A stretch of 41,519 bases of DNA from a virus. Made by a program: the position numbers and the translations under genes. Where the stretch lies: IMG/VR virus record IMGVR_UViG_3300042934_001367, positions 1 through 41,519 of that record; one strand, 5' to 3'. Below are positions 1 to 41,519 of this stretch, piece after piece. The notes below the pieces were generated by a model. That model saw nothing but the letters and a program-made list of their open reading frames with translations. It made no database searches and was not told the DNA's origin. Position 1 is the stretch's first letter. Every line of letters starts with the position of its first letter.

Positions 1-107
1 AAAATCATCCTTTCTATTTGTTTTTTTAAATTGCAAATATAAGGATTAAATGCTAAAATGATTGTGAAGACGTGCATTTAACCTTACATTTGGTTATGTG
101 TTCCTGT
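1..107. other. Left-edge intergenic segment, no gene seen
   Basis: No start codon with a convincing ribosome site and frame is visible here. The segment holds an inverted repeat, TTAAATGC at 46-53 and GCATTTAA at 74-81, with a 20-base loop. It could be a small hairpin or a protein site. An integrase gene would be expected further left, outside the window, because none is found inside. Confidence 0.4.
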
Positions 108-144
108 AATGCCTGGTACTGCGAATACTGGGCATTATTTTTTT
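108..144 (+). terminator. Rho-independent terminator-like hairpin
   Basis: The arms AATGCCTGGTA (108-118) and TACTGGGCATT (126-136) pair over 11 positions, two of them G-U, around a 7-base loop. A run of seven Ts follows (138-144) on the plus strand. It would stop plus-strand transcription coming from the left before it runs antisense into the immunity genes. The minus-strand side has no T run, so it is not a good terminator for the ImmA gene itself. Confidence 0.6.
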
Positions 145-598
145 ATATCATCTTAAGGACATATAAACTTGGCTCGAAATAAATTTCATAATTATCTAAT
201 TTTACGCTTAACCCATATTTATGTTTATAACATTCAAGAGCATCCTCCAAAAAATTTTCTGTGACTTCTAAAAACTCAGCCATTTCAGCTTTATCTTTGC
301 ATCTGCTTTCATAAGCACGAATAATACCTATGAGTCCAATCTGTTTGTCAAATGCCCATTGCCTGGCCTTTAATTCTTGTTTTCTGTTATCTATGTAAGA
401 CAAATCTAGTATATTGCCTGCATTGGTATGATAATGTCCTAACTCCTCAGCTAACACGCACGATTTCTCTATTGACGTCATATCTTTTTTTATAGCGACC
501 TTATTATTTACTACAAGCCCTTTATTGCCCTTTAAACGCTTTTCTTTTACTATTAAACCCTTATCTTCGCATTCTCTTATTAATTCCTCGTATGTCAT
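143..598 (-). CDS. immA: ImmA/IrrE-family metalloprotease (anti-repressor)
   Basis: The protein has 151 residues. The zinc-site helix is LAEELGHYHT near residues 49-58. It carries the EELGH form, common in clostridial phage members, in place of textbook HExxH. In ICEBs1 and phi105-type elements ImmA cleaves the partner repressor ImmR to induce the element. Here the gene lies 23 bases downstream of the repressor gene on the same strand and is probably cotranscribed from the promoter at 1385-1413. The start is ATG at 598. The absence of a self-cleaving peptidase domain in the repressor fits this mode of induction. Family assignment is confident; the repressor as substrate is inferred from context. 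Confidence 0.88.
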   Translation of the reverse strand: MTYEELIRECEDKGLIVKEKRLKGNKGLVVNNKVAIKKDMTSIEKSCVLAEELGHYHTNAGNILDLSYIDNRKQELKARQWAFDKQIGLIGIIRAYESRCKDKAEMAEFLEVTENFLEDALECYKHKYGLSVKLDNYEIYFEPSLYVLKMI

Positions 599-621
599 GT
601 ATTGTCCCCCAGTATGCCATT

Positions 622-1344
622 TTAGAAATTGTCATCATCCATCAAATCATAGTCATGTTGTTTATCTTCCTCTAAAGCTCCATCAATTTCATGTGCTGCT
701 TTAAGTATTAGGTGTTCCTGCACTTTTTTATATTTATCAATGTATGTGAGCTCTTCTACTCTTTTTATGGCTTCATGCTGGCCTATGTCATTAAGTTTAT
801 TATAGTTTGATATTAGGTTTTTTTGATTTTTAGTCAATGCCTGTTCATAGTTAGTTGGCTTTTGCTCGCCAATTACATCAAAGAAATCTTCTTCGGGAGT
901 GCCTATGGGTCCGTCATAAGATGGTATTTCTTGTCTAGCAAGTGCAGCTCTTAGTGTGCTACCAGGTAATCCCAATACTTCTGCTACTTTAGTTATCCAC
1001 GAATATCCAATTTCATTTTCTCCACCGAATTCTCCTGGTATAAAAGTATCAATATTCTGAAGCCAATATAAAGGAACTCTTGACTTTGATGCAATATCTT
1101 CCAAAGTCATTCCACTTTCTTCTAGTCTCTCTTCTATTATACTGCTAACTGCTTCGCCTGTTAAACGTTCAATAGATATTTTTAATGCGTCAGCAATTTT
1201 CACTAATACTTCATTATCACTTTTTCTCTTACCATTTTCTAATTTGCTTATAGTAGATTGCGGAATTCCTGTTAGTTCAGATAATTTGTATGTTGACATA
1301 TTTTTTGTTTCTCTAAATTTTCTTATACGATCTCCTATCGTCAT
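622..1344 (-). CDS. Phage repressor, XRE-family HTH protein (CI/ImmR-like)
   Basis: The protein has 240 residues. The N-terminal XRE helix-turn-helix spans about residues 4-60 (MSTYKLSELTGIPQSTISKLE). A second HTH-like block is visible near residues 78-135 (MTLEDIASKSRVPLYWLQNI). There is no S24/LexA-like peptidase segment, so it is unlikely to self-cleave. Together with the adjacent ImmA gene this suggests ImmA-driven inactivation. It is transcribed leftward from a promoter whose spacer contains one of five operators, so autoregulation is likely. An AAGGAGAC ribosome site lies just before the ATG. Confidence 0.88.
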   Translation of the reverse strand: MTIGDRIRKFRETKNMSTYKLSELTGIPQSTISKLENGKRKSDNEVLVKIADALKISIERLTGEAVSSIIEERLEESGMTLEDIASKSRVPLYWLQNIDTFIPGEFGGENEIGYSWITKVAEVLGLPGSTLRAALARQEIPSYDGPIGTPEEDFFDVIGEQKPTNYEQALTKNQKNLISNYNKLNDIGQHEAIKRVEELTYIDKYKKVQEHLILKAAHEIDGALEEDKQHDYDLMDDDNF

Positions 1345-1384
1345 ATTAGTCTCCTTTAATTCTAAAATAGAATATTATGATTAA

Positions 1385-1413
1385 ATGATAATTCAAAATT
1401 GGAATAATGTCAA
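1385..1413 (-). promoter_or_regulatory. Leftward repressor promoter
   Basis: Read on the minus strand: -35 TTGACA (1413-1408), 17-base spacer, -10 TATCAT (1390-1385). The 15-bp operator at 1391-1405 fills the spacer, so a bound repressor should block polymerase and limit its own synthesis. Confidence 0.75.
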
Positions 1414-1485
1414 GAAAATAAAAGAAAAAGCAAGAAAAGCATGGAATGTGTATCTTTTTTTGCTCGAAATGAGTCGAAAACAGAA

Positions 1486-1514
1486 TTGCAATAATTCGAA
1501 AACAGAATTATAAT
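1486..1514 (+). promoter_or_regulatory. Rightward early (cro) promoter
   Basis: -35 TTGCAA at 1486-1491, 17-base spacer, -10 TATAAT at 1509-1514. The operator at 1494-1508 lies wholly in the spacer, and further operators flank it at 1472-1486 and 1522-1536. It probably drives the early operon from the Cro-like gene onward. Confidence 0.8.
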
Positions 1515-1562
1515 ACAAATAAGTCTAAAATAGAATTACATGAAAGGAGATGAAAGAAATAA

Positions 1563-1757
1563 ATGTCAATAAACGAAAACATAAAGCAAAAAAGATGTGA
1601 AATCGGCTTAAGCCAGTATGAATTAGCCATAAGGGTTAAATCTTTAAACCAGTCTCAAATATCTAAAATTGAACAAGGAATTCGAACTGTAACAGCAGAA
1701 GATTTGATTTCTATTGCAAAGGCATTAGATGTTTCTGTTAGTGAGTTAATTAGCTAA
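1563..1757 (+). CDS. Cro-like XRE-family regulator
   Basis: The protein has 64 residues and is essentially a single XRE helix-turn-helix (IGLSQYELAIRVKSLNQSQI, then SKIEQG). Size, position and orientation opposite the repressor fit a Cro protein that turns down repressor synthesis. GAAAGGAG precedes the ATG by a short gap. It is the first gene of the rightward early operon. The operators around 1359-1536 are its likely targets; this is inferred. Confidence 0.85.
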   Translation: MSINENIKQKRCEIGLSQYELAIRVKSLNQSQISKIEQGIRTVTAEDLISIAKALDVSVSELIS

Positions 1758-1766
1758 TGAAAGAAG

Positions 1767-2672
1767 GTGAGAAAACTGCATTTGTATGTGAACCAAATAA
1801 TTATAAAAGACGGTAGACGGGCGATTGACCAGAACAAAGTTTATGAACTAGCAGAGAGTATTAAGCAAGTTGGTTTATTTCATCCAATTACAGTAAGAGC
1901 GGATGATAATGGAAATTACACATTGATTGCCGGTGCTCATAGACTAGAAGCATTCAAGCTTCTTGGCAAAGAATCTATTGAGTCAAAAGTAATAATGAAA
2001 AATGATCTGCAGACGGAGCTTATAGAAATTGATGAGAATTTAATCAGAAATGAACTTAACTATGTGCAGAGGAGTGATTTGCTGACACGGAAAAAGGAAA
2101 TTTATGAAGAACTTTATCCAGAGACAAAAAGAGAAGCAACATTAAAGCAAAACCGAAACGCAAATATTGCGGAACGGGAAAAGCCCTCTTTTGTAGAAGA
2201 CACTGCCGCCAAAACTGGATTAAGTAAAAGAACCATAGAAACTGAAATTCAAATATCTAAAAATGTCATTCCTGAAGCAAAGCCTGTGCTGCAAGAACAA
2301 AACATTCCAAAGACTGAAGCCATCAAGCTTGCCAGGGAGACACCTGAAGAGCAGAAAAAAATCATTCCAATCTTTGAGAGCGGACAGACAAAGAAGGTTG
2401 AAGAGGCTAAAAAAATCATAGACCCGATTGACGAGGAATACGACAAGATTGTTAAAGAAATTGAAGCTAAGGACAAACGAGTTAAGAAAGTGATGAAGTT
2501 GCTTGACTATACTCAATTCCTTGGGATAACAGAGCAGAGCATACAAGAATACTTTGATGTATTTCCAAAGAACAGAGACAGTTTTGTCAAAGATTTAGAG
2601 AGATTAAAAAGCATAATTGATGAAACGATTGAAATTTTTAATACCACAAATCAGATAAGGAGGGTTAAGTAA
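1767..2672 (+). CDS. ParB/Spo0J-like DNA-binding protein
   Basis: The protein has 301 residues. The ParB N-terminal fold is recognisable: a KVYELAESIKQVGLFHPITV segment, then the GAHRLEAFKLLG motif (GxHRxxA, the CTP/phosphate-binding arginine patch of ParB proteins). An HTH-like stretch (AKTGLSKRTIETEIQIS) follows near residue 150, then a long charged helical C-terminus. No ParA partner is visible, so a role in replication or regulation is as likely as partition. The start used is GTG at 1767. TTG at 1782 in the same frame is possible. The C-terminus overlaps the next gene by one base. Confidence 0.78.
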   Translation: MRKLHLYVNQIIIKDGRRAIDQNKVYELAESIKQVGLFHPITVRADDNGNYTLIAGAHRLEAFKLLGKESIESKVIMKNDLQTELIEIDENLIRNELNYVQRSDLLTRKKEIYEELYPETKREATLKQNRNANIAEREKPSFVEDTAAKTGLSKRTIETEIQISKNVIPEAKPVLQEQNIPKTEAIKLARETPEEQKKIIPIFESGQTKKVEEAKKIIDPIDEEYDKIVKEIEAKDKRVKKVMKLLDYTQFLGITEQSIQEYFDVFPKNRDSFVKDLERLKSIIDETIEIFNTTNQIRRVK

Positions 2673-3073
2673 TGAGAATGGATAGAAAAATCAAACAGCG
2701 AATCATGCAGATTATGGAAGATGAAGCTAATCTGGAACAAGAATTTGTAGTTGATTTGATTAAGCAGTTAGCTCCTGCACTTGATGTTGAAAATTTAAAA
2801 GAAGCCAAATATAAGACAATGGCAAATGGCATCATAAGACAACTTAAGGATGAGACAGGTATCAGAGACATATTTGTTATTAATAACGAAGAAGATTTTA
2901 CTGAATACGTTAATGTCTCTAAAAGTAAAAAAATCGATGATTTAAAGAAGGTTCAGGCAAGGCTTGAAAATAACATCAATGGTAATACAAAGTCATTAGA
3001 AAAGGTTAAGAGCAGACTCTTCTTGTTAGAAAATCAAATGTCTATTTCAGACCTTAGTGTAAAGGAGGTCTAA
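2672..3073 (+). CDS. Unknown early protein with coiled-coil C-terminus
   Basis: The protein has 133 residues, with no recognised domain. Residues about 85-125 are heptad-like and strongly charged (KKIDDLKKVQARLENNINGN onward). It is translationally coupled to the ParB-like gene (ATG overlaps that stop region) and followed three bases later by the excisionase-like gene, so it belongs to the early operon. Function unknown. Confidence 0.6.
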   Translation: MRMDRKIKQRIMQIMEDEANLEQEFVVDLIKQLAPALDVENLKEAKYKTMANGIIRQLKDETGIRDIFVINNEEDFTEYVNVSKSKKIDDLKKVQARLENNINGNTKSLEKVKSRLFLLENQMSISDLSVKEV

Positions 3074-3076
3074 CCA

Positions 3077-3370
3077 ATGGCTGATAAACTACTTACCAAA
3101 AAAGAACTTGCTGAACGTTGGCAGGTAGAAGAAAGAACAATTGATAATTGGCGAAAAGATGGGGTGGTTCATGCAGTCAAAGGAATACCGGTAGTCAGGT
3201 TTACTGAACAGCACATTTTGGAACTTGAAGGAGTTAAGCTTGACAGAATGTCACCACTGGAAAGAAGAAGACTAGAACAAGAAATTGATAGCCTAAAAAG
3301 TCAGAATGAACAGCTAAAAGGAATTATCAGCAAAGTGCTGGCAGAAACATCACAAGTAGTAGGGATGTAA
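3077..3370 (+). CDS. HTH DNA-binding protein, excisionase/MerR-like
   Basis: The protein has 97 residues. An N-terminal winged-helix/AlpA-like segment (LTKKELAERWQVEERTIDNW) is followed by a coiled coil near residues 60-90 (PLERRRLEQEIDSLKSQNEQ). This layout is seen in phage excisionases and small phage regulators. AAAGGAGG lies just upstream. The specific role, excision or transcription control, cannot be told from sequence alone. Confidence 0.65.
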   Translation: MADKLLTKKELAERWQVEERTIDNWRKDGVVHAVKGIPVVRFTEQHILELEGVKLDRMSPLERRRLEQEIDSLKSQNEQLKGIISKVLAETSQVVGM

Positions 3371-3381
3371 AGGAGGGATAA

Positions 3382-3591
3382 ATGGCAAATAAATCTCAGA
3401 TAGAAGAAAAAGATACATGCCACGTATGTGGATGCGGATACATAACAAGATCGTCAGATTGGAAAAGGATGTGTAAATGTAATAGTAATCCTAAATTATA
3501 CGACGTCTTACGGGATAGTTTTGAAAAAGCTTTCAATGAAGATGACGGGGAAGTACAAGAAAAAAGTTTAGAACTAAGGAGGGAAAAATGA
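3382..3591 (+). CDS. Small zinc-binding early protein
   Basis: The protein has 69 residues. A Cys cluster in the first half (CHVCGCGY, then CKC about 18 residues later) suggests one zinc site. The rest is charged and helical. GGAGGG precedes the ATG, and its end overlaps the start of the 3D-domain gene by four bases. Function unknown. Confidence 0.55.
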   Translation: MANKSQIEEKDTCHVCGCGYITRSSDWKRMCKCNSNPKLYDVLRDSFEKAFNEDDGEVQEKSLELRREK

Positions 3592-4127
3592 ACCTAAAAC
3601 AACAAAGATTTGCTCTGATTACATTACTGGCCGGAAGCATGTTGATGCACCTGGTATATGGTATCGAAGGCGCTGAACAGATGGACACTCTTGAGTCAAA
3701 GGTCATAATCTTGGAATTAAATCAAAGCTACCTTGAGCAACGCAATGCAGAGCTAGAAGTAGAAAATGACATCCTGGGTAGGCAGCTTAGACAGTGTGAA
3801 TTGGACAAACAGTATGTCGGTGAGTTTGAGATCACTTATTACACTGCAGGTCCGGAAAGCACAGGCAAGACTCCGGATCATCCAGCTTACGGCATAACCA
3901 GGAGCGGAACAACCGTAAAAGAGGGACAAACTATTGCAGCTGACTGGACAGTTCTCCCGGAGGGAACCAAGGTCTACATAGAAGGTGTCGGCGAAAGAAT
4001 TGTTGAAGACACCGGCGGTGCTATAGTTGGCCAAGCAATTGATGTTTATGTCGAAGATGTGAATGAAGCCCTGGAGAACGGCCGACACATGGCAAGAGTT
4101 TGGATAGTGGAGGATGCTGATGTTTAA
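3588..4127 (+). CDS. Membrane-anchored 3D-domain protein
   Basis: The protein has 179 residues. A hydrophobic segment at about 9-26 is a signal anchor, and residues 32-72 look like a coiled coil. Residues about 78-170 form a 3D (Asp-Asp-Asp) domain: YYTAGPESTGKTPDHPAYG, IAADWTVLPEGTKVYI, VEDTGG and IDVYV. This double-psi beta-barrel fold occurs in Rpf/YabE-type and MltA-type cell-wall enzymes. A wall-active protein in the early operon is unusual, since phage lysins are normally late. It may act in superinfection control or remodel the host wall; both are inferred. Confidence 0.78.
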   Translation: MNLKQQRFALITLLAGSMLMHLVYGIEGAEQMDTLESKVIILELNQSYLEQRNAELEVENDILGRQLRQCELDKQYVGEFEITYYTAGPESTGKTPDHPAYGITRSGTTVKEGQTIAADWTVLPEGTKVYIEGVGERIVEDTGGAIVGQAIDVYVEDVNEALENGRHMARVWIVEDADV

Positions 4128-4344
4128 TATGTTAAGAAATATTATAAAAATTGAAGTGGCAAATACGACAGCAATTTATTGTCCTAAATGCGGAAGTATT
4201 GGAGTAGTACATTCAACACCTGAAGTCCATAAAAACGGTAAATATCATGATGAAATTTATGCAGTTGAATGTAAAAGTTGCGGATGTACCGGGAGCATAA
4301 CGGAATCATGGATAATCGACAAATCGGAGGGCGATGATGATTAA
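4114..4344 (+). CDS. Zinc-ribbon protein (Lar-like size)
   Basis: The protein has 76 residues with a two-knuckle zinc ribbon, CPKCGS at about 23-28 and CKSCGC at about 53-58, separated by a beta-like stretch. The pattern resembles restriction-alleviation (Lar) and related phage ribbons, but the match is only to the knuckles and size. It overlaps the 3D-domain gene by 14 bases and the next small ORF by a few bases, so the genes are coupled. Confidence 0.5.
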   Translation: MLMFNMLRNIIKIEVANTTAIYCPKCGSIGVVHSTPEVHKNGKYHDEIYAVECKSCGCTGSITESWIIDKSEGDDD

Positions 4345-4450
4345 AAAGTTTATTGAGCACTTCAAGGATCCGCTGGAGTACTGGAGACTTAAATGGTGCC
4401 TGGCAATGATGTTTTACATCGGAATGTTCCTGATTATTTGGAGGTGGTAA
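4337..4450 (+). CDS. 37-residue membrane peptide
   Basis: The protein begins MIKKFIEHFKDPLEYWRLKW and ends with a hydrophobic helix rich in Met, Phe, Ile and Trp. CGGAGGG at 4325-4331 is well placed for ATG at 4337, and the stop TAA at 4448 lies next to the ribosome site of the following gene. Single-pass phage peptides of this kind are common in early operons. Function unknown. Confidence 0.5.
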   Translation: MIKKFIEHFKDPLEYWRLKWCLAMMFYIGMFLIIWRW

Positions 4451-4452
4451 AT

Positions 4453-4794
4453 ATGGCTGAATATTTACAATTCAGGTGTTGTATGTGCCCAAACATTAAT
4501 CTAAAAGAAACTGTTTGTCCTGGAGTAAAGTTTACTCCTCATCCAGATTCATCCGTTTGCAGATTTGTAAAAACTTATGTGGATAATAGAGGTTGGATAT
4601 ATTTTGTGAGATCTGGGATAGGTTCAGACCGATTTAAAGCATTTTATTCTAAAAATGAAGAAGATTTTAAAAATGGACGACGTCAGCACGGAATGGGCGC
4701 ATTAAAGTGGAGAGAAAAATTTGATGATGCTCAAAGTGATTTGAATCAATATGCTAGAAAGAAAGGATGGAAGGTGTATGAATCAATACAATAG
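4453..4794 (+). CDS. Unknown early protein with Cys-rich N-terminus
   Basis: The protein has 113 residues from ATG 4453. This start is chosen over an upstream in-frame ATG (4393) because GGAGGTGG lies just before it and the upstream part overlaps the membrane peptide gene. The Cys pattern CCMCP, then C and C, may bind metal near residues 8-35. The middle (WIYFVRSGIGSDRFKAFYSK) looks beta-rich. No family recognised. Confidence 0.6.
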   Translation: MAEYLQFRCCMCPNINLKETVCPGVKFTPHPDSSVCRFVKTYVDNRGWIYFVRSGIGSDRFKAFYSKNEEDFKNGRRQHGMGALKWREKFDDAQSDLNQYARKKGWKVYESIQ

Positions 4795-4987
4795 CGAGTA
4801 TTACATAAAAGGCGAATTTCGAAATTTTTATCTTGGAGACACTCTGGTTGTTACAACTGAAAATGAAATGGAAATCGTAGGAACTCTTTCAACACTTGGA
4901 CCGAAAGGAATATATCTCGACATACCAGGCAATAAAAACGCAAAGTTCATTAACTACAACAAAATATCAATAATTGAAAAACGATAG
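4778..4987 (+). CDS. Small beta-barrel-like early protein
   Basis: The protein has 69 residues from ATG 4778, with AAGGATGGAAGGTG upstream. The pattern of short strands (DTLVVTTENEMEIVGTLSTL and GIYLDIPGNKNAKFINYNKI) resembles an SH3/Sm-type small barrel, which would suit RNA or DNA binding. No direct family match is recognised. It overlaps the preceding gene by 17 bases in another frame. Confidence 0.5.
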   Translation: MNQYNSEYYIKGEFRNFYLGDTLVVTTENEMEIVGTLSTLGPKGIYLDIPGNKNAKFINYNKISIIEKR

Positions 4988-4999
4988 GAGGTTTTGAGG

Positions 5000-5155
5000 T
5001 TGTGGCCATTTTATTAAGACGTTATAGATTTACCAACGATAAAAATCAGCGAAAGAAAATTAGAACCTACCAACAAGACAACTAAAAAAGCAGCAAATAA
5101 GGCCAAAAAAGAAGTACAAGCACATAAGAAGATTTACAGAAAACAAGGGAGGTAG
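5000..5155 (+). pseudogene. Small early gene broken by an in-frame TAA
   Basis: AGGAGG at 4986-4991 is spaced ideally for TTG at 5000. That frame reads MWPFY, then TAA (5015-5017), then continues open as DVIDLPTIKISERKLEPTNK and a Lys/Ala-rich tail of about 26 more residues to TAG at 5153. The simplest reading is a 51-residue gene with a nonsense codon (for example CAA to TAA). A competing GTG at 5002 gives an uninterrupted 27-residue basic peptide in another frame (to 5085). It could be the real product, but it looks less protein-like. Confidence 0.4.
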
Positions 5156-5157
5156 TA

Positions 5158-5379
5158 ATGCACAGTGAATGGAAAGTAACATCAAATTTAATCGGCGGCG
5201 AGAAGATGTATGCTGTTTATCGCTTAAGAAACACAGCTGAGGTTGACCATTCTGGCAACAGAGAATATGCAGGAGGGTGGTCCAGTTATAGAGAGGCAGC
5301 TGCCATGTTTGCTTCAGAGTTGAACAAAGCAGAGGAGGCTAAGGATGAAAGTAAAAATTACTCAAATAACACCGTATGA
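5158..5379 (+). CDS. Unknown small early protein
   Basis: The protein has 73 residues with a GGGAGG ribosome site immediately upstream. The sequence has a beta-like front (WKVTSNLIGGEKMYAVYRLR), which often marks small phage proteins, and a helical acidic tail. It overlaps the next gene by 35 bases in a different frame. Function unknown. Confidence 0.6.
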   Translation: MHSEWKVTSNLIGGEKMYAVYRLRNTAEVDHSGNREYAGGWSSYREAAAMFASELNKAEEAKDESKNYSNNTV

Positions 5380-5563
5380 TAGTTTTAATCTAGTTGGATC
5401 TATAGGAGATTTAGATATAACTACTTTAGAAATTGATAAAAGACTAGAAATTCTTATTGGAGAAAACATTTTAAGAACTTCTAATATCAAAGAAATAAAT
5501 AAGACAGACTCAGGAGTTGACGTAACTACAAAAAATAGTCTTTACCAGCTAACTTACTTGTAG
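5345..5563 (+). CDS. Unknown small early protein
   Basis: The protein has 72 residues. GCAGAGGAGG precedes ATG 5345. The composition (alternating hydrophobics, few Cys or Pro) suggests a small alpha/beta fold with no recognised motif. It is nested against the end of the preceding gene, so the two are translationally coupled. Confidence 0.55.
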   Translation: MKVKITQITPYDSFNLVGSIGDLDITTLEIDKRLEILIGENILRTSNIKEINKTDSGVDVTTKNSLYQLTYL

Positions 5564-5575
5564 GCAGGTAAGCTT

Positions 5576-5719
5576 ATGAAAAAGGCTATCTGTGTCATCT
5601 GCAATGAAGAGTTGGGCGTAAGTAAATATGTAAATGAAAAAACTTATATCTGTTATGCGTGTGACTGGAAGATGAAAAGAAATCTACCTATTAAACTTGG
5701 AAGGAGGCGAAAGAAATAG
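5576..5719 (+). CDS. 47-residue zinc-ribbon peptide
   Basis: The protein begins MKKAICVICNEELGVSKYVN, with CVIC at 6-9 and CYAC at 26-29, two CxxC knuckles of a zinc ribbon, and a basic C-terminus (KLGRRRKK). The ribosome site is weak (AGGTAAG). The last bases contain AAGGAGG (5701-5707), the ribosome site of the following gene, which supports tight packing of real genes. Confidence 0.55.
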   Translation: MKKAICVICNEELGVSKYVNEKTYICYACDWKMKRNLPIKLGRRRKK

Positions 5720-6363
5720 CACTTTATTCTGATTCAGAGATTTGTATGTTATACCGGGAAGCAAAGAATAAGAAGCATCAAATTGAAATCGTAAAACAAT
5801 TGACCGGATATTGTGATTTACAGATTGAGTACATATTGAAAAAAGGAGGAGTATTAGAATTGAAAGACGATAAGAAAGCAATGATCATGGAGCAATATAA
5901 CAAAGGACTTAGTGATACTGACATTGCCAGAGAAACAGGAATTGCACAAAGCCAGGTATCCACATTCCTTCGCGGTGAGAAATTACCAGCTAACGGGAAA
6001 GCCTGGGGTGGAAAGAAGAAAGAGACATCTGTTTCACCTAATGTTCAAAAAGTTGTTTCGGAAATAATTGAAAAAGTACAAGAAGTAAAAGCACCAGAAA
6101 AAATTGAAAAAGAGGTGGACAAAGCAGTGAAAGAAATTAAAACTGTTCAACCAGAAGTAAAACAGATCCAAACGGAAGTGCTTAAAAATCTAAAGAGCGA
6201 AACACAGAAAAATTATGAAGAGCTCAAAGAAGTGCTGCCAAAATCAATACCAAATCCAGAAGACATGCCGATTAATTACGACGTAATTGAAACCTTAACA
6301 CCGCAGCAGTACTACGAGCTGGCAAAGATGACAATAGAACTTTTAAAAACAATTTGGGGGTAA
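5716..6363 (+). CDS. HTH protein with a possible AUA start and fused N-terminal domain
   Basis: The first in-frame ATG is 5746 (205 residues) and lacks a ribosome site. A strong AAGGAGG at 5701-5707 is 8 bases from an in-frame ATA at 5716. The region from there reads IALYSDSEICMLYREAKNKK, which resembles the start of small clostridial phage proteins. A second strong site, AGGAGG at 5844-5849, precedes in-frame TTG 5860, which would give a 167-residue protein with an HTH (MIMEQYNKGLSDTDIARETG). So this may be two ancestral genes joined in frame, with the first start mutated. The C-terminal half (about 90-170) is a Lys/Glu-rich coiled helix. Confidence 0.55.
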   Translation: MALYSDSEICMLYREAKNKKHQIEIVKQLTGYCDLQIEYILKKGGVLELKDDKKAMIMEQYNKGLSDTDIARETGIAQSQVSTFLRGEKLPANGKAWGGKKKETSVSPNVQKVVSEIIEKVQEVKAPEKIEKEVDKAVKEIKTVQPEVKQIQTEVLKNLKSETQKNYEELKEVLPKSIPNPEDMPINYDVIETLTPQQYYELAKMTIELLKTIWG

Positions 6364-6367
6364 AAGA

Positions 6368-6598
6368 ATGGTTATTTTAAGTCAAAACAAAACAGAAATC
6401 ATTAACTTCGATAATGTACAAAATCTAAATTTAGTTGAAAAAACAGACAGCGTAATAATTGAAGCTCACTATACTGACGGAACTGTAAATCAAGTTGCAG
6501 AGTACAGTGATAAAAAATTTGGAAACAAAGTACTTAATGAATTGTTTACTGGCTACAGAGGCAGCGCTGGTTACAGTTTGCCAGCTGACAGGAGGTAA
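6368..6598 (+). CDS. Unknown small early protein
   Basis: The protein has 76 residues. ATG 6368 lies five bases after the preceding stop, with GGGGGTAAAAG upstream. The beta-like pattern (NVQNLNLVEKTDSVIIEAHY) suggests a compact fold. No family recognised. It lies in the early operon between two HTH-containing genes. Confidence 0.55.
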   Translation: MVILSQNKTEIINFDNVQNLNLVEKTDSVIIEAHYTDGTVNQVAEYSDKKFGNKVLNELFTGYRGSAGYSLPADRR

Positions 6599-6603
6599 TC
6601 ACC

Positions 6604-7026
6604 ATGGACCATACATGTACAACATGTTTTTACAGTAAAGGTAAGGGCTGTGAAATATTAAAATCACAAGTCAAAGGAAAGTGCTCCTCCTGGGCTGATG
6701 AAGCAGAAGCAAAAAGAAGAGAAGATGCTATAAATAAGTACTCTGATCCATATGGTAATGTAGCAGCAACAAAAAAACTTACAAGTGATCAGATTAATCA
6801 ACGTACAAAAGTAAGATTGGAAAATATTAAGAAACGAGGAGGTAAAACAGTCAAAGATGTTTTAGATGAGCGCTTCATGGATCTCTACCAGCAAGGGATG
6901 TCAGACGGAGAGATTGGCGATTTACTGGGGATGGACTATGCAAGAGTTTACGACTACAGGCACGACAAAGGTTATATTGCTAATAATAAAAGAAACCGCT
7001 CTACGGCAATAGAAGCGGCAATGTAA
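6604..7026 (+). CDS. Zinc-site plus HTH early regulator-like protein
   Basis: The protein has 140 residues. An N-terminal Cys set (C5, C8, C16, C27) probably binds one zinc. The C-terminal half has a resolvase/sigma-like HTH (LYQQGMSDGEIGDLLGMDYA, then RVYDYR). CAGGAGG precedes the ATG. This arrangement occurs in phage proteins of unknown function. DNA binding is likely but its target is unknown. Confidence 0.6.
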   Translation: MDHTCTTCFYSKGKGCEILKSQVKGKCSSWADEAEAKRREDAINKYSDPYGNVAATKKLTSDQINQRTKVRLENIKKRGGKTVKDVLDERFMDLYQQGMSDGEIGDLLGMDYARVYDYRHDKGYIANNKRNRSTAIEAAM

Positions 7027-7079
7027 AGAAAATTAACTAATCCGTGTTAATTATAACACATAACTTCAAGGAGGTAAAG

Positions 7080-8381
7080 ATGAGTATTAAAATCAATAAA
7101 TTAGAGATAGAAAATGTCAAGAGAGTAAAAGCGGTAAAGATTGAACCAACTGCAAATGGGTTGACTGTCATTGGCGGTAAAAATAACCAGGGTAAAACAT
7201 CAATTTTGGATTCAATAGCTTGGGCACTGGGCGGAGATAAATACCGCCCTTCAGATGCACAGCGCAACGGTTCAGTAATACCACCTAACCTTCATATGGT
7301 AATGTCAAATGGTTTGATAGTTGAGCGTAAAGGTAAAAATTCAGACCTTAAGGTAATTGATCCAGAAGGCCAGAAAGGCGGTCAGCAGCTCCTGAATGAA
7401 TTTGTAGAACAACTTGCACTAGACCTACCTAAGTTCATGCAGTCAACAAGTAAAGAAAAAGCTAACACATTGCTGCAGATCATCGGAGTAGGAGACAAGC
7501 TTTTTGAAATAGAAAGACAAGAACAGGAAGTATATAATCGTCGTCGCACTATAGGTCAGATAGCAGACCAAAAGAAGAAGTTTGCCAAAGAGATGACTTA
7601 TTATCCGGATGCACCAAAGCAACCTATTTCAGCTTCAGAATTAATTAAACAGCAGCAAGAGATACTTGCCAAAAATGGAGAGAATCAGCGCAAACGAGAT
7701 CAGGCATTACATCTACATGCAGAAAGAAATCGTCTTGCAGAAAAAGTAAATATGTTAAAAGAAGAACTTGAAAAATACCAAAAGCAGCTTATTCAGGTAG
7801 ATATGGACATGAATACTGCTTATAAAACTTCTGAACAGCTTCACGATGAGTCCACTGAAGAACTTGAAAATAATATTACCAATATTGAAGCTATTAACCG
7901 CAAGGTACGTACTAACCTGGACAAGGACAAAGCTGAAGAAGATGCTCAGAACTATGAAAGTCAATACAATACACTGACAACTCAGATTGATGATTTAAGA
8001 AAGTCAAAAATTGATTTGCTGAAGAATGCAGAGCTTCCTCTTCAGGGCTTATCGGTTGAAGATGGAGAGCTTACATACAAAGGATTTAAATGGGACAACA
8101 TGTCCGGTTCAGACCAGCTTAAGGTATCTGCAGCTATAGTAAGAAAACTCAATCCTCAGTGTGGTTTCGTACTCCTGGATAAACTTGAACAAATGGATCT
8201 TGACACACTGAAAGAATTTGGCGCCTGGTTAGAATCTGAAGGACTTCAGGCAATAGCAACTAGAGTAAGCACGGGTGATGAATGCAGCATAATTATTGAA
8301 GATGGTTATGTAGCAGGAGCTGAAAAAATAGAAGACATAAAAGCGGAGGAAACTCCAAAATGGAAGGCTGGTGAGTTTTAA
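7080..8381 (+). CDS. SMC/RecF-like AAA ATPase
   Basis: The protein has 433 residues from ATG 7080. This start is preferred to ATG 7044 because AAGGAGG lies just before it. Walker A is GGKNNQGKTS (32-41). A long coiled coil lies in the middle (about 175-310). An ABC-signature-like SGSDQLKVS is followed by a Walker-B-like FVLLDKLEQMD in the last quarter. The DK in place of DE at the usual catalytic position is notable. Such ATPases sit beside single-strand annealing or exonuclease genes in phage recombination cassettes. The role here is in DNA recombination or repair, inferred. Confidence 0.8.
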   Translation: MSIKINKLEIENVKRVKAVKIEPTANGLTVIGGKNNQGKTSILDSIAWALGGDKYRPSDAQRNGSVIPPNLHMVMSNGLIVERKGKNSDLKVIDPEGQKGGQQLLNEFVEQLALDLPKFMQSTSKEKANTLLQIIGVGDKLFEIERQEQEVYNRRRTIGQIADQKKKFAKEMTYYPDAPKQPISASELIKQQQEILAKNGENQRKRDQALHLHAERNRLAEKVNMLKEELEKYQKQLIQVDMDMNTAYKTSEQLHDESTEELENNITNIEAINRKVRTNLDKDKAEEDAQNYESQYNTLTTQIDDLRKSKIDLLKNAELPLQGLSVEDGELTYKGFKWDNMSGSDQLKVSAAIVRKLNPQCGFVLLDKLEQMDLDTLKEFGAWLESEGLQAIATRVSTGDECSIIIEDGYVAGAEKIEDIKAEETPKWKAGEF

Positions 8382-9613
8382 TGAATGTAATAAAAGGAAA
8401 ATTGAGTAAACCTCAAAAAGTAGTTGTGTACGGTCCAGAAGGCGTAGGAAAATCAACTTTCGCATCTAAGTTCCCGGAAGCTTTGTTTATTGATACAGAG
8501 GACAGTACTGTAAATATGGATGTAGCTAGATTTCAAAAGCCATCATCATGGACAATGCTTCTTCAACAAATTGCTTATGTAAAAGCAAATCCGAAAATAT
8601 GCAGGACTTTAGTAATTGATACTGCAGACTGGGCAGAAAGACTTTGCTCCGAACATATTTGTTCAAAGGCTAATGTAAAAGGAATTGAAGACTTTGGATA
8701 TGGCAAAGGGTATGTATACCTGGAAGAGGAATTTGGAAGATTTTTAAATCAGCTTCAGGACATTATCGAATTAGGAATTAATGTAGTTGTTACAGCTCAT
8801 GCTGAAATCAAGAAAATTGAACAACCTGAAGAAATTGGCGGATATGATCATTGGCAAATGAAACTTGAAAAGAAGACAATGCCATTATTAAAAGAGTGGG
8901 CAGACATATTGCTTTTAGCAAATTATAAAGTGTATGTGGTCAATGTAGACAACCAGGGCGCATCCAAGGGCAAGAATAAAGCTCAAGGCGGAGCAAGAGT
9001 CATGCATACGACTCATAGTCCTTGGTGGGATGCCAAGAATAGACATGACCTGCCTGATGAGCTGCCATTCAATTATAATGAGATAGCTCATATATTTGGC
9101 AATAAGCAAGCACCACCTGTTTATACAAATCAAACAGTAAAGATAGAGCAGTCTATAGCTCAGATTAATGAAAATGATAGATTTGAAAAAGATACTTATT
9201 TCTATCATCCTGAAAGTGATGCATATTTCATATGTAAGAAGGGTGAGGAAGTTCCAACGGATCCTGACTTTCAATTATCAAATGAAATAACAAAAGCTCA
9301 ATATGAAAAAGGAATAGCAATACAGCAAAACAATAGTAAGCCTACACCTGAGGCACCTAAAAACAATTTAAAGGGCATTCCCAAGGCCTTAGCGGATTTA
9401 ATGAAGCAAAACGGTGTATCTGTAAATGAGATTCAGGCAGTTGTTGCTCAGCGTGGTTATTATCCACAAAATACACCAGTTGAGAATTATGATCCTAATT
9501 TTATTAACGGAGTATTAGTTGGAGCATGGCCACAAGTTTTCATAATGATTCAGGAATACAAAGCAGCACACGACATCTTCACACCAGTTGATGATGAAGA
9601 TATACCATTTTAA
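8381..9613 (+). CDS. Sak4-like RecA-fold ATPase (AAA_24 type)
   Basis: The protein has 410 residues. Walker A is GPEGVGKST (18-26), Walker B is RTLVIDTAD (75-82), and a VVTAHAEIKK motif follows, the typical layout of phage nucleotide-binding proteins related to Sak4 single-strand annealing proteins. The C-terminal part (about 300-400) is not recognised. The start overlaps the stop of the preceding ATPase gene by one base, and the DUF669 single-strand-binding-like gene follows, which together make a recombination module. Confidence 0.8.
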   Translation: MNVIKGKLSKPQKVVVYGPEGVGKSTFASKFPEALFIDTEDSTVNMDVARFQKPSSWTMLLQQIAYVKANPKICRTLVIDTADWAERLCSEHICSKANVKGIEDFGYGKGYVYLEEEFGRFLNQLQDIIELGINVVVTAHAEIKKIEQPEEIGGYDHWQMKLEKKTMPLLKEWADILLLANYKVYVVNVDNQGASKGKNKAQGGARVMHTTHSPWWDAKNRHDLPDELPFNYNEIAHIFGNKQAPPVYTNQTVKIEQSIAQINENDRFEKDTYFYHPESDAYFICKKGEEVPTDPDFQLSNEITKAQYEKGIAIQQNNSKPTPEAPKNNLKGIPKALADLMKQNGVSVNEIQAVVAQRGYYPQNTPVENYDPNFINGVLVGAWPQVFIMIQEYKAAHDIFTPVDDEDIPF

Positions 9614-9625
9614 AGGAGAAAAATT

Positions 9626-9796
9626 ATGAATTGTGGACCTTGCGAAAATTTAAATCGTTCAAGAAAAAAATGCAACAAATATAACAAAAAACTTGGATAT
9701 ATGAGTTACAAAAGTATAAGCATTTCACTTACATCTTATAAAAAATGTAAGGAATGCATGAATGACAATAATCAGGAGGATAAAAGACATGAATGA
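9626..9796 (+). CDS. Small four-Cys protein
   Basis: The protein has 56 residues. MNCGPCENLNRSRKKCNK contains C3, C6 and C16; a second knuckle CKEC sits near residue 41. AAAGGAG is well placed before the ATG. The end overlaps the start of the DUF669 gene in another frame. It is probably a zinc-binding phage protein; function unknown. Confidence 0.5.
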   Translation: MNCGPCENLNRSRKKCNKYNKKLGYMSYKSISISLTSYKKCKECMNDNNQEDKRHE

Positions 9797-10238
9797 TATT
9801 GAAAGAGAATTGGGTTGGGATGAACCAATAGAAAAAGATGGTCCCGAGTTTGTAATACTTCCAGAGGGAGATTATGATTTTGTAGTGACAGAGTTTGAAA
9901 GAGGAAGACATAACGGAAGTGATAAATTGCCACCATGTAACAAGGCAATTGTTACTATAAAAATAGAAGGTCCTGAAGGTATATCTAACATTAAACATAA
10001 TTTATTCCTACATAGTAAAACCGAAGGAATGTTATGTGCATTTTTTACAGCTATAGGTCAAAGAAAAAAAGGCGAAAAGGTACAAATGAATTGGAATGCT
10101 GTTGTTGGTTCTACAGGAAGAGCAAAAGTAGCGATTAAGAAGTGGACATATGAAGGTAAAGATTACGAAGGTAATGAAATAAAAAAATTCTATGAGCCAG
10201 ATGAAAATAATGTGAAATTCCAGGCCGGGAGGTTTTAG
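9789..10238 (+). CDS. DUF669 family protein (likely ssDNA-binding)
   Basis: The protein has 149 residues from ATG 9789, chosen because AGGAGG lies immediately upstream, unlike ATG 9762. The front (PEFVILPEGDYDFVVTEFER) and the later beta strands match the DUF669 pattern found next to Sak4-like ATPases and helicases in phages. Proteins of this group are thought to bind single-stranded DNA. Here it links the recombination ATPase to the helicase gene two bases downstream. Confidence 0.78.
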   Translation: MNDIERELGWDEPIEKDGPEFVILPEGDYDFVVTEFERGRHNGSDKLPPCNKAIVTIKIEGPEGISNIKHNLFLHSKTEGMLCAFFTAIGQRKKGEKVQMNWNAVVGSTGRAKVAIKKWTYEGKDYEGNEIKKFYEPDENNVKFQAGRF

Positions 10239-10240
10239 CC

Positions 10241-11851
10241 ATGCAACTAAGACCTTATCAGCAGGCTGCCAGAGAAGCAATTCTGAACGAATGGGATAAG
10301 GGAAACAAAAAAACACTTTTGGTGCTTCCTACTGGTACAGGAAAGACAATTGTTTTTTCAGGTGTTGCTGAGGATTGTGTTCGAAACGGTGAGCGAGTGT
10401 TAATCATGGCTCACCGTGGAGAGCTTCTCGACCAGGCAGCAGATAAACTCAGTAAAGCCACTGGACTTGGATGTGCAGTTGAAAAGGCAGAAGATAGCTG
10501 CCTAGGGAGTTGGTTTAGGGTGGTGGTAGGATCTGTTCAGACGCTTATGAGAGAAAAGCGTCTCGGACAGTTTCCTAAAAACTTCTTTAATACAATAATC
10601 GTTGATGAGGCACATCACTGTATTTCAGAGAGCTATCAAAAAGTATTATCCTATTTTGACCAGGCTAAAGTATTAGGGGTTACAGCTACACCAGACCGTG
10701 GAGATATGAAGAACCTTGGTACTTATTTTGAGAGCCTGGCATATGAGTATACACTGCCTAAAGCAATCAAAGAAGGTTATTTATGTCCCATAAAAGCACA
10801 GACTATTCCGCTTAAATTAGACCTTAGTGGTGTTGGACAACAAGCCGGAGATTTTAAAACAAGTGACTTAGGAACAGCATTAGATCCTTATCTTTATCAG
10901 ATAGCAGAAGAGATGGCCAAGTATTGCTTGGAAAGAAAAACAGTTGTGTTTTTACCTCTTGTAAAGACAAGCCAAAAGTTCAGAAATATATTACAAGAAA
11001 AGGGTTTTGAAGCTGCAGAGGTAAACGGAGACAGCAAGGACAGGGCTGAAGTTTTAGCAGATTTTGACGCAGGTAAATACAATGTTCTGTGTAACTCAAT
11101 GCTTCTTACAGAAGGTTGGGACTGTCCATCAGTAGACTGTATAGTGGCACTTAGACCAACAAAGTTGCGAAGCCTTTACAGTCAAATGGTAGGACGTGGG
11201 ACAAGATTGAATCCTGGTAAAGATCACTTATTATTACTTGATTTTCTCTGGCACACTGAACGCCATGAGCTCTGTCATCCGGCGCACCTAATTTGCGAAA
11301 ATGAAGAAGTTGCACAAAAGATGACAGAAAATATAGAAGTTGCAGGGTGCCCTGTAGATATAGAAGAAGCTGAGCAGCAAGCTACTGAGGATGTTGTTTC
11401 GCAGAGAGAAGAAGCACTGGCCAAACTACTTAAAGAAATGAAAAACCGTAAACGCAAACTTGTAGATCCCTTGCATTTTGAAATGAGCATCCAGGCTGAA
11501 GACTTATCAAGTTATGTCCCTGCATTTGGTTGGGAAATGGGACCGCCTTCAGATAAACAGATTAAAACTCTTGAAAAGCTTGGTATTTTCCCGGATGAAA
11601 TTGACAATGCCGGCAAAGCAACAAAGCTGCTTGAAAGACTTGATAAGAGACGCAGCGAAGGATTAACTACTCCAAGACAAATAAGATTTCTTGAAAGCAG
11701 AGGTTTTGAACATGTAGGAACATGGCAATTTGAACCTGCTAAAAATCTAATTGATAGGATAGCAGCGAATGGCTGGAAGATACCAAGAGATATAAAACCT
11801 AATGAGTATGTACCTGAATTTGTGAAACATGATGAGGGAATAGGATGGTAG
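10241..11851 (+). CDS. DEAD/DEAH-box superfamily 2 helicase
   Basis: The protein has 536 residues. Motif I is PTGTGKT (30-36), motif II VDEAHH (121-126), motif III TATP (148-151). The second RecA domain ends with QMVGRGTRLNPGK (motif VI). The last 130 residues are an extra domain ending in a segment (RQIRFLESRGFEHVGTWQFE) typical of phage SF2 helicases. It unwinds DNA during phage replication. The stop overlaps the primase-helicase start by seven bases. Confidence 0.92.
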   Translation: MQLRPYQQAAREAILNEWDKGNKKTLLVLPTGTGKTIVFSGVAEDCVRNGERVLIMAHRGELLDQAADKLSKATGLGCAVEKAEDSCLGSWFRVVVGSVQTLMREKRLGQFPKNFFNTIIVDEAHHCISESYQKVLSYFDQAKVLGVTATPDRGDMKNLGTYFESLAYEYTLPKAIKEGYLCPIKAQTIPLKLDLSGVGQQAGDFKTSDLGTALDPYLYQIAEEMAKYCLERKTVVFLPLVKTSQKFRNILQEKGFEAAEVNGDSKDRAEVLADFDAGKYNVLCNSMLLTEGWDCPSVDCIVALRPTKLRSLYSQMVGRGTRLNPGKDHLLLLDFLWHTERHELCHPAHLICENEEVAQKMTENIEVAGCPVDIEEAEQQATEDVVSQREEALAKLLKEMKNRKRKLVDPLHFEMSIQAEDLSSYVPAFGWEMGPPSDKQIKTLEKLGIFPDEIDNAGKATKLLERLDKRRSEGLTTPRQIRFLESRGFEHVGTWQFEPAKNLIDRIAANGWKIPRDIKPNEYVPEFVKHDEGIGW

Positions 11852-14073
11852 ACAATAAGAATGACTTAATTGAAATATTAGAATATATCGACCCGTCACT
11901 ACTCGATTACCAGGAATGGGTCAATGTAGGAATGGCACTCAAGGAAGATGGACATACAGCCTCAGAATGGGAAACATGGAGCAGCAAAGACTCAAAAAGG
12001 TACCATCCTGGTGAATGTTTCAAAAAGTGGGACAGCTTCAGGGGCAATAGTAAGCCGGTTACAGCCGGCACTATTGTCCAGATGGCTAAGGACCAGGGAT
12101 GGCTTCCTAAACAATATTCAAACGATAAGGAAAGTAAAGAATTAGACTGGGATGACATAATAGGTTCCAAAGATGAAATGGTTATAGTTGATAAAAACTG
12201 GCTTGAAGGAAAAGACATTGAGGAACCTAACGATTGGAATCCAGTTGGTCAACTTGTTAGATACCTAGAAATATTATTCGAAGCTTCAGAGAATGTCGGC
12301 TATGTAACAGATAGTTGGGAGAAGGAAGGTAAATTTCTCCCAACAAAGGGAGCATGGGACAGGACAGCCGGAGAGCTCATTCAGCAGCTTAATAACTGCG
12401 ATGGTGATATTGGATCCGTTCTGGGAGACTACAAGGAAGAAGCCGGCGCTTGGATCAGGTTCAATCCTCTGGATGGCAAAGGCGTTAAGAATGAGAACGT
12501 TACAGACTTCAGATATGCATTGGTTGAGTCAGACGACATGCCTATTGACCAACAAAACGCAATATACAGGGAACTTGATTTGCCTATAGCGTGTCTGGTA
12601 CATAGCGGTGGTAAAAGCCTTCATGCAATTGTAAGGATTGATGCAGGCGATTATGACGAATACAGGAAACGCGTTGACTACCTTTACAACGTATGTAAGA
12701 AAAATGGGCTTAAAGTTGATAATCAAAATAGAAATCCTTCTAGGTTAAGTCGTATGCCAGGTATCATGAGAAAAGGGCAAAAACAGTTCCTGGTAGATAC
12801 CAATATAGGCAAGGAAAGCTGGAAGGAATGGCAAGAATGGATTGAAGGTATAAATGATGATCTTCCTGATCCGGAGAGCATGGCTGCTGTATGGGACAAT
12901 CTTCCGGAGCTGTCTCCGTCATTAATAGATGGTGTACTTCGACAAGGACATAAAATGTTATTGGCAGGTCCAAGTAAAGCGGGTAAATCTTTTGCTCTTA
13001 TAGAGCTATGTTGTGCAATTGCTGAAGGTAAGAAGTGGATGAACTGGAATTGTGCTCAGGGAAAGATCATGTATGTAAACTTAGAACTTGACAGGGCAAG
13101 CTGCTTACATAGGTTTAAGGATGTTTATGAGGGATTAGGTTGGCAACCAAACAACCTGCAGAACATTGATATATGGAACTTAAGGGGTAAGTCAGTACCT
13201 ATGGATAAACTTGCGCCTAAGCTCATCAGGAGGGCTGCAAAGAAGAACTACATTGCGATAATAATTGACCCTATTTACAAGATTATAACTGGAGACGAAA
13301 ACAGCGCGGACCAGATGGCTCACTTTACAAATCAGTTTGATAAGGTTTGTACAGAGCTTGGTTCGGCAGTAATTTATTGTCACCATCACAGCAAAGGAAG
13401 CCAAGGTAATAAGCGAAGCATGGACAGAGCTTCTGGATCAGGAGTGTTTGCACGTGACCCTGATGCACTTCTAGACTTAATCGAATTAGATTTATCTGAA
13501 GCTATGATTAGCCAGGAAGTGAACAAAGCAATGTGCGGCGTTTATGAAAAATGGATTAAAAAGTATGTTGCTAATTGGGAAGAAGAAGTATCACAGGATG
13601 ATTTATGCTCTGCTATGGCAATGGGTAATTTAAGCAATAAGTTGTTACGACCAGAGATTTTTGACAAAGTAAAAATAGAAATTAATGAAACTAACAAAGC
13701 AGTAAGCCAGCGTACTGCATGGCGTATTGAAGCTACTTTGAGAGAGTTCCCTAGTTTTGCTCCTATAAACCTGTGGTTTGAATATCCGGTTCATAGAGTT
13801 GATACAGTGGGAGTATTAAAAGGTGTTGAAGCTGAAGGTGAAAAGGCGCCGTGGCAAAAGGCGATGGAGAAGAGAAAACCTAAAGAAAAGAAAGAAAAAG
13901 ATAGGAAGGCTTCTCTTGAAACAGCATTTGATGCATGTAGCCTAAGCGGAAAAGTTACAATTGACGATTTGAAAGAATATATGGGAGTTACCGAAAAAAC
14001 CGTAAGAAATCGGATAAAAGAACACGGTGGATTTTGGGTCGAAGAAAGCGAAGTCGGAAGGAAAAAAACATAA
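11845..14073 (+). CDS. Primase-helicase (PriCT_2 + AEP-like + RepA-like ATPase)
   Basis: The protein has 742 residues. Residues 5-85 are a PriCT_2-type domain (DYQEWVNVGMALKEDG). Residues about 190-310 look like an archaeo-eukaryotic primase core (FRYALVESDD, LVHSGGKSLHAIVRID). Residues about 360-550 are a RecA-fold helicase: Walker A GPSKAGKS (375-382), Walker B IIIDP (D475) and YCHHHSKG (511-518). A small HTH ends the protein (DLKEYMGVTEKTVRNRIKEH). It would prime and unwind at the origin. The repeats in 14060-14250 begin in its last codons, as is usual for an initiator beside its origin. Confidence 0.85.
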   Translation: MVDNKNDLIEILEYIDPSLLDYQEWVNVGMALKEDGHTASEWETWSSKDSKRYHPGECFKKWDSFRGNSKPVTAGTIVQMAKDQGWLPKQYSNDKESKELDWDDIIGSKDEMVIVDKNWLEGKDIEEPNDWNPVGQLVRYLEILFEASENVGYVTDSWEKEGKFLPTKGAWDRTAGELIQQLNNCDGDIGSVLGDYKEEAGAWIRFNPLDGKGVKNENVTDFRYALVESDDMPIDQQNAIYRELDLPIACLVHSGGKSLHAIVRIDAGDYDEYRKRVDYLYNVCKKNGLKVDNQNRNPSRLSRMPGIMRKGQKQFLVDTNIGKESWKEWQEWIEGINDDLPDPESMAAVWDNLPELSPSLIDGVLRQGHKMLLAGPSKAGKSFALIELCCAIAEGKKWMNWNCAQGKIMYVNLELDRASCLHRFKDVYEGLGWQPNNLQNIDIWNLRGKSVPMDKLAPKLIRRAAKKNYIAIIIDPIYKIITGDENSADQMAHFTNQFDKVCTELGSAVIYCHHHSKGSQGNKRSMDRASGSGVFARDPDALLDLIELDLSEAMISQEVNKAMCGVYEKWIKKYVANWEEEVSQDDLCSAMAMGNLSNKLLRPEIFDKVKIEINETNKAVSQRTAWRIEATLREFPSFAPINLWFEYPVHRVDTVGVLKGVEAEGEKAPWQKAMEKRKPKEKKEKDRKASLETAFDACSLSGKVTIDDLKEYMGVTEKTVRNRIKEHGGFWVEESEVGRKKT

Positions 14074-14250
14074 AATTTCCCTATTTCCCTAGGGAAGAAA
14101 AAAACATAAATTAAGTTATTTTCCCTAAGAGAGAAAAAGAAAAAATACGTTATTTTCCCTTGACTTTTTAGACGGAAAAAAACATGTTTTAAGTTATTTT
14201 CCCTAGGGAAGAAAAAAACATTATATAAATATATATATTTTCCTTTCCCT
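14060..14250. repeat. Iteron-like repeat cluster, possible phage origin
   Basis: TTTCCCT occurs six times (14076, 14084, 14120, 14154, 14198, 14244). AGGGAAGAAAAAAACAT is repeated exactly at 14091-14107 and 14205-14221. TTAAGTTATTTTCCCT is repeated at 14111-14126 and 14189-14204. GGAAAAAAACAT is repeated at 14060-14071 and 14174-14185. Two CCCTAGGG palindromes occur, and a pure A/T stretch follows at 14221-14240. An AT-rich, repeat-dense tract directly behind the primase-helicase gene is a natural candidate for the replication origin. This is an inference. Confidence 0.6.
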
Positions 14251-14265
14251 CACTCCGCTCGACCC

Positions 14266-14328
14266 GTCAAGGGGGTAAGTAGTCGTGCGTCAAGCTCACG
14301 CACGACGACTCCTTCCCCTATCCTTGAC
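14266..14328. other. Large imperfect hairpin downstream of the repeats
   Basis: The outer arms GTCAAGG (14266-14272) and CCTTGAC (14322-14328) pair, as do middle GGGG/CCCC tracts. The inner arms GTCGTGCGT (14282-14290) and ACGCACGAC (14298-14306) pair perfectly around a 7-base loop. The G+C-rich structure stands out in an AT-rich setting. No T run follows, so it is not an ordinary terminator. It may be part of the origin or a leader structure of the methylase mRNA, whose ATG lies three bases after it. Confidence 0.6.
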
Positions 14329-14331
14329 TAA

Positions 14332-15183
14332 ATGAAACTTTTAAAAAGAAAAAAGGTGATAGAAATTAAAAATGCAATTTTAAAATACCCTGGAAGCAAA
14401 TGGAGAATAGCAAAGTGGATAATATCACACTTCCCGAAACATCACAGTTACCTAGAACCGTATGCAGGGAGTTTGGCAGTTTTATTTAATAAGCCACTAA
14501 GCAATATAGAAACGGTAAATGATCTGAATCATGATGTAGTTAACTTCTTTAGATGTATAAGAGAAGATTCGGAAAGACTTGCAAGGATTATTGAAGCTAC
14601 ACCATACAGTAGGTATGAATACGACCAAATGTACTATGCTGATACACCGGATTGCGACTTTGAGAAAGCAAGACAATTTCTTGTGAAATGTTGGCAAGGT
14701 CATGGGTACCGTATTAATCAGTACAAAGTAGGTTGGAAAAATGATGTGCAAGGTAGAGAAAAAGCATATGCTATGAAGCATTGGAATGAGCTTCCTGAAA
14801 GAATATTGCTTGCATCTGAAAGGTTAAAACAAGTTCAAATAGAATGCATGCCAGCAATTGAGTTGATTGAGAGATTTAAGTTTTCGGATGTATTGATATA
14901 CGCAGATCCTCCGTACCTTATGGAGACACGAACAGCTCATACAAAGCAACAGTATTCACATGAAATGTTAGATGAGCAGAGCCACATAGAATTACTTGAA
15001 GTATTACTACAACATCCAGGGCCTGTGATTATATCAGGATATGAATCTGAATTATATAAGGAAATGTTAGAAAATAGGGGCTGGACAAAGGATGTCATTA
15101 CAAGCAGTGATCAGTCAAGTAAACCGAGAACAGAAGTTATTTGGATGAATTACGAATTAAAGCAAATAAGGATGGAGATATAA
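14332..15183 (+). CDS. dam: Dam-type DNA adenine N6-methyltransferase
   Basis: The protein has 283 residues. The class D12 pattern is clear: KYPGSKWRIAKWI at about 18-30 (SAM-binding loop), YLEPYAGSLAVLF, and the catalytic DPPYL motif in the last third. Phage Dam enzymes protect DNA from host restriction or mark it for packaging. ATG 14332 has no ribosome site and follows a hairpin. GTG 14356, or ATT 14365 behind AAAGGTGAT, are alternative starts that keep the whole catalytic domain. Target site unknown from sequence. Confidence 0.88.
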   Translation: MKLLKRKKVIEIKNAILKYPGSKWRIAKWIISHFPKHHSYLEPYAGSLAVLFNKPLSNIETVNDLNHDVVNFFRCIREDSERLARIIEATPYSRYEYDQMYYADTPDCDFEKARQFLVKCWQGHGYRINQYKVGWKNDVQGREKAYAMKHWNELPERILLASERLKQVQIECMPAIELIERFKFSDVLIYADPPYLMETRTAHTKQQYSHEMLDEQSHIELLEVLLQHPGPVIISGYESELYKEMLENRGWTKDVITSSDQSSKPRTEVIWMNYELKQIRMEI

Positions 15184-15579
15184 ATGACAACTGAATTTTT
15201 TCTGCCGATAATACCGCCAACTAAGACGCACCAGGAGAAACAAATCAAGGTTGTGAAAGACAAACCAATAGTATATGAACCAGCTGAACTTAAAGCAGTA
15301 AGGACTAAGCTTATGGCTCACCTTGGGCAGCATGTACCTAAAGAAAAATATACTGGAGCTGTTAGACTAACAACTAAGTGGCTGTTCCCTTCCGGTAAGC
15401 ACCAGAACGGTACATATAAGACAACAAAGCCTGATACTGATAACTTGGTTAAGATGCTAAAGGACGTTATGACAGACTTAAATTATTGGACTGATGATAG
15501 CTTAGTTGCTTCGGAGATAACTGAAAAGTTTTGGGCAGACAGACCTGGTATTTATGTCAAGATTGAAGAATTGGAGTGA
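15184..15579 (+). CDS. rusA: RusA-family Holliday junction resolvase
   Basis: The protein has 131 residues. RusA features are visible: an N-terminal PIIPPTKTHQ strand-loop and the acidic cluster KPDTDNLVKMLKDVMTDLNY, then WTDDSLV, which carries the catalytic aspartates. The enzyme cuts four-way junctions so phage DNA can be packaged. GGAGATATAA precedes the ATG. The gene lies directly behind the methylase gene. Confidence 0.9.
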   Translation: MTTEFFLPIIPPTKTHQEKQIKVVKDKPIVYEPAELKAVRTKLMAHLGQHVPKEKYTGAVRLTTKWLFPSGKHQNGTYKTTKPDTDNLVKMLKDVMTDLNYWTDDSLVASEITEKFWADRPGIYVKIEELE

Positions 15580-15584
15580 TGTGC

Positions 15585-15863
15585 ATGGATGATCCAAGAA
15601 CAGATTTACCTGATACTGAATTGTGGACAACTTTCTTAATGATTGCAATGCTTGTGGATGAGCAACTTGCATACATTTTACATGGTTTCAGGTGTGCAGG
15701 AGCTAGGTTAATAAAAACTAATGCCGGCTATGTAATGCGTCCAGAGTTCAATAAAGACTCATTGTGGCAGAACCAAAAGGAATATGAAGAAGATAAAACT
15801 ATTTGGCTTATTAAATATACACAAGATATTATTAATTTACTTGATAAACTTGGACAGATTTAA
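15585..15863 (+). CDS. Unknown phage protein
   Basis: The protein has 92 residues. Three Met or GTG starts lie close together; ATG 15585 is chosen because GGAG at 15573-15576 is eight bases upstream. The protein is helical and rich in aromatic residues (LWTTFLMIAMLVDEQLAYIL, HGFRCAGARLIKTNAGYVMR). Similar small proteins lie between RusA and late-regulator genes in clostridial phages as I know them. Function unknown. Confidence 0.6.
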   Translation: MDDPRTDLPDTELWTTFLMIAMLVDEQLAYILHGFRCAGARLIKTNAGYVMRPEFNKDSLWQNQKEYEEDKTIWLIKYTQDIINLLDKLGQI

Positions 15864-15963
15864 TTAAATAAAATTCTATATAACTTTGGGATTAATTAAC
15901 TGCTATATAATTCTTTCTAAAGAGAAAAATAACTTTACACTAATTTCAAAGGAGCATTACAAA

Positions 15964-16134
15964 ATGGTGCCTTGTTTAAATTGCAAGAATAGGTATCTTG
16001 GGTGTCATGATAGCTGTAATTATTATAAAGAATTTAAAGATGAAAAAGAAATAATAAACAATAATTACCGGCACTATATGGAAAGTTATAGTGCCGGTAT
16101 AAGAAATAGAAAGTTTGAAATGAAAAGAGGATAA
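15964..16134 (+). CDS. Small Cys-rich protein
   Basis: The protein has 56 residues from ATG 15964 (AAAGGAG upstream). An in-frame ATG at 15886 has no ribosome site. MVPCLNCKNRYLGCHDSCNY holds four Cys in a tight cluster, a likely zinc site. A 13-bp perfect hairpin lies in its coding sequence (16066-16099). Function unknown. Confidence 0.55.
   Translation: MVPCLNCKNRYLGCHDSCNYYKEFKDEKEIINNNYRHYMESYSAGIRNRKFEMKRG
16066..16099. repeat. Perfect 13-bp inverted repeat inside a small gene
   Basis: TACCGGCACTATA (16066-16078) and TATAGTGCCGGTA (16087-16099) are exact complements with an 8-base loop. No T run follows. A perfect stem inside a coding region is unlikely by chance and may affect mRNA processing or act as a protein site. 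Confidence 0.75.
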
Positions 16135-16186
16135 TAGTGAATGAAGATAAGTGGAAGACCTAAAATAATAACAAGGAGCTTGGAAT

Positions 16187-16606
16187 ATGCTAACAGAAGA
16201 ACAAAGAGAAAAAATTAAATACTTAAATGCGTATAGATATCTAAACGCTGAAATTGACAGAAAAGTTAAATATATGGAGGATTGCAAAGGTAAAATTTAT
16301 AACATTACTGGTACATTGTCGGACATGCCTAAGAGCAAAAACCGTACAAATACAATTGAAGATGGAGTCGCGACAATTAATGAAATAGAGCAGACAATCA
16401 ATCAGGACATAGACAAGCTTCTTGAAAAAAGGGATGAGATTGAAGCAACAATAAATGCTATAAAAGATTTGAAGCTTAGAGAATTAATGAAATGTCGTTA
16501 CCTGGACTGTAAAACCTGGGAAGAGATTGCTTACAAAAACGGATATACGTGGCAGTGGGCTTATAAGCTGCATGAAAAGGCTTTAGATATTATTTCAATC
16601 AGTTGA
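16187..16606 (+). CDS. Sigma-like late transcription regulator (RinA/DUF1492-like)
   Basis: The protein has 139 residues. An N-terminal coiled coil is followed by a sigma-70 region-4-like HTH near residues 105-135 (CRYLDCKTWEEIAYKNGYTW). The position just before the terminase genes is that of ArpU/RinA-type activators of late transcription. AAGGAG precedes the ATG. Its likely target is the weak promoter near 16613-16642 just downstream. Confidence 0.78.
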   Translation: MLTEEQREKIKYLNAYRYLNAEIDRKVKYMEDCKGKIYNITGTLSDMPKSKNRTNTIEDGVATINEIEQTINQDIDKLLEKRDEIEATINAIKDLKLRELMKCRYLDCKTWEEIAYKNGYTWQWAYKLHEKALDIISIS

Positions 16607-16612
16607 TTGTAA

Positions 16613-16642
16613 TTGAGTATAAATCCGTGTTATGGTTATAAT
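16613..16642 (+). promoter_or_regulatory. Candidate late promoter
   Basis: A perfect -10 TATAAT (16637-16642) is preceded at 18 bases by a poor -35 TTGAGT (16613-16618). A weak -35 fits a promoter that needs the activator encoded immediately upstream. It points at the terminase operon, with the NACHT cassette between. Inferred from sequence only. Confidence 0.4.
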
Positions 16643-16685
16643 GGTTATATGTGAAGAATAAAATTTTTACTCCTCCTAGTTTAGA

Positions 16686-16715
16686 GACACCTGATTTAGA
16701 GCAGGTGTCTTTTGT
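16686..16715 (+). terminator. Rho-independent terminator before the NACHT cassette
   Basis: GACACCTG (16686-16693) pairs perfectly with CAGGTGTC (16702-16709) around an 8-base loop, followed by TTTTGT. It separates late-regulator transcripts from the NACHT promoter, or acts as an attenuator in the late leader. Confidence 0.75.
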
Positions 16716-16735
16716 AATATTTTGTCAAATTATTG

Positions 16736-16764
16736 TTGCAAGGAAATGTTTGCAGAGGTATAAT
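16736..16764 (+). promoter_or_regulatory. Dedicated promoter of the NACHT gene
   Basis: -35 TTGCAA (16736-16741), exactly 17 bases, -10 TATAAT (16759-16764), 38 bases before the start codon. The near-consensus boxes suggest expression in the lysogen, independent of phage late control. No copy of the 15-bp operator consensus overlaps it. Confidence 0.78.
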
Positions 16765-16801
16765 AGGGGTAAAATGTTACGATTAGTGGGGGGAAAATTA
16801 G

Positions 16802-18757
16802 TTGAATAAATTAATTGAATTAGCAGTAACTACAGGGGTAGCAGAACTGGTAAAAGATTGTGTAAATATGTATATAAAGCCTAAATTGGAAAGCATTAAT
16901 TTAACTAATAGTATTGCTCTTGAAGAAAAATTTAATGAATATATTTTTAGAAGTTATAATAAACATTTATATATGAATACTATTGTGTTTAAAAACCAAC
17001 AAAAAACAATAAATGATTTATACATACCATTGACAGTAATAAAAAATGATGATAAGCGATCAGAACATGCCGAAATGATATCTATAAATACTTTTCCAAG
17101 CGATTTCATGCCGAAATATGGGAAAATATTATTAATTGATAGTGCTGGCATGGGTAAGTCAACTATTATTAAGTATTTATATCTCTTGTCATTAAAATGC
17201 AATAAAGGTGTTCCTATATTAATAGAATTAAGAAAACTGGGTAAAGACGATTCAATAATTGATTTCATTATGGATGAAATAAATGGAATTAGCAAAGAAT
17301 TTAAGAAAAAGGAAATATGTTCTTTAATAGAAAGTGGTGATTTTATCTTTTTCTTTGATGGCTATGATGAAATAATAGATGAGAATAAAAGTATTGTTAC
17401 AGATAATTTACAAAGTTTTATTTCCAAAGCTGATAAAAATTTATTTATAATATCTTCAAGAGAAGAAAGTTCTCTAAGTTGTTTTGGCAATTTCCAGAGA
17501 TTTGACATAAGACCATTAAATAAAATAGAGGCATACAGCTTAATAAAAAAGTATGATAATGATGGAGATTTATCAAAGCAATTAATAAATAAGCTAGAAA
17601 CTGAAGAGAATCTCAAAATCATTAATGAATTTTTAACCAATCCATTAATGGTTTCTTTACTATATAAAGCATTTGAATATAAAGCGAGTATTCCTTACAA
17701 AAAGAATATATTTTATAGGCAAGTTTACGATGCACTGTTTGAGGATCATGACAGAAGCAAAGGAAGTGCATATGTTCATGAAAAAAGAAGCAAATTAGAT
17801 ATAGAAGATTTTTACACTATAATGAAAATATTAGGCTTCTTAACTTTGAAGGTAGGTATAAGTTATTCAAAGGATGAGATCATTAATTTTTTAAAGAAAT
17901 GCAAAAAGTTAGCTATAGGAATTAATTTTTCAGAAAATGATTTTGTTTATGATATGGTTAATTCCGTTCCATTATTTGTTAAAGAAGGAATTGAATATAA
18001 GTGGATACATAAATCTTTTCAAGAATATTTTGCTGCGAATTATATTTGTATTGATGCCAAAGAAAAAGAGAGTACTTACTTAACCCAAATGATAAATAGT
18101 AATAGTGTTGATGGATATTATAATGTATTAGACTTTTGTTATGATATAGATTATAAGGAATTTAGGAAAACAATTATTTATCCAATCATAAAAGATTATA
18201 TTCAATATTATAATAACTCTTATACTGATAGTATTTACAGTAAATATAATTCGACTGATTTGGATATAAGAAAAAGTATTAATTTTATTTATAGGGAAAA
18301 TTATATAAGAAAAGTGGATATTAGCGACATTCCAAAATTAGAATTCGATGAATTTTTTAAAGAATGGAAATCATTTAGTCAGAAACATTGTATTGCAGCT
18401 ATTCACTCTTCAGGACTTTGTTTAGGTGTTGTTGAAAACTATATAGGTTCTGTAATATTAAAGTTGTTATTTGGTAAACAATCTTCTATTGTTAAAAAAT
18501 ATAATCGAAATAATATTGATAGCAAAGAGGTACACTTAGTTGATGAGATACCTGAAGGTGAATACTGTATAAATGACGATAGAGAGAATATATTAAATAA
18601 TGAAAATGTATTTGGACTGGTTAACAATTTCGTTATCTTAAGCAGGCCATTGAAAAGGAACCCCCCAATAGTCTTTGATTATAATGAATGCTTAAATATA
18701 AAAAATGAAATTGAGGAAGAAATCAGATTTGAAAAAGAAGACTTATTGTTTTTGTAG
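16802..18757 (+). CDS. NACHT-domain STAND NTPase, candidate anti-phage defence protein
   Basis: The protein has 651 residues. The N-terminal 100 residues are helical, with a Y-x-PL linker (74-77). NACHT module: P-loop LIDSAGMGKST (111-121), Walker B FIFFFDGYDEI (181-191), sensor IISSRE (216-221), RPL (237-239), then the conserved winged-helix/superhelix signature WIHKSFQEYFAA (401-412). The final 240 residues have no visible LRR, TPR or WD repeats, and no nuclease or TIR motif is recognised. Bacterial NACHT (bNACHT/Avs-related) proteins sense phage and stop growth. The start is TTG behind GGGGGG. Its own promoter and terminator, and a coding sequence visibly more AT-rich than its neighbours, mark it as acquired cargo. 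The effector activity is unknown. Confidence 0.88.
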   Translation: MNKLIELAVTTGVAELVKDCVNMYIKPKLESINLTNSIALEEKFNEYIFRSYNKHLYMNTIVFKNQQKTINDLYIPLTVIKNDDKRSEHAEMISINTFPSDFMPKYGKILLIDSAGMGKSTIIKYLYLLSLKCNKGVPILIELRKLGKDDSIIDFIMDEINGISKEFKKKEICSLIESGDFIFFFDGYDEIIDENKSIVTDNLQSFISKADKNLFIISSREESSLSCFGNFQRFDIRPLNKIEAYSLIKKYDNDGDLSKQLINKLETEENLKIINEFLTNPLMVSLLYKAFEYKASIPYKKNIFYRQVYDALFEDHDRSKGSAYVHEKRSKLDIEDFYTIMKILGFLTLKVGISYSKDEIINFLKKCKKLAIGINFSENDFVYDMVNSVPLFVKEGIEYKWIHKSFQEYFAANYICIDAKEKESTYLTQMINSNSVDGYYNVLDFCYDIDYKEFRKTIIYPIIKDYIQYYNNSYTDSIYSKYNSTDLDIRKSINFIYRENYIRKVDISDIPKLEFDEFFKEWKSFSQKHCIAAIHSSGLCLGVVENYIGSVILKLLFGKQSSIVKKYNRNNIDSKEVHLVDEIPEGEYCINDDRENILNNENVFGLVNNFVILSRPLKRNPPIVFDYNECLNIKNEIEEEIRFEKEDLLFL

Positions 18758-18798
18758 AAATGAATAAACTTATTAGAAAACTATTAAGGAACTCAAAA

Positions 18799-18826
18799 GT
18801 AGCAGAAATTAATCTGTTGCTTTTTT
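18799..18826 (+). terminator. Terminator after the NACHT gene
   Basis: GTAGCAGA (18799-18806) pairs with TCTGTTGC (18813-18820), six Watson-Crick pairs and two wobbles, followed by six Ts. It closes the promoter-NACHT-terminator cassette before the terminase genes. Confidence 0.65.
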
Positions 18827-18907
18827 ATTTTGTGATGATGCAGATCGTGAAACTAAACTGCATAGGAGTAGGGGCGGGTATTTTTTAATAAAAGGCAGGT
18901 GAGCTGG

Positions 18908-19366
18908 ATGGCCAAAGGCAAGTATGAATATTGGTTAACACCTGAAGGCTTGCTGAAGCTTGAAGCATGGGCAAGAAACGGTTTAACTGATGAGCAAATA
19001 GCATTAAATATGGGTATTAGAGCATCAACACTTTATGAGTGGAAGAAAAAGTATTCGGAGATTTCGGAGTCCTTAAAAAGGGGAAAAGATATTGTTGATA
19101 TCGAAGTTGAGAATGCATTGCTAAAACGTGCTTTAGGATATGCCTATGTTGAAACGAAAACTGAAGTAAGTAAAAAAGACGGTAAAAAGGTTACTACAAC
19201 AATAAAAGAAGTTATTCCGGATACAACAGCACAGATATTTTGGTTAAAGAATAGAAGACCTGATTTATGGAGAGACAAACAACAAATAGAACACTCAGGG
19301 CAAATTAATAATCCATTTGAAGGAATTTCAACAGAAGATATTAAAAAGGCGTTGGGGAAGAAATGA
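18908..19366 (+). CDS. terS: Terminase small subunit
   Basis: The protein has 152 residues from ATG 18908, behind AGGCAGGTGAG. The N-terminal HTH (NGLTDEQIALNMGIRASTLY, then EWKKKY) binds the packaging site. The C-terminal half carries the DTTAQIFWLKNRRPDLWRDK motif typical of phage small terminases. The stop overlaps the large-subunit start by four bases. Confidence 0.9.
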   Translation: MAKGKYEYWLTPEGLLKLEAWARNGLTDEQIALNMGIRASTLYEWKKKYSEISESLKRGKDIVDIEVENALLKRALGYAYVETKTEVSKKDGKKVTTTIKEVIPDTTAQIFWLKNRRPDLWRDKQQIEHSGQINNPFEGISTEDIKKALGKK

Positions 19367-20763
19367 CACCTGAATTAGAAAAACAATTTACTTTAGAACT
19401 TGCAAGACGTGAGTTCTTTTATTATTGCAATATTAAGGCGCCCGATTTTTATAAAGAAAATAGAAATTTCCTGAAAGAATTCTGCAATGATCTTCAGGAA
19501 TTTTATGAATCCGATGATGAAGTTGGTATAATCAATCTTCCGCCTCGACATGGTAAGTCAAGAACGGCAGGGCTGTTTGTTGAATGGATCCTGGGGAATC
19601 ATCTGGAAGAAAAGATTATGACCGGCTCGTACAATGAAACACTGTCAACCATGTTTTCAAAGAGTGTTAGAAATAATATCCAGGAAGAAAAAGCAGATGA
19701 GGATAAGATTGTTTATTCTGACATCTTCCCGGAAACAAAGATAAAACGCGGCGACGGTGCCATGAACTTATGGTCCCTTGAAGGTGGTTATAATAATTAC
19801 CTGGCCACATCTCCAACAGGTACTGCAACAGGATTTGGTTGTTCACTGATGATCATAGATGACTTAATTAAATCAGCTTTGGAAGCAAACAACGCAGATG
19901 TGCTTGAAAAGCACTGGGAATGGTTTACTAATACAATGCTGTCACGTCTTGAAGAAGGTGGCAAGATACTCATTGTAATGACCAGGTGGCACAGTGATGA
20001 TCTTGCTGGAAGAGCGTTAAAGCACTTTACTGAAGTTGGGGCGAAGATTAAGCACATAACCATGAAAGCAATCCAAGACGACGGAACAATGCTTTGTCCT
20101 GAAATACTCTCACGCAGATCAGCTGAGAATAAGAAAAAAGCCATGGGACTTGACATATTCAGCGCTAACTACCAGCAGGAACCGATTGACATCAAAGGTC
20201 GATTATATACAAGCTTTAAGACTTATACGAAGCTGCCCATGGATGAAAAAGGCAACTTATTATTTACAACAATTAAGGCATATTGCGATACAGCGGATGA
20301 AGGCTCCGATTATTTATGTAATATTATTTATGGTGTTTATCACAAAGAAGCCTACGTTCTGGATGTATACTATACAAAGGATCCTATGGAAGTCACTGAA
20401 AAAGAAACAGCCAAAAGGTTATATGAATTTGGTGTTAATATCGCCGATATAGAATCAAACAATGGAGGACGTGGCTTTGCTAGAGCAGTTGAGCGAATAC
20501 TTAAAGATATATATCGCAGCAATAAAACAAGAGTGAAGTGGTTTCATCAAAGTAAAAATAAGATCGCTAGGATTCTTTCAAACAGCACCTGGGTTATGGA
20601 CCATATTTATTTTCCCGTTAATTGGCGTGATAAATGGCCGGATTATCATTCAGCCATGTCTAAGTATCAAAAGGAAGGTAAGAACCCACACGATGACGGT
20701 CCTGATGCAACAACAGGAATTGCGGAAAATATAGATAAAAAGGGCATGGAAGTATTCAAGTAA
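19363..20763 (+). CDS. terL: Terminase large subunit
   Basis: The protein has 466 residues. ATPase motif: PPRHGKS (60-66), the terminase form of Walker A. Walker B is LMIIDDLI (162-169). The nuclease part holds YCDTADEGSDYLC and a later NGGRGFARAVERIL and HDDGPDATTG, the acidic residues of the RNase-H-like fold. It packages DNA into the procapsid through the portal encoded next. Confidence 0.95.
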   Translation: MTPELEKQFTLELARREFFYYCNIKAPDFYKENRNFLKEFCNDLQEFYESDDEVGIINLPPRHGKSRTAGLFVEWILGNHLEEKIMTGSYNETLSTMFSKSVRNNIQEEKADEDKIVYSDIFPETKIKRGDGAMNLWSLEGGYNNYLATSPTGTATGFGCSLMIIDDLIKSALEANNADVLEKHWEWFTNTMLSRLEEGGKILIVMTRWHSDDLAGRALKHFTEVGAKIKHITMKAIQDDGTMLCPEILSRRSAENKKKAMGLDIFSANYQQEPIDIKGRLYTSFKTYTKLPMDEKGNLLFTTIKAYCDTADEGSDYLCNIIYGVYHKEAYVLDVYYTKDPMEVTEKETAKRLYEFGVNIADIESNNGGRGFARAVERILKDIYRSNKTRVKWFHQSKNKIARILSNSTWVMDHIYFPVNWRDKWPDYHSAMSKYQKEGKNPHDDGPDATTGIAENIDKKGMEVFK

Positions 20764-20775
20764 AGAGGTGAGAAA

Positions 20776-22191
20776 GTGATAAAAAATGATGTTAACATAC
20801 TAACTAGAGAAGAACTTATAAAAATCTACCTGGATGATTTTAACACATCCAAAGAGCGTCAGCTCATGGTTAAAGGTGAGAAATATTACATAGTTGAAAA
20901 TGATGTTCTCAATCGTAAAATGTATCGTTATGAGAACGAACAACCGGTTGAGGATGACACGAAAACAAACAACAAGCTGGCTCATGGATTCATGCATACC
21001 CTGGTTGACGATAAAGTGAACTATCTTCTCGTTAAGCCATATTCATTAGAATGCAAAGATGAAACCTATCTGAAGACTGTTCAAGACATTCTTGGCAAGA
21101 GATTTCAGAAAAAATTTATTCAGTTAGGAACAGAAGCTAGCAATAAAGGAATCGCTTGGCTGCATCCATACATAAATACTGTAGGAAAGTTTAAAACAAT
21201 GAAATTGTCTTCGGAACAGTGTATACCAATATGGATTGACAACGATCATGAAGATCTTGAAGCTTTTATCAGGTATTATGACGTTGAGGTCTACGAAGGC
21301 AAAGAGAGAAAGTACGTAACAAAGATAGAGTACCATACGGTCGAAGGTGTTACATATTACATGCTTGATGGAAATGGCCAGGTTATACTTGATGCTGAGA
21401 TGTATCTTAATGATGAATACGAAAGCAACATAATACCGCATTTCATAATTGGCAGTGAGTCAGGAAGCTGGGAGAAGGTTCCATTCATACCATTCAAGAA
21501 CAATGATTTTGAGTTGCCAGATCTTCAGTTTATAAAGACTTTGGTTGATGATTATGATAAAACAAGGTCTGATGTTTCAAATGACATTGAAGATATTAAA
21601 AACTTTATAATGGCACTACGCGGATATGGTGGAGAAAATCTTTCCGAATTCATGAGAGATTTATCTTATTACAGAGCTGTGAAGTTAGATGCCGATGAGA
21701 ATGCTGGACTTGATAAGATTGAAACAACAATAAATATTGATGCCGCAGAGAAGCACTTCCAGCAACTTAAGAAAGATATATTTGACTTTGGTCAGGGTGT
21801 GGACAAGAACTCAGACAAATTCGGTAACAGTCCTTCTGGTATTGCTCTTAAGTTCATTTACTCCGGACTTGACTTAAAATGTAATGCTCTGGAAGACAGC
21901 TTCAAATGGGCATTCGAACAACTTCTTTATTTTGTTAATAAGTACCTGGAAATAACAAAGCAATCAACTTCAAATGCTGAAATAAATATAGTTTTCAATC
22001 GTGATATTGCTATTAATGAATCTCAGGCAATTGAAGATTGCGCAAACAGTAAAGGTGTTATTTCTGATAAGACAATCATCACAAACCACCCATGGGTTGA
22101 CAATGTTGAAGATGAGATCGAGCAAATTGAAGAGGAAAATAAAACAAATGAAGTTGAGCTTCTTGGCGGCACAGGCAATATTGAAGAGTAG
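20776..22191 (+). CDS. Portal protein (SPP1 gp6-like)
   Basis: The protein has 471 residues. The beginning (ELIKIYLDDFNTSKERQLMV, GEKYYIVENDVL) and the middle HPYINTVGKFKTMKLSSEQC match the SPP1-type portal family. A GIALKFIYSGLDLKCN clip/crown segment follows, then an acidic tail. The start is GTG behind AGAGGTGAGAAA. It lies between TerL and the MuF protein, the normal order. Confidence 0.92.
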   Translation: MIKNDVNILTREELIKIYLDDFNTSKERQLMVKGEKYYIVENDVLNRKMYRYENEQPVEDDTKTNNKLAHGFMHTLVDDKVNYLLVKPYSLECKDETYLKTVQDILGKRFQKKFIQLGTEASNKGIAWLHPYINTVGKFKTMKLSSEQCIPIWIDNDHEDLEAFIRYYDVEVYEGKERKYVTKIEYHTVEGVTYYMLDGNGQVILDAEMYLNDEYESNIIPHFIIGSESGSWEKVPFIPFKNNDFELPDLQFIKTLVDDYDKTRSDVSNDIEDIKNFIMALRGYGGENLSEFMRDLSYYRAVKLDADENAGLDKIETTINIDAAEKHFQQLKKDIFDFGQGVDKNSDKFGNSPSGIALKFIYSGLDLKCNALEDSFKWAFEQLLYFVNKYLEITKQSTSNAEINIVFNRDIAINESQAIEDCANSKGVISDKTIITNHPWVDNVEDEIEQIEEENKTNEVELLGGTGNIEE

Positions 22192-22201
22192 GTGATAAAC
22201 C

Positions 22202-23539
22202 TTGAATAAAGATGATAAATTATATTGGCAGAAACGTCAGGAACAGAAATTTCTTGCAGGAGAAAAGCAAGTTAATGCTTACTATAAAGAACTGAAAAAG
22301 TCGTTTGAACAGGCGAAGAAAGAAGTACAGCAAGTCATCAATGAGTTTTACGGTAAGTATGCAAAAGAGAATAAAGTTTCATGGGCTACGGCTCATCAGA
22401 TGTTAAGGCAGGAAGAAATCAGAGGCCTAAATGCGTTCATAGCTCTGGCTAAGGAGAACATGAATAAGTACAATCAAGAACTAAACAACATGTCCATCCG
22501 GGCCAGAATAACAAGGTACCAGGCTTTGGAAAAACAAATTGATGCAATACTTCAGCAGCTGTATGCAATTGAATACCAGGTAAAAGGTGAGGACCTACTG
22601 AAAGAGGTTTATTCTGAAAGCTATTATAGAACCTGGTATAATATTGATGTGTACAGTGGATTCCATCAAGAATTTGCACAGATAAATGCAAAAGCTGTGG
22701 AAGAGTTAATAAACTATCCGTTCAACGGTGCAAACTTCTCCGACAGGCTATGGAGACAGAAAGATTATATGCTCCAGCAGCTGAGGGAGAACATAACGAC
22801 AATGATTGTTACTGGCAAGAATCCAGCAGCAATGAGTTATGATTTTGCTAAAAAATTTGATGTTAGAGAATTTGAAGCATATAGGCTCCTTCATACAGAA
22901 GGTGCATTTATTGCAGAACAAGGTTCCCTGGAAGCTTATAAGCAGGATGGAGTTGAAAAGTATGAGATACTTGCAACTTTAGACGACAAAACTTCAGAAA
23001 TATGCCAGGATGAAGACGGAGAGATCTACAACATCAATGAAGCAGTTGTTGGTGAAAATTATCCTCCTTATCATCAGTTTTGCAGGACAACGACTATACC
23101 CTACTATGATGACATGGAGCGAGAGACAAGAGTGGCAAGGTCGAGCGACGGAAAATCTTATAAAGTACCGGCTTATATGAAATATAAAGATTGGTACGAT
23201 AAGTACATCATTGGTGAGATTAAATTCGAATACGATGCTATAATAGGCGCTATATCAAGTGAGAATATTAAAATTAAGAGTATTTCAAACCATGCGGTTG
23301 ATAGGGCTATTGAAAGAAAAGTATCTGCTATTAACGCAAAAGAAGCATTGATAAATCCTTTAAAGGTTGGTAAAATAAAAGCAGATGAAAAAGGTAGGTT
23401 AAGTCAAAAATATATAGGTGAAAAAGCAACGGTTTCTATAAATCCAGATACAGGCGTTGTTATTCAGGTAAATCCTACAAGTACAAAATATGCAAAAAGG
23501 TTAATAGATAGGAGAGATAAAGATGCTAAAATTCAGTAA
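22202..23539 (+). CDS. MuF-type minor head protein with C-terminal toxin-like domain
   Basis: The protein has 445 residues. The MuF domain covers about 60-300 and ends in the hallmark LDDKTSEICQDEDGEIYN and YPPYHQFCRTTTIPY. After a linker, residues about 355-440 form a separate domain (ISNHAVDRAIERKVSAINA, INPLKVGKIKADEKGRLSQK, ATVSINPDTGVVIQV). As I know it, this fits polymorphic toxin type 50 domains, thought to be BECR-fold ribonuclease-like. MuF-toxin fusions are known in Firmicutes phages. The overlapping acidic gene downstream is its probable immunity protein. Start TTG 22202. Confidence 0.82.
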   Translation: MNKDDKLYWQKRQEQKFLAGEKQVNAYYKELKKSFEQAKKEVQQVINEFYGKYAKENKVSWATAHQMLRQEEIRGLNAFIALAKENMNKYNQELNNMSIRARITRYQALEKQIDAILQQLYAIEYQVKGEDLLKEVYSESYYRTWYNIDVYSGFHQEFAQINAKAVEELINYPFNGANFSDRLWRQKDYMLQQLRENITTMIVTGKNPAAMSYDFAKKFDVREFEAYRLLHTEGAFIAEQGSLEAYKQDGVEKYEILATLDDKTSEICQDEDGEIYNINEAVVGENYPPYHQFCRTTTIPYYDDMERETRVARSSDGKSYKVPAYMKYKDWYDKYIIGEIKFEYDAIIGAISSENIKIKSISNHAVDRAIERKVSAINAKEALINPLKVGKIKADEKGRLSQKYIGEKATVSINPDTGVVIQVNPTSTKYAKRLIDRRDKDAKIQ

Positions 23540-23780
23540 AAATGATTATGATTTCTTCTTCACCTTACTAGAAGAAGAAGAGCAGAAAGCACTTATATCT
23601 GTTACAACAATACAAAATGATGATATTATAATAGACGATGAAAATACGGAAGTTGATTTATATGACTGGCTTAATGAGTTAGTTGTATCAAAGGGTATGG
23701 ATAAAAATTATAATATAAATAATATCGGAAAACGACTTGAAAAATTGAGTGATTATGTTTTTTCTGTACTAGAAGAGTGA
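23523..23780 (+). CDS. Probable immunity protein for the MuF toxin
   Basis: The protein has 85 residues and is very acidic (LLEEEEQKALISVTTIQNDD, IIDDENTEVDLYDWLNELVV). It overlaps the toxin-domain gene by 17 bases and is followed at once by a terminator. Small acidic proteins directly behind toxin domains are usually their inhibitors. No family is recognised, so the role rests on context and charge. Confidence 0.6.
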   Translation: MLKFSKNDYDFFFTLLEEEEQKALISVTTIQNDDIIIDDENTEVDLYDWLNELVVSKGMDKNYNINNIGKRLEKLSDYVFSVLEE

Positions 23781-23781
23781 G

Positions 23782-23811
23782 CCATCTATCATAACGATAG
23801 GTGGTATTTTT
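23782..23811 (+). terminator. Terminator after the toxin-immunity pair
   Basis: CCATCTATC (23782-23790) pairs with GATAGGTGG (23796-23804), nine pairs with one G-U, a 5-base loop and a following TATTTTTA tract. Confidence 0.75.
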
Positions 23812-23822
23812 ATATATTAATA

Positions 23823-23851
23823 TTTACATAATTTGTATATAACATTATAAT
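23823..23851 (+). promoter_or_regulatory. Promoter of the glycine-zipper gene
   Basis: -35 TTTACA (23823-23828), 17-base spacer, -10 TATAAT (23846-23851), 26 bases before the ATG. It lies between two terminators, which makes the next gene an independent transcription unit inside the late operon. Confidence 0.72.
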
Positions 23852-23876
23852 ATTACCAAAAGGGAGGTAATATATT

Positions 23877-24218
23877 ATGATGAGTTTAGTTGTTGCAGGA
23901 GACTATTTAGGATGGCAAGTAAGTGCCGGATTTAAAGGTATGACTTTGAATAGAGGTTTTAAAAAAGTAAAAGTAGATAAGGAAACTGTAGAATCCTATG
24001 AACTTATAACAGATGAACACAGAAAATCAGCTGCAAGCGGAGCAGTAAGGGGTATAGTTGGTGGGGCTTTACTTGGTCCGGTTGGGATGTTGGCTGGTGG
24101 ACTTAGTGCAAAGGAAAAAGGTATTTACCAAGTAGCAATACAGTTTAAAGATGGTAAGAAAAGCTTATTAAAACTAGATCATACTTTATATGACATATTA
24201 ATTGAAAGAATGTTTTAG
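23877..24218 (+). CDS. Glycine-zipper accessory protein, independent unit
   Basis: The protein has 113 residues. The central stretch AASGAVRGIVGGALLGPVGM, then LAGGLSA, is a glycine-zipper hairpin able to lie in a membrane or pack as a helical pair. The end (YQVAIQFKDGKKSLLKLDHT) is a beta-sandwich-like tail. Similar glycine-rich proteins are widespread small bacterial proteins of unknown role. GGGAGG precedes ATG 23877 (or 23880). It has its own promoter and terminator, the pattern of a phage moron. It could be a lysogeny-expressed host modifier; this is inferred. Confidence 0.62.
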   Translation: MMSLVVAGDYLGWQVSAGFKGMTLNRGFKKVKVDKETVESYELITDEHRKSAASGAVRGIVGGALLGPVGMLAGGLSAKEKGIYQVAIQFKDGKKSLLKLDHTLYDILIERMF

Positions 24219-24243
24219 CATCTATGAAAATAGGTGCTTTTTT
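24217..24243 (+). terminator. Terminator overlapping the stop codon of the glycine-zipper gene
   Basis: AGCATCTAT (24217-24225) pairs with ATAGGTGCT (24230-24238), nine pairs with one G-U, GAAA loop, then a run of Ts. The last two bases of the stop codon are part of the stem. Confidence 0.78.
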
Positions 24244-24450
24244 AATACAAAATAGGACGTGGCATTAACTTATCATGAAGAATATTCTACAGAAAGGTTA
24301 GGTGATCCTCTTATCTCCCTTAAGACTTGGGTTAAAGGTCTTATTTTTATGTTTAAAATTCGTCACTTTGGTATTACGGACGTTAACTGATAAGACAAAT
24401 AACGTGGACTGAACCACGAAAAAATAATGTATTTGAAAGGACGAAAGAAA
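24244..24450. other. Structured intergenic region before the scaffold gene
   Basis: This stretch has no clear gene. It contains CTTATCA near 24269 and its exact complement TGATAAG near 24387, a terminator-like hairpin (24321-24348), and a short hairpin CGTGG (24403-24407)/CCACG (24414-24418) just before the scaffold ribosome site. A GTG-started 43-residue frame (24259-24390) is open but lacks a usable ribosome site. The region could be a leader RNA or the scar of an inserted element. Confidence 0.4.
24321..24348 (+). terminator. Terminator-like hairpin before the scaffold gene
   Basis: TAAGACTT (24321-24328) pairs with AGGTCTTA (24336-24343), one G-U, 7-base loop, followed by TTTTT. If active it would reduce scaffold and capsid transcription unless late transcription reads through. 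Confidence 0.55.
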
Positions 24451-25053
24451 ATGAAAAAAGAAGAATTAATAGCATTAGGACTTGAAGAAGCTGTGGCTTT
24501 AAAAGTTGAACAGGCTTCATTGGAAGAGTTGAAGGGATTTATTCCTAAGACAAGATTTGATGAAGTAAATGAAACAAAGAAAGACCTGGAAAAACAGATT
24601 AAAGATAGAGATACTCAGTTGACGGAACTTAATAAAAAGGTTAAAGGCAATGAGGAGCTCGAAAAGACTATCAAAGAGCTGCAGGATGCAAACACAGCTA
24701 CAAAGACAGAATATGAAAATAAAATAAAAGAGATTAATATTAATTCTGCAATCCAGGCTAAGCTGACTGATACTAAATATCCGGACCTACTGTCAACTAA
24801 ATTTGATAAGACAAAGTTATCAATAGCAGCAGACGGAACAGTACTAGGTATTGATGAGCAGCTTACAACAATCAAAGAAACTTACAAGGATTTATTTGTA
24901 CCGCCTGTAAAGGGGAGAGACCCAGAGAATAAAGATAAAACTCCTCCCGGAGGAAAGAATCCTTGGAGTAAAGAGCATTTCAATTTAACACAGCAAGCTA
25001 AGATTTTAAAAGAAAATCCGGAGCTTGCAGCACAGCTAAAGGCTAGTGTATAA
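24451..25053 (+). CDS. Phage scaffolding protein (GP20-like)
   Basis: The protein has 200 residues from ATG 24451 (GAAAGGACG upstream); an earlier in-frame ATG at 24427 is less well served. The middle is a long coiled coil (KKDLEKQIKDRDTQLTELNK onward). The C-terminus is Pro/Gly-rich, then helical (PWSKEHFNLTQQAKILKENP). Size, coiled coil and position before the capsid gene fit the gp20 minor structural/scaffold family. It shapes the procapsid and then leaves. Confidence 0.85.
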   Translation: MKKEELIALGLEEAVALKVEQASLEELKGFIPKTRFDEVNETKKDLEKQIKDRDTQLTELNKKVKGNEELEKTIKELQDANTATKTEYENKIKEININSAIQAKLTDTKYPDLLSTKFDKTKLSIAADGTVLGIDEQLTTIKETYKDLFVPPVKGRDPENKDKTPPGGKNPWSKEHFNLTQQAKILKENPELAAQLKASV

Positions 25054-25088
25054 AAATTAAAATTCAGAAAAAGAGAGGTAAATAAAAT

Positions 25089-26045
25089 ATGCCAACAAGA
25101 ATAGCGGACATTATAGTTCCTGAGGTGTTTAACCCTTACGTGATTCAAAGAACTGCAGAATTATCTGCACTTGTGCAAAGTGGTATTGTAGTACCTAATG
25201 CAGAGCTTGATAGACTTGCTTCAAGCGGCGGTAAATTAATCAATATGCCCTACTGGGATGATTTGACCGGAGAGGACGAAGTGTTGTCGGATAGTTCAGC
25301 TCTTACACCTGGTAAGATTACAGCTGGACAGGACGTAGCAGTATTGCTCATGAGAGGGAAAGCCTGGGCAGCTAACGACCTGGCAAAAGCTTTATCAGGA
25401 GATGATCCTATGAGAGCCATAGGCGACCTGGTTGCTGCTTATTGGGCAAGAATGGAACAGAAAACCTTAATCAATACTTTAACCGGCGCTATGGGCGCAG
25501 CCAACATGACAGGCAATGTGCTTGACATTTCAGCTGAAGCTGTTGCAGCTGATCAGCTAATAAGCGGTGAAACATTCATTGAAGCTAAGAATAAACTCGG
25601 GGACAATAGCGACAAGTTGACAGCTGTTGTAATGCACTCAGCTGTTTTCACATACCTTGAGAAGCTGAACTTAATCAGCTACATTCCAAATTCACAGGGA
25701 GTTGTTGAGTTCCCAACATATATGAACAAGAAAGTAATTGTTGATGACGGCTGCCCGGTAGCAGCTGGTGTATATACAACTTACTTGTTTGGACAAGGTG
25801 CTGTTGGTAGAGGCGAAGGATCTGCTCCGGTTCCTACTGAAACAGATAGAGACAGCCTTGCTGGGGATGACATACTGATCAACCGTAGACACTTCATACT
25901 GCATCCAAGAGGAATTGCATTCACAAGTACATCTGTTGCTGGGGCTTCTCCGACAAACGCAGAATTGGCTGCTATAGCAAACTGGACAAGAAAATACGAG
26001 AACAAGAACATTCGTATAGTACAGTTCAAGCATAAAATAGCTTAA
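25089..26045 (+). CDS. Major capsid protein
   Basis: The protein has 318 residues. The beginning PTRIADIIVPEVFNPYVIQR, the GGKLINMPYWDDLTGEDEVL segment and the C-terminal NRRHFILHPRGIAFTSTSVA are typical of this Firmicutes phage coat family (HK97 fold). AGAGAGG precedes the ATG. No prohead protease is encoded, in line with scaffold-based assembly. Confidence 0.9.
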   Translation: MPTRIADIIVPEVFNPYVIQRTAELSALVQSGIVVPNAELDRLASSGGKLINMPYWDDLTGEDEVLSDSSALTPGKITAGQDVAVLLMRGKAWAANDLAKALSGDDPMRAIGDLVAAYWARMEQKTLINTLTGAMGAANMTGNVLDISAEAVAADQLISGETFIEAKNKLGDNSDKLTAVVMHSAVFTYLEKLNLISYIPNSQGVVEFPTYMNKKVIVDDGCPVAAGVYTTYLFGQGAVGRGEGSAPVPTETDRDSLAGDDILINRRHFILHPRGIAFTSTSVAGASPTNAELAAIANWTRKYENKNIRIVQFKHKIA

Positions 26046-26060
26046 TTGGAGGTGCTATAG

Positions 26061-26318
26061 ATGAGTGCTACAGCATTTCAAAGATTGAGACGTGAACAAG
26101 AAGCCGCAAGGCTTCTTGAACTCGAAAAGACTAAACCTAAAAGTTTAGCAGAAATGAAGGTTGCAGATTTAAAGGAAATCGCCAAGGAAAAAGGCATTGA
26201 GGGCTTTGACAATATGACAAAAGCCAAACTTCTTGAAGCAATTAAGAATGCGGACGAAGCAGCAGCTGATGATCATGGAGAAGGCGAAGAAAATAAAAAT
26301 TTAGAGGGTGCTGAGTAG
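26061..26318 (+). CDS. Small protein with Rho_N/HeH-like domain
   Basis: The protein has 85 residues. The segment KPKSLAEMKVADLKEIAKEK, then GIEGFDNMTKAKLLEAIKNA, is the two-helix pattern of Rho N-terminal/HeH/SAP-like DNA-binding domains. An acidic tail follows. Such genes often follow the capsid gene in these phages. The role, perhaps DNA contact inside the head, is inferred. Confidence 0.65.
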   Translation: MSATAFQRLRREQEAARLLELEKTKPKSLAEMKVADLKEIAKEKGIEGFDNMTKAKLLEAIKNADEAAADDHGEGEENKNLEGAE

Positions 26319-26333
26319 TCAGCTCCCTTTTTT
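26306..26333 (+). terminator. Terminator between capsid and connector genes
   Basis: GGGTGCTGA (26306-26314) pairs with TCAGCTCCC (26319-26327) except for one T-T mismatch, with a 4-base loop, then six Ts. It includes the stop codon of the preceding gene and would keep capsid mRNA more abundant than connector mRNA. Confidence 0.7.
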
Positions 26334-26347
26334 AAGGAGTTGATACA

Positions 26348-26749
26348 GTGCTTATAAATGCTTTAATTGCAAAAGTAAAAAGCAACCTGAGTATTAATGA
26401 CAAAGATTTAATAATCGAGGACGTTATTCAAAATGTTATGAATTATTGCAATCTGACAAAATACCCTCTTGAAGTTCTGGCTGCTATGCAGGAAATAACA
26501 CTTGAAGAAGTTTATGCCCAGGTTGAAATACCGGCAGAGCTGGAGCCGTTTATCCGGAAGAAAGTTAAGTCTATAATAAACTATGAAACTGAGAACGGTA
26601 CGACAGCAGTATTCGATGTTAAATCAATTGATGAAGGTGATACCAAAATAACATATAATGTCGATTTGAATAACTCAAAAGAGACAATTTACGGCCTTTC
26701 TGACAGCGATAAAAGCAATCTTAAAACTTTCAGGAGGACGCGAAAATGA
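26348..26749 (+). CDS. Head-tail connector protein (gp6/YqbG-like)
   Basis: The protein has 133 residues and is mainly helical, with a beta part at the end. The front (LIIEDVIQNVMNYCNLTKYP, LEVLAAM) resembles head-completion proteins that bind under the portal. The start is GTG behind AAGGAG. Gene order (connector, stopper, gp10-like, completion protein, sheath) is that of PBSX/skin-like phages. Confidence 0.8.
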   Translation: MLINALIAKVKSNLSINDKDLIIEDVIQNVMNYCNLTKYPLEVLAAMQEITLEEVYAQVEIPAELEPFIRKKVKSIINYETENGTTAVFDVKSIDEGDTKITYNVDLNNSKETIYGLSDSDKSNLKTFRRTRK

Positions 26750-27087
26750 GTGCCTTAGAGAGACTTTGGAAAGATAAGATGTCAGTTTATAGATGGGAAA
26801 AATCCATAGTTAATGGCATTACCAAGAATACACTTCCTGCTGTGCCACTATACAGTGATGTCAAGTGTCACCTTAGCAAACCCAAATTGGCTGATACAGG
26901 CACGGAAGGTGCCCCATCGATAATTAACTCCTATACATTATTTTGTGCTTTAGAAACCGATTTAAAAGAGGGAGACCGTATAATTGTCACGATGAAAGAC
27001 GGAAAGACGAGAACACTTGACGTTGGAGAAGGAATTCCGTACAAAAGCCATCAGGAATTCAGTGCTAAGCGAGATGATACAGCATGA
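26746..27087 (+). CDS. Head-tail stopper/adaptor protein (YqbH-like)
   Basis: The protein has 113 residues with a beta-rich pattern (DKMSVYRWEKSIVNGITKNT, KEGDRIIVTMKDGKTRTLDV), typical of stopper proteins that close the head before tail joining. It overlaps both neighbours by four bases. Confidence 0.75.
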   Translation: MSALERLWKDKMSVYRWEKSIVNGITKNTLPAVPLYSDVKCHLSKPKLADTGTEGAPSIINSYTLFCALETDLKEGDRIIVTMKDGKTRTLDVGEGIPYKSHQEFSAKRDDTA

Positions 27088-27497
27088 ACAGTAATCAAAA
27101 GTATAATCAGGCTGCTATCAAGAAGTTTAGAAAAGAGCTTGAAGCCATGCTTGGTGATATTGTAGACATTGATGTCAAAGTATTGAATAGGGCTGTAAAT
27201 GAGGGTGTTGCTGATGCCAAGAGTAATACCAATACAGTCACGGGGTGGATGAAGAAAAGCTGGAGATCTACTCCTGCAGTTAAATCCACGAAGGGGGTAA
27301 CAAAGGTATTAGTAAACAGCATGGACTACAGCTCATATGTAAACTACGGCCACAGAATTGTGAATAGATCCGGTGAAACAATCGGATGGGTAAAAGGACA
27401 ATTTATGCTTGAAAAAGCAATTAACAAGGTAGACAAGGCTCTGGTAAGAGAGTTTAAAAAAGAAGTGGAAAGGGTGAATAAACGACATGATAAGTAG
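27084..27497 (+). CDS. HK97 gp10-like connector protein (YqbI-like)
   Basis: The protein has 137 residues. The segment TGWMKKSWRSTPAVKSTKGV, the SMDYSSYVNYGHRIV motif and the ending GWVKGQFMLEKAINK are characteristic of gp10-type proteins at the head-tail joint. It overlaps the next gene by 11 bases. Confidence 0.82.
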   Translation: MNSNQKYNQAAIKKFRKELEAMLGDIVDIDVKVLNRAVNEGVADAKSNTNTVTGWMKKSWRSTPAVKSTKGVTKVLVNSMDYSSYVNYGHRIVNRSGETIGWVKGQFMLEKAINKVDKALVREFKKEVERVNKRHDK

Positions 27498-27894
27498 TGT
27501 TAAGCAGGCAATAGTAAACAAGCTTTTGGAGATTTATCCAGGTGCTACAATTTATGATGAAGATGTTCCTCAGGGGTTTAGTAAACCTTCTTTTTTAATC
27601 ACTCTTACAGATCATGATTATGGCAAAAGGTTGAATGTCATATATAAAAGCAGGCTGTCTTTTGACGTTGCCTACTTAAGCGACAAATCAAAAGCGGAGA
27701 TAAATACAGATTGTCAAAGCGTACAGCTTAATTTGCTAAGGATGTTCGACCTAATTGGGACATTTAGGGTGCTAAATAAAAAGACAATTACAACTGACAA
27801 TGTGCTGCATTTCACATTTGATGTTAATTACTCTGAAATCAAAACTGAAATTGGAGTACCAATGCAAACAGAAACAACAAATACGAATATATAA
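27487..27894 (+). CDS. Tail completion protein (YqbJ-like)
   Basis: The protein has 135 residues. The front VNKLLEIYPGATIYDEDVPQ, then GFSKPSFLITL, is typical of tail-terminator/completion proteins in PBSX-like phages. It precedes the sheath gene, as expected. Confidence 0.78.
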   Translation: MISSVKQAIVNKLLEIYPGATIYDEDVPQGFSKPSFLITLTDHDYGKRLNVIYKSRLSFDVAYLSDKSKAEINTDCQSVQLNLLRMFDLIGTFRVLNKKTITTDNVLHFTFDVNYSEIKTEIGVPMQTETTNTNI

Positions 27895-27906
27895 AGGAGT
27901 GAAAAT

Positions 27907-28953
27907 ATGGGTGGAACATGGACCAGTCAAAATAAAGTGCTTCCAGGAGCCTACTTTAATTTTCTTACCAATGCACCATTGTCTATTACCCTTGGTGATA
28001 GGGGAATAGTGGTTTTATTGCAGGAAGTTAGCGTTGGAGCTGCCGGAGAAATGTACGAAATTACACCAACTAATGTAAGCGAATATCCCGATGGTGTTAC
28101 GGATGCCGATAAACTGCTTGTAAATGAAATACTGAAAAACGCAAGTAAAGTTATACTTTACAACCTGGGAGCAGCTCACACTGCCGGAGTAATAACTACG
28201 GCTTTGGCAGCATTGAAAACTGTTGACTTTAACGTTATTTGCTATCCGTATCCAGCAGCAACATATGCAGCTAATCAACTGTCTATTGCTACATGGATTG
28301 AATCAATGCGTGATGATGAAGGAATTAAAATTCAAAGCGTGTTGGCAGACTATGTTGCAGACAGTGAAGCAATCATCAATGTTGCACAAGGTGTAAAATT
28401 ATCCGATGGAACAACATTGACATCAGCCCAGACAGCAGCATGGGTAGCCGGAGCTACAGCAGGGGCAAACATATATCAGTCTAATACGGGCAAAAAGTAT
28501 ATAGGTGCTATTGACGTGTCTCCAAGAATGACAAAGACAGAGATGGAAGCGGCAATAACAGCCGGCAAATTCATTTTCAAAGTTGATACAGCCCAGAACG
28601 TGTCAGCTGTATATGACATTAACTCTTTGACTACTATAACAGTTGATAAGGGAGTAATGTTCAAGAAGAACCGTGTAATAAGAACAATAGACGGTATTAA
28701 CAATGACATCACTGAAATATTTGAATCGAATTACATTGGTAAAGTAAACAACAATGCTGATGGAAGATCTCTTTTAAGAGCTTCATTGATTGAATATTTC
28801 AATGAACTCCAAAGACTTGGAGCTATACAGGAGTTTACTCCTGAAGACGTAGCTGTAACAGCAGGAATTACTTCTGATGCAGTTTTAATTGATTGCTATA
28901 TTCAGCCGGTTGACAGTGTTGAAAAGATTTACATCACTGTTAACTTGTCATAA
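27907..28953 (+). CDS. Contractile tail sheath protein (XkdK-like)
   Basis: The protein has 348 residues. MGGTWTSQNKVLPGAYFNFL is the standard beginning of XkdK/YqbK sheath proteins, and the ending DCYIQPVDSVEKIYITVNLS is the standard end. It forms the contracting outer tail tube and shows that the phage is a myovirus. AAAGGAG lies before the ATG. Confidence 0.93.
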   Translation: MGGTWTSQNKVLPGAYFNFLTNAPLSITLGDRGIVVLLQEVSVGAAGEMYEITPTNVSEYPDGVTDADKLLVNEILKNASKVILYNLGAAHTAGVITTALAALKTVDFNVICYPYPAATYAANQLSIATWIESMRDDEGIKIQSVLADYVADSEAIINVAQGVKLSDGTTLTSAQTAAWVAGATAGANIYQSNTGKKYIGAIDVSPRMTKTEMEAAITAGKFIFKVDTAQNVSAVYDINSLTTITVDKGVMFKKNRVIRTIDGINNDITEIFESNYIGKVNNNADGRSLLRASLIEYFNELQRLGAIQEFTPEDVAVTAGITSDAVLIDCYIQPVDSVEKIYITVNLS

Positions 28954-28970
28954 GAAAGGAGGATCAAAAT

Positions 28971-29441
28971 ATGGATAATTACGTACAATTAAGCGATACC
29001 GTTGCTTCAAGTGAAGGCAAAGCCTATGTAACAATGGATGGTGCCAATAGAGAACTGTTTGAAACACAGAGCCTTAGGGCTCAGCTTGAATTGATTGCCC
29101 AAGCAAGACGTATGCTGGGCAATAAGATGACTCAACATAAAGTCGTAGGGGCAACAGGGACCGGCTCCGCAACATTATATTTCATGAATAGCCAACAGCT
29201 TAATCATGCCATAGCATTCCTAAAAAATGGAGTGAGAAGTCCTATTAAGCTGCAGGTAGTAAACGAAGACGCGCAGTCAACCACCGGAAGACAGGAAGTG
29301 GTTATGACAAATGTAATTTTTAACAACATTCCTGTTGCGGCAGTGGAAGAGTCGGACGATCCGATTACTTTTGACAGCGACTTTACCTATGACGGAATTG
29401 AAAACCTTGAAAGTTTTGTTTTGCCGGAAAATTACAGATAA
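28971..29441 (+). CDS. Tail tube protein (XkdM-like)
   Basis: The protein has 156 residues. LSDTVASSEGKAYVTMDGAN and the later FNNIPVAAVEESDDPITFDS, then DFTYDGIE, match the XkdM family that stacks as the inner tube. GAAAGGAGG precedes the ATG. It follows the sheath gene directly. Confidence 0.92.
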   Translation: MDNYVQLSDTVASSEGKAYVTMDGANRELFETQSLRAQLELIAQARRMLGNKMTQHKVVGATGTGSATLYFMNSQQLNHAIAFLKNGVRSPIKLQVVNEDAQSTTGRQEVVMTNVIFNNIPVAAVEESDDPITFDSDFTYDGIENLESFVLPENYR

Positions 29442-29443
29442 TC

Positions 29444-29464
29444 GGGAGCGCGAGCTCCCTTTTT
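29444..29464 (+). terminator. Terminator after the tube gene
   Basis: GGGAGC (29444-29449) pairs perfectly with GCTCCC (29454-29459) around GCGA, followed by five Ts. It would lower expression of chaperone and tape-measure genes relative to sheath and tube. Confidence 0.72.
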
Positions 29465-29490
29465 AATATTAACAGAAAGAGGTAAATTAA

Positions 29491-29898
29491 ATGAGTTCAT
29501 TAAAAGCATTTTTAAACCCAGTAAAAATTGAAAATAAAGAAGTAGTAGTTTCAAATAGATTTGTTGAAGATGGCAAGTCCGTCCCTTTTGTAATCAGGCC
29601 AATATCTGAAAAAGAGAATGCTCAGTTAATCAAGAAATATACCAAGACAGATAAGAAAACAGGCCAGGAAAGACTAGACAGAACTGAATATTCACATGCG
29701 CTTGTTGCAAGTGCTGTCATATTTCCAGACTTGAAAAACGCAGAGCTGCAGAACGCTTATGGAGTGCTGGGAGAAACATCGTTATTGGGGGTTATGCTCA
29801 ACATAGGAGAGTTTGCGACTCTTTCACAGGCAGTTACTGAATTATCCGGATTGGATGATGACATAAATGAGGATATTGAAGAAATAAAAAACGAATAA
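29491..29898 (+). CDS. Tail assembly chaperone, short form (XkdN-like)
   Basis: The protein has 135 residues. SSLKAFLNPVKIENKEVVVS and the TEYSHALVASAVIFPDLKNA block are typical of XkdN. It covers the tape-measure protein during tail assembly. The last codons contain the slippery site A AAA AAC (29886-29892), so a fraction of ribosomes should make the long form. Confidence 0.9.
   Translation: MSSLKAFLNPVKIENKEVVVSNRFVEDGKSVPFVIRPISEKENAQLIKKYTKTDKKTGQERLDRTEYSHALVASAVIFPDLKNAELQNAYGVLGETSLLGVMLNIGEFATLSQAVTELSGLDDDINEDIEEIKNE
29886..29892 (+). promoter_or_regulatory. -1 ribosomal frameshift site A AAA AAC
   Basis: The heptamer is in the correct phase (codons ATA AAA AAC, then GAA TAA). Slipping one base back joins the short chaperone to the open frame that runs to 30074. 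The stop of the zero frame lies only one codon after the site. Conserved frameshifting in this gene pair is established for many tailed phages. Confidence 0.88.
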
Positions 29899-30074
29899 AG
29901 CAAAATGATCCTGAGTTTAATCTGGCTCATTTTGCACTTCAAAAGTTACACATACTGCCTTCAGTTATTGCAAACATGAGTGAAAAAGAAAAAGCTTTTC
30001 TATATGCAAGCACTCAGCTGAGGGTAGAGGAAGAGAAAAAACAAGTAAATAAAGCGAAAGGAGGTAGGCGATAA
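29892..30074 (+). CDS. Tail assembly chaperone, frameshift extension
   Basis: Reached by -1 frameshift. It adds 60 residues, beginning RIKQNDPEFNLAHFALQKLH and ending in a charged tail, to give a 194-residue product with the short form. It has no start codon of its own with a ribosome site, and its stop overlaps the tape-measure ATG by one base, which is the classic arrangement. Confidence 0.87.
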   Translation, partial: RIKQNDPEFNLAHFALQKLHILPSVIANMSEKEKAFLYASTQLRVEEEKKQVNKAKGGRR

Positions 30075-31792
30075 TGGCAACGTTGAACTCTATATTCAAA
30101 CTGACTGACGGCTATTCAAGAACAGTAGATAAGGTAATGGCTAAGACAGATGCTGCTTCAACCAAGCTCATGGGAGCCAGCAAGAGTGCTGACGCATTTA
30201 ATAATAAGTTAAATGGAATGAACAAGAATGCGAGCTTAGCAAGTTCGGGACTTGGTAAGTTGGTCGGGACAGTTGTCAGCCTTGCGGCAGTTCAGAAGAC
30301 TTTGAATCTTGCCGATGAAATGACACTCACATCTGCAAGGCTTGATTTGGTTAATGACGGGCTTCAGACAACTGCAGAGCTGCAAGATAAGATATTTGCA
30401 TCAGCTCAGCGTGCAAGAGGCGAATATGCAAGTACAGCCTCATCAGTTGCTAAGCTTGGGCTCTTGGCTGGAGATGCATTTAACAGTAACGATGAAATAG
30501 TAGCTTTTACGGAGACATTCCAGAAGATGGCCAAAGTGTCAGGATCTTCATTAAGTGAGTCTACTAATGCTATGTATCAGTTGACCCAGGCAATGGCCGC
30601 AGGCAGACTTCAAGGAGATGAATTTAGGTCCATTATGGAAAATGCGCCTATGCTTGCACAGGCAATAGCTAAGAGTTTGGGTAAGTCAACCGGTGAACTA
30701 AGGGAGATGGCATCTGATGGTCTTATTACATCAAATGTAATAAAGACAGCAATGTTCAGCGCGGCAGATGAAGTAAATGCTAAGTTTGCTGAAATACCGA
30801 TGACATTCAGCCAGGCATGGACAGTTATACAAAATACGCTACTGCAAAAATTTCTTCAGGTTATTCAAAAGATTGCGGAGGGGGCTCAGTGGATAGGTGA
30901 CAATTGGGATGACCTGGAACCAATATTTTATGGTGCAGCCATAGCTGTAGGCGCCTATGCTTTAGGACTTGGAATACTGAAAGCTCAAGAAATAGCGGCT
31001 AAGATTGCAAACGATGGATTGAAGGCTTCATTACTTTCTAATCCTTTAATGTGGATTGCACTTTTGATAGGTGTTATTGTCGCAGTAATTGCCAAGTGGG
31101 TACAGTCTGTAGGAGGTATTGATATAGCTTGGCAGATTGCGGTTGATAAGATACTTACAAGTCTTGATTGGTTAGGTATCGGTTTTGCTACAGCAACTTT
31201 TGCGATTGTTGATTTTGCTGAAGGAATGAAAGCGGACTTCTTGAGCACGACACAGGAGATGGTAAACGGCGGAATAGATCTTATTAATGAATTTATAAAA
31301 GCTGCCAATAAAATCCCTGGAATTGCCTTTGACACCATCGATAATGTTACATTTGGGGCTACCGCAAAGATTGAATATGAGGCTAGCAAGGCAGGAAGAG
31401 CTGACATATTAAAAAATATGAAGTATGATACAAATCTGAATTCAAGTTTAAGACAGTCTAAAATTGCTGATGCTCAGGCAGCATTGGATAAAGGGGCGTC
31501 AAGTTTTGACATGGCTGACTTTGGCACATCAAATAATCCGGTGACAGTAGAAGGAACCGGAGCAAACGGATCAGTTGAAGTAGACATGTCTGACGAAAGC
31601 ATACAGTATCTGAGAGATATTGCTGAAAGGGACTACATAAACAAATTCAGTACGGCGACATTGGCTCCTAGTATAATGGTCCAGTTTGGTGATGTACATG
31701 AGGAAGCTGATGTTAACAAAGTAGTGGGTAGGCTTAAATTAATACTTCAGGAAGAAATTGCAACAGCTGCAGAGGGGGTTTATGATGTCTAA
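30074..31792 (+). CDS. Tail tape measure protein
   Basis: The protein has 572 residues. The N-terminal part has the tape-measure family core (EFRSIMENAPMLAQAIAKSL, GKSTGELREMASDGLITS). Several hydrophobic helices follow (about 290-350 and 365-380). Compared with many phages it is short, predicting a short tail. There is no frameshift or break in the reading frame. AAAGGAGG precedes the ATG. Confidence 0.92.
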   Translation: MATLNSIFKLTDGYSRTVDKVMAKTDAASTKLMGASKSADAFNNKLNGMNKNASLASSGLGKLVGTVVSLAAVQKTLNLADEMTLTSARLDLVNDGLQTTAELQDKIFASAQRARGEYASTASSVAKLGLLAGDAFNSNDEIVAFTETFQKMAKVSGSSLSESTNAMYQLTQAMAAGRLQGDEFRSIMENAPMLAQAIAKSLGKSTGELREMASDGLITSNVIKTAMFSAADEVNAKFAEIPMTFSQAWTVIQNTLLQKFLQVIQKIAEGAQWIGDNWDDLEPIFYGAAIAVGAYALGLGILKAQEIAAKIANDGLKASLLSNPLMWIALLIGVIVAVIAKWVQSVGGIDIAWQIAVDKILTSLDWLGIGFATATFAIVDFAEGMKADFLSTTQEMVNGGIDLINEFIKAANKIPGIAFDTIDNVTFGATAKIEYEASKAGRADILKNMKYDTNLNSSLRQSKIADAQAALDKGASSFDMADFGTSNNPVTVEGTGANGSVEVDMSDESIQYLRDIAERDYINKFSTATLAPSIMVQFGDVHEEADVNKVVGRLKLILQEEIATAAEGVYDV

Positions 31793-32447
31793 TTATGCTA
31801 TATATTTCGATTATGATAACAAAACATATAGACTCCCGGTTAATCCTGAAGAGTTGAACAAAAACTCTGTTCAAGCTATAGAAAGGTATCAAATATTAAA
31901 GCTTGGACAGATAGCCATACCAACACATATGGAACTGACAGAGTACAATTTTGAAGTTGAGTTCCCCCATGAAGCATTGCATTACGTTGAGACCTCCGGA
32001 AACTTCAAGGATTCAGATTACTATTTGAATTTATTCAGCAAGTGGAGAAACGACCTGGCACATGTTAGGTTTATTGCAAGTAATGGTATTGGTGATGATA
32101 TCAATTCACTTGTTCTTATCGAAGAGGTAAAAGAAGTTGAAAAGGCAGGAGAAGAGGGTGACAAGTATATCAGCTTCAAACTGCTTGAATACAAGAAATA
32201 CGGTAAAAAGTCTGTTGTGGTACAGCAATCCGGAACTGCAATAGCAAGTACAGCAAAAGTTGAGGTGCCTGTTGCAGTAAATCCAAAAAGCACAGGTAGC
32301 TATACAGTAGTAAGCGGAGACAGCCTCTGGGCAATTGCAAAGAAATACTATGGTGACGGCTCAAAGTACAATAAAATTGTCACCGCAAACAGCATAAAAA
32401 ACCCTAACCTGATTTATCCAGGGCAGAAGTTGGTGATTCCATCATGA
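31782..32447 (+). CDS. LysM tail protein (XkdP-like)
   Basis: The protein has 221 residues from ATG 31782, behind GAGGGGG. The first 140 residues are a tail-tip domain (YRLPVNPEELNKNSVQAIER). A LysM domain ends the protein (YTVVSGDSLWAIAKKYYGDG to the end) and binds peptidoglycan. It overlaps the tape-measure gene by 11 bases in another frame. Confidence 0.88.
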   Translation: MMSNYAIYFDYDNKTYRLPVNPEELNKNSVQAIERYQILKLGQIAIPTHMELTEYNFEVEFPHEALHYVETSGNFKDSDYYLNLFSKWRNDLAHVRFIASNGIGDDINSLVLIEEVKEVEKAGEEGDKYISFKLLEYKKYGKKSVVVQQSGTAIASTAKVEVPVAVNPKSTGSYTVVSGDSLWAIAKKYYGDGSKYNKIVTANSIKNPNLIYPGQKLVIPS

Positions 32448-33382
32448 TGGAGTTTTTAGTTGAGACTGACAGGATATATGAAATAAGCGAACTCGCGAAG
32501 TCCATTTCATTTACAGATAAGCTAAATGACGGCTGCAGCAAGTTTGAGTTTTCCTATGTTGATGATAATTTAAGGCTTGAAAATGGCAGCGTTATAAGGT
32601 TCAAATATAATGACGATAATATCTTTTATGGCTATACTTTTAAACATGGCCAGAACAAAAGAAAAGAAATTTCAGTGACAGCCTATGATCAACTTAGATA
32701 CTGCAAGGCAAAGGACACTATAGTGGTAAAAAATGACACAGTGACTACACTTGTTAGGAAAATGTGCAATTATTTCGAATTGTCGATTGGATTATTAACC
32801 GACACGATATATAAGCTTGCTACCAGTGTCCAGGATGACAAGACCTGGCTTGATATTATTTACAAGGCTCTTAGCGATACACTCATGAATAAAGGTAAAT
32901 GGTACGCCCTTCGAGACGAGTTCGGAAGCGTGGCTATAAGGGACCTTGAGGACTTAAAGCTGGATTTAGTTCTGGGCGATGAAAGTTTGTGCTATGACTA
33001 TGAATACCAAAAGTCAATAGACGATGATTTCTACAACGTTATAAAGCTTGTTAGTGACAACGAAACAACAGGACAACGCGATGTCTATATATCAAAGGAC
33101 AACACTTCTATTGGTAAATTCGGACTGCTGCAGTATTTTGAAGTGCTTGATAAGAATGGCAATCCATCGCAGGCAAAAGCAAAAGCGGACATGTTACTAA
33201 GCCTTTACAATAGAGAAACAGAAATATTGACTTTGAATTGCCTAGGTGACACAAGAGTAAGAGCCGGCACAAGTTTTTACGCATCAATTGAAGATGTGGG
33301 TCTTAATAAGAGGCTCCTGGTTAAGTCAGTAACACATGAATTTTTACCTGTTCACACAATGACTGTGGAGGTGGCAATTTGA
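32444..33382 (+). CDS. Baseplate hub protein (XkdQ-like)
   Basis: The protein has 312 residues. The start (MEFLVETDRIYEISELAKSI) and the pattern of gpD/XkdQ-like hub proteins are visible, including a repeated beta-barrel feel and the C-terminal VKSVTHEFLPVHTMTVEVAI. It links the tube to the baseplate. It overlaps neighbours by four bases on both sides. Confidence 0.83.
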   Translation: MMEFLVETDRIYEISELAKSISFTDKLNDGCSKFEFSYVDDNLRLENGSVIRFKYNDDNIFYGYTFKHGQNKRKEISVTAYDQLRYCKAKDTIVVKNDTVTTLVRKMCNYFELSIGLLTDTIYKLATSVQDDKTWLDIIYKALSDTLMNKGKWYALRDEFGSVAIRDLEDLKLDLVLGDESLCYDYEYQKSIDDDFYNVIKLVSDNETTGQRDVYISKDNTSIGKFGLLQYFEVLDKNGNPSQAKAKADMLLSLYNRETEILTLNCLGDTRVRAGTSFYASIEDVGLNKRLLVKSVTHEFLPVHTMTVEVAI

Positions 33383-33612
33383 TAAATGAGATTAAAACCA
33401 TAGTACAAAACTACCTAAGCAATGAAAAGCTATGTAGTTTTTTTATTGGTACCGTGACAAGTGAAGGAATTAAGGTGAGCAACAAACTTACGATACCTTT
33501 GGAGCTTGTTTATGGTAACTTGAAAAGTTCATTGGTTGTTGGCCGTAGAGTAAGACTCTTAAGAAATCATGGCGGACAGCAATTCTTTATCCTGGAGGTG
33601 ATATCTGAATGA
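33379..33612 (+). CDS. DUF2577-type baseplate protein (YqbR-like)
   Basis: The protein has 77 residues and starts with TTG behind GGAGGTGG. The small OB-like sequence (FFIGTVTSEGIKVSNKLTIP, ending QQFFILEVISE) is the DUF2577 pattern found between the hub and the gp25-like gene. Confidence 0.8.
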   Translation: MINEIKTIVQNYLSNEKLCSFFIGTVTSEGIKVSNKLTIPLELVYGNLKSSLVVGRRVRLLRNHGGQQFFILEVISE

Positions 33613-34004
33613 TACCAAAAGGATTAATAGATGTCGAATTAACCATTCAGGATACGATTGAACAAACTAGAACGTATAAATTATCAGAAACAAACATTCA
33701 AGGCTTTACAGACGATTTAGGAGCCCTGGAACAATATATATATAAAGTGCTTAGTACTGAAAAATATGAATTTCCGATTTATTCGTTTAACTTCGGAATT
33801 GAGCTTGAAAGTCTGATTGGCAGAGATCCTGCATATGTAAAGGTCGAACTTAAAAGAAGAATTAAGAATTGCTTACTCCAGGATAGCCGGATTACAAGTG
33901 TCGAGAACTTTAAATTCACCATCACAGGTGATGAAGCGCTATGCACATTTGATGTGGTAAGTATCTATGGCGAAATAGAGATAACGAAGGAAGTGAACGT
34001 ATAA
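33609..34004 (+). CDS. Baseplate wedge protein, gp25/DUF2634-like (YqbS-like)
   Basis: The protein has 131 residues. YKLSETNIQGFTDDLGALEQ, then IYSFNFGIELESLIGRDPAY, is typical of DUF2634 proteins related to gp25 lysozyme-like wedge parts. It is coupled to the baseplate J gene, sharing one base. Confidence 0.82.
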   Translation: MIPKGLIDVELTIQDTIEQTRTYKLSETNIQGFTDDLGALEQYIYKVLSTEKYEFPIYSFNFGIELESLIGRDPAYVKVELKRRIKNCLLQDSRITSVENFKFTITGDEALCTFDVVSIYGEIEITKEVNV

Positions 34005-35023
34005 TGTTCGAAACAATGATATATGAAAATATTCTTGCTGATATGTTAAACAGGGTTACAAGTGATGTTGACAAGCGTGAAGGCTCAATCATATATGATG
34101 CGCTGGCGCCTTGTGCTTATCAATTGGCACAAACATATTTTTTACTAAATAACTTTATAGACCTGGTAAGCGGCGATACTGCAGTGGGGGAATATCTCGA
34201 TAGAGTTGTTGCTGACTATGGTATTACAAGAAAAGTAGCAACTTATGCAGTAAGACAGATTAACACAACCGGTGTTGTCACAATAGGTACAAGGTGGGGC
34301 TTGGCTGATACAACTTATGTAGTTACTGAACTGATTTCAGCAAATGTTTATAAAGCTCAATGTGAGCAGCTTGGCATGATAGGCAATCAGTATTCCGGAA
34401 CCTTGGATAATATTGATAATGTAGCCGGCATTACAGCAACTTTAACCTCTATACTTATCTCTGGAGCCGATGAAGAAACAGATGACAACCTACGTGCCAG
34501 ATTCTACTCTCAAATACAGTCACCAAGCACATCAGGAAATGCTGACAATTATAAAGAATGGGCTTTGGAAGTACCAGGAGTAGGGGACGCAAAAGTATTT
34601 CCGCTATGGAATGGTGCAGGAACTGTGAAGGTCCTGGTTGTAGACAGTAATATGTCTATTGACGCGGCATTGCCTACAACAGTAGCGGCATATATTGAAA
34701 CAGTAAGACCCATAGGTGCCGCAGTTACCGTTGGCAGTCCTACAAGTCAGACAATCGGTGTTACAGCTAATGTAGTGCTTGACGGCACCCAGCTTTTAGC
34801 TAATGTACAAACAGCTTTTATAGCAGCATTGACGGAATATCTGAAAGACACAGTATTTGAGACTTACAGCGTAAGCTATGCGAAAATAGGCAGTATATTA
34901 CTGGCAACAGCAGGAGTGCAGGATTACAATTCCCTGCTTGTCAACGGTGGTACGGCAAACATAACAATAGGCAATGAGGAAATGCCGATTGCCGGAACAA
35001 TCGCTCTTACGGAGGTGGTATAG
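34004..35023 (+). CDS. Baseplate J-like wedge protein (XkdT-like)
   Basis: The protein has 339 residues. ADMLNRVTSDVDKREGSIIY at the front and GADEETDDNLRARFYSQIQS, then PSTSGNADNYKEWALEVPGV, in the middle are the baseplate J hallmarks. It forms the wedge around the hub. Confidence 0.93.
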   Translation: MFETMIYENILADMLNRVTSDVDKREGSIIYDALAPCAYQLAQTYFLLNNFIDLVSGDTAVGEYLDRVVADYGITRKVATYAVRQINTTGVVTIGTRWGLADTTYVVTELISANVYKAQCEQLGMIGNQYSGTLDNIDNVAGITATLTSILISGADEETDDNLRARFYSQIQSPSTSGNADNYKEWALEVPGVGDAKVFPLWNGAGTVKVLVVDSNMSIDAALPTTVAAYIETVRPIGAAVTVGSPTSQTIGVTANVVLDGTQLLANVQTAFIAALTEYLKDTVFETYSVSYAKIGSILLATAGVQDYNSLLVNGGTANITIGNEEMPIAGTIALTEVV

Positions 35024-35575
35024 TTGGACCTCATAACATTACTTCCGGATTATTATAAGGGTAATATTACCATGGAAGAACTTCAGGGAATCCTGAGTAC
35101 TAATATAAACACTCTTGCCGGAAAACTTGATGAGACGATTGATGAGTGCTTTGTTAATACAGCTTCAGCTTTATTGTCCAGGTATGAAGAAATATACGGA
35201 ATACAGGTTGATGTAAACAAGTCAGATGAATTCCGGCGAGAACGTATTAGAGCGAAAATAAGGGGTATTGGAACAGTAACTAAGCAGATGATCATAGACA
35301 CTGCAGCATCTTTCAGTAATGGTGAAGTTGAGGTTGTTGAGGATCAGTCTAACTATAGTTTTAAAATAAGGTTTGTAGGTGTGAGAGGAATACCTGCTAA
35401 CATGGCAGACCTGACTCTCACGATTGAGGAAATAAAACCGGCTCACCTTGCTTTTACATTTGAGTACACTTATATTACATGGAATGAGTTCGATAATTAT
35501 AACAAGACTTTTGACACCTGGGATGCGCTCAAACTTTCCTGGGATGAGTTTGAAGTATACAAGGAGGTTGTATAA
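35024..35575 (+). CDS. DUF2313-type tail protein (XkdU-like)
   Basis: The protein has 183 residues and starts with TTG behind GGAGGTGG. LLSRYEEIYGIQVDVNKSDE, then FRRERIRAKIRGIGTVTKQM, is the YmfQ/XkdU pattern. The end overlaps the tail-fibre ATG by one base. Such proteins connect wedge and fibres. Confidence 0.86.
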   Translation: MDLITLLPDYYKGNITMEELQGILSTNINTLAGKLDETIDECFVNTASALLSRYEEIYGIQVDVNKSDEFRRERIRAKIRGIGTVTKQMIIDTAASFSNGEVEVVEDQSNYSFKIRFVGVRGIPANMADLTLTIEEIKPAHLAFTFEYTYITWNEFDNYNKTFDTWDALKLSWDEFEVYKEVV

Positions 35576-37767
35576 TGCCAAGTGTAAATAAAACAACAAA
35601 TTTAGGCCTTAATCAGTGGTCGGGTAACGAATACCCAAAGAGATTGGATTTTGTAGAAGATAATGCTACAATAGATGGGGCTGTGGGAAAATTAGCAAAT
35701 CTAGTAACAACTGATAAGACAAATTTAGTAGCAGCAGTCAATGAAGTTAAGGAACAAAATGACAATTTGGAAGCTGAAGTACTTCAACCTGACTACACAC
35801 CGGTATTAAAACGTCAAGAACCTGTGTTCTCAGTTGGTACAGGCTACGACTCAAACAACGTATTACAGGACTTGAAATCAAGCATAATAAAAGGTCAAGT
35901 GCCTATAAATGCAAGGGGTTTGAGTGTTGTAAATTTGTTCGGTTCAGATGGCGACTGTGAAGATATATCAAAATTTAATGCAACACAAGCAACTTTATCG
36001 TTAGATTCCGTCAATAAAGTAAGGGGTTCAAACAGTATTAAATTTACGGCTACTCTCACAAGTGGTTGGTCAAGCATGGCAAAGTGGAATTTTAAACTTG
36101 ATTCTACTAAGTATTATCTTTATACAGGTAATTTGAAAAATGGCACTTTTGCTTCAGGAGTTAGACTGGGTTGTGGCGGTCTTACAAATACAAATTCAAG
36201 TATCGTAACTGCAACTACGTTTACTAGAGTTGGACTTAAAATACCTGGTTCACAAGTTAGAGCAGACGGAACAGTACATCTTACTGCAACAAATGTTATG
36301 GCTACGGATACAGTAGCAGGAAACTGCGCTAACGCAGATTGCTTAATGATACATGAGATAACTGCGGATGAATACAATAATTTAACCGTGGAACAATTAA
36401 TGGTAAAATATCCATACATCAACGGTCTGCAAGGTGTAAACAACGTTGCTGTAAAGAGTGTTGGAAAAAATTTGGTTTACAACGGCAATACAGAATATGG
36501 TGTCGATGGTTGGAATATCGGTGTAGGATGCAGTTTGATTATTGAAAATAGGATGTTTAAAGTTTCAACTGCGGGTACATCAAAGGCAATTTATAGAAAC
36601 ATCAATGTAAAACCAAACACCAATTATTACCTTTCAGCAATTAGTGCTGTTGGAACAGGAACAGCATATTTACAGATACTTGATTTAAACGGTGCAAATA
36701 TAAAAGCAGGTAATGGAGCTTTTAATTCAGGAAATAACAACGTTATACAATTATCTGTAACGATGACAGCTGTTGGCTATATTTATTATGGCATGATACA
36801 AATTGAAGAGGGTACAGTCGCAACAGCTTATGAGCCGTACGTTGAGTCTGTATCTGAAATTCCTGTCGTACTTCACAGCTTGCCAAACAGTGTTAAAGAT
36901 GAAATTGTTGATGGTAAACTTATTAAGAGGATTGCTGAAAAGACGTTGATTGCTAGCGATATTGCTTCGTTAGGTACTGCTCCAATAAATGTTGATGTAG
37001 TAACTTTAAATTTGCTTGATAATCAAGTGGCTGTCAATGGTGGAGCAGCAGCACTTGGCAATGCCATTGTGAATGGCTATACAGAAACACCAAGAACAGG
37101 ATATGATTCTTCTACAAATATAGGAAAGTTTTTTATAAGTGACTCTGCTTATGGAACAGGAAAAATTTGTTTGTGTGTCGCAAAAGGCACATACGCAAAC
37201 TCAGCCGCTGCACAAGCAGCACTTGCAGGAACTAGATTAATCTATCAACGTACAACACCAATAGTTGAAGACTTGGTAACACCTTTGACAGTATTTCCAA
37301 ACGGCACAATATCAGTTGAGTCTGATATGGAAACAACAATGCCTGAGTTGAATTTTGCTTATCCTTTGGACATGGCAAGTGTGATTGCTAGGTTGAATGA
37401 AGCTGTTAATCAAAATGCGAAGTTAATACAGGATAAAGCAGATAAAGAGCAGGAAGATTGGATAACGGCAACACTACAAAATGGTTGGACAGGTACGTTA
37501 CAGTACAGAAAAAATCAAATAGGGCAACTTGAACTTAAGGCGAGTATAACAGCAGGTACAGTTACTATAGGAACAGCTATAACATCTATGCCTACAGGAT
37601 ATAGACCAACAAATGTTAACGCACCGATTGTTGCTTATGATACTTCAGGAACTTGTCTTTTGGGTCTGACTTTACTCGCATCGAGTGATTTAAGGCTTTA
37701 TGCCCCATCAACTGGGTGGACAACTGGTAAAGTGTATATGTTTGATGTTGTTATTGCTTTAGGATAG
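35575..37767 (+). CDS. Tail fibre / receptor-binding protein
   Basis: The protein has 730 residues. The N-terminal anchor MPSVNKTTNLGLNQWSGNEY, then PKRLDFVEDNATIDGAVG, attaches to the baseplate. The middle carries carbohydrate-binding-like beta sandwiches (residues about 110-290 and 300-420). The last 90 residues are a tip domain (WTGTLQYRKNQIGQLELKAS). It probably decides host range. Confidence 0.85.
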   Translation: MPSVNKTTNLGLNQWSGNEYPKRLDFVEDNATIDGAVGKLANLVTTDKTNLVAAVNEVKEQNDNLEAEVLQPDYTPVLKRQEPVFSVGTGYDSNNVLQDLKSSIIKGQVPINARGLSVVNLFGSDGDCEDISKFNATQATLSLDSVNKVRGSNSIKFTATLTSGWSSMAKWNFKLDSTKYYLYTGNLKNGTFASGVRLGCGGLTNTNSSIVTATTFTRVGLKIPGSQVRADGTVHLTATNVMATDTVAGNCANADCLMIHEITADEYNNLTVEQLMVKYPYINGLQGVNNVAVKSVGKNLVYNGNTEYGVDGWNIGVGCSLIIENRMFKVSTAGTSKAIYRNINVKPNTNYYLSAISAVGTGTAYLQILDLNGANIKAGNGAFNSGNNNVIQLSVTMTAVGYIYYGMIQIEEGTVATAYEPYVESVSEIPVVLHSLPNSVKDEIVDGKLIKRIAEKTLIASDIASLGTAPINVDVVTLNLLDNQVAVNGGAAALGNAIVNGYTETPRTGYDSSTNIGKFFISDSAYGTGKICLCVAKGTYANSAAAQAALAGTRLIYQRTTPIVEDLVTPLTVFPNGTISVESDMETTMPELNFAYPLDMASVIARLNEAVNQNAKLIQDKADKEQEDWITATLQNGWTGTLQYRKNQIGQLELKASITAGTVTIGTAITSMPTGYRPTNVNAPIVAYDTSGTCLLGLTLLASSDLRLYAPSTGWTTGKVYMFDVVIALG

Positions 37768-37776
37768 GAGGTACTT

Positions 37777-38079
37777 ATGTTAAAACAAATATATGAAATA
37801 GATGGATTTGGTTACTTAAAAGAAATAAAAGTTGCGGATTTTAACAAAGATGATAATTGCACAGAAGAACTTGCAGAAAATATAGTAATTGCAGACATTC
37901 CGCAAGGTTTATATCGTGCTAAATGGAACGGTACAGAGTGGATTGAAGATATGCCACGAGCTGAGATTGACGCATTGAATAATGTGCTTAAAGAGCCAAC
38001 AGAAATAGAAATGCTACAACAAGAATTAGCAGGCACAAATGCTATGCTGCTTGAATTTATGGAATCTATGTTAATGTAG
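37777..38079 (+). CDS. Tail fibre-associated protein (XkdW-like)
   Basis: The protein has 100 residues. Its position directly behind the fibre gene and the pattern (IPQGLYRAKWNGTEWIEDMP, then a helical tail) match small proteins that assist fibre assembly or attach to fibres. GGAGG precedes the ATG. Confidence 0.65.
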   Translation: MLKQIYEIDGFGYLKEIKVADFNKDDNCTEELAENIVIADIPQGLYRAKWNGTEWIEDMPRAEIDALNNVLKEPTEIEMLQQELAGTNAMLLEFMESMLM

Positions 38080-38094
38080 AAGGGAGAAAACAAA

Positions 38095-38301
38095 ATGGCA
38101 ATAAACAATTTATTAGTAAAAGCTTATGCAGTAAATATTTTTAAATATGGAAACAGGGCATTTTCAACAATCCCAACAGAATATGTTGAACCTGTAAAAC
38201 AGTACGCAGCTACAAATTTTACACTGCAAGAAATCGACAACGCTTTAGAAAAAGGTTACATTACAGAGCAAGAATATACTGAAACATTGGCTCTTGTTTA
38301 G
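38095..38301 (+). CDS. XkdX-like small protein
   Basis: The protein has 68 residues. FTLQEIDNALEKGYITEQEY is the signature of the XkdX family, normally the last gene of the tail module before lysis genes. AAGGGAG lies upstream. Confidence 0.72.
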   Translation: MAINNLLVKAYAVNIFKYGNRAFSTIPTEYVEPVKQYAATNFTLQEIDNALEKGYITEQEYTETLALV

Positions 38302-38327
38302 GGAACAAAAGAAAAATTTCGTAGCCT

Positions 38328-38356
38328 AAAAGGATCTCTTCCGGAGGTCCTTTTTA
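38328..38356 (+). terminator. Terminator at the end of the tail module
   Basis: AAAAGGATCTC-type arm (38328-38338) pairs with GAGGTCCTTTT-type arm (38344-38354) with one G-U, followed by Ts. It separates tail and lysis transcripts. Confidence 0.75.
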
Positions 38357-38386
38357 TATTAAAAATTATAATTGCGAGGTGTTGGA

Positions 38387-38881
38387 TTGAATGATTATTT
38401 AAAAAATGCATTTGAAAACGTGCAGCCAATAGCAGCACTATTTCTAAGTGCAATAATGTATGTTCTATTTCCAGAGAGCTCATATTTGACAGCTTTTTGT
38501 GCAGTAGTAGGTGTAATGGTGTTAGACATCATTACAAAGTATTACTCAATTGCTGTCCATCATGGGGGGCTATGGAAGAGCATAAGAGGCAAGTATATCA
38601 ATAGCAATAGTATGTGGGTGGGAACATCAAGAAAAATATTTGCATATCTGATAATTTTCATAATGGTTGGCTTAAGTTATAGGGTATCACCGGTTGCCGG
38701 AGTAGCAGCATTTCTCGGTACGGTTGTTTACTCTATTTTATTTTTACGTGAATGCCAATCCATACTGGAAAATTTAGATGATGCCGGCAGTGATGTGAAG
38801 TGGCTGCTCGCTATAGTCAAACACAGAAAAGAAAAGATATTGGAAGAGGAGGGAGTTGCTAAAGATGATGAAGCTCTATGA
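38387..38881 (+). CDS. Holin (TcdE / phage_holin_4 family)
   Basis: The protein has 164 residues from TTG 38387, behind GAGGTG. Hydrophobic helices span about 14-33, 37-54 and 93-120, with VMVLDIITKYYSIAV and a charged C-terminus. It should form membrane lesions that release the endolysin. It overlaps the endolysin gene by 17 bases. Confidence 0.87.
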   Translation: MNDYLKNAFENVQPIAALFLSAIMYVLFPESSYLTAFCAVVGVMVLDIITKYYSIAVHHGGLWKSIRGKYINSNSMWVGTSRKIFAYLIIFIMVGLSYRVSPVAGVAAFLGTVVYSILFLRECQSILENLDDAGSDVKWLLAIVKHRKEKILEEEGVAKDDEAL

Positions 38882-39485
38882 CGGAGAGTATAAAATAACG
38901 TCTTGGTTTGGTCCTCGAAAACTAGATAATGGTGATACCAGGACGCATAAAGGGATAGATTGTGTTGGCTTGACTTCCAAAAATGTATTAGCATTATGTG
39001 ATGCAACGGTTGTCAGCTCACAAATCATCCTGGATAAAACAAACGCAACTTGGGAGTGGGGGAACTACATTAAGCTTGATGATGGCCATGGCTATTATCC
39101 TCATTATTGCCATTTATCAAAGCGCCTGTTGGCCAAGGGGCAGAAGGTTAAAAAGGGACAGATTGTAGGGGTAGAAGGACAGACTGGATACAGCTTCGGA
39201 AGTCATCTTCATTTTGAAGTTAGAAATTCCAAGGGTGTTTCGATAGATCCTCAGGAGTATTTTACAATATTGGAAGAAAGAGAAAAAGGAAGAGAGGTTA
39301 AGCAGCTCATGGAGGAAGTGAAGAGATATAAGAACATTAAGGACATGCCTGAATGGATGCAGGTGTATGTAAAGGGTTGGGTTGATAAAGGTTATATCAA
39401 AGGTAACAGCTCCGGAGAACTTGATTTTTCGGATGACATGATCAGAGTTTTAATAATTTCAGAGAGAATGCAGGGAGGTAAATAA
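38865..39485 (+). CDS. Endolysin, M23 metallopeptidase
   Basis: The protein has 206 residues from ATG 38865, behind GAGGAGGG. The zinc site HxxxD is H28 and D32 (THKGIDCVG), with H80, H83 and HLH (114-116) completing the lysostaphin-like active site. The last 50 residues (MPEWMQVYVKGWVDKGYIKG) look like a wall-binding SLH-like module. It cuts peptide cross-links of peptidoglycan. Confidence 0.9.
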   Translation: MMKLYDGEYKITSWFGPRKLDNGDTRTHKGIDCVGLTSKNVLALCDATVVSSQIILDKTNATWEWGNYIKLDDGHGYYPHYCHLSKRLLAKGQKVKKGQIVGVEGQTGYSFGSHLHFEVRNSKGVSIDPQEYFTILEEREKGREVKQLMEEVKRYKNIKDMPEWMQVYVKGWVDKGYIKGNSSGELDFSDDMIRVLIISERMQGGK

Positions 39486-39851
39486 ATGGAGAATGTAATG
39501 TATCAAATAGCAAGTTTAATATTGACAATAATAGGGCTCGTATTGACCTATTATGTTGTGCCATGGCTAAGGACCAAGGCGACAAAAGAACAGCTCATAT
39601 CAGTTGAGATGTGGGTTAACATCGCTGTGGCTGCGGCTGAACAGATGAAAGCTGCCGGCTTAATTACTGGTGATAAGAAAACAGAAGTTGTTAAATTTAT
39701 TAGAAATAAGGGCGTCACTATTACAGATCAGGAACTTGATGCCTTGATAGAAGCTGCAGTATTTGAAATTAACAAAGCTAAAAATTTATTATTTACTGAT
39801 TTGGCTTTGCAGGGAGAGACGGAAGCTACTACAGAGACTGACCAGGTGTAA
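39486..39851 (+). CDS. LLH-type holin
   Basis: The protein has 121 residues. One N-terminal membrane helix (IASLILTIIGLVLTYYVVPW) is followed by the family's helical part (WVNIAVAAAEQMKAAGLITG). It is a phage_holin_LLH member. Two holin-type genes flanking one endolysin suggest a holin plus helper or antiholin arrangement. Confidence 0.86.
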   Translation: MENVMYQIASLILTIIGLVLTYYVVPWLRTKATKEQLISVEMWVNIAVAAAEQMKAAGLITGDKKTEVVKFIRNKGVTITDQELDALIEAAVFEINKAKNLLFTDLALQGETEATTETDQV

Positions 39852-39866
39852 AGCCTGGCCTTTTTT
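39843..39866 (+). terminator. Terminator after the lysis genes
   Basis: CCAGG (39843-39847) pairs with CCTGG (39854-39858) and six Ts follow. The stop codon of the holin lies in the loop. Confidence 0.75.
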
Positions 39867-39867
39867 A

Positions 39868-39939
39868 TTTTGTAATGATGGGCATGAACATGAATTTAGA
39901 GTAGCTACCTTAATTGAAGATCCTATTGGTGAATAATAG
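39868..39939 (+). pseudogene. Possible 3' remnant of a lost gene
   Basis: After the lysis terminator one frame reads FCNDGHEHEFRVATLIEDPI, then GE and a double stop (TAA TAG). It has no start codon or ribosome site. The residues are protein-like rather than random, and the stretch is followed at once by a perfect terminator. It may be the tail end of a phage or host gene trimmed by recombination. Confidence 0.3.
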
Positions 39940-39947
39940 TAAGTAGG

Positions 39948-39975
39948 AGCTCTGGACGATCCAGAGCTTTTTTAT
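39948..39975 (+). terminator. Second strong terminator at the phage right end
   Basis: AGCTCTGG (39948-39955) pairs perfectly with CCAGAGCT (39961-39968) around ACGAT, followed by six Ts. A further G+C-rich hairpin with one mismatch lies at 39996-40017 (GGGCGAGG/CCCCGCCC). Confidence 0.82.
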
Positions 39976-40044
39976 TGCCCAAAGAATAAATCATAGGGCG
40001 AGGATTAATCCCCGCCCCGAGTAGACCAAATATATTTTTAAAAA

Positions 40045-40296
40045 CTATCGACAATGATGGTTATTGTTTTCTTCCAGAGCATCTTCAAGCAATTCTTCTA
40101 AACACTCGAAAACACATTCGCAGTCACATCTTCTGCCAGTTCTACCAGCAACATCATTATTATTTCTATGACAATGATGTTTGTTATTTTCTCCAAGTGC
40201 GTCTTCAAGCAATTCTAATAAGCATTCGAAAACACATTCGCAGTCACATCTTCTACCAGTTCTACCAGCAACATTACCATTATTTTTATTACTCAT
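40045..40296 (-). CDS. Tandem-duplicated Cys/His-rich protein
   Basis: The protein has 83 residues from ATG 40296, preceded by AAAGGTGGTGA; an upstream in-frame ATG at 40326 lacks a ribosome site. It is two near-identical 40-residue units, each with GRTGRRCDCECVFECL, then an ELLEDAL helix and a HHC end. So Cys and His are regularly placed and metal binding is likely. Spore-coat or small metal-storage proteins, or a peptide precursor, are possibilities, none shown. It is on the strand of the host NAD kinase and may be host DNA. Confidence 0.68.
   Translation of the reverse strand: MSNKNNGNVAGRTGRRCDCECVFECLLELLEDALGENNKHHCHRNNNDVAGRTGRRCDCECVFECLEELLEDALEENNNHHCR
40051..40290. repeat. Two 120-bp tandem repeats
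   Basis: Units 40051-40170 and 40171-40290 are aligned without gaps and differ at scattered positions, mostly outside the segment coding for GRTGRRCDCECVFEC. Each unit equals 40 codons, so the protein gained exactly one extra module. Confidence 0.85.
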
Positions 40297-40394
40297 AAAT
40301 ATCACCACCTTTTTAGGTAAGCTCATTTTTAATATATTCCATTACTCAAAAAGTGTGACAGTATGTCCGATTTGAAAAGATTTATGGGTACTTA

Positions 40395-40425
40395 ATAAAA
40401 AACCGGAGGTAATCAATCTCCGGCT
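40395..40425 (-). terminator. Minus-strand terminator
   Basis: Read on the minus strand, CCGGAG (40423-40418) pairs with CTCCGG (40408-40403), followed by six T residues and TATT. It would end leftward transcripts from the NAD kinase side before the Cys-rich gene. Confidence 0.7.
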
Positions 40426-40503
40426 GACTCTGATATTAACCATATACTGCCTGGCAGGTGGTATAATATATTATATGCTTGCGTATTGTTTAAGTTCATA
40501 TTT

Positions 40504-40525
40504 GACGGCAAAAAAACGGCAAAAA
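40504..40525 (+). repeat. Tandem arm-type repeats, possible integrase sites
   Basis: GACGGCAAAAA (40504-40514) is followed directly by AACGGCAAAAA (40515-40525). Short direct repeats of this GACGGCAAA type flank integrase genes or attachment cores in Firmicutes prophages as I recall. They would place attR within roughly the next 150 bases. No core can be fixed without the left junction. Confidence 0.4.
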
Positions 40526-40715
40526 CTTAGTTCTTGACGTTTCTATTTTGTACGATATTTCAATTCATGTGCTTTAAAGATACATTGTATTTTCAAGGCA
40601 GTTCTAAATTAACACTTTTTGAGCTGAATTTGAAATACTTATACTGAAAATGTAAAATTAATAGCAGCAAAGGAAATTTCAATGCTGCTATTTTGCTGAC
40701 TATATTCAATTAATT

Positions 40716-41519
40716 TTATAAGAATTTTTCCTTAATAACATTCCAGTAGTTGAAGGTTCCTGTTGAAAGTCTTTTGATTATTCGTTTTGAAGTTCTGAAA
40801 TGTACACATTCTATTTCGTCATATTCATACAGTTCTCCATCTGCAGACAAGGCGAAAAAGTAGTCATTTTTTCCTTCAGGATAAAGTGTTATTTCAAATT
40901 CAGGCGGAACGATTATGCTGCAGTCAAGGCATCTGTATGCGTTTGAAATAATGGGAGACAATGGCGTAAGCTGCAGTGTCTTCAGCGAAGGATACACAAG
41001 ACTGCCTCCTGCAGATTTGTTGTAAGCGGAACTTCCCAGAGGCGATGATATGATTAAACCGTCTCCGCTTATTTTTTCCAGGTGGTTTGATGCTATGAAC
41101 ACATCAAGATGAATGGTCTTCATGTCTTTTCTTTTAAGTATTATGTCATTGATAGCATATATTTTTTCTGCTTGCCCTGAGGTTATTATTTCGCTTTCTA
41201 TAAGGTTCACGTTTGTAATGGAAAATTTGCCTTCCTTGTAATCATGGATGAAACTTTCCATGTTTTCAGGAGTGATTTCAGGATAAAATCCGAGGGTTCC
41301 GGTATTAATTCCAATGAAAGGTATACGTGAAAAATTGCTTTCCCTTACACCTCTTAGAAATGCTCCGTCTCCGCCTATGGTAATGTTAAGCTCTGCTTCT
41401 TCACAGAAACCGTCATAATAACTATAGCCGTACTCTTTTAGTATATCTATGAGCTTCTGTTTTATTTCCAGCGTATAACTATCATAGTTTGCAGCTATAT
41501 TTATTAACTTATCCTTCAT
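40716..41519 (-). CDS. nadK: NAD kinase
   Basis: The protein has 267 residues, complete; its ATG is the last three bases of the window. It phosphorylates NAD to NADP in the cytosol. Visible motifs: GGDGAFLRG (49-57), GINTGTLGF (70-78), AINDIILKR (122-130), SGDGLIISSPLGSSAYNKSA (151-170), then GGSLVYPSL. The length matches the short Firmicutes form. It is a host housekeeping gene and places the right prophage boundary to its left. Confidence 0.93.
   Translation of the reverse strand: MKDKLINIAANYDSYTLEIKQKLIDILKEYGYSYYDGFCEEAELNITIGGDGAFLRGVRESNFSRIPFIGINTGTLGFYPEITPENMESFIHDYKEGKFSITNVNLIESEIITSGQAEKIYAINDIILKRKDMKTIHLDVFIASNHLEKISGDGLIISSPLGSSAYNKSAGGSLVYPSLKTLQLTPLSPIISNAYRCLDCSIIVPPEFEITLYPEGKNDYFFALSADGELYEYDEIECVHFRTSKRIIKRLSTGTFNYWNVIKEKFL

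Follow-up and report, generated by a model that had tools for sequence, protein, structure and literature searches.

Dyad iterons, an A/T core, and a conserved hairpin form a candidate replication origin behind a phage primase-helicase gene

Results

The window, meaning the whole 41,519-base stretch analyzed here, is the virus record IMGVR_UViG_3300042934_001367. It carries repressor, terminase, portal, head, and tail genes and represents a temperate-type phage. Its replication block lies on the + strand and encodes an SbcC/RecF-like ATPase, a Sak4-like annealing protein, a DEAD-type helicase, and a primase-helicase of 742 aa (11845..14073, +). The primase-helicase gene is the last of this block, and iterons, an A/T core, and a hairpin lie directly 3′ of it. 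A D12-class N6-adenine methyltransferase gene (14332-15183, +) starts 3 nt past the hairpin; in the other relatives examined, RusA or unrelated genes mostly stand in its place. Elsewhere in the window, a ParB-like protein (1767-2672, +; phrog_3264, 1.5e-39) adjoins the repressor. A 26-30% GC island between the replication genes and the terminase holds a gene at 16802-18757 (+) for a 651-aa NACHT-domain protein (PF05729, E 1.6e-5, just below the curated cut-off) with the short NACHT-associated C-terminal domain SNaCT5 (PF22711, 4e-25). The protein, which is absent from PADLOC 2.0.0, is a candidate bacterial NACHT defence protein.

The primase-helicase, our proposed initiator, was dissected with Pfam, PHROGs, AF2 models, and structure matches. 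Pfam placed PriCT_2 (2e-22) at residues 9-81 and the RecA-like AAA domain AAA_25 (2e-27) at 358-519, and PHROGs matched the protein to phrog_2597, DNA primase. Between PriCT and the helicase, within an AEP primase of residues ~100-340, lie the motifs ALVESD, SGxKSxHA, and DxQNxNPSRLSR (203-306), which are kept in at least 95% of relatives; the AEP motifs, including the His in motif II (SGxKSxHA), were assigned by eye. RSF1010 RepA was the sole PDB sequence match (E 2.7e-5), and residues 337-657 of the AF2 model (mean pLDDT 81.6) matched the same protein with Z 20.4. By both sequence and fold, the helicase part (~337-657) is homologous to RSF1010 RepA. The tail consists of a basic linker (664-692) and a C-terminal winged helix (680-742). 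Modeled together with the linker, the last 60 residues gave a winged helix of the DtxR type (Z 9.3, rmsd 1.6 over 60). One of the structure models used an alignment built from the window and the fetched loci only. The linker (GEKAPWQKAMEKRKPKEKKEKDRKASLE; codons at 13837..13920, +) is the part that we propose reads the inner word, ACAT. Codons at 13996..14013 (+) specify KTVRNR (718-723), where the recognition helix begins and N722 lies.

This architecture is that of the InversePrim family of AEP primases, described from Firmicutes prophages as having PriCT before the primase, followed by a RepA helicase (Kazlauskas et al., PMC5862659). The domain called PriCT-1 there is related to PriCT_2, the name Pfam gives here. 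The window protein has PriCT ahead of the primase, the motif II His, and a RepA-family helicase; phage genes surround it, and its relatives occur in Streptococcus, Enterococcus, and Clostridia. On architecture and host range, the protein belongs to InversePrim. The passages of PMC5862659 consulted describe neither an origin nor a C-terminal DNA reader for the family. Within the literature searched, no origin was described for InversePrim, and the family name appeared only in PMC5862659.

An earlier note on this DNA had read the segment 14060-14328 as a probable origin made of TTTCCCT iterons and a hairpin. Its six TTTCCCT copies are indeed present, all on the + strand, at 14076, 14084, 14120, 14154, 14198, and 14244. 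The whole window contains 12 copies against 9.4 expected, which corresponds to ~0.06 expected per 269 bases. Dinucleotide shuffles of 14060-14260 gave a mean of 0.14 copies and a largest count of 3, and in none of the 2000 did any 7-mer occur six or more times. The repeats thus far exceed what chance would give. The four longer exact direct repeats were likewise recovered (24 nt at 14084/14198, 17 nt at 14111/14189, 14 nt at 14061/14097, and 12 nt at 14060/14174), as were the two CCCTAGGG palindromes at 14087 and 14201 (0.21 expected in the window). A further exact direct repeat, GTTATTTTCCCT, is present three times. The array directly follows the primase-helicase gene, as had been noted, and the last codons of that gene (GGAAAAAAACATAA), which ends at 14073, form half of the first repeat.

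The heptamer is genuine as a sequence, but not as the plain repeat unit that the note had taken it for. The unit is an imperfect dyad of ~29-36 bp, AGGGAA-(g)AAAAAAACAT...AAGTTATTTT-CCCT. Five dyads can be read in the window. The first (14060..14082) is degenerate and overlaps the last primase codons; the second (14091..14126) reads AGGGAAGAAAAAAACATAAATTAAGTTATTTTCCCT; the third (14131..14160) has a degenerate left arm; and the fourth (14173..14204) reads CGGAAAAAAACATGTTTTAAGTTATTTTCCCT. In the last dyad (14205..14250), the arms AGGGAAGAAAAAAACAT and TTTTCCTTTCCCT flank the A/T-only palindrome ATTATATAAATATATATATTTT at 14220..14241. The note had listed this tract simply as A/T-only; it lies inside the last dyad and is our proposed DNA unwinding element.

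Beyond the array lies the 63-nt imperfect, G+C-rich hairpin (14266..14328, +), GTCAAGGGGG...CCCCTATCCTTGAC with the loop CAAGCTC, which we propose as a single-strand initiation (priming) site. It too had been noticed earlier, and DNA folding of a 96-nt stretch around it (-18.3 kcal/mol, z -4.7) bears it out. The folding energy of the hairpin alone is unexceptional, since a segment at 12028 inside the primase gene folds equally well. What is exceptional is how well it is conserved among relatives. Nineteen hairpins, aligned on sequence only, were laid on the window's structure, and 86% of the cells were paired. Changes on both sides of a pair were seen in 41 cells, compared with 13.9 in shuffled alignments and 9-19 with slid partners. 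The stem thus shows compensatory changes (covariation). The alignment includes G-U pairs. The RNAalifold consensus recovered 15/22 pairs, because the apical stems vary between subtypes.

The hairpin is also polar. Unpaired stem bases in 33 hairpins fall mostly on the 3′ arm (280 vs 82), and most loops contain AGC or AGCT. A covariance model, R1, found one place in the window, with 83 bits on the + strand and 22.5 on the reverse strand; reverse-strand matches of the model were rejected as separate sites, being the same hairpin read backwards. Across 71 sources, strong scores fell at the origin site only. In a sample of 295 genomes from one order, the primase occurred in two, the same two that gave strong hairpin matches, which lay ~290 and ~500 nt behind it. 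A third genome match (G156, 29 bits) was taken as chance, the primase being absent from its 3-kb locus. Searched with blastn, phages gave one match, 67 nt, to the hairpin, and plasmids gave only two weak matches, to A/T-rich Helicobacter DNA. Rfam had no family matching the segment or the hairpin. An intrinsic terminator was ruled out, as the terminator scan misses the hairpin at 14266 and TAAATGAAAC, with no T run, comes next.

To view the layout across relatives, loci with the same primase were fetched (80 viral and 31 genome), of which 100 had enough downstream sequence and 75 were non-redundant. In nearly all Firmicutes relatives read, the order behind the primase was iteron dyads, last dyad, G+C-rich hairpin, and a variable gene. 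The isolated Bacillus phage BCJA1c has the full layout; none of the three phage records examined has an annotated origin. The center of the last dyad is an A/T palindrome or, in streptococcal phages, a short hairpin. The distance from A/T tract to hairpin is 12-26 nt in the 17 loci with automatic location, and stop codon to hairpin spans 142-318 nt. Four rumen relatives (L039, L096, L097, and L111) have the last dyad and the hairpin only, which suggests that this is the minimal form of the putative origin. The distant member L075 has no such element directly behind the primase, and we count this against the origin reading.

Several subtypes depart from the window's plan. In the streptococcal loci L040, L041, and L114, a short hairpin with iteron arms, e.g., TTCTCTCTTCGAGAAGAA, replaces the A/T palindrome, and the usual large hairpin follows. 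The enterococcal-type loci L047, L050, L051, and L054 have fewer iterons, and in their large hairpin long arms frame a short apical stem, an arrangement that resembles a fusion of the A/T core with the priming hairpin. In L070, a small ORF (~7196-7760) separates the primase from the iterons; the putative origin would therefore move as a unit with the hairpin and not with the stop codon. Near-identical hairpins accompany differing iteron words in four streptococcal loci (L038, L042, L082, and L100). The probable reader of the hairpin is therefore not the winged helix but some conserved part of the protein.

The iteron words differ from phage to phage and include AGGGAA (TTTCCCT), GGGACA, GACGCAAA, TGCAGA, GGTGTCAAA, CGGGGAA, and GTAACA, among others. 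Outer words were compared with the residue at the N722 position. AGGGAA loci have Asn in 15/16 (Lys in one) and GGGACA loci have Arg in 10/10, so that Asn and Arg loci divide 15:0/0:10 by outer word (Fisher 3e-7). The inner word (TCGA/TCGG or ACAT/ACGT) tracks the basic linker motif (15:4/0:13, Fisher 7e-6). Automatic calling gave L029, L075, L089, and L098 as exceptions; on reading, L029 is of the ACAT type, and L075 and L098 are without a clear iteron array. All four pairings of outer with inner word are seen. The GGGACA-Arg pairing is found in both clostridial and streptococcal lineages, whose tails are otherwise divergent.

Recently diverged pairs locate the change at the tail. The primases of the window and L005 share at least 98% aa identity to codon 600 (core 99%) and 50-75% from codon 641, and their iterons differ; between L050 and L051, the differences are confined to codon 680 onward. 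On the conserved-core tree, independent pairs numbered 4 for the outer word (1 on well-supported branches) and 8 for the inner word (4). These pairs go the expected way and stay below significance by sign test, and their small number is counted against the origin reading. When residue distances in a sliding window of 24 residues were compared with iteron k-mers, the winged helix did not stand out and several peaks fell outside the tail; the test is too coarse to serve as support, and its outcome counts against the origin reading. The association of word and tail is no proof of contact because the tail codons adjoin the iterons, and one recombination could move both.

Discussion

With a probability of about 0.85, we read 14060-14328 as the origin from which the phage replicates and the primase-helicase encoded upstream as its initiator. 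The claim already made for this segment gains support from relatives that carry the same composite 3′ of the same gene. Further support comes from the joint presence of hairpin and primase in whole genomes and from winged helices that change along with the iteron word. Beyond the note, the present analysis adds the dyads, the placement of the A/T core within the last of them, the modular exchange of words, the one-sided bulging of the hairpin, and the family name. GC skew shows no switch at 14 kb, which counts against the reading; the skew is uninformative here because nearly all genes of the window are on the + strand.

A mechanism can be proposed by analogy with RSF1010 and the roles of its RepC, RepA, and RepB′. 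The sequences show the parts, their order and conservation, the covariation of the hairpin, and the joint change of winged helix and word; binding, melting, priming, and the direction of replication we infer as follows. In each dyad arm, the C-terminal winged helix would bind the outer word (AGGGAA = TTCCCT), and the inner word (ACAT) would be contacted by the basic linker just ahead of that helix. Protomers placed head to head on the last dyad would open the A/T palindrome that its arms enclose, and the RepA-like helicase ring would load. Unwinding would then expose the hairpin, 24 nt beyond the A/T core, as a single strand. The N-terminal PriCT/AEP part may start a primer at or next to the hairpin, as RSF1010 RepB′ does at ssiA, and host or phage replication proteins would extend it. 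Given the origin reading, we somewhat favor such a priming role for the hairpin.

A different role for the hairpin within an origin is possible, though we consider it unlikely. The hairpin might act as a double-stranded (cruciform) platform on which the initiator assembles, as proposed for pRN1. There, a 100-nt stem-loop following the primase-helicase gene is all that is required, and assembly at an extruded structure has been suggested (PMC4234260). The near-sameness of the streptococcal hairpins despite differing words would suit such a platform. The one-sided bulges point instead to one folded strand, as does the far better score of one strand under the covariance model, and both the helicase and the primase part belong to the RSF1010 type.

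It is improbable that winged helix and iterons changed together through hitch-hiking of neighboring DNA, with another phage or host protein as the initiator. The adjacency of tail codons and iterons invites this explanation, and in recently swapped pairs identity drops from about codon 640-680. However, GGGACA goes with Arg in clostridial as well as streptococcal lineages, whose tails diverge in other respects, and the pairings of linker with inner word and of helix with outer word are separate. To a similarly small degree, we credit the possibility that the iterons serve as an origin or in autoregulation and the hairpin acts in the transcript, in processing, stability, or translation of downstream genes. 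The replication genes and the hairpin all lie in one + strand operon, single-strand polarity suits RNA as much as DNA, and the hairpin alignment contains G-U pairs. Against a transcript role, the spacing between hairpin and A/T core stays within 12-26 nt, whereas the gene that follows and its distance vary, and neither an Rfam family nor a T run was found. A non-origin function, as a packaging or recombination site or as an operator array through which the primase represses its own operon, is very improbable: winged-helix-bound dyads would also fit an operator and a RusA resolvase gene often comes next in relatives, but the array sits where its own gene ends, on the 3′ side, and not at a promoter (a sigma-70 scan found no site), the terminase genes are ~5 kb off, and an A/T core within a dyad next to a hairpin is origin-like.

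Returning to the origin reading, we tentatively suggest, at a little under even odds for the combined claim, that this phage origin belongs to a class not yet described. One polypeptide would do the work of RSF1010's three. Its code would have two parts, separately exchangeable among Firmicutes phages, with the winged helix reading the outer word and the basic linker the inner one. The last 60-100 codons and the iterons would form an exchangeable module that resets replication specificity, and the hairpin would be a strand-specific, bulged, word-independent priming site. InversePrim primase-helicases in prophages of Streptococcus, Enterococcus, and Clostridia thereby gain a candidate origin with testable anatomy, beside the gene in each phage, of a type that we did not find described in the literature searched. 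The natural series of words and matching winged helices makes the two-part protein-DNA recognition code directly testable; if true, the code would predict which prophages are able to share or compete for replication.

Known systems share some of these features. In SaPIs, the initiator helicase Rep has a C-terminus that matches iterons around an A/T core in ori; to our knowledge, the known SaPI ori has no large hairpin, and the primase is separate from Rep. In phage P4, primase and helicase are likewise united in one polypeptide, the alpha protein, and the winged helix at its C-terminus binds the iterons of the origin. P4 differs from the window in having a TOPRIM primase, another helicase, and no known ssi-type hairpin. 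P4 alpha and its ori are also drawn into the comparison in PMC4234260, which concerns pRN1 and phage BIP-1. These are like the window in having a large stem-loop directly 3′ of an AEP primase-helicase gene, conserved in structure though varying in sequence, and a primase-helicase that ends in a winged helix. The stem-loop origin of pRN1 was shown experimentally directly behind its primase-helicase gene (PMC4234260). Unlike the window, pRN1 and BIP-1 have an SF3 helicase in place of the RepA/RecA-like one, lack iterons, and have a stem-loop of unrelated sequence.

In RSF1010 (IncQ), RepC binds the iterons, RepA unwinds, and RepB′ primes at ssi hairpins (PMC4234260, PMC4434180). Its oriV resembles the window in its iterons and A/T-rich part, both of which were found here, in its hexameric RepA-type helicase, and in a hairpin serving an AEP primase with a helix bundle. 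RSF1010 has separate RepA, RepB′, and RepC, whereas here there is one 742-aa polypeptide with a C-terminal winged helix in RepC's place; its iterons are direct, whereas those of the window form dyads. RSF1010 also has two ssi hairpins, one per strand, in contrast to the one larger, bulged hairpin found here with model R1, a difference that we count against the origin reading. Membership in the RSF1010 or pRN1 origin type is not claimed. RSF1010 oriV and the pRN1 stem-loop serve as precedents with experimental support (PMC4234260, PMC4434180), and the hairpin described here is a candidate single-strand priming site in a phage that would join these two kinds of origin.
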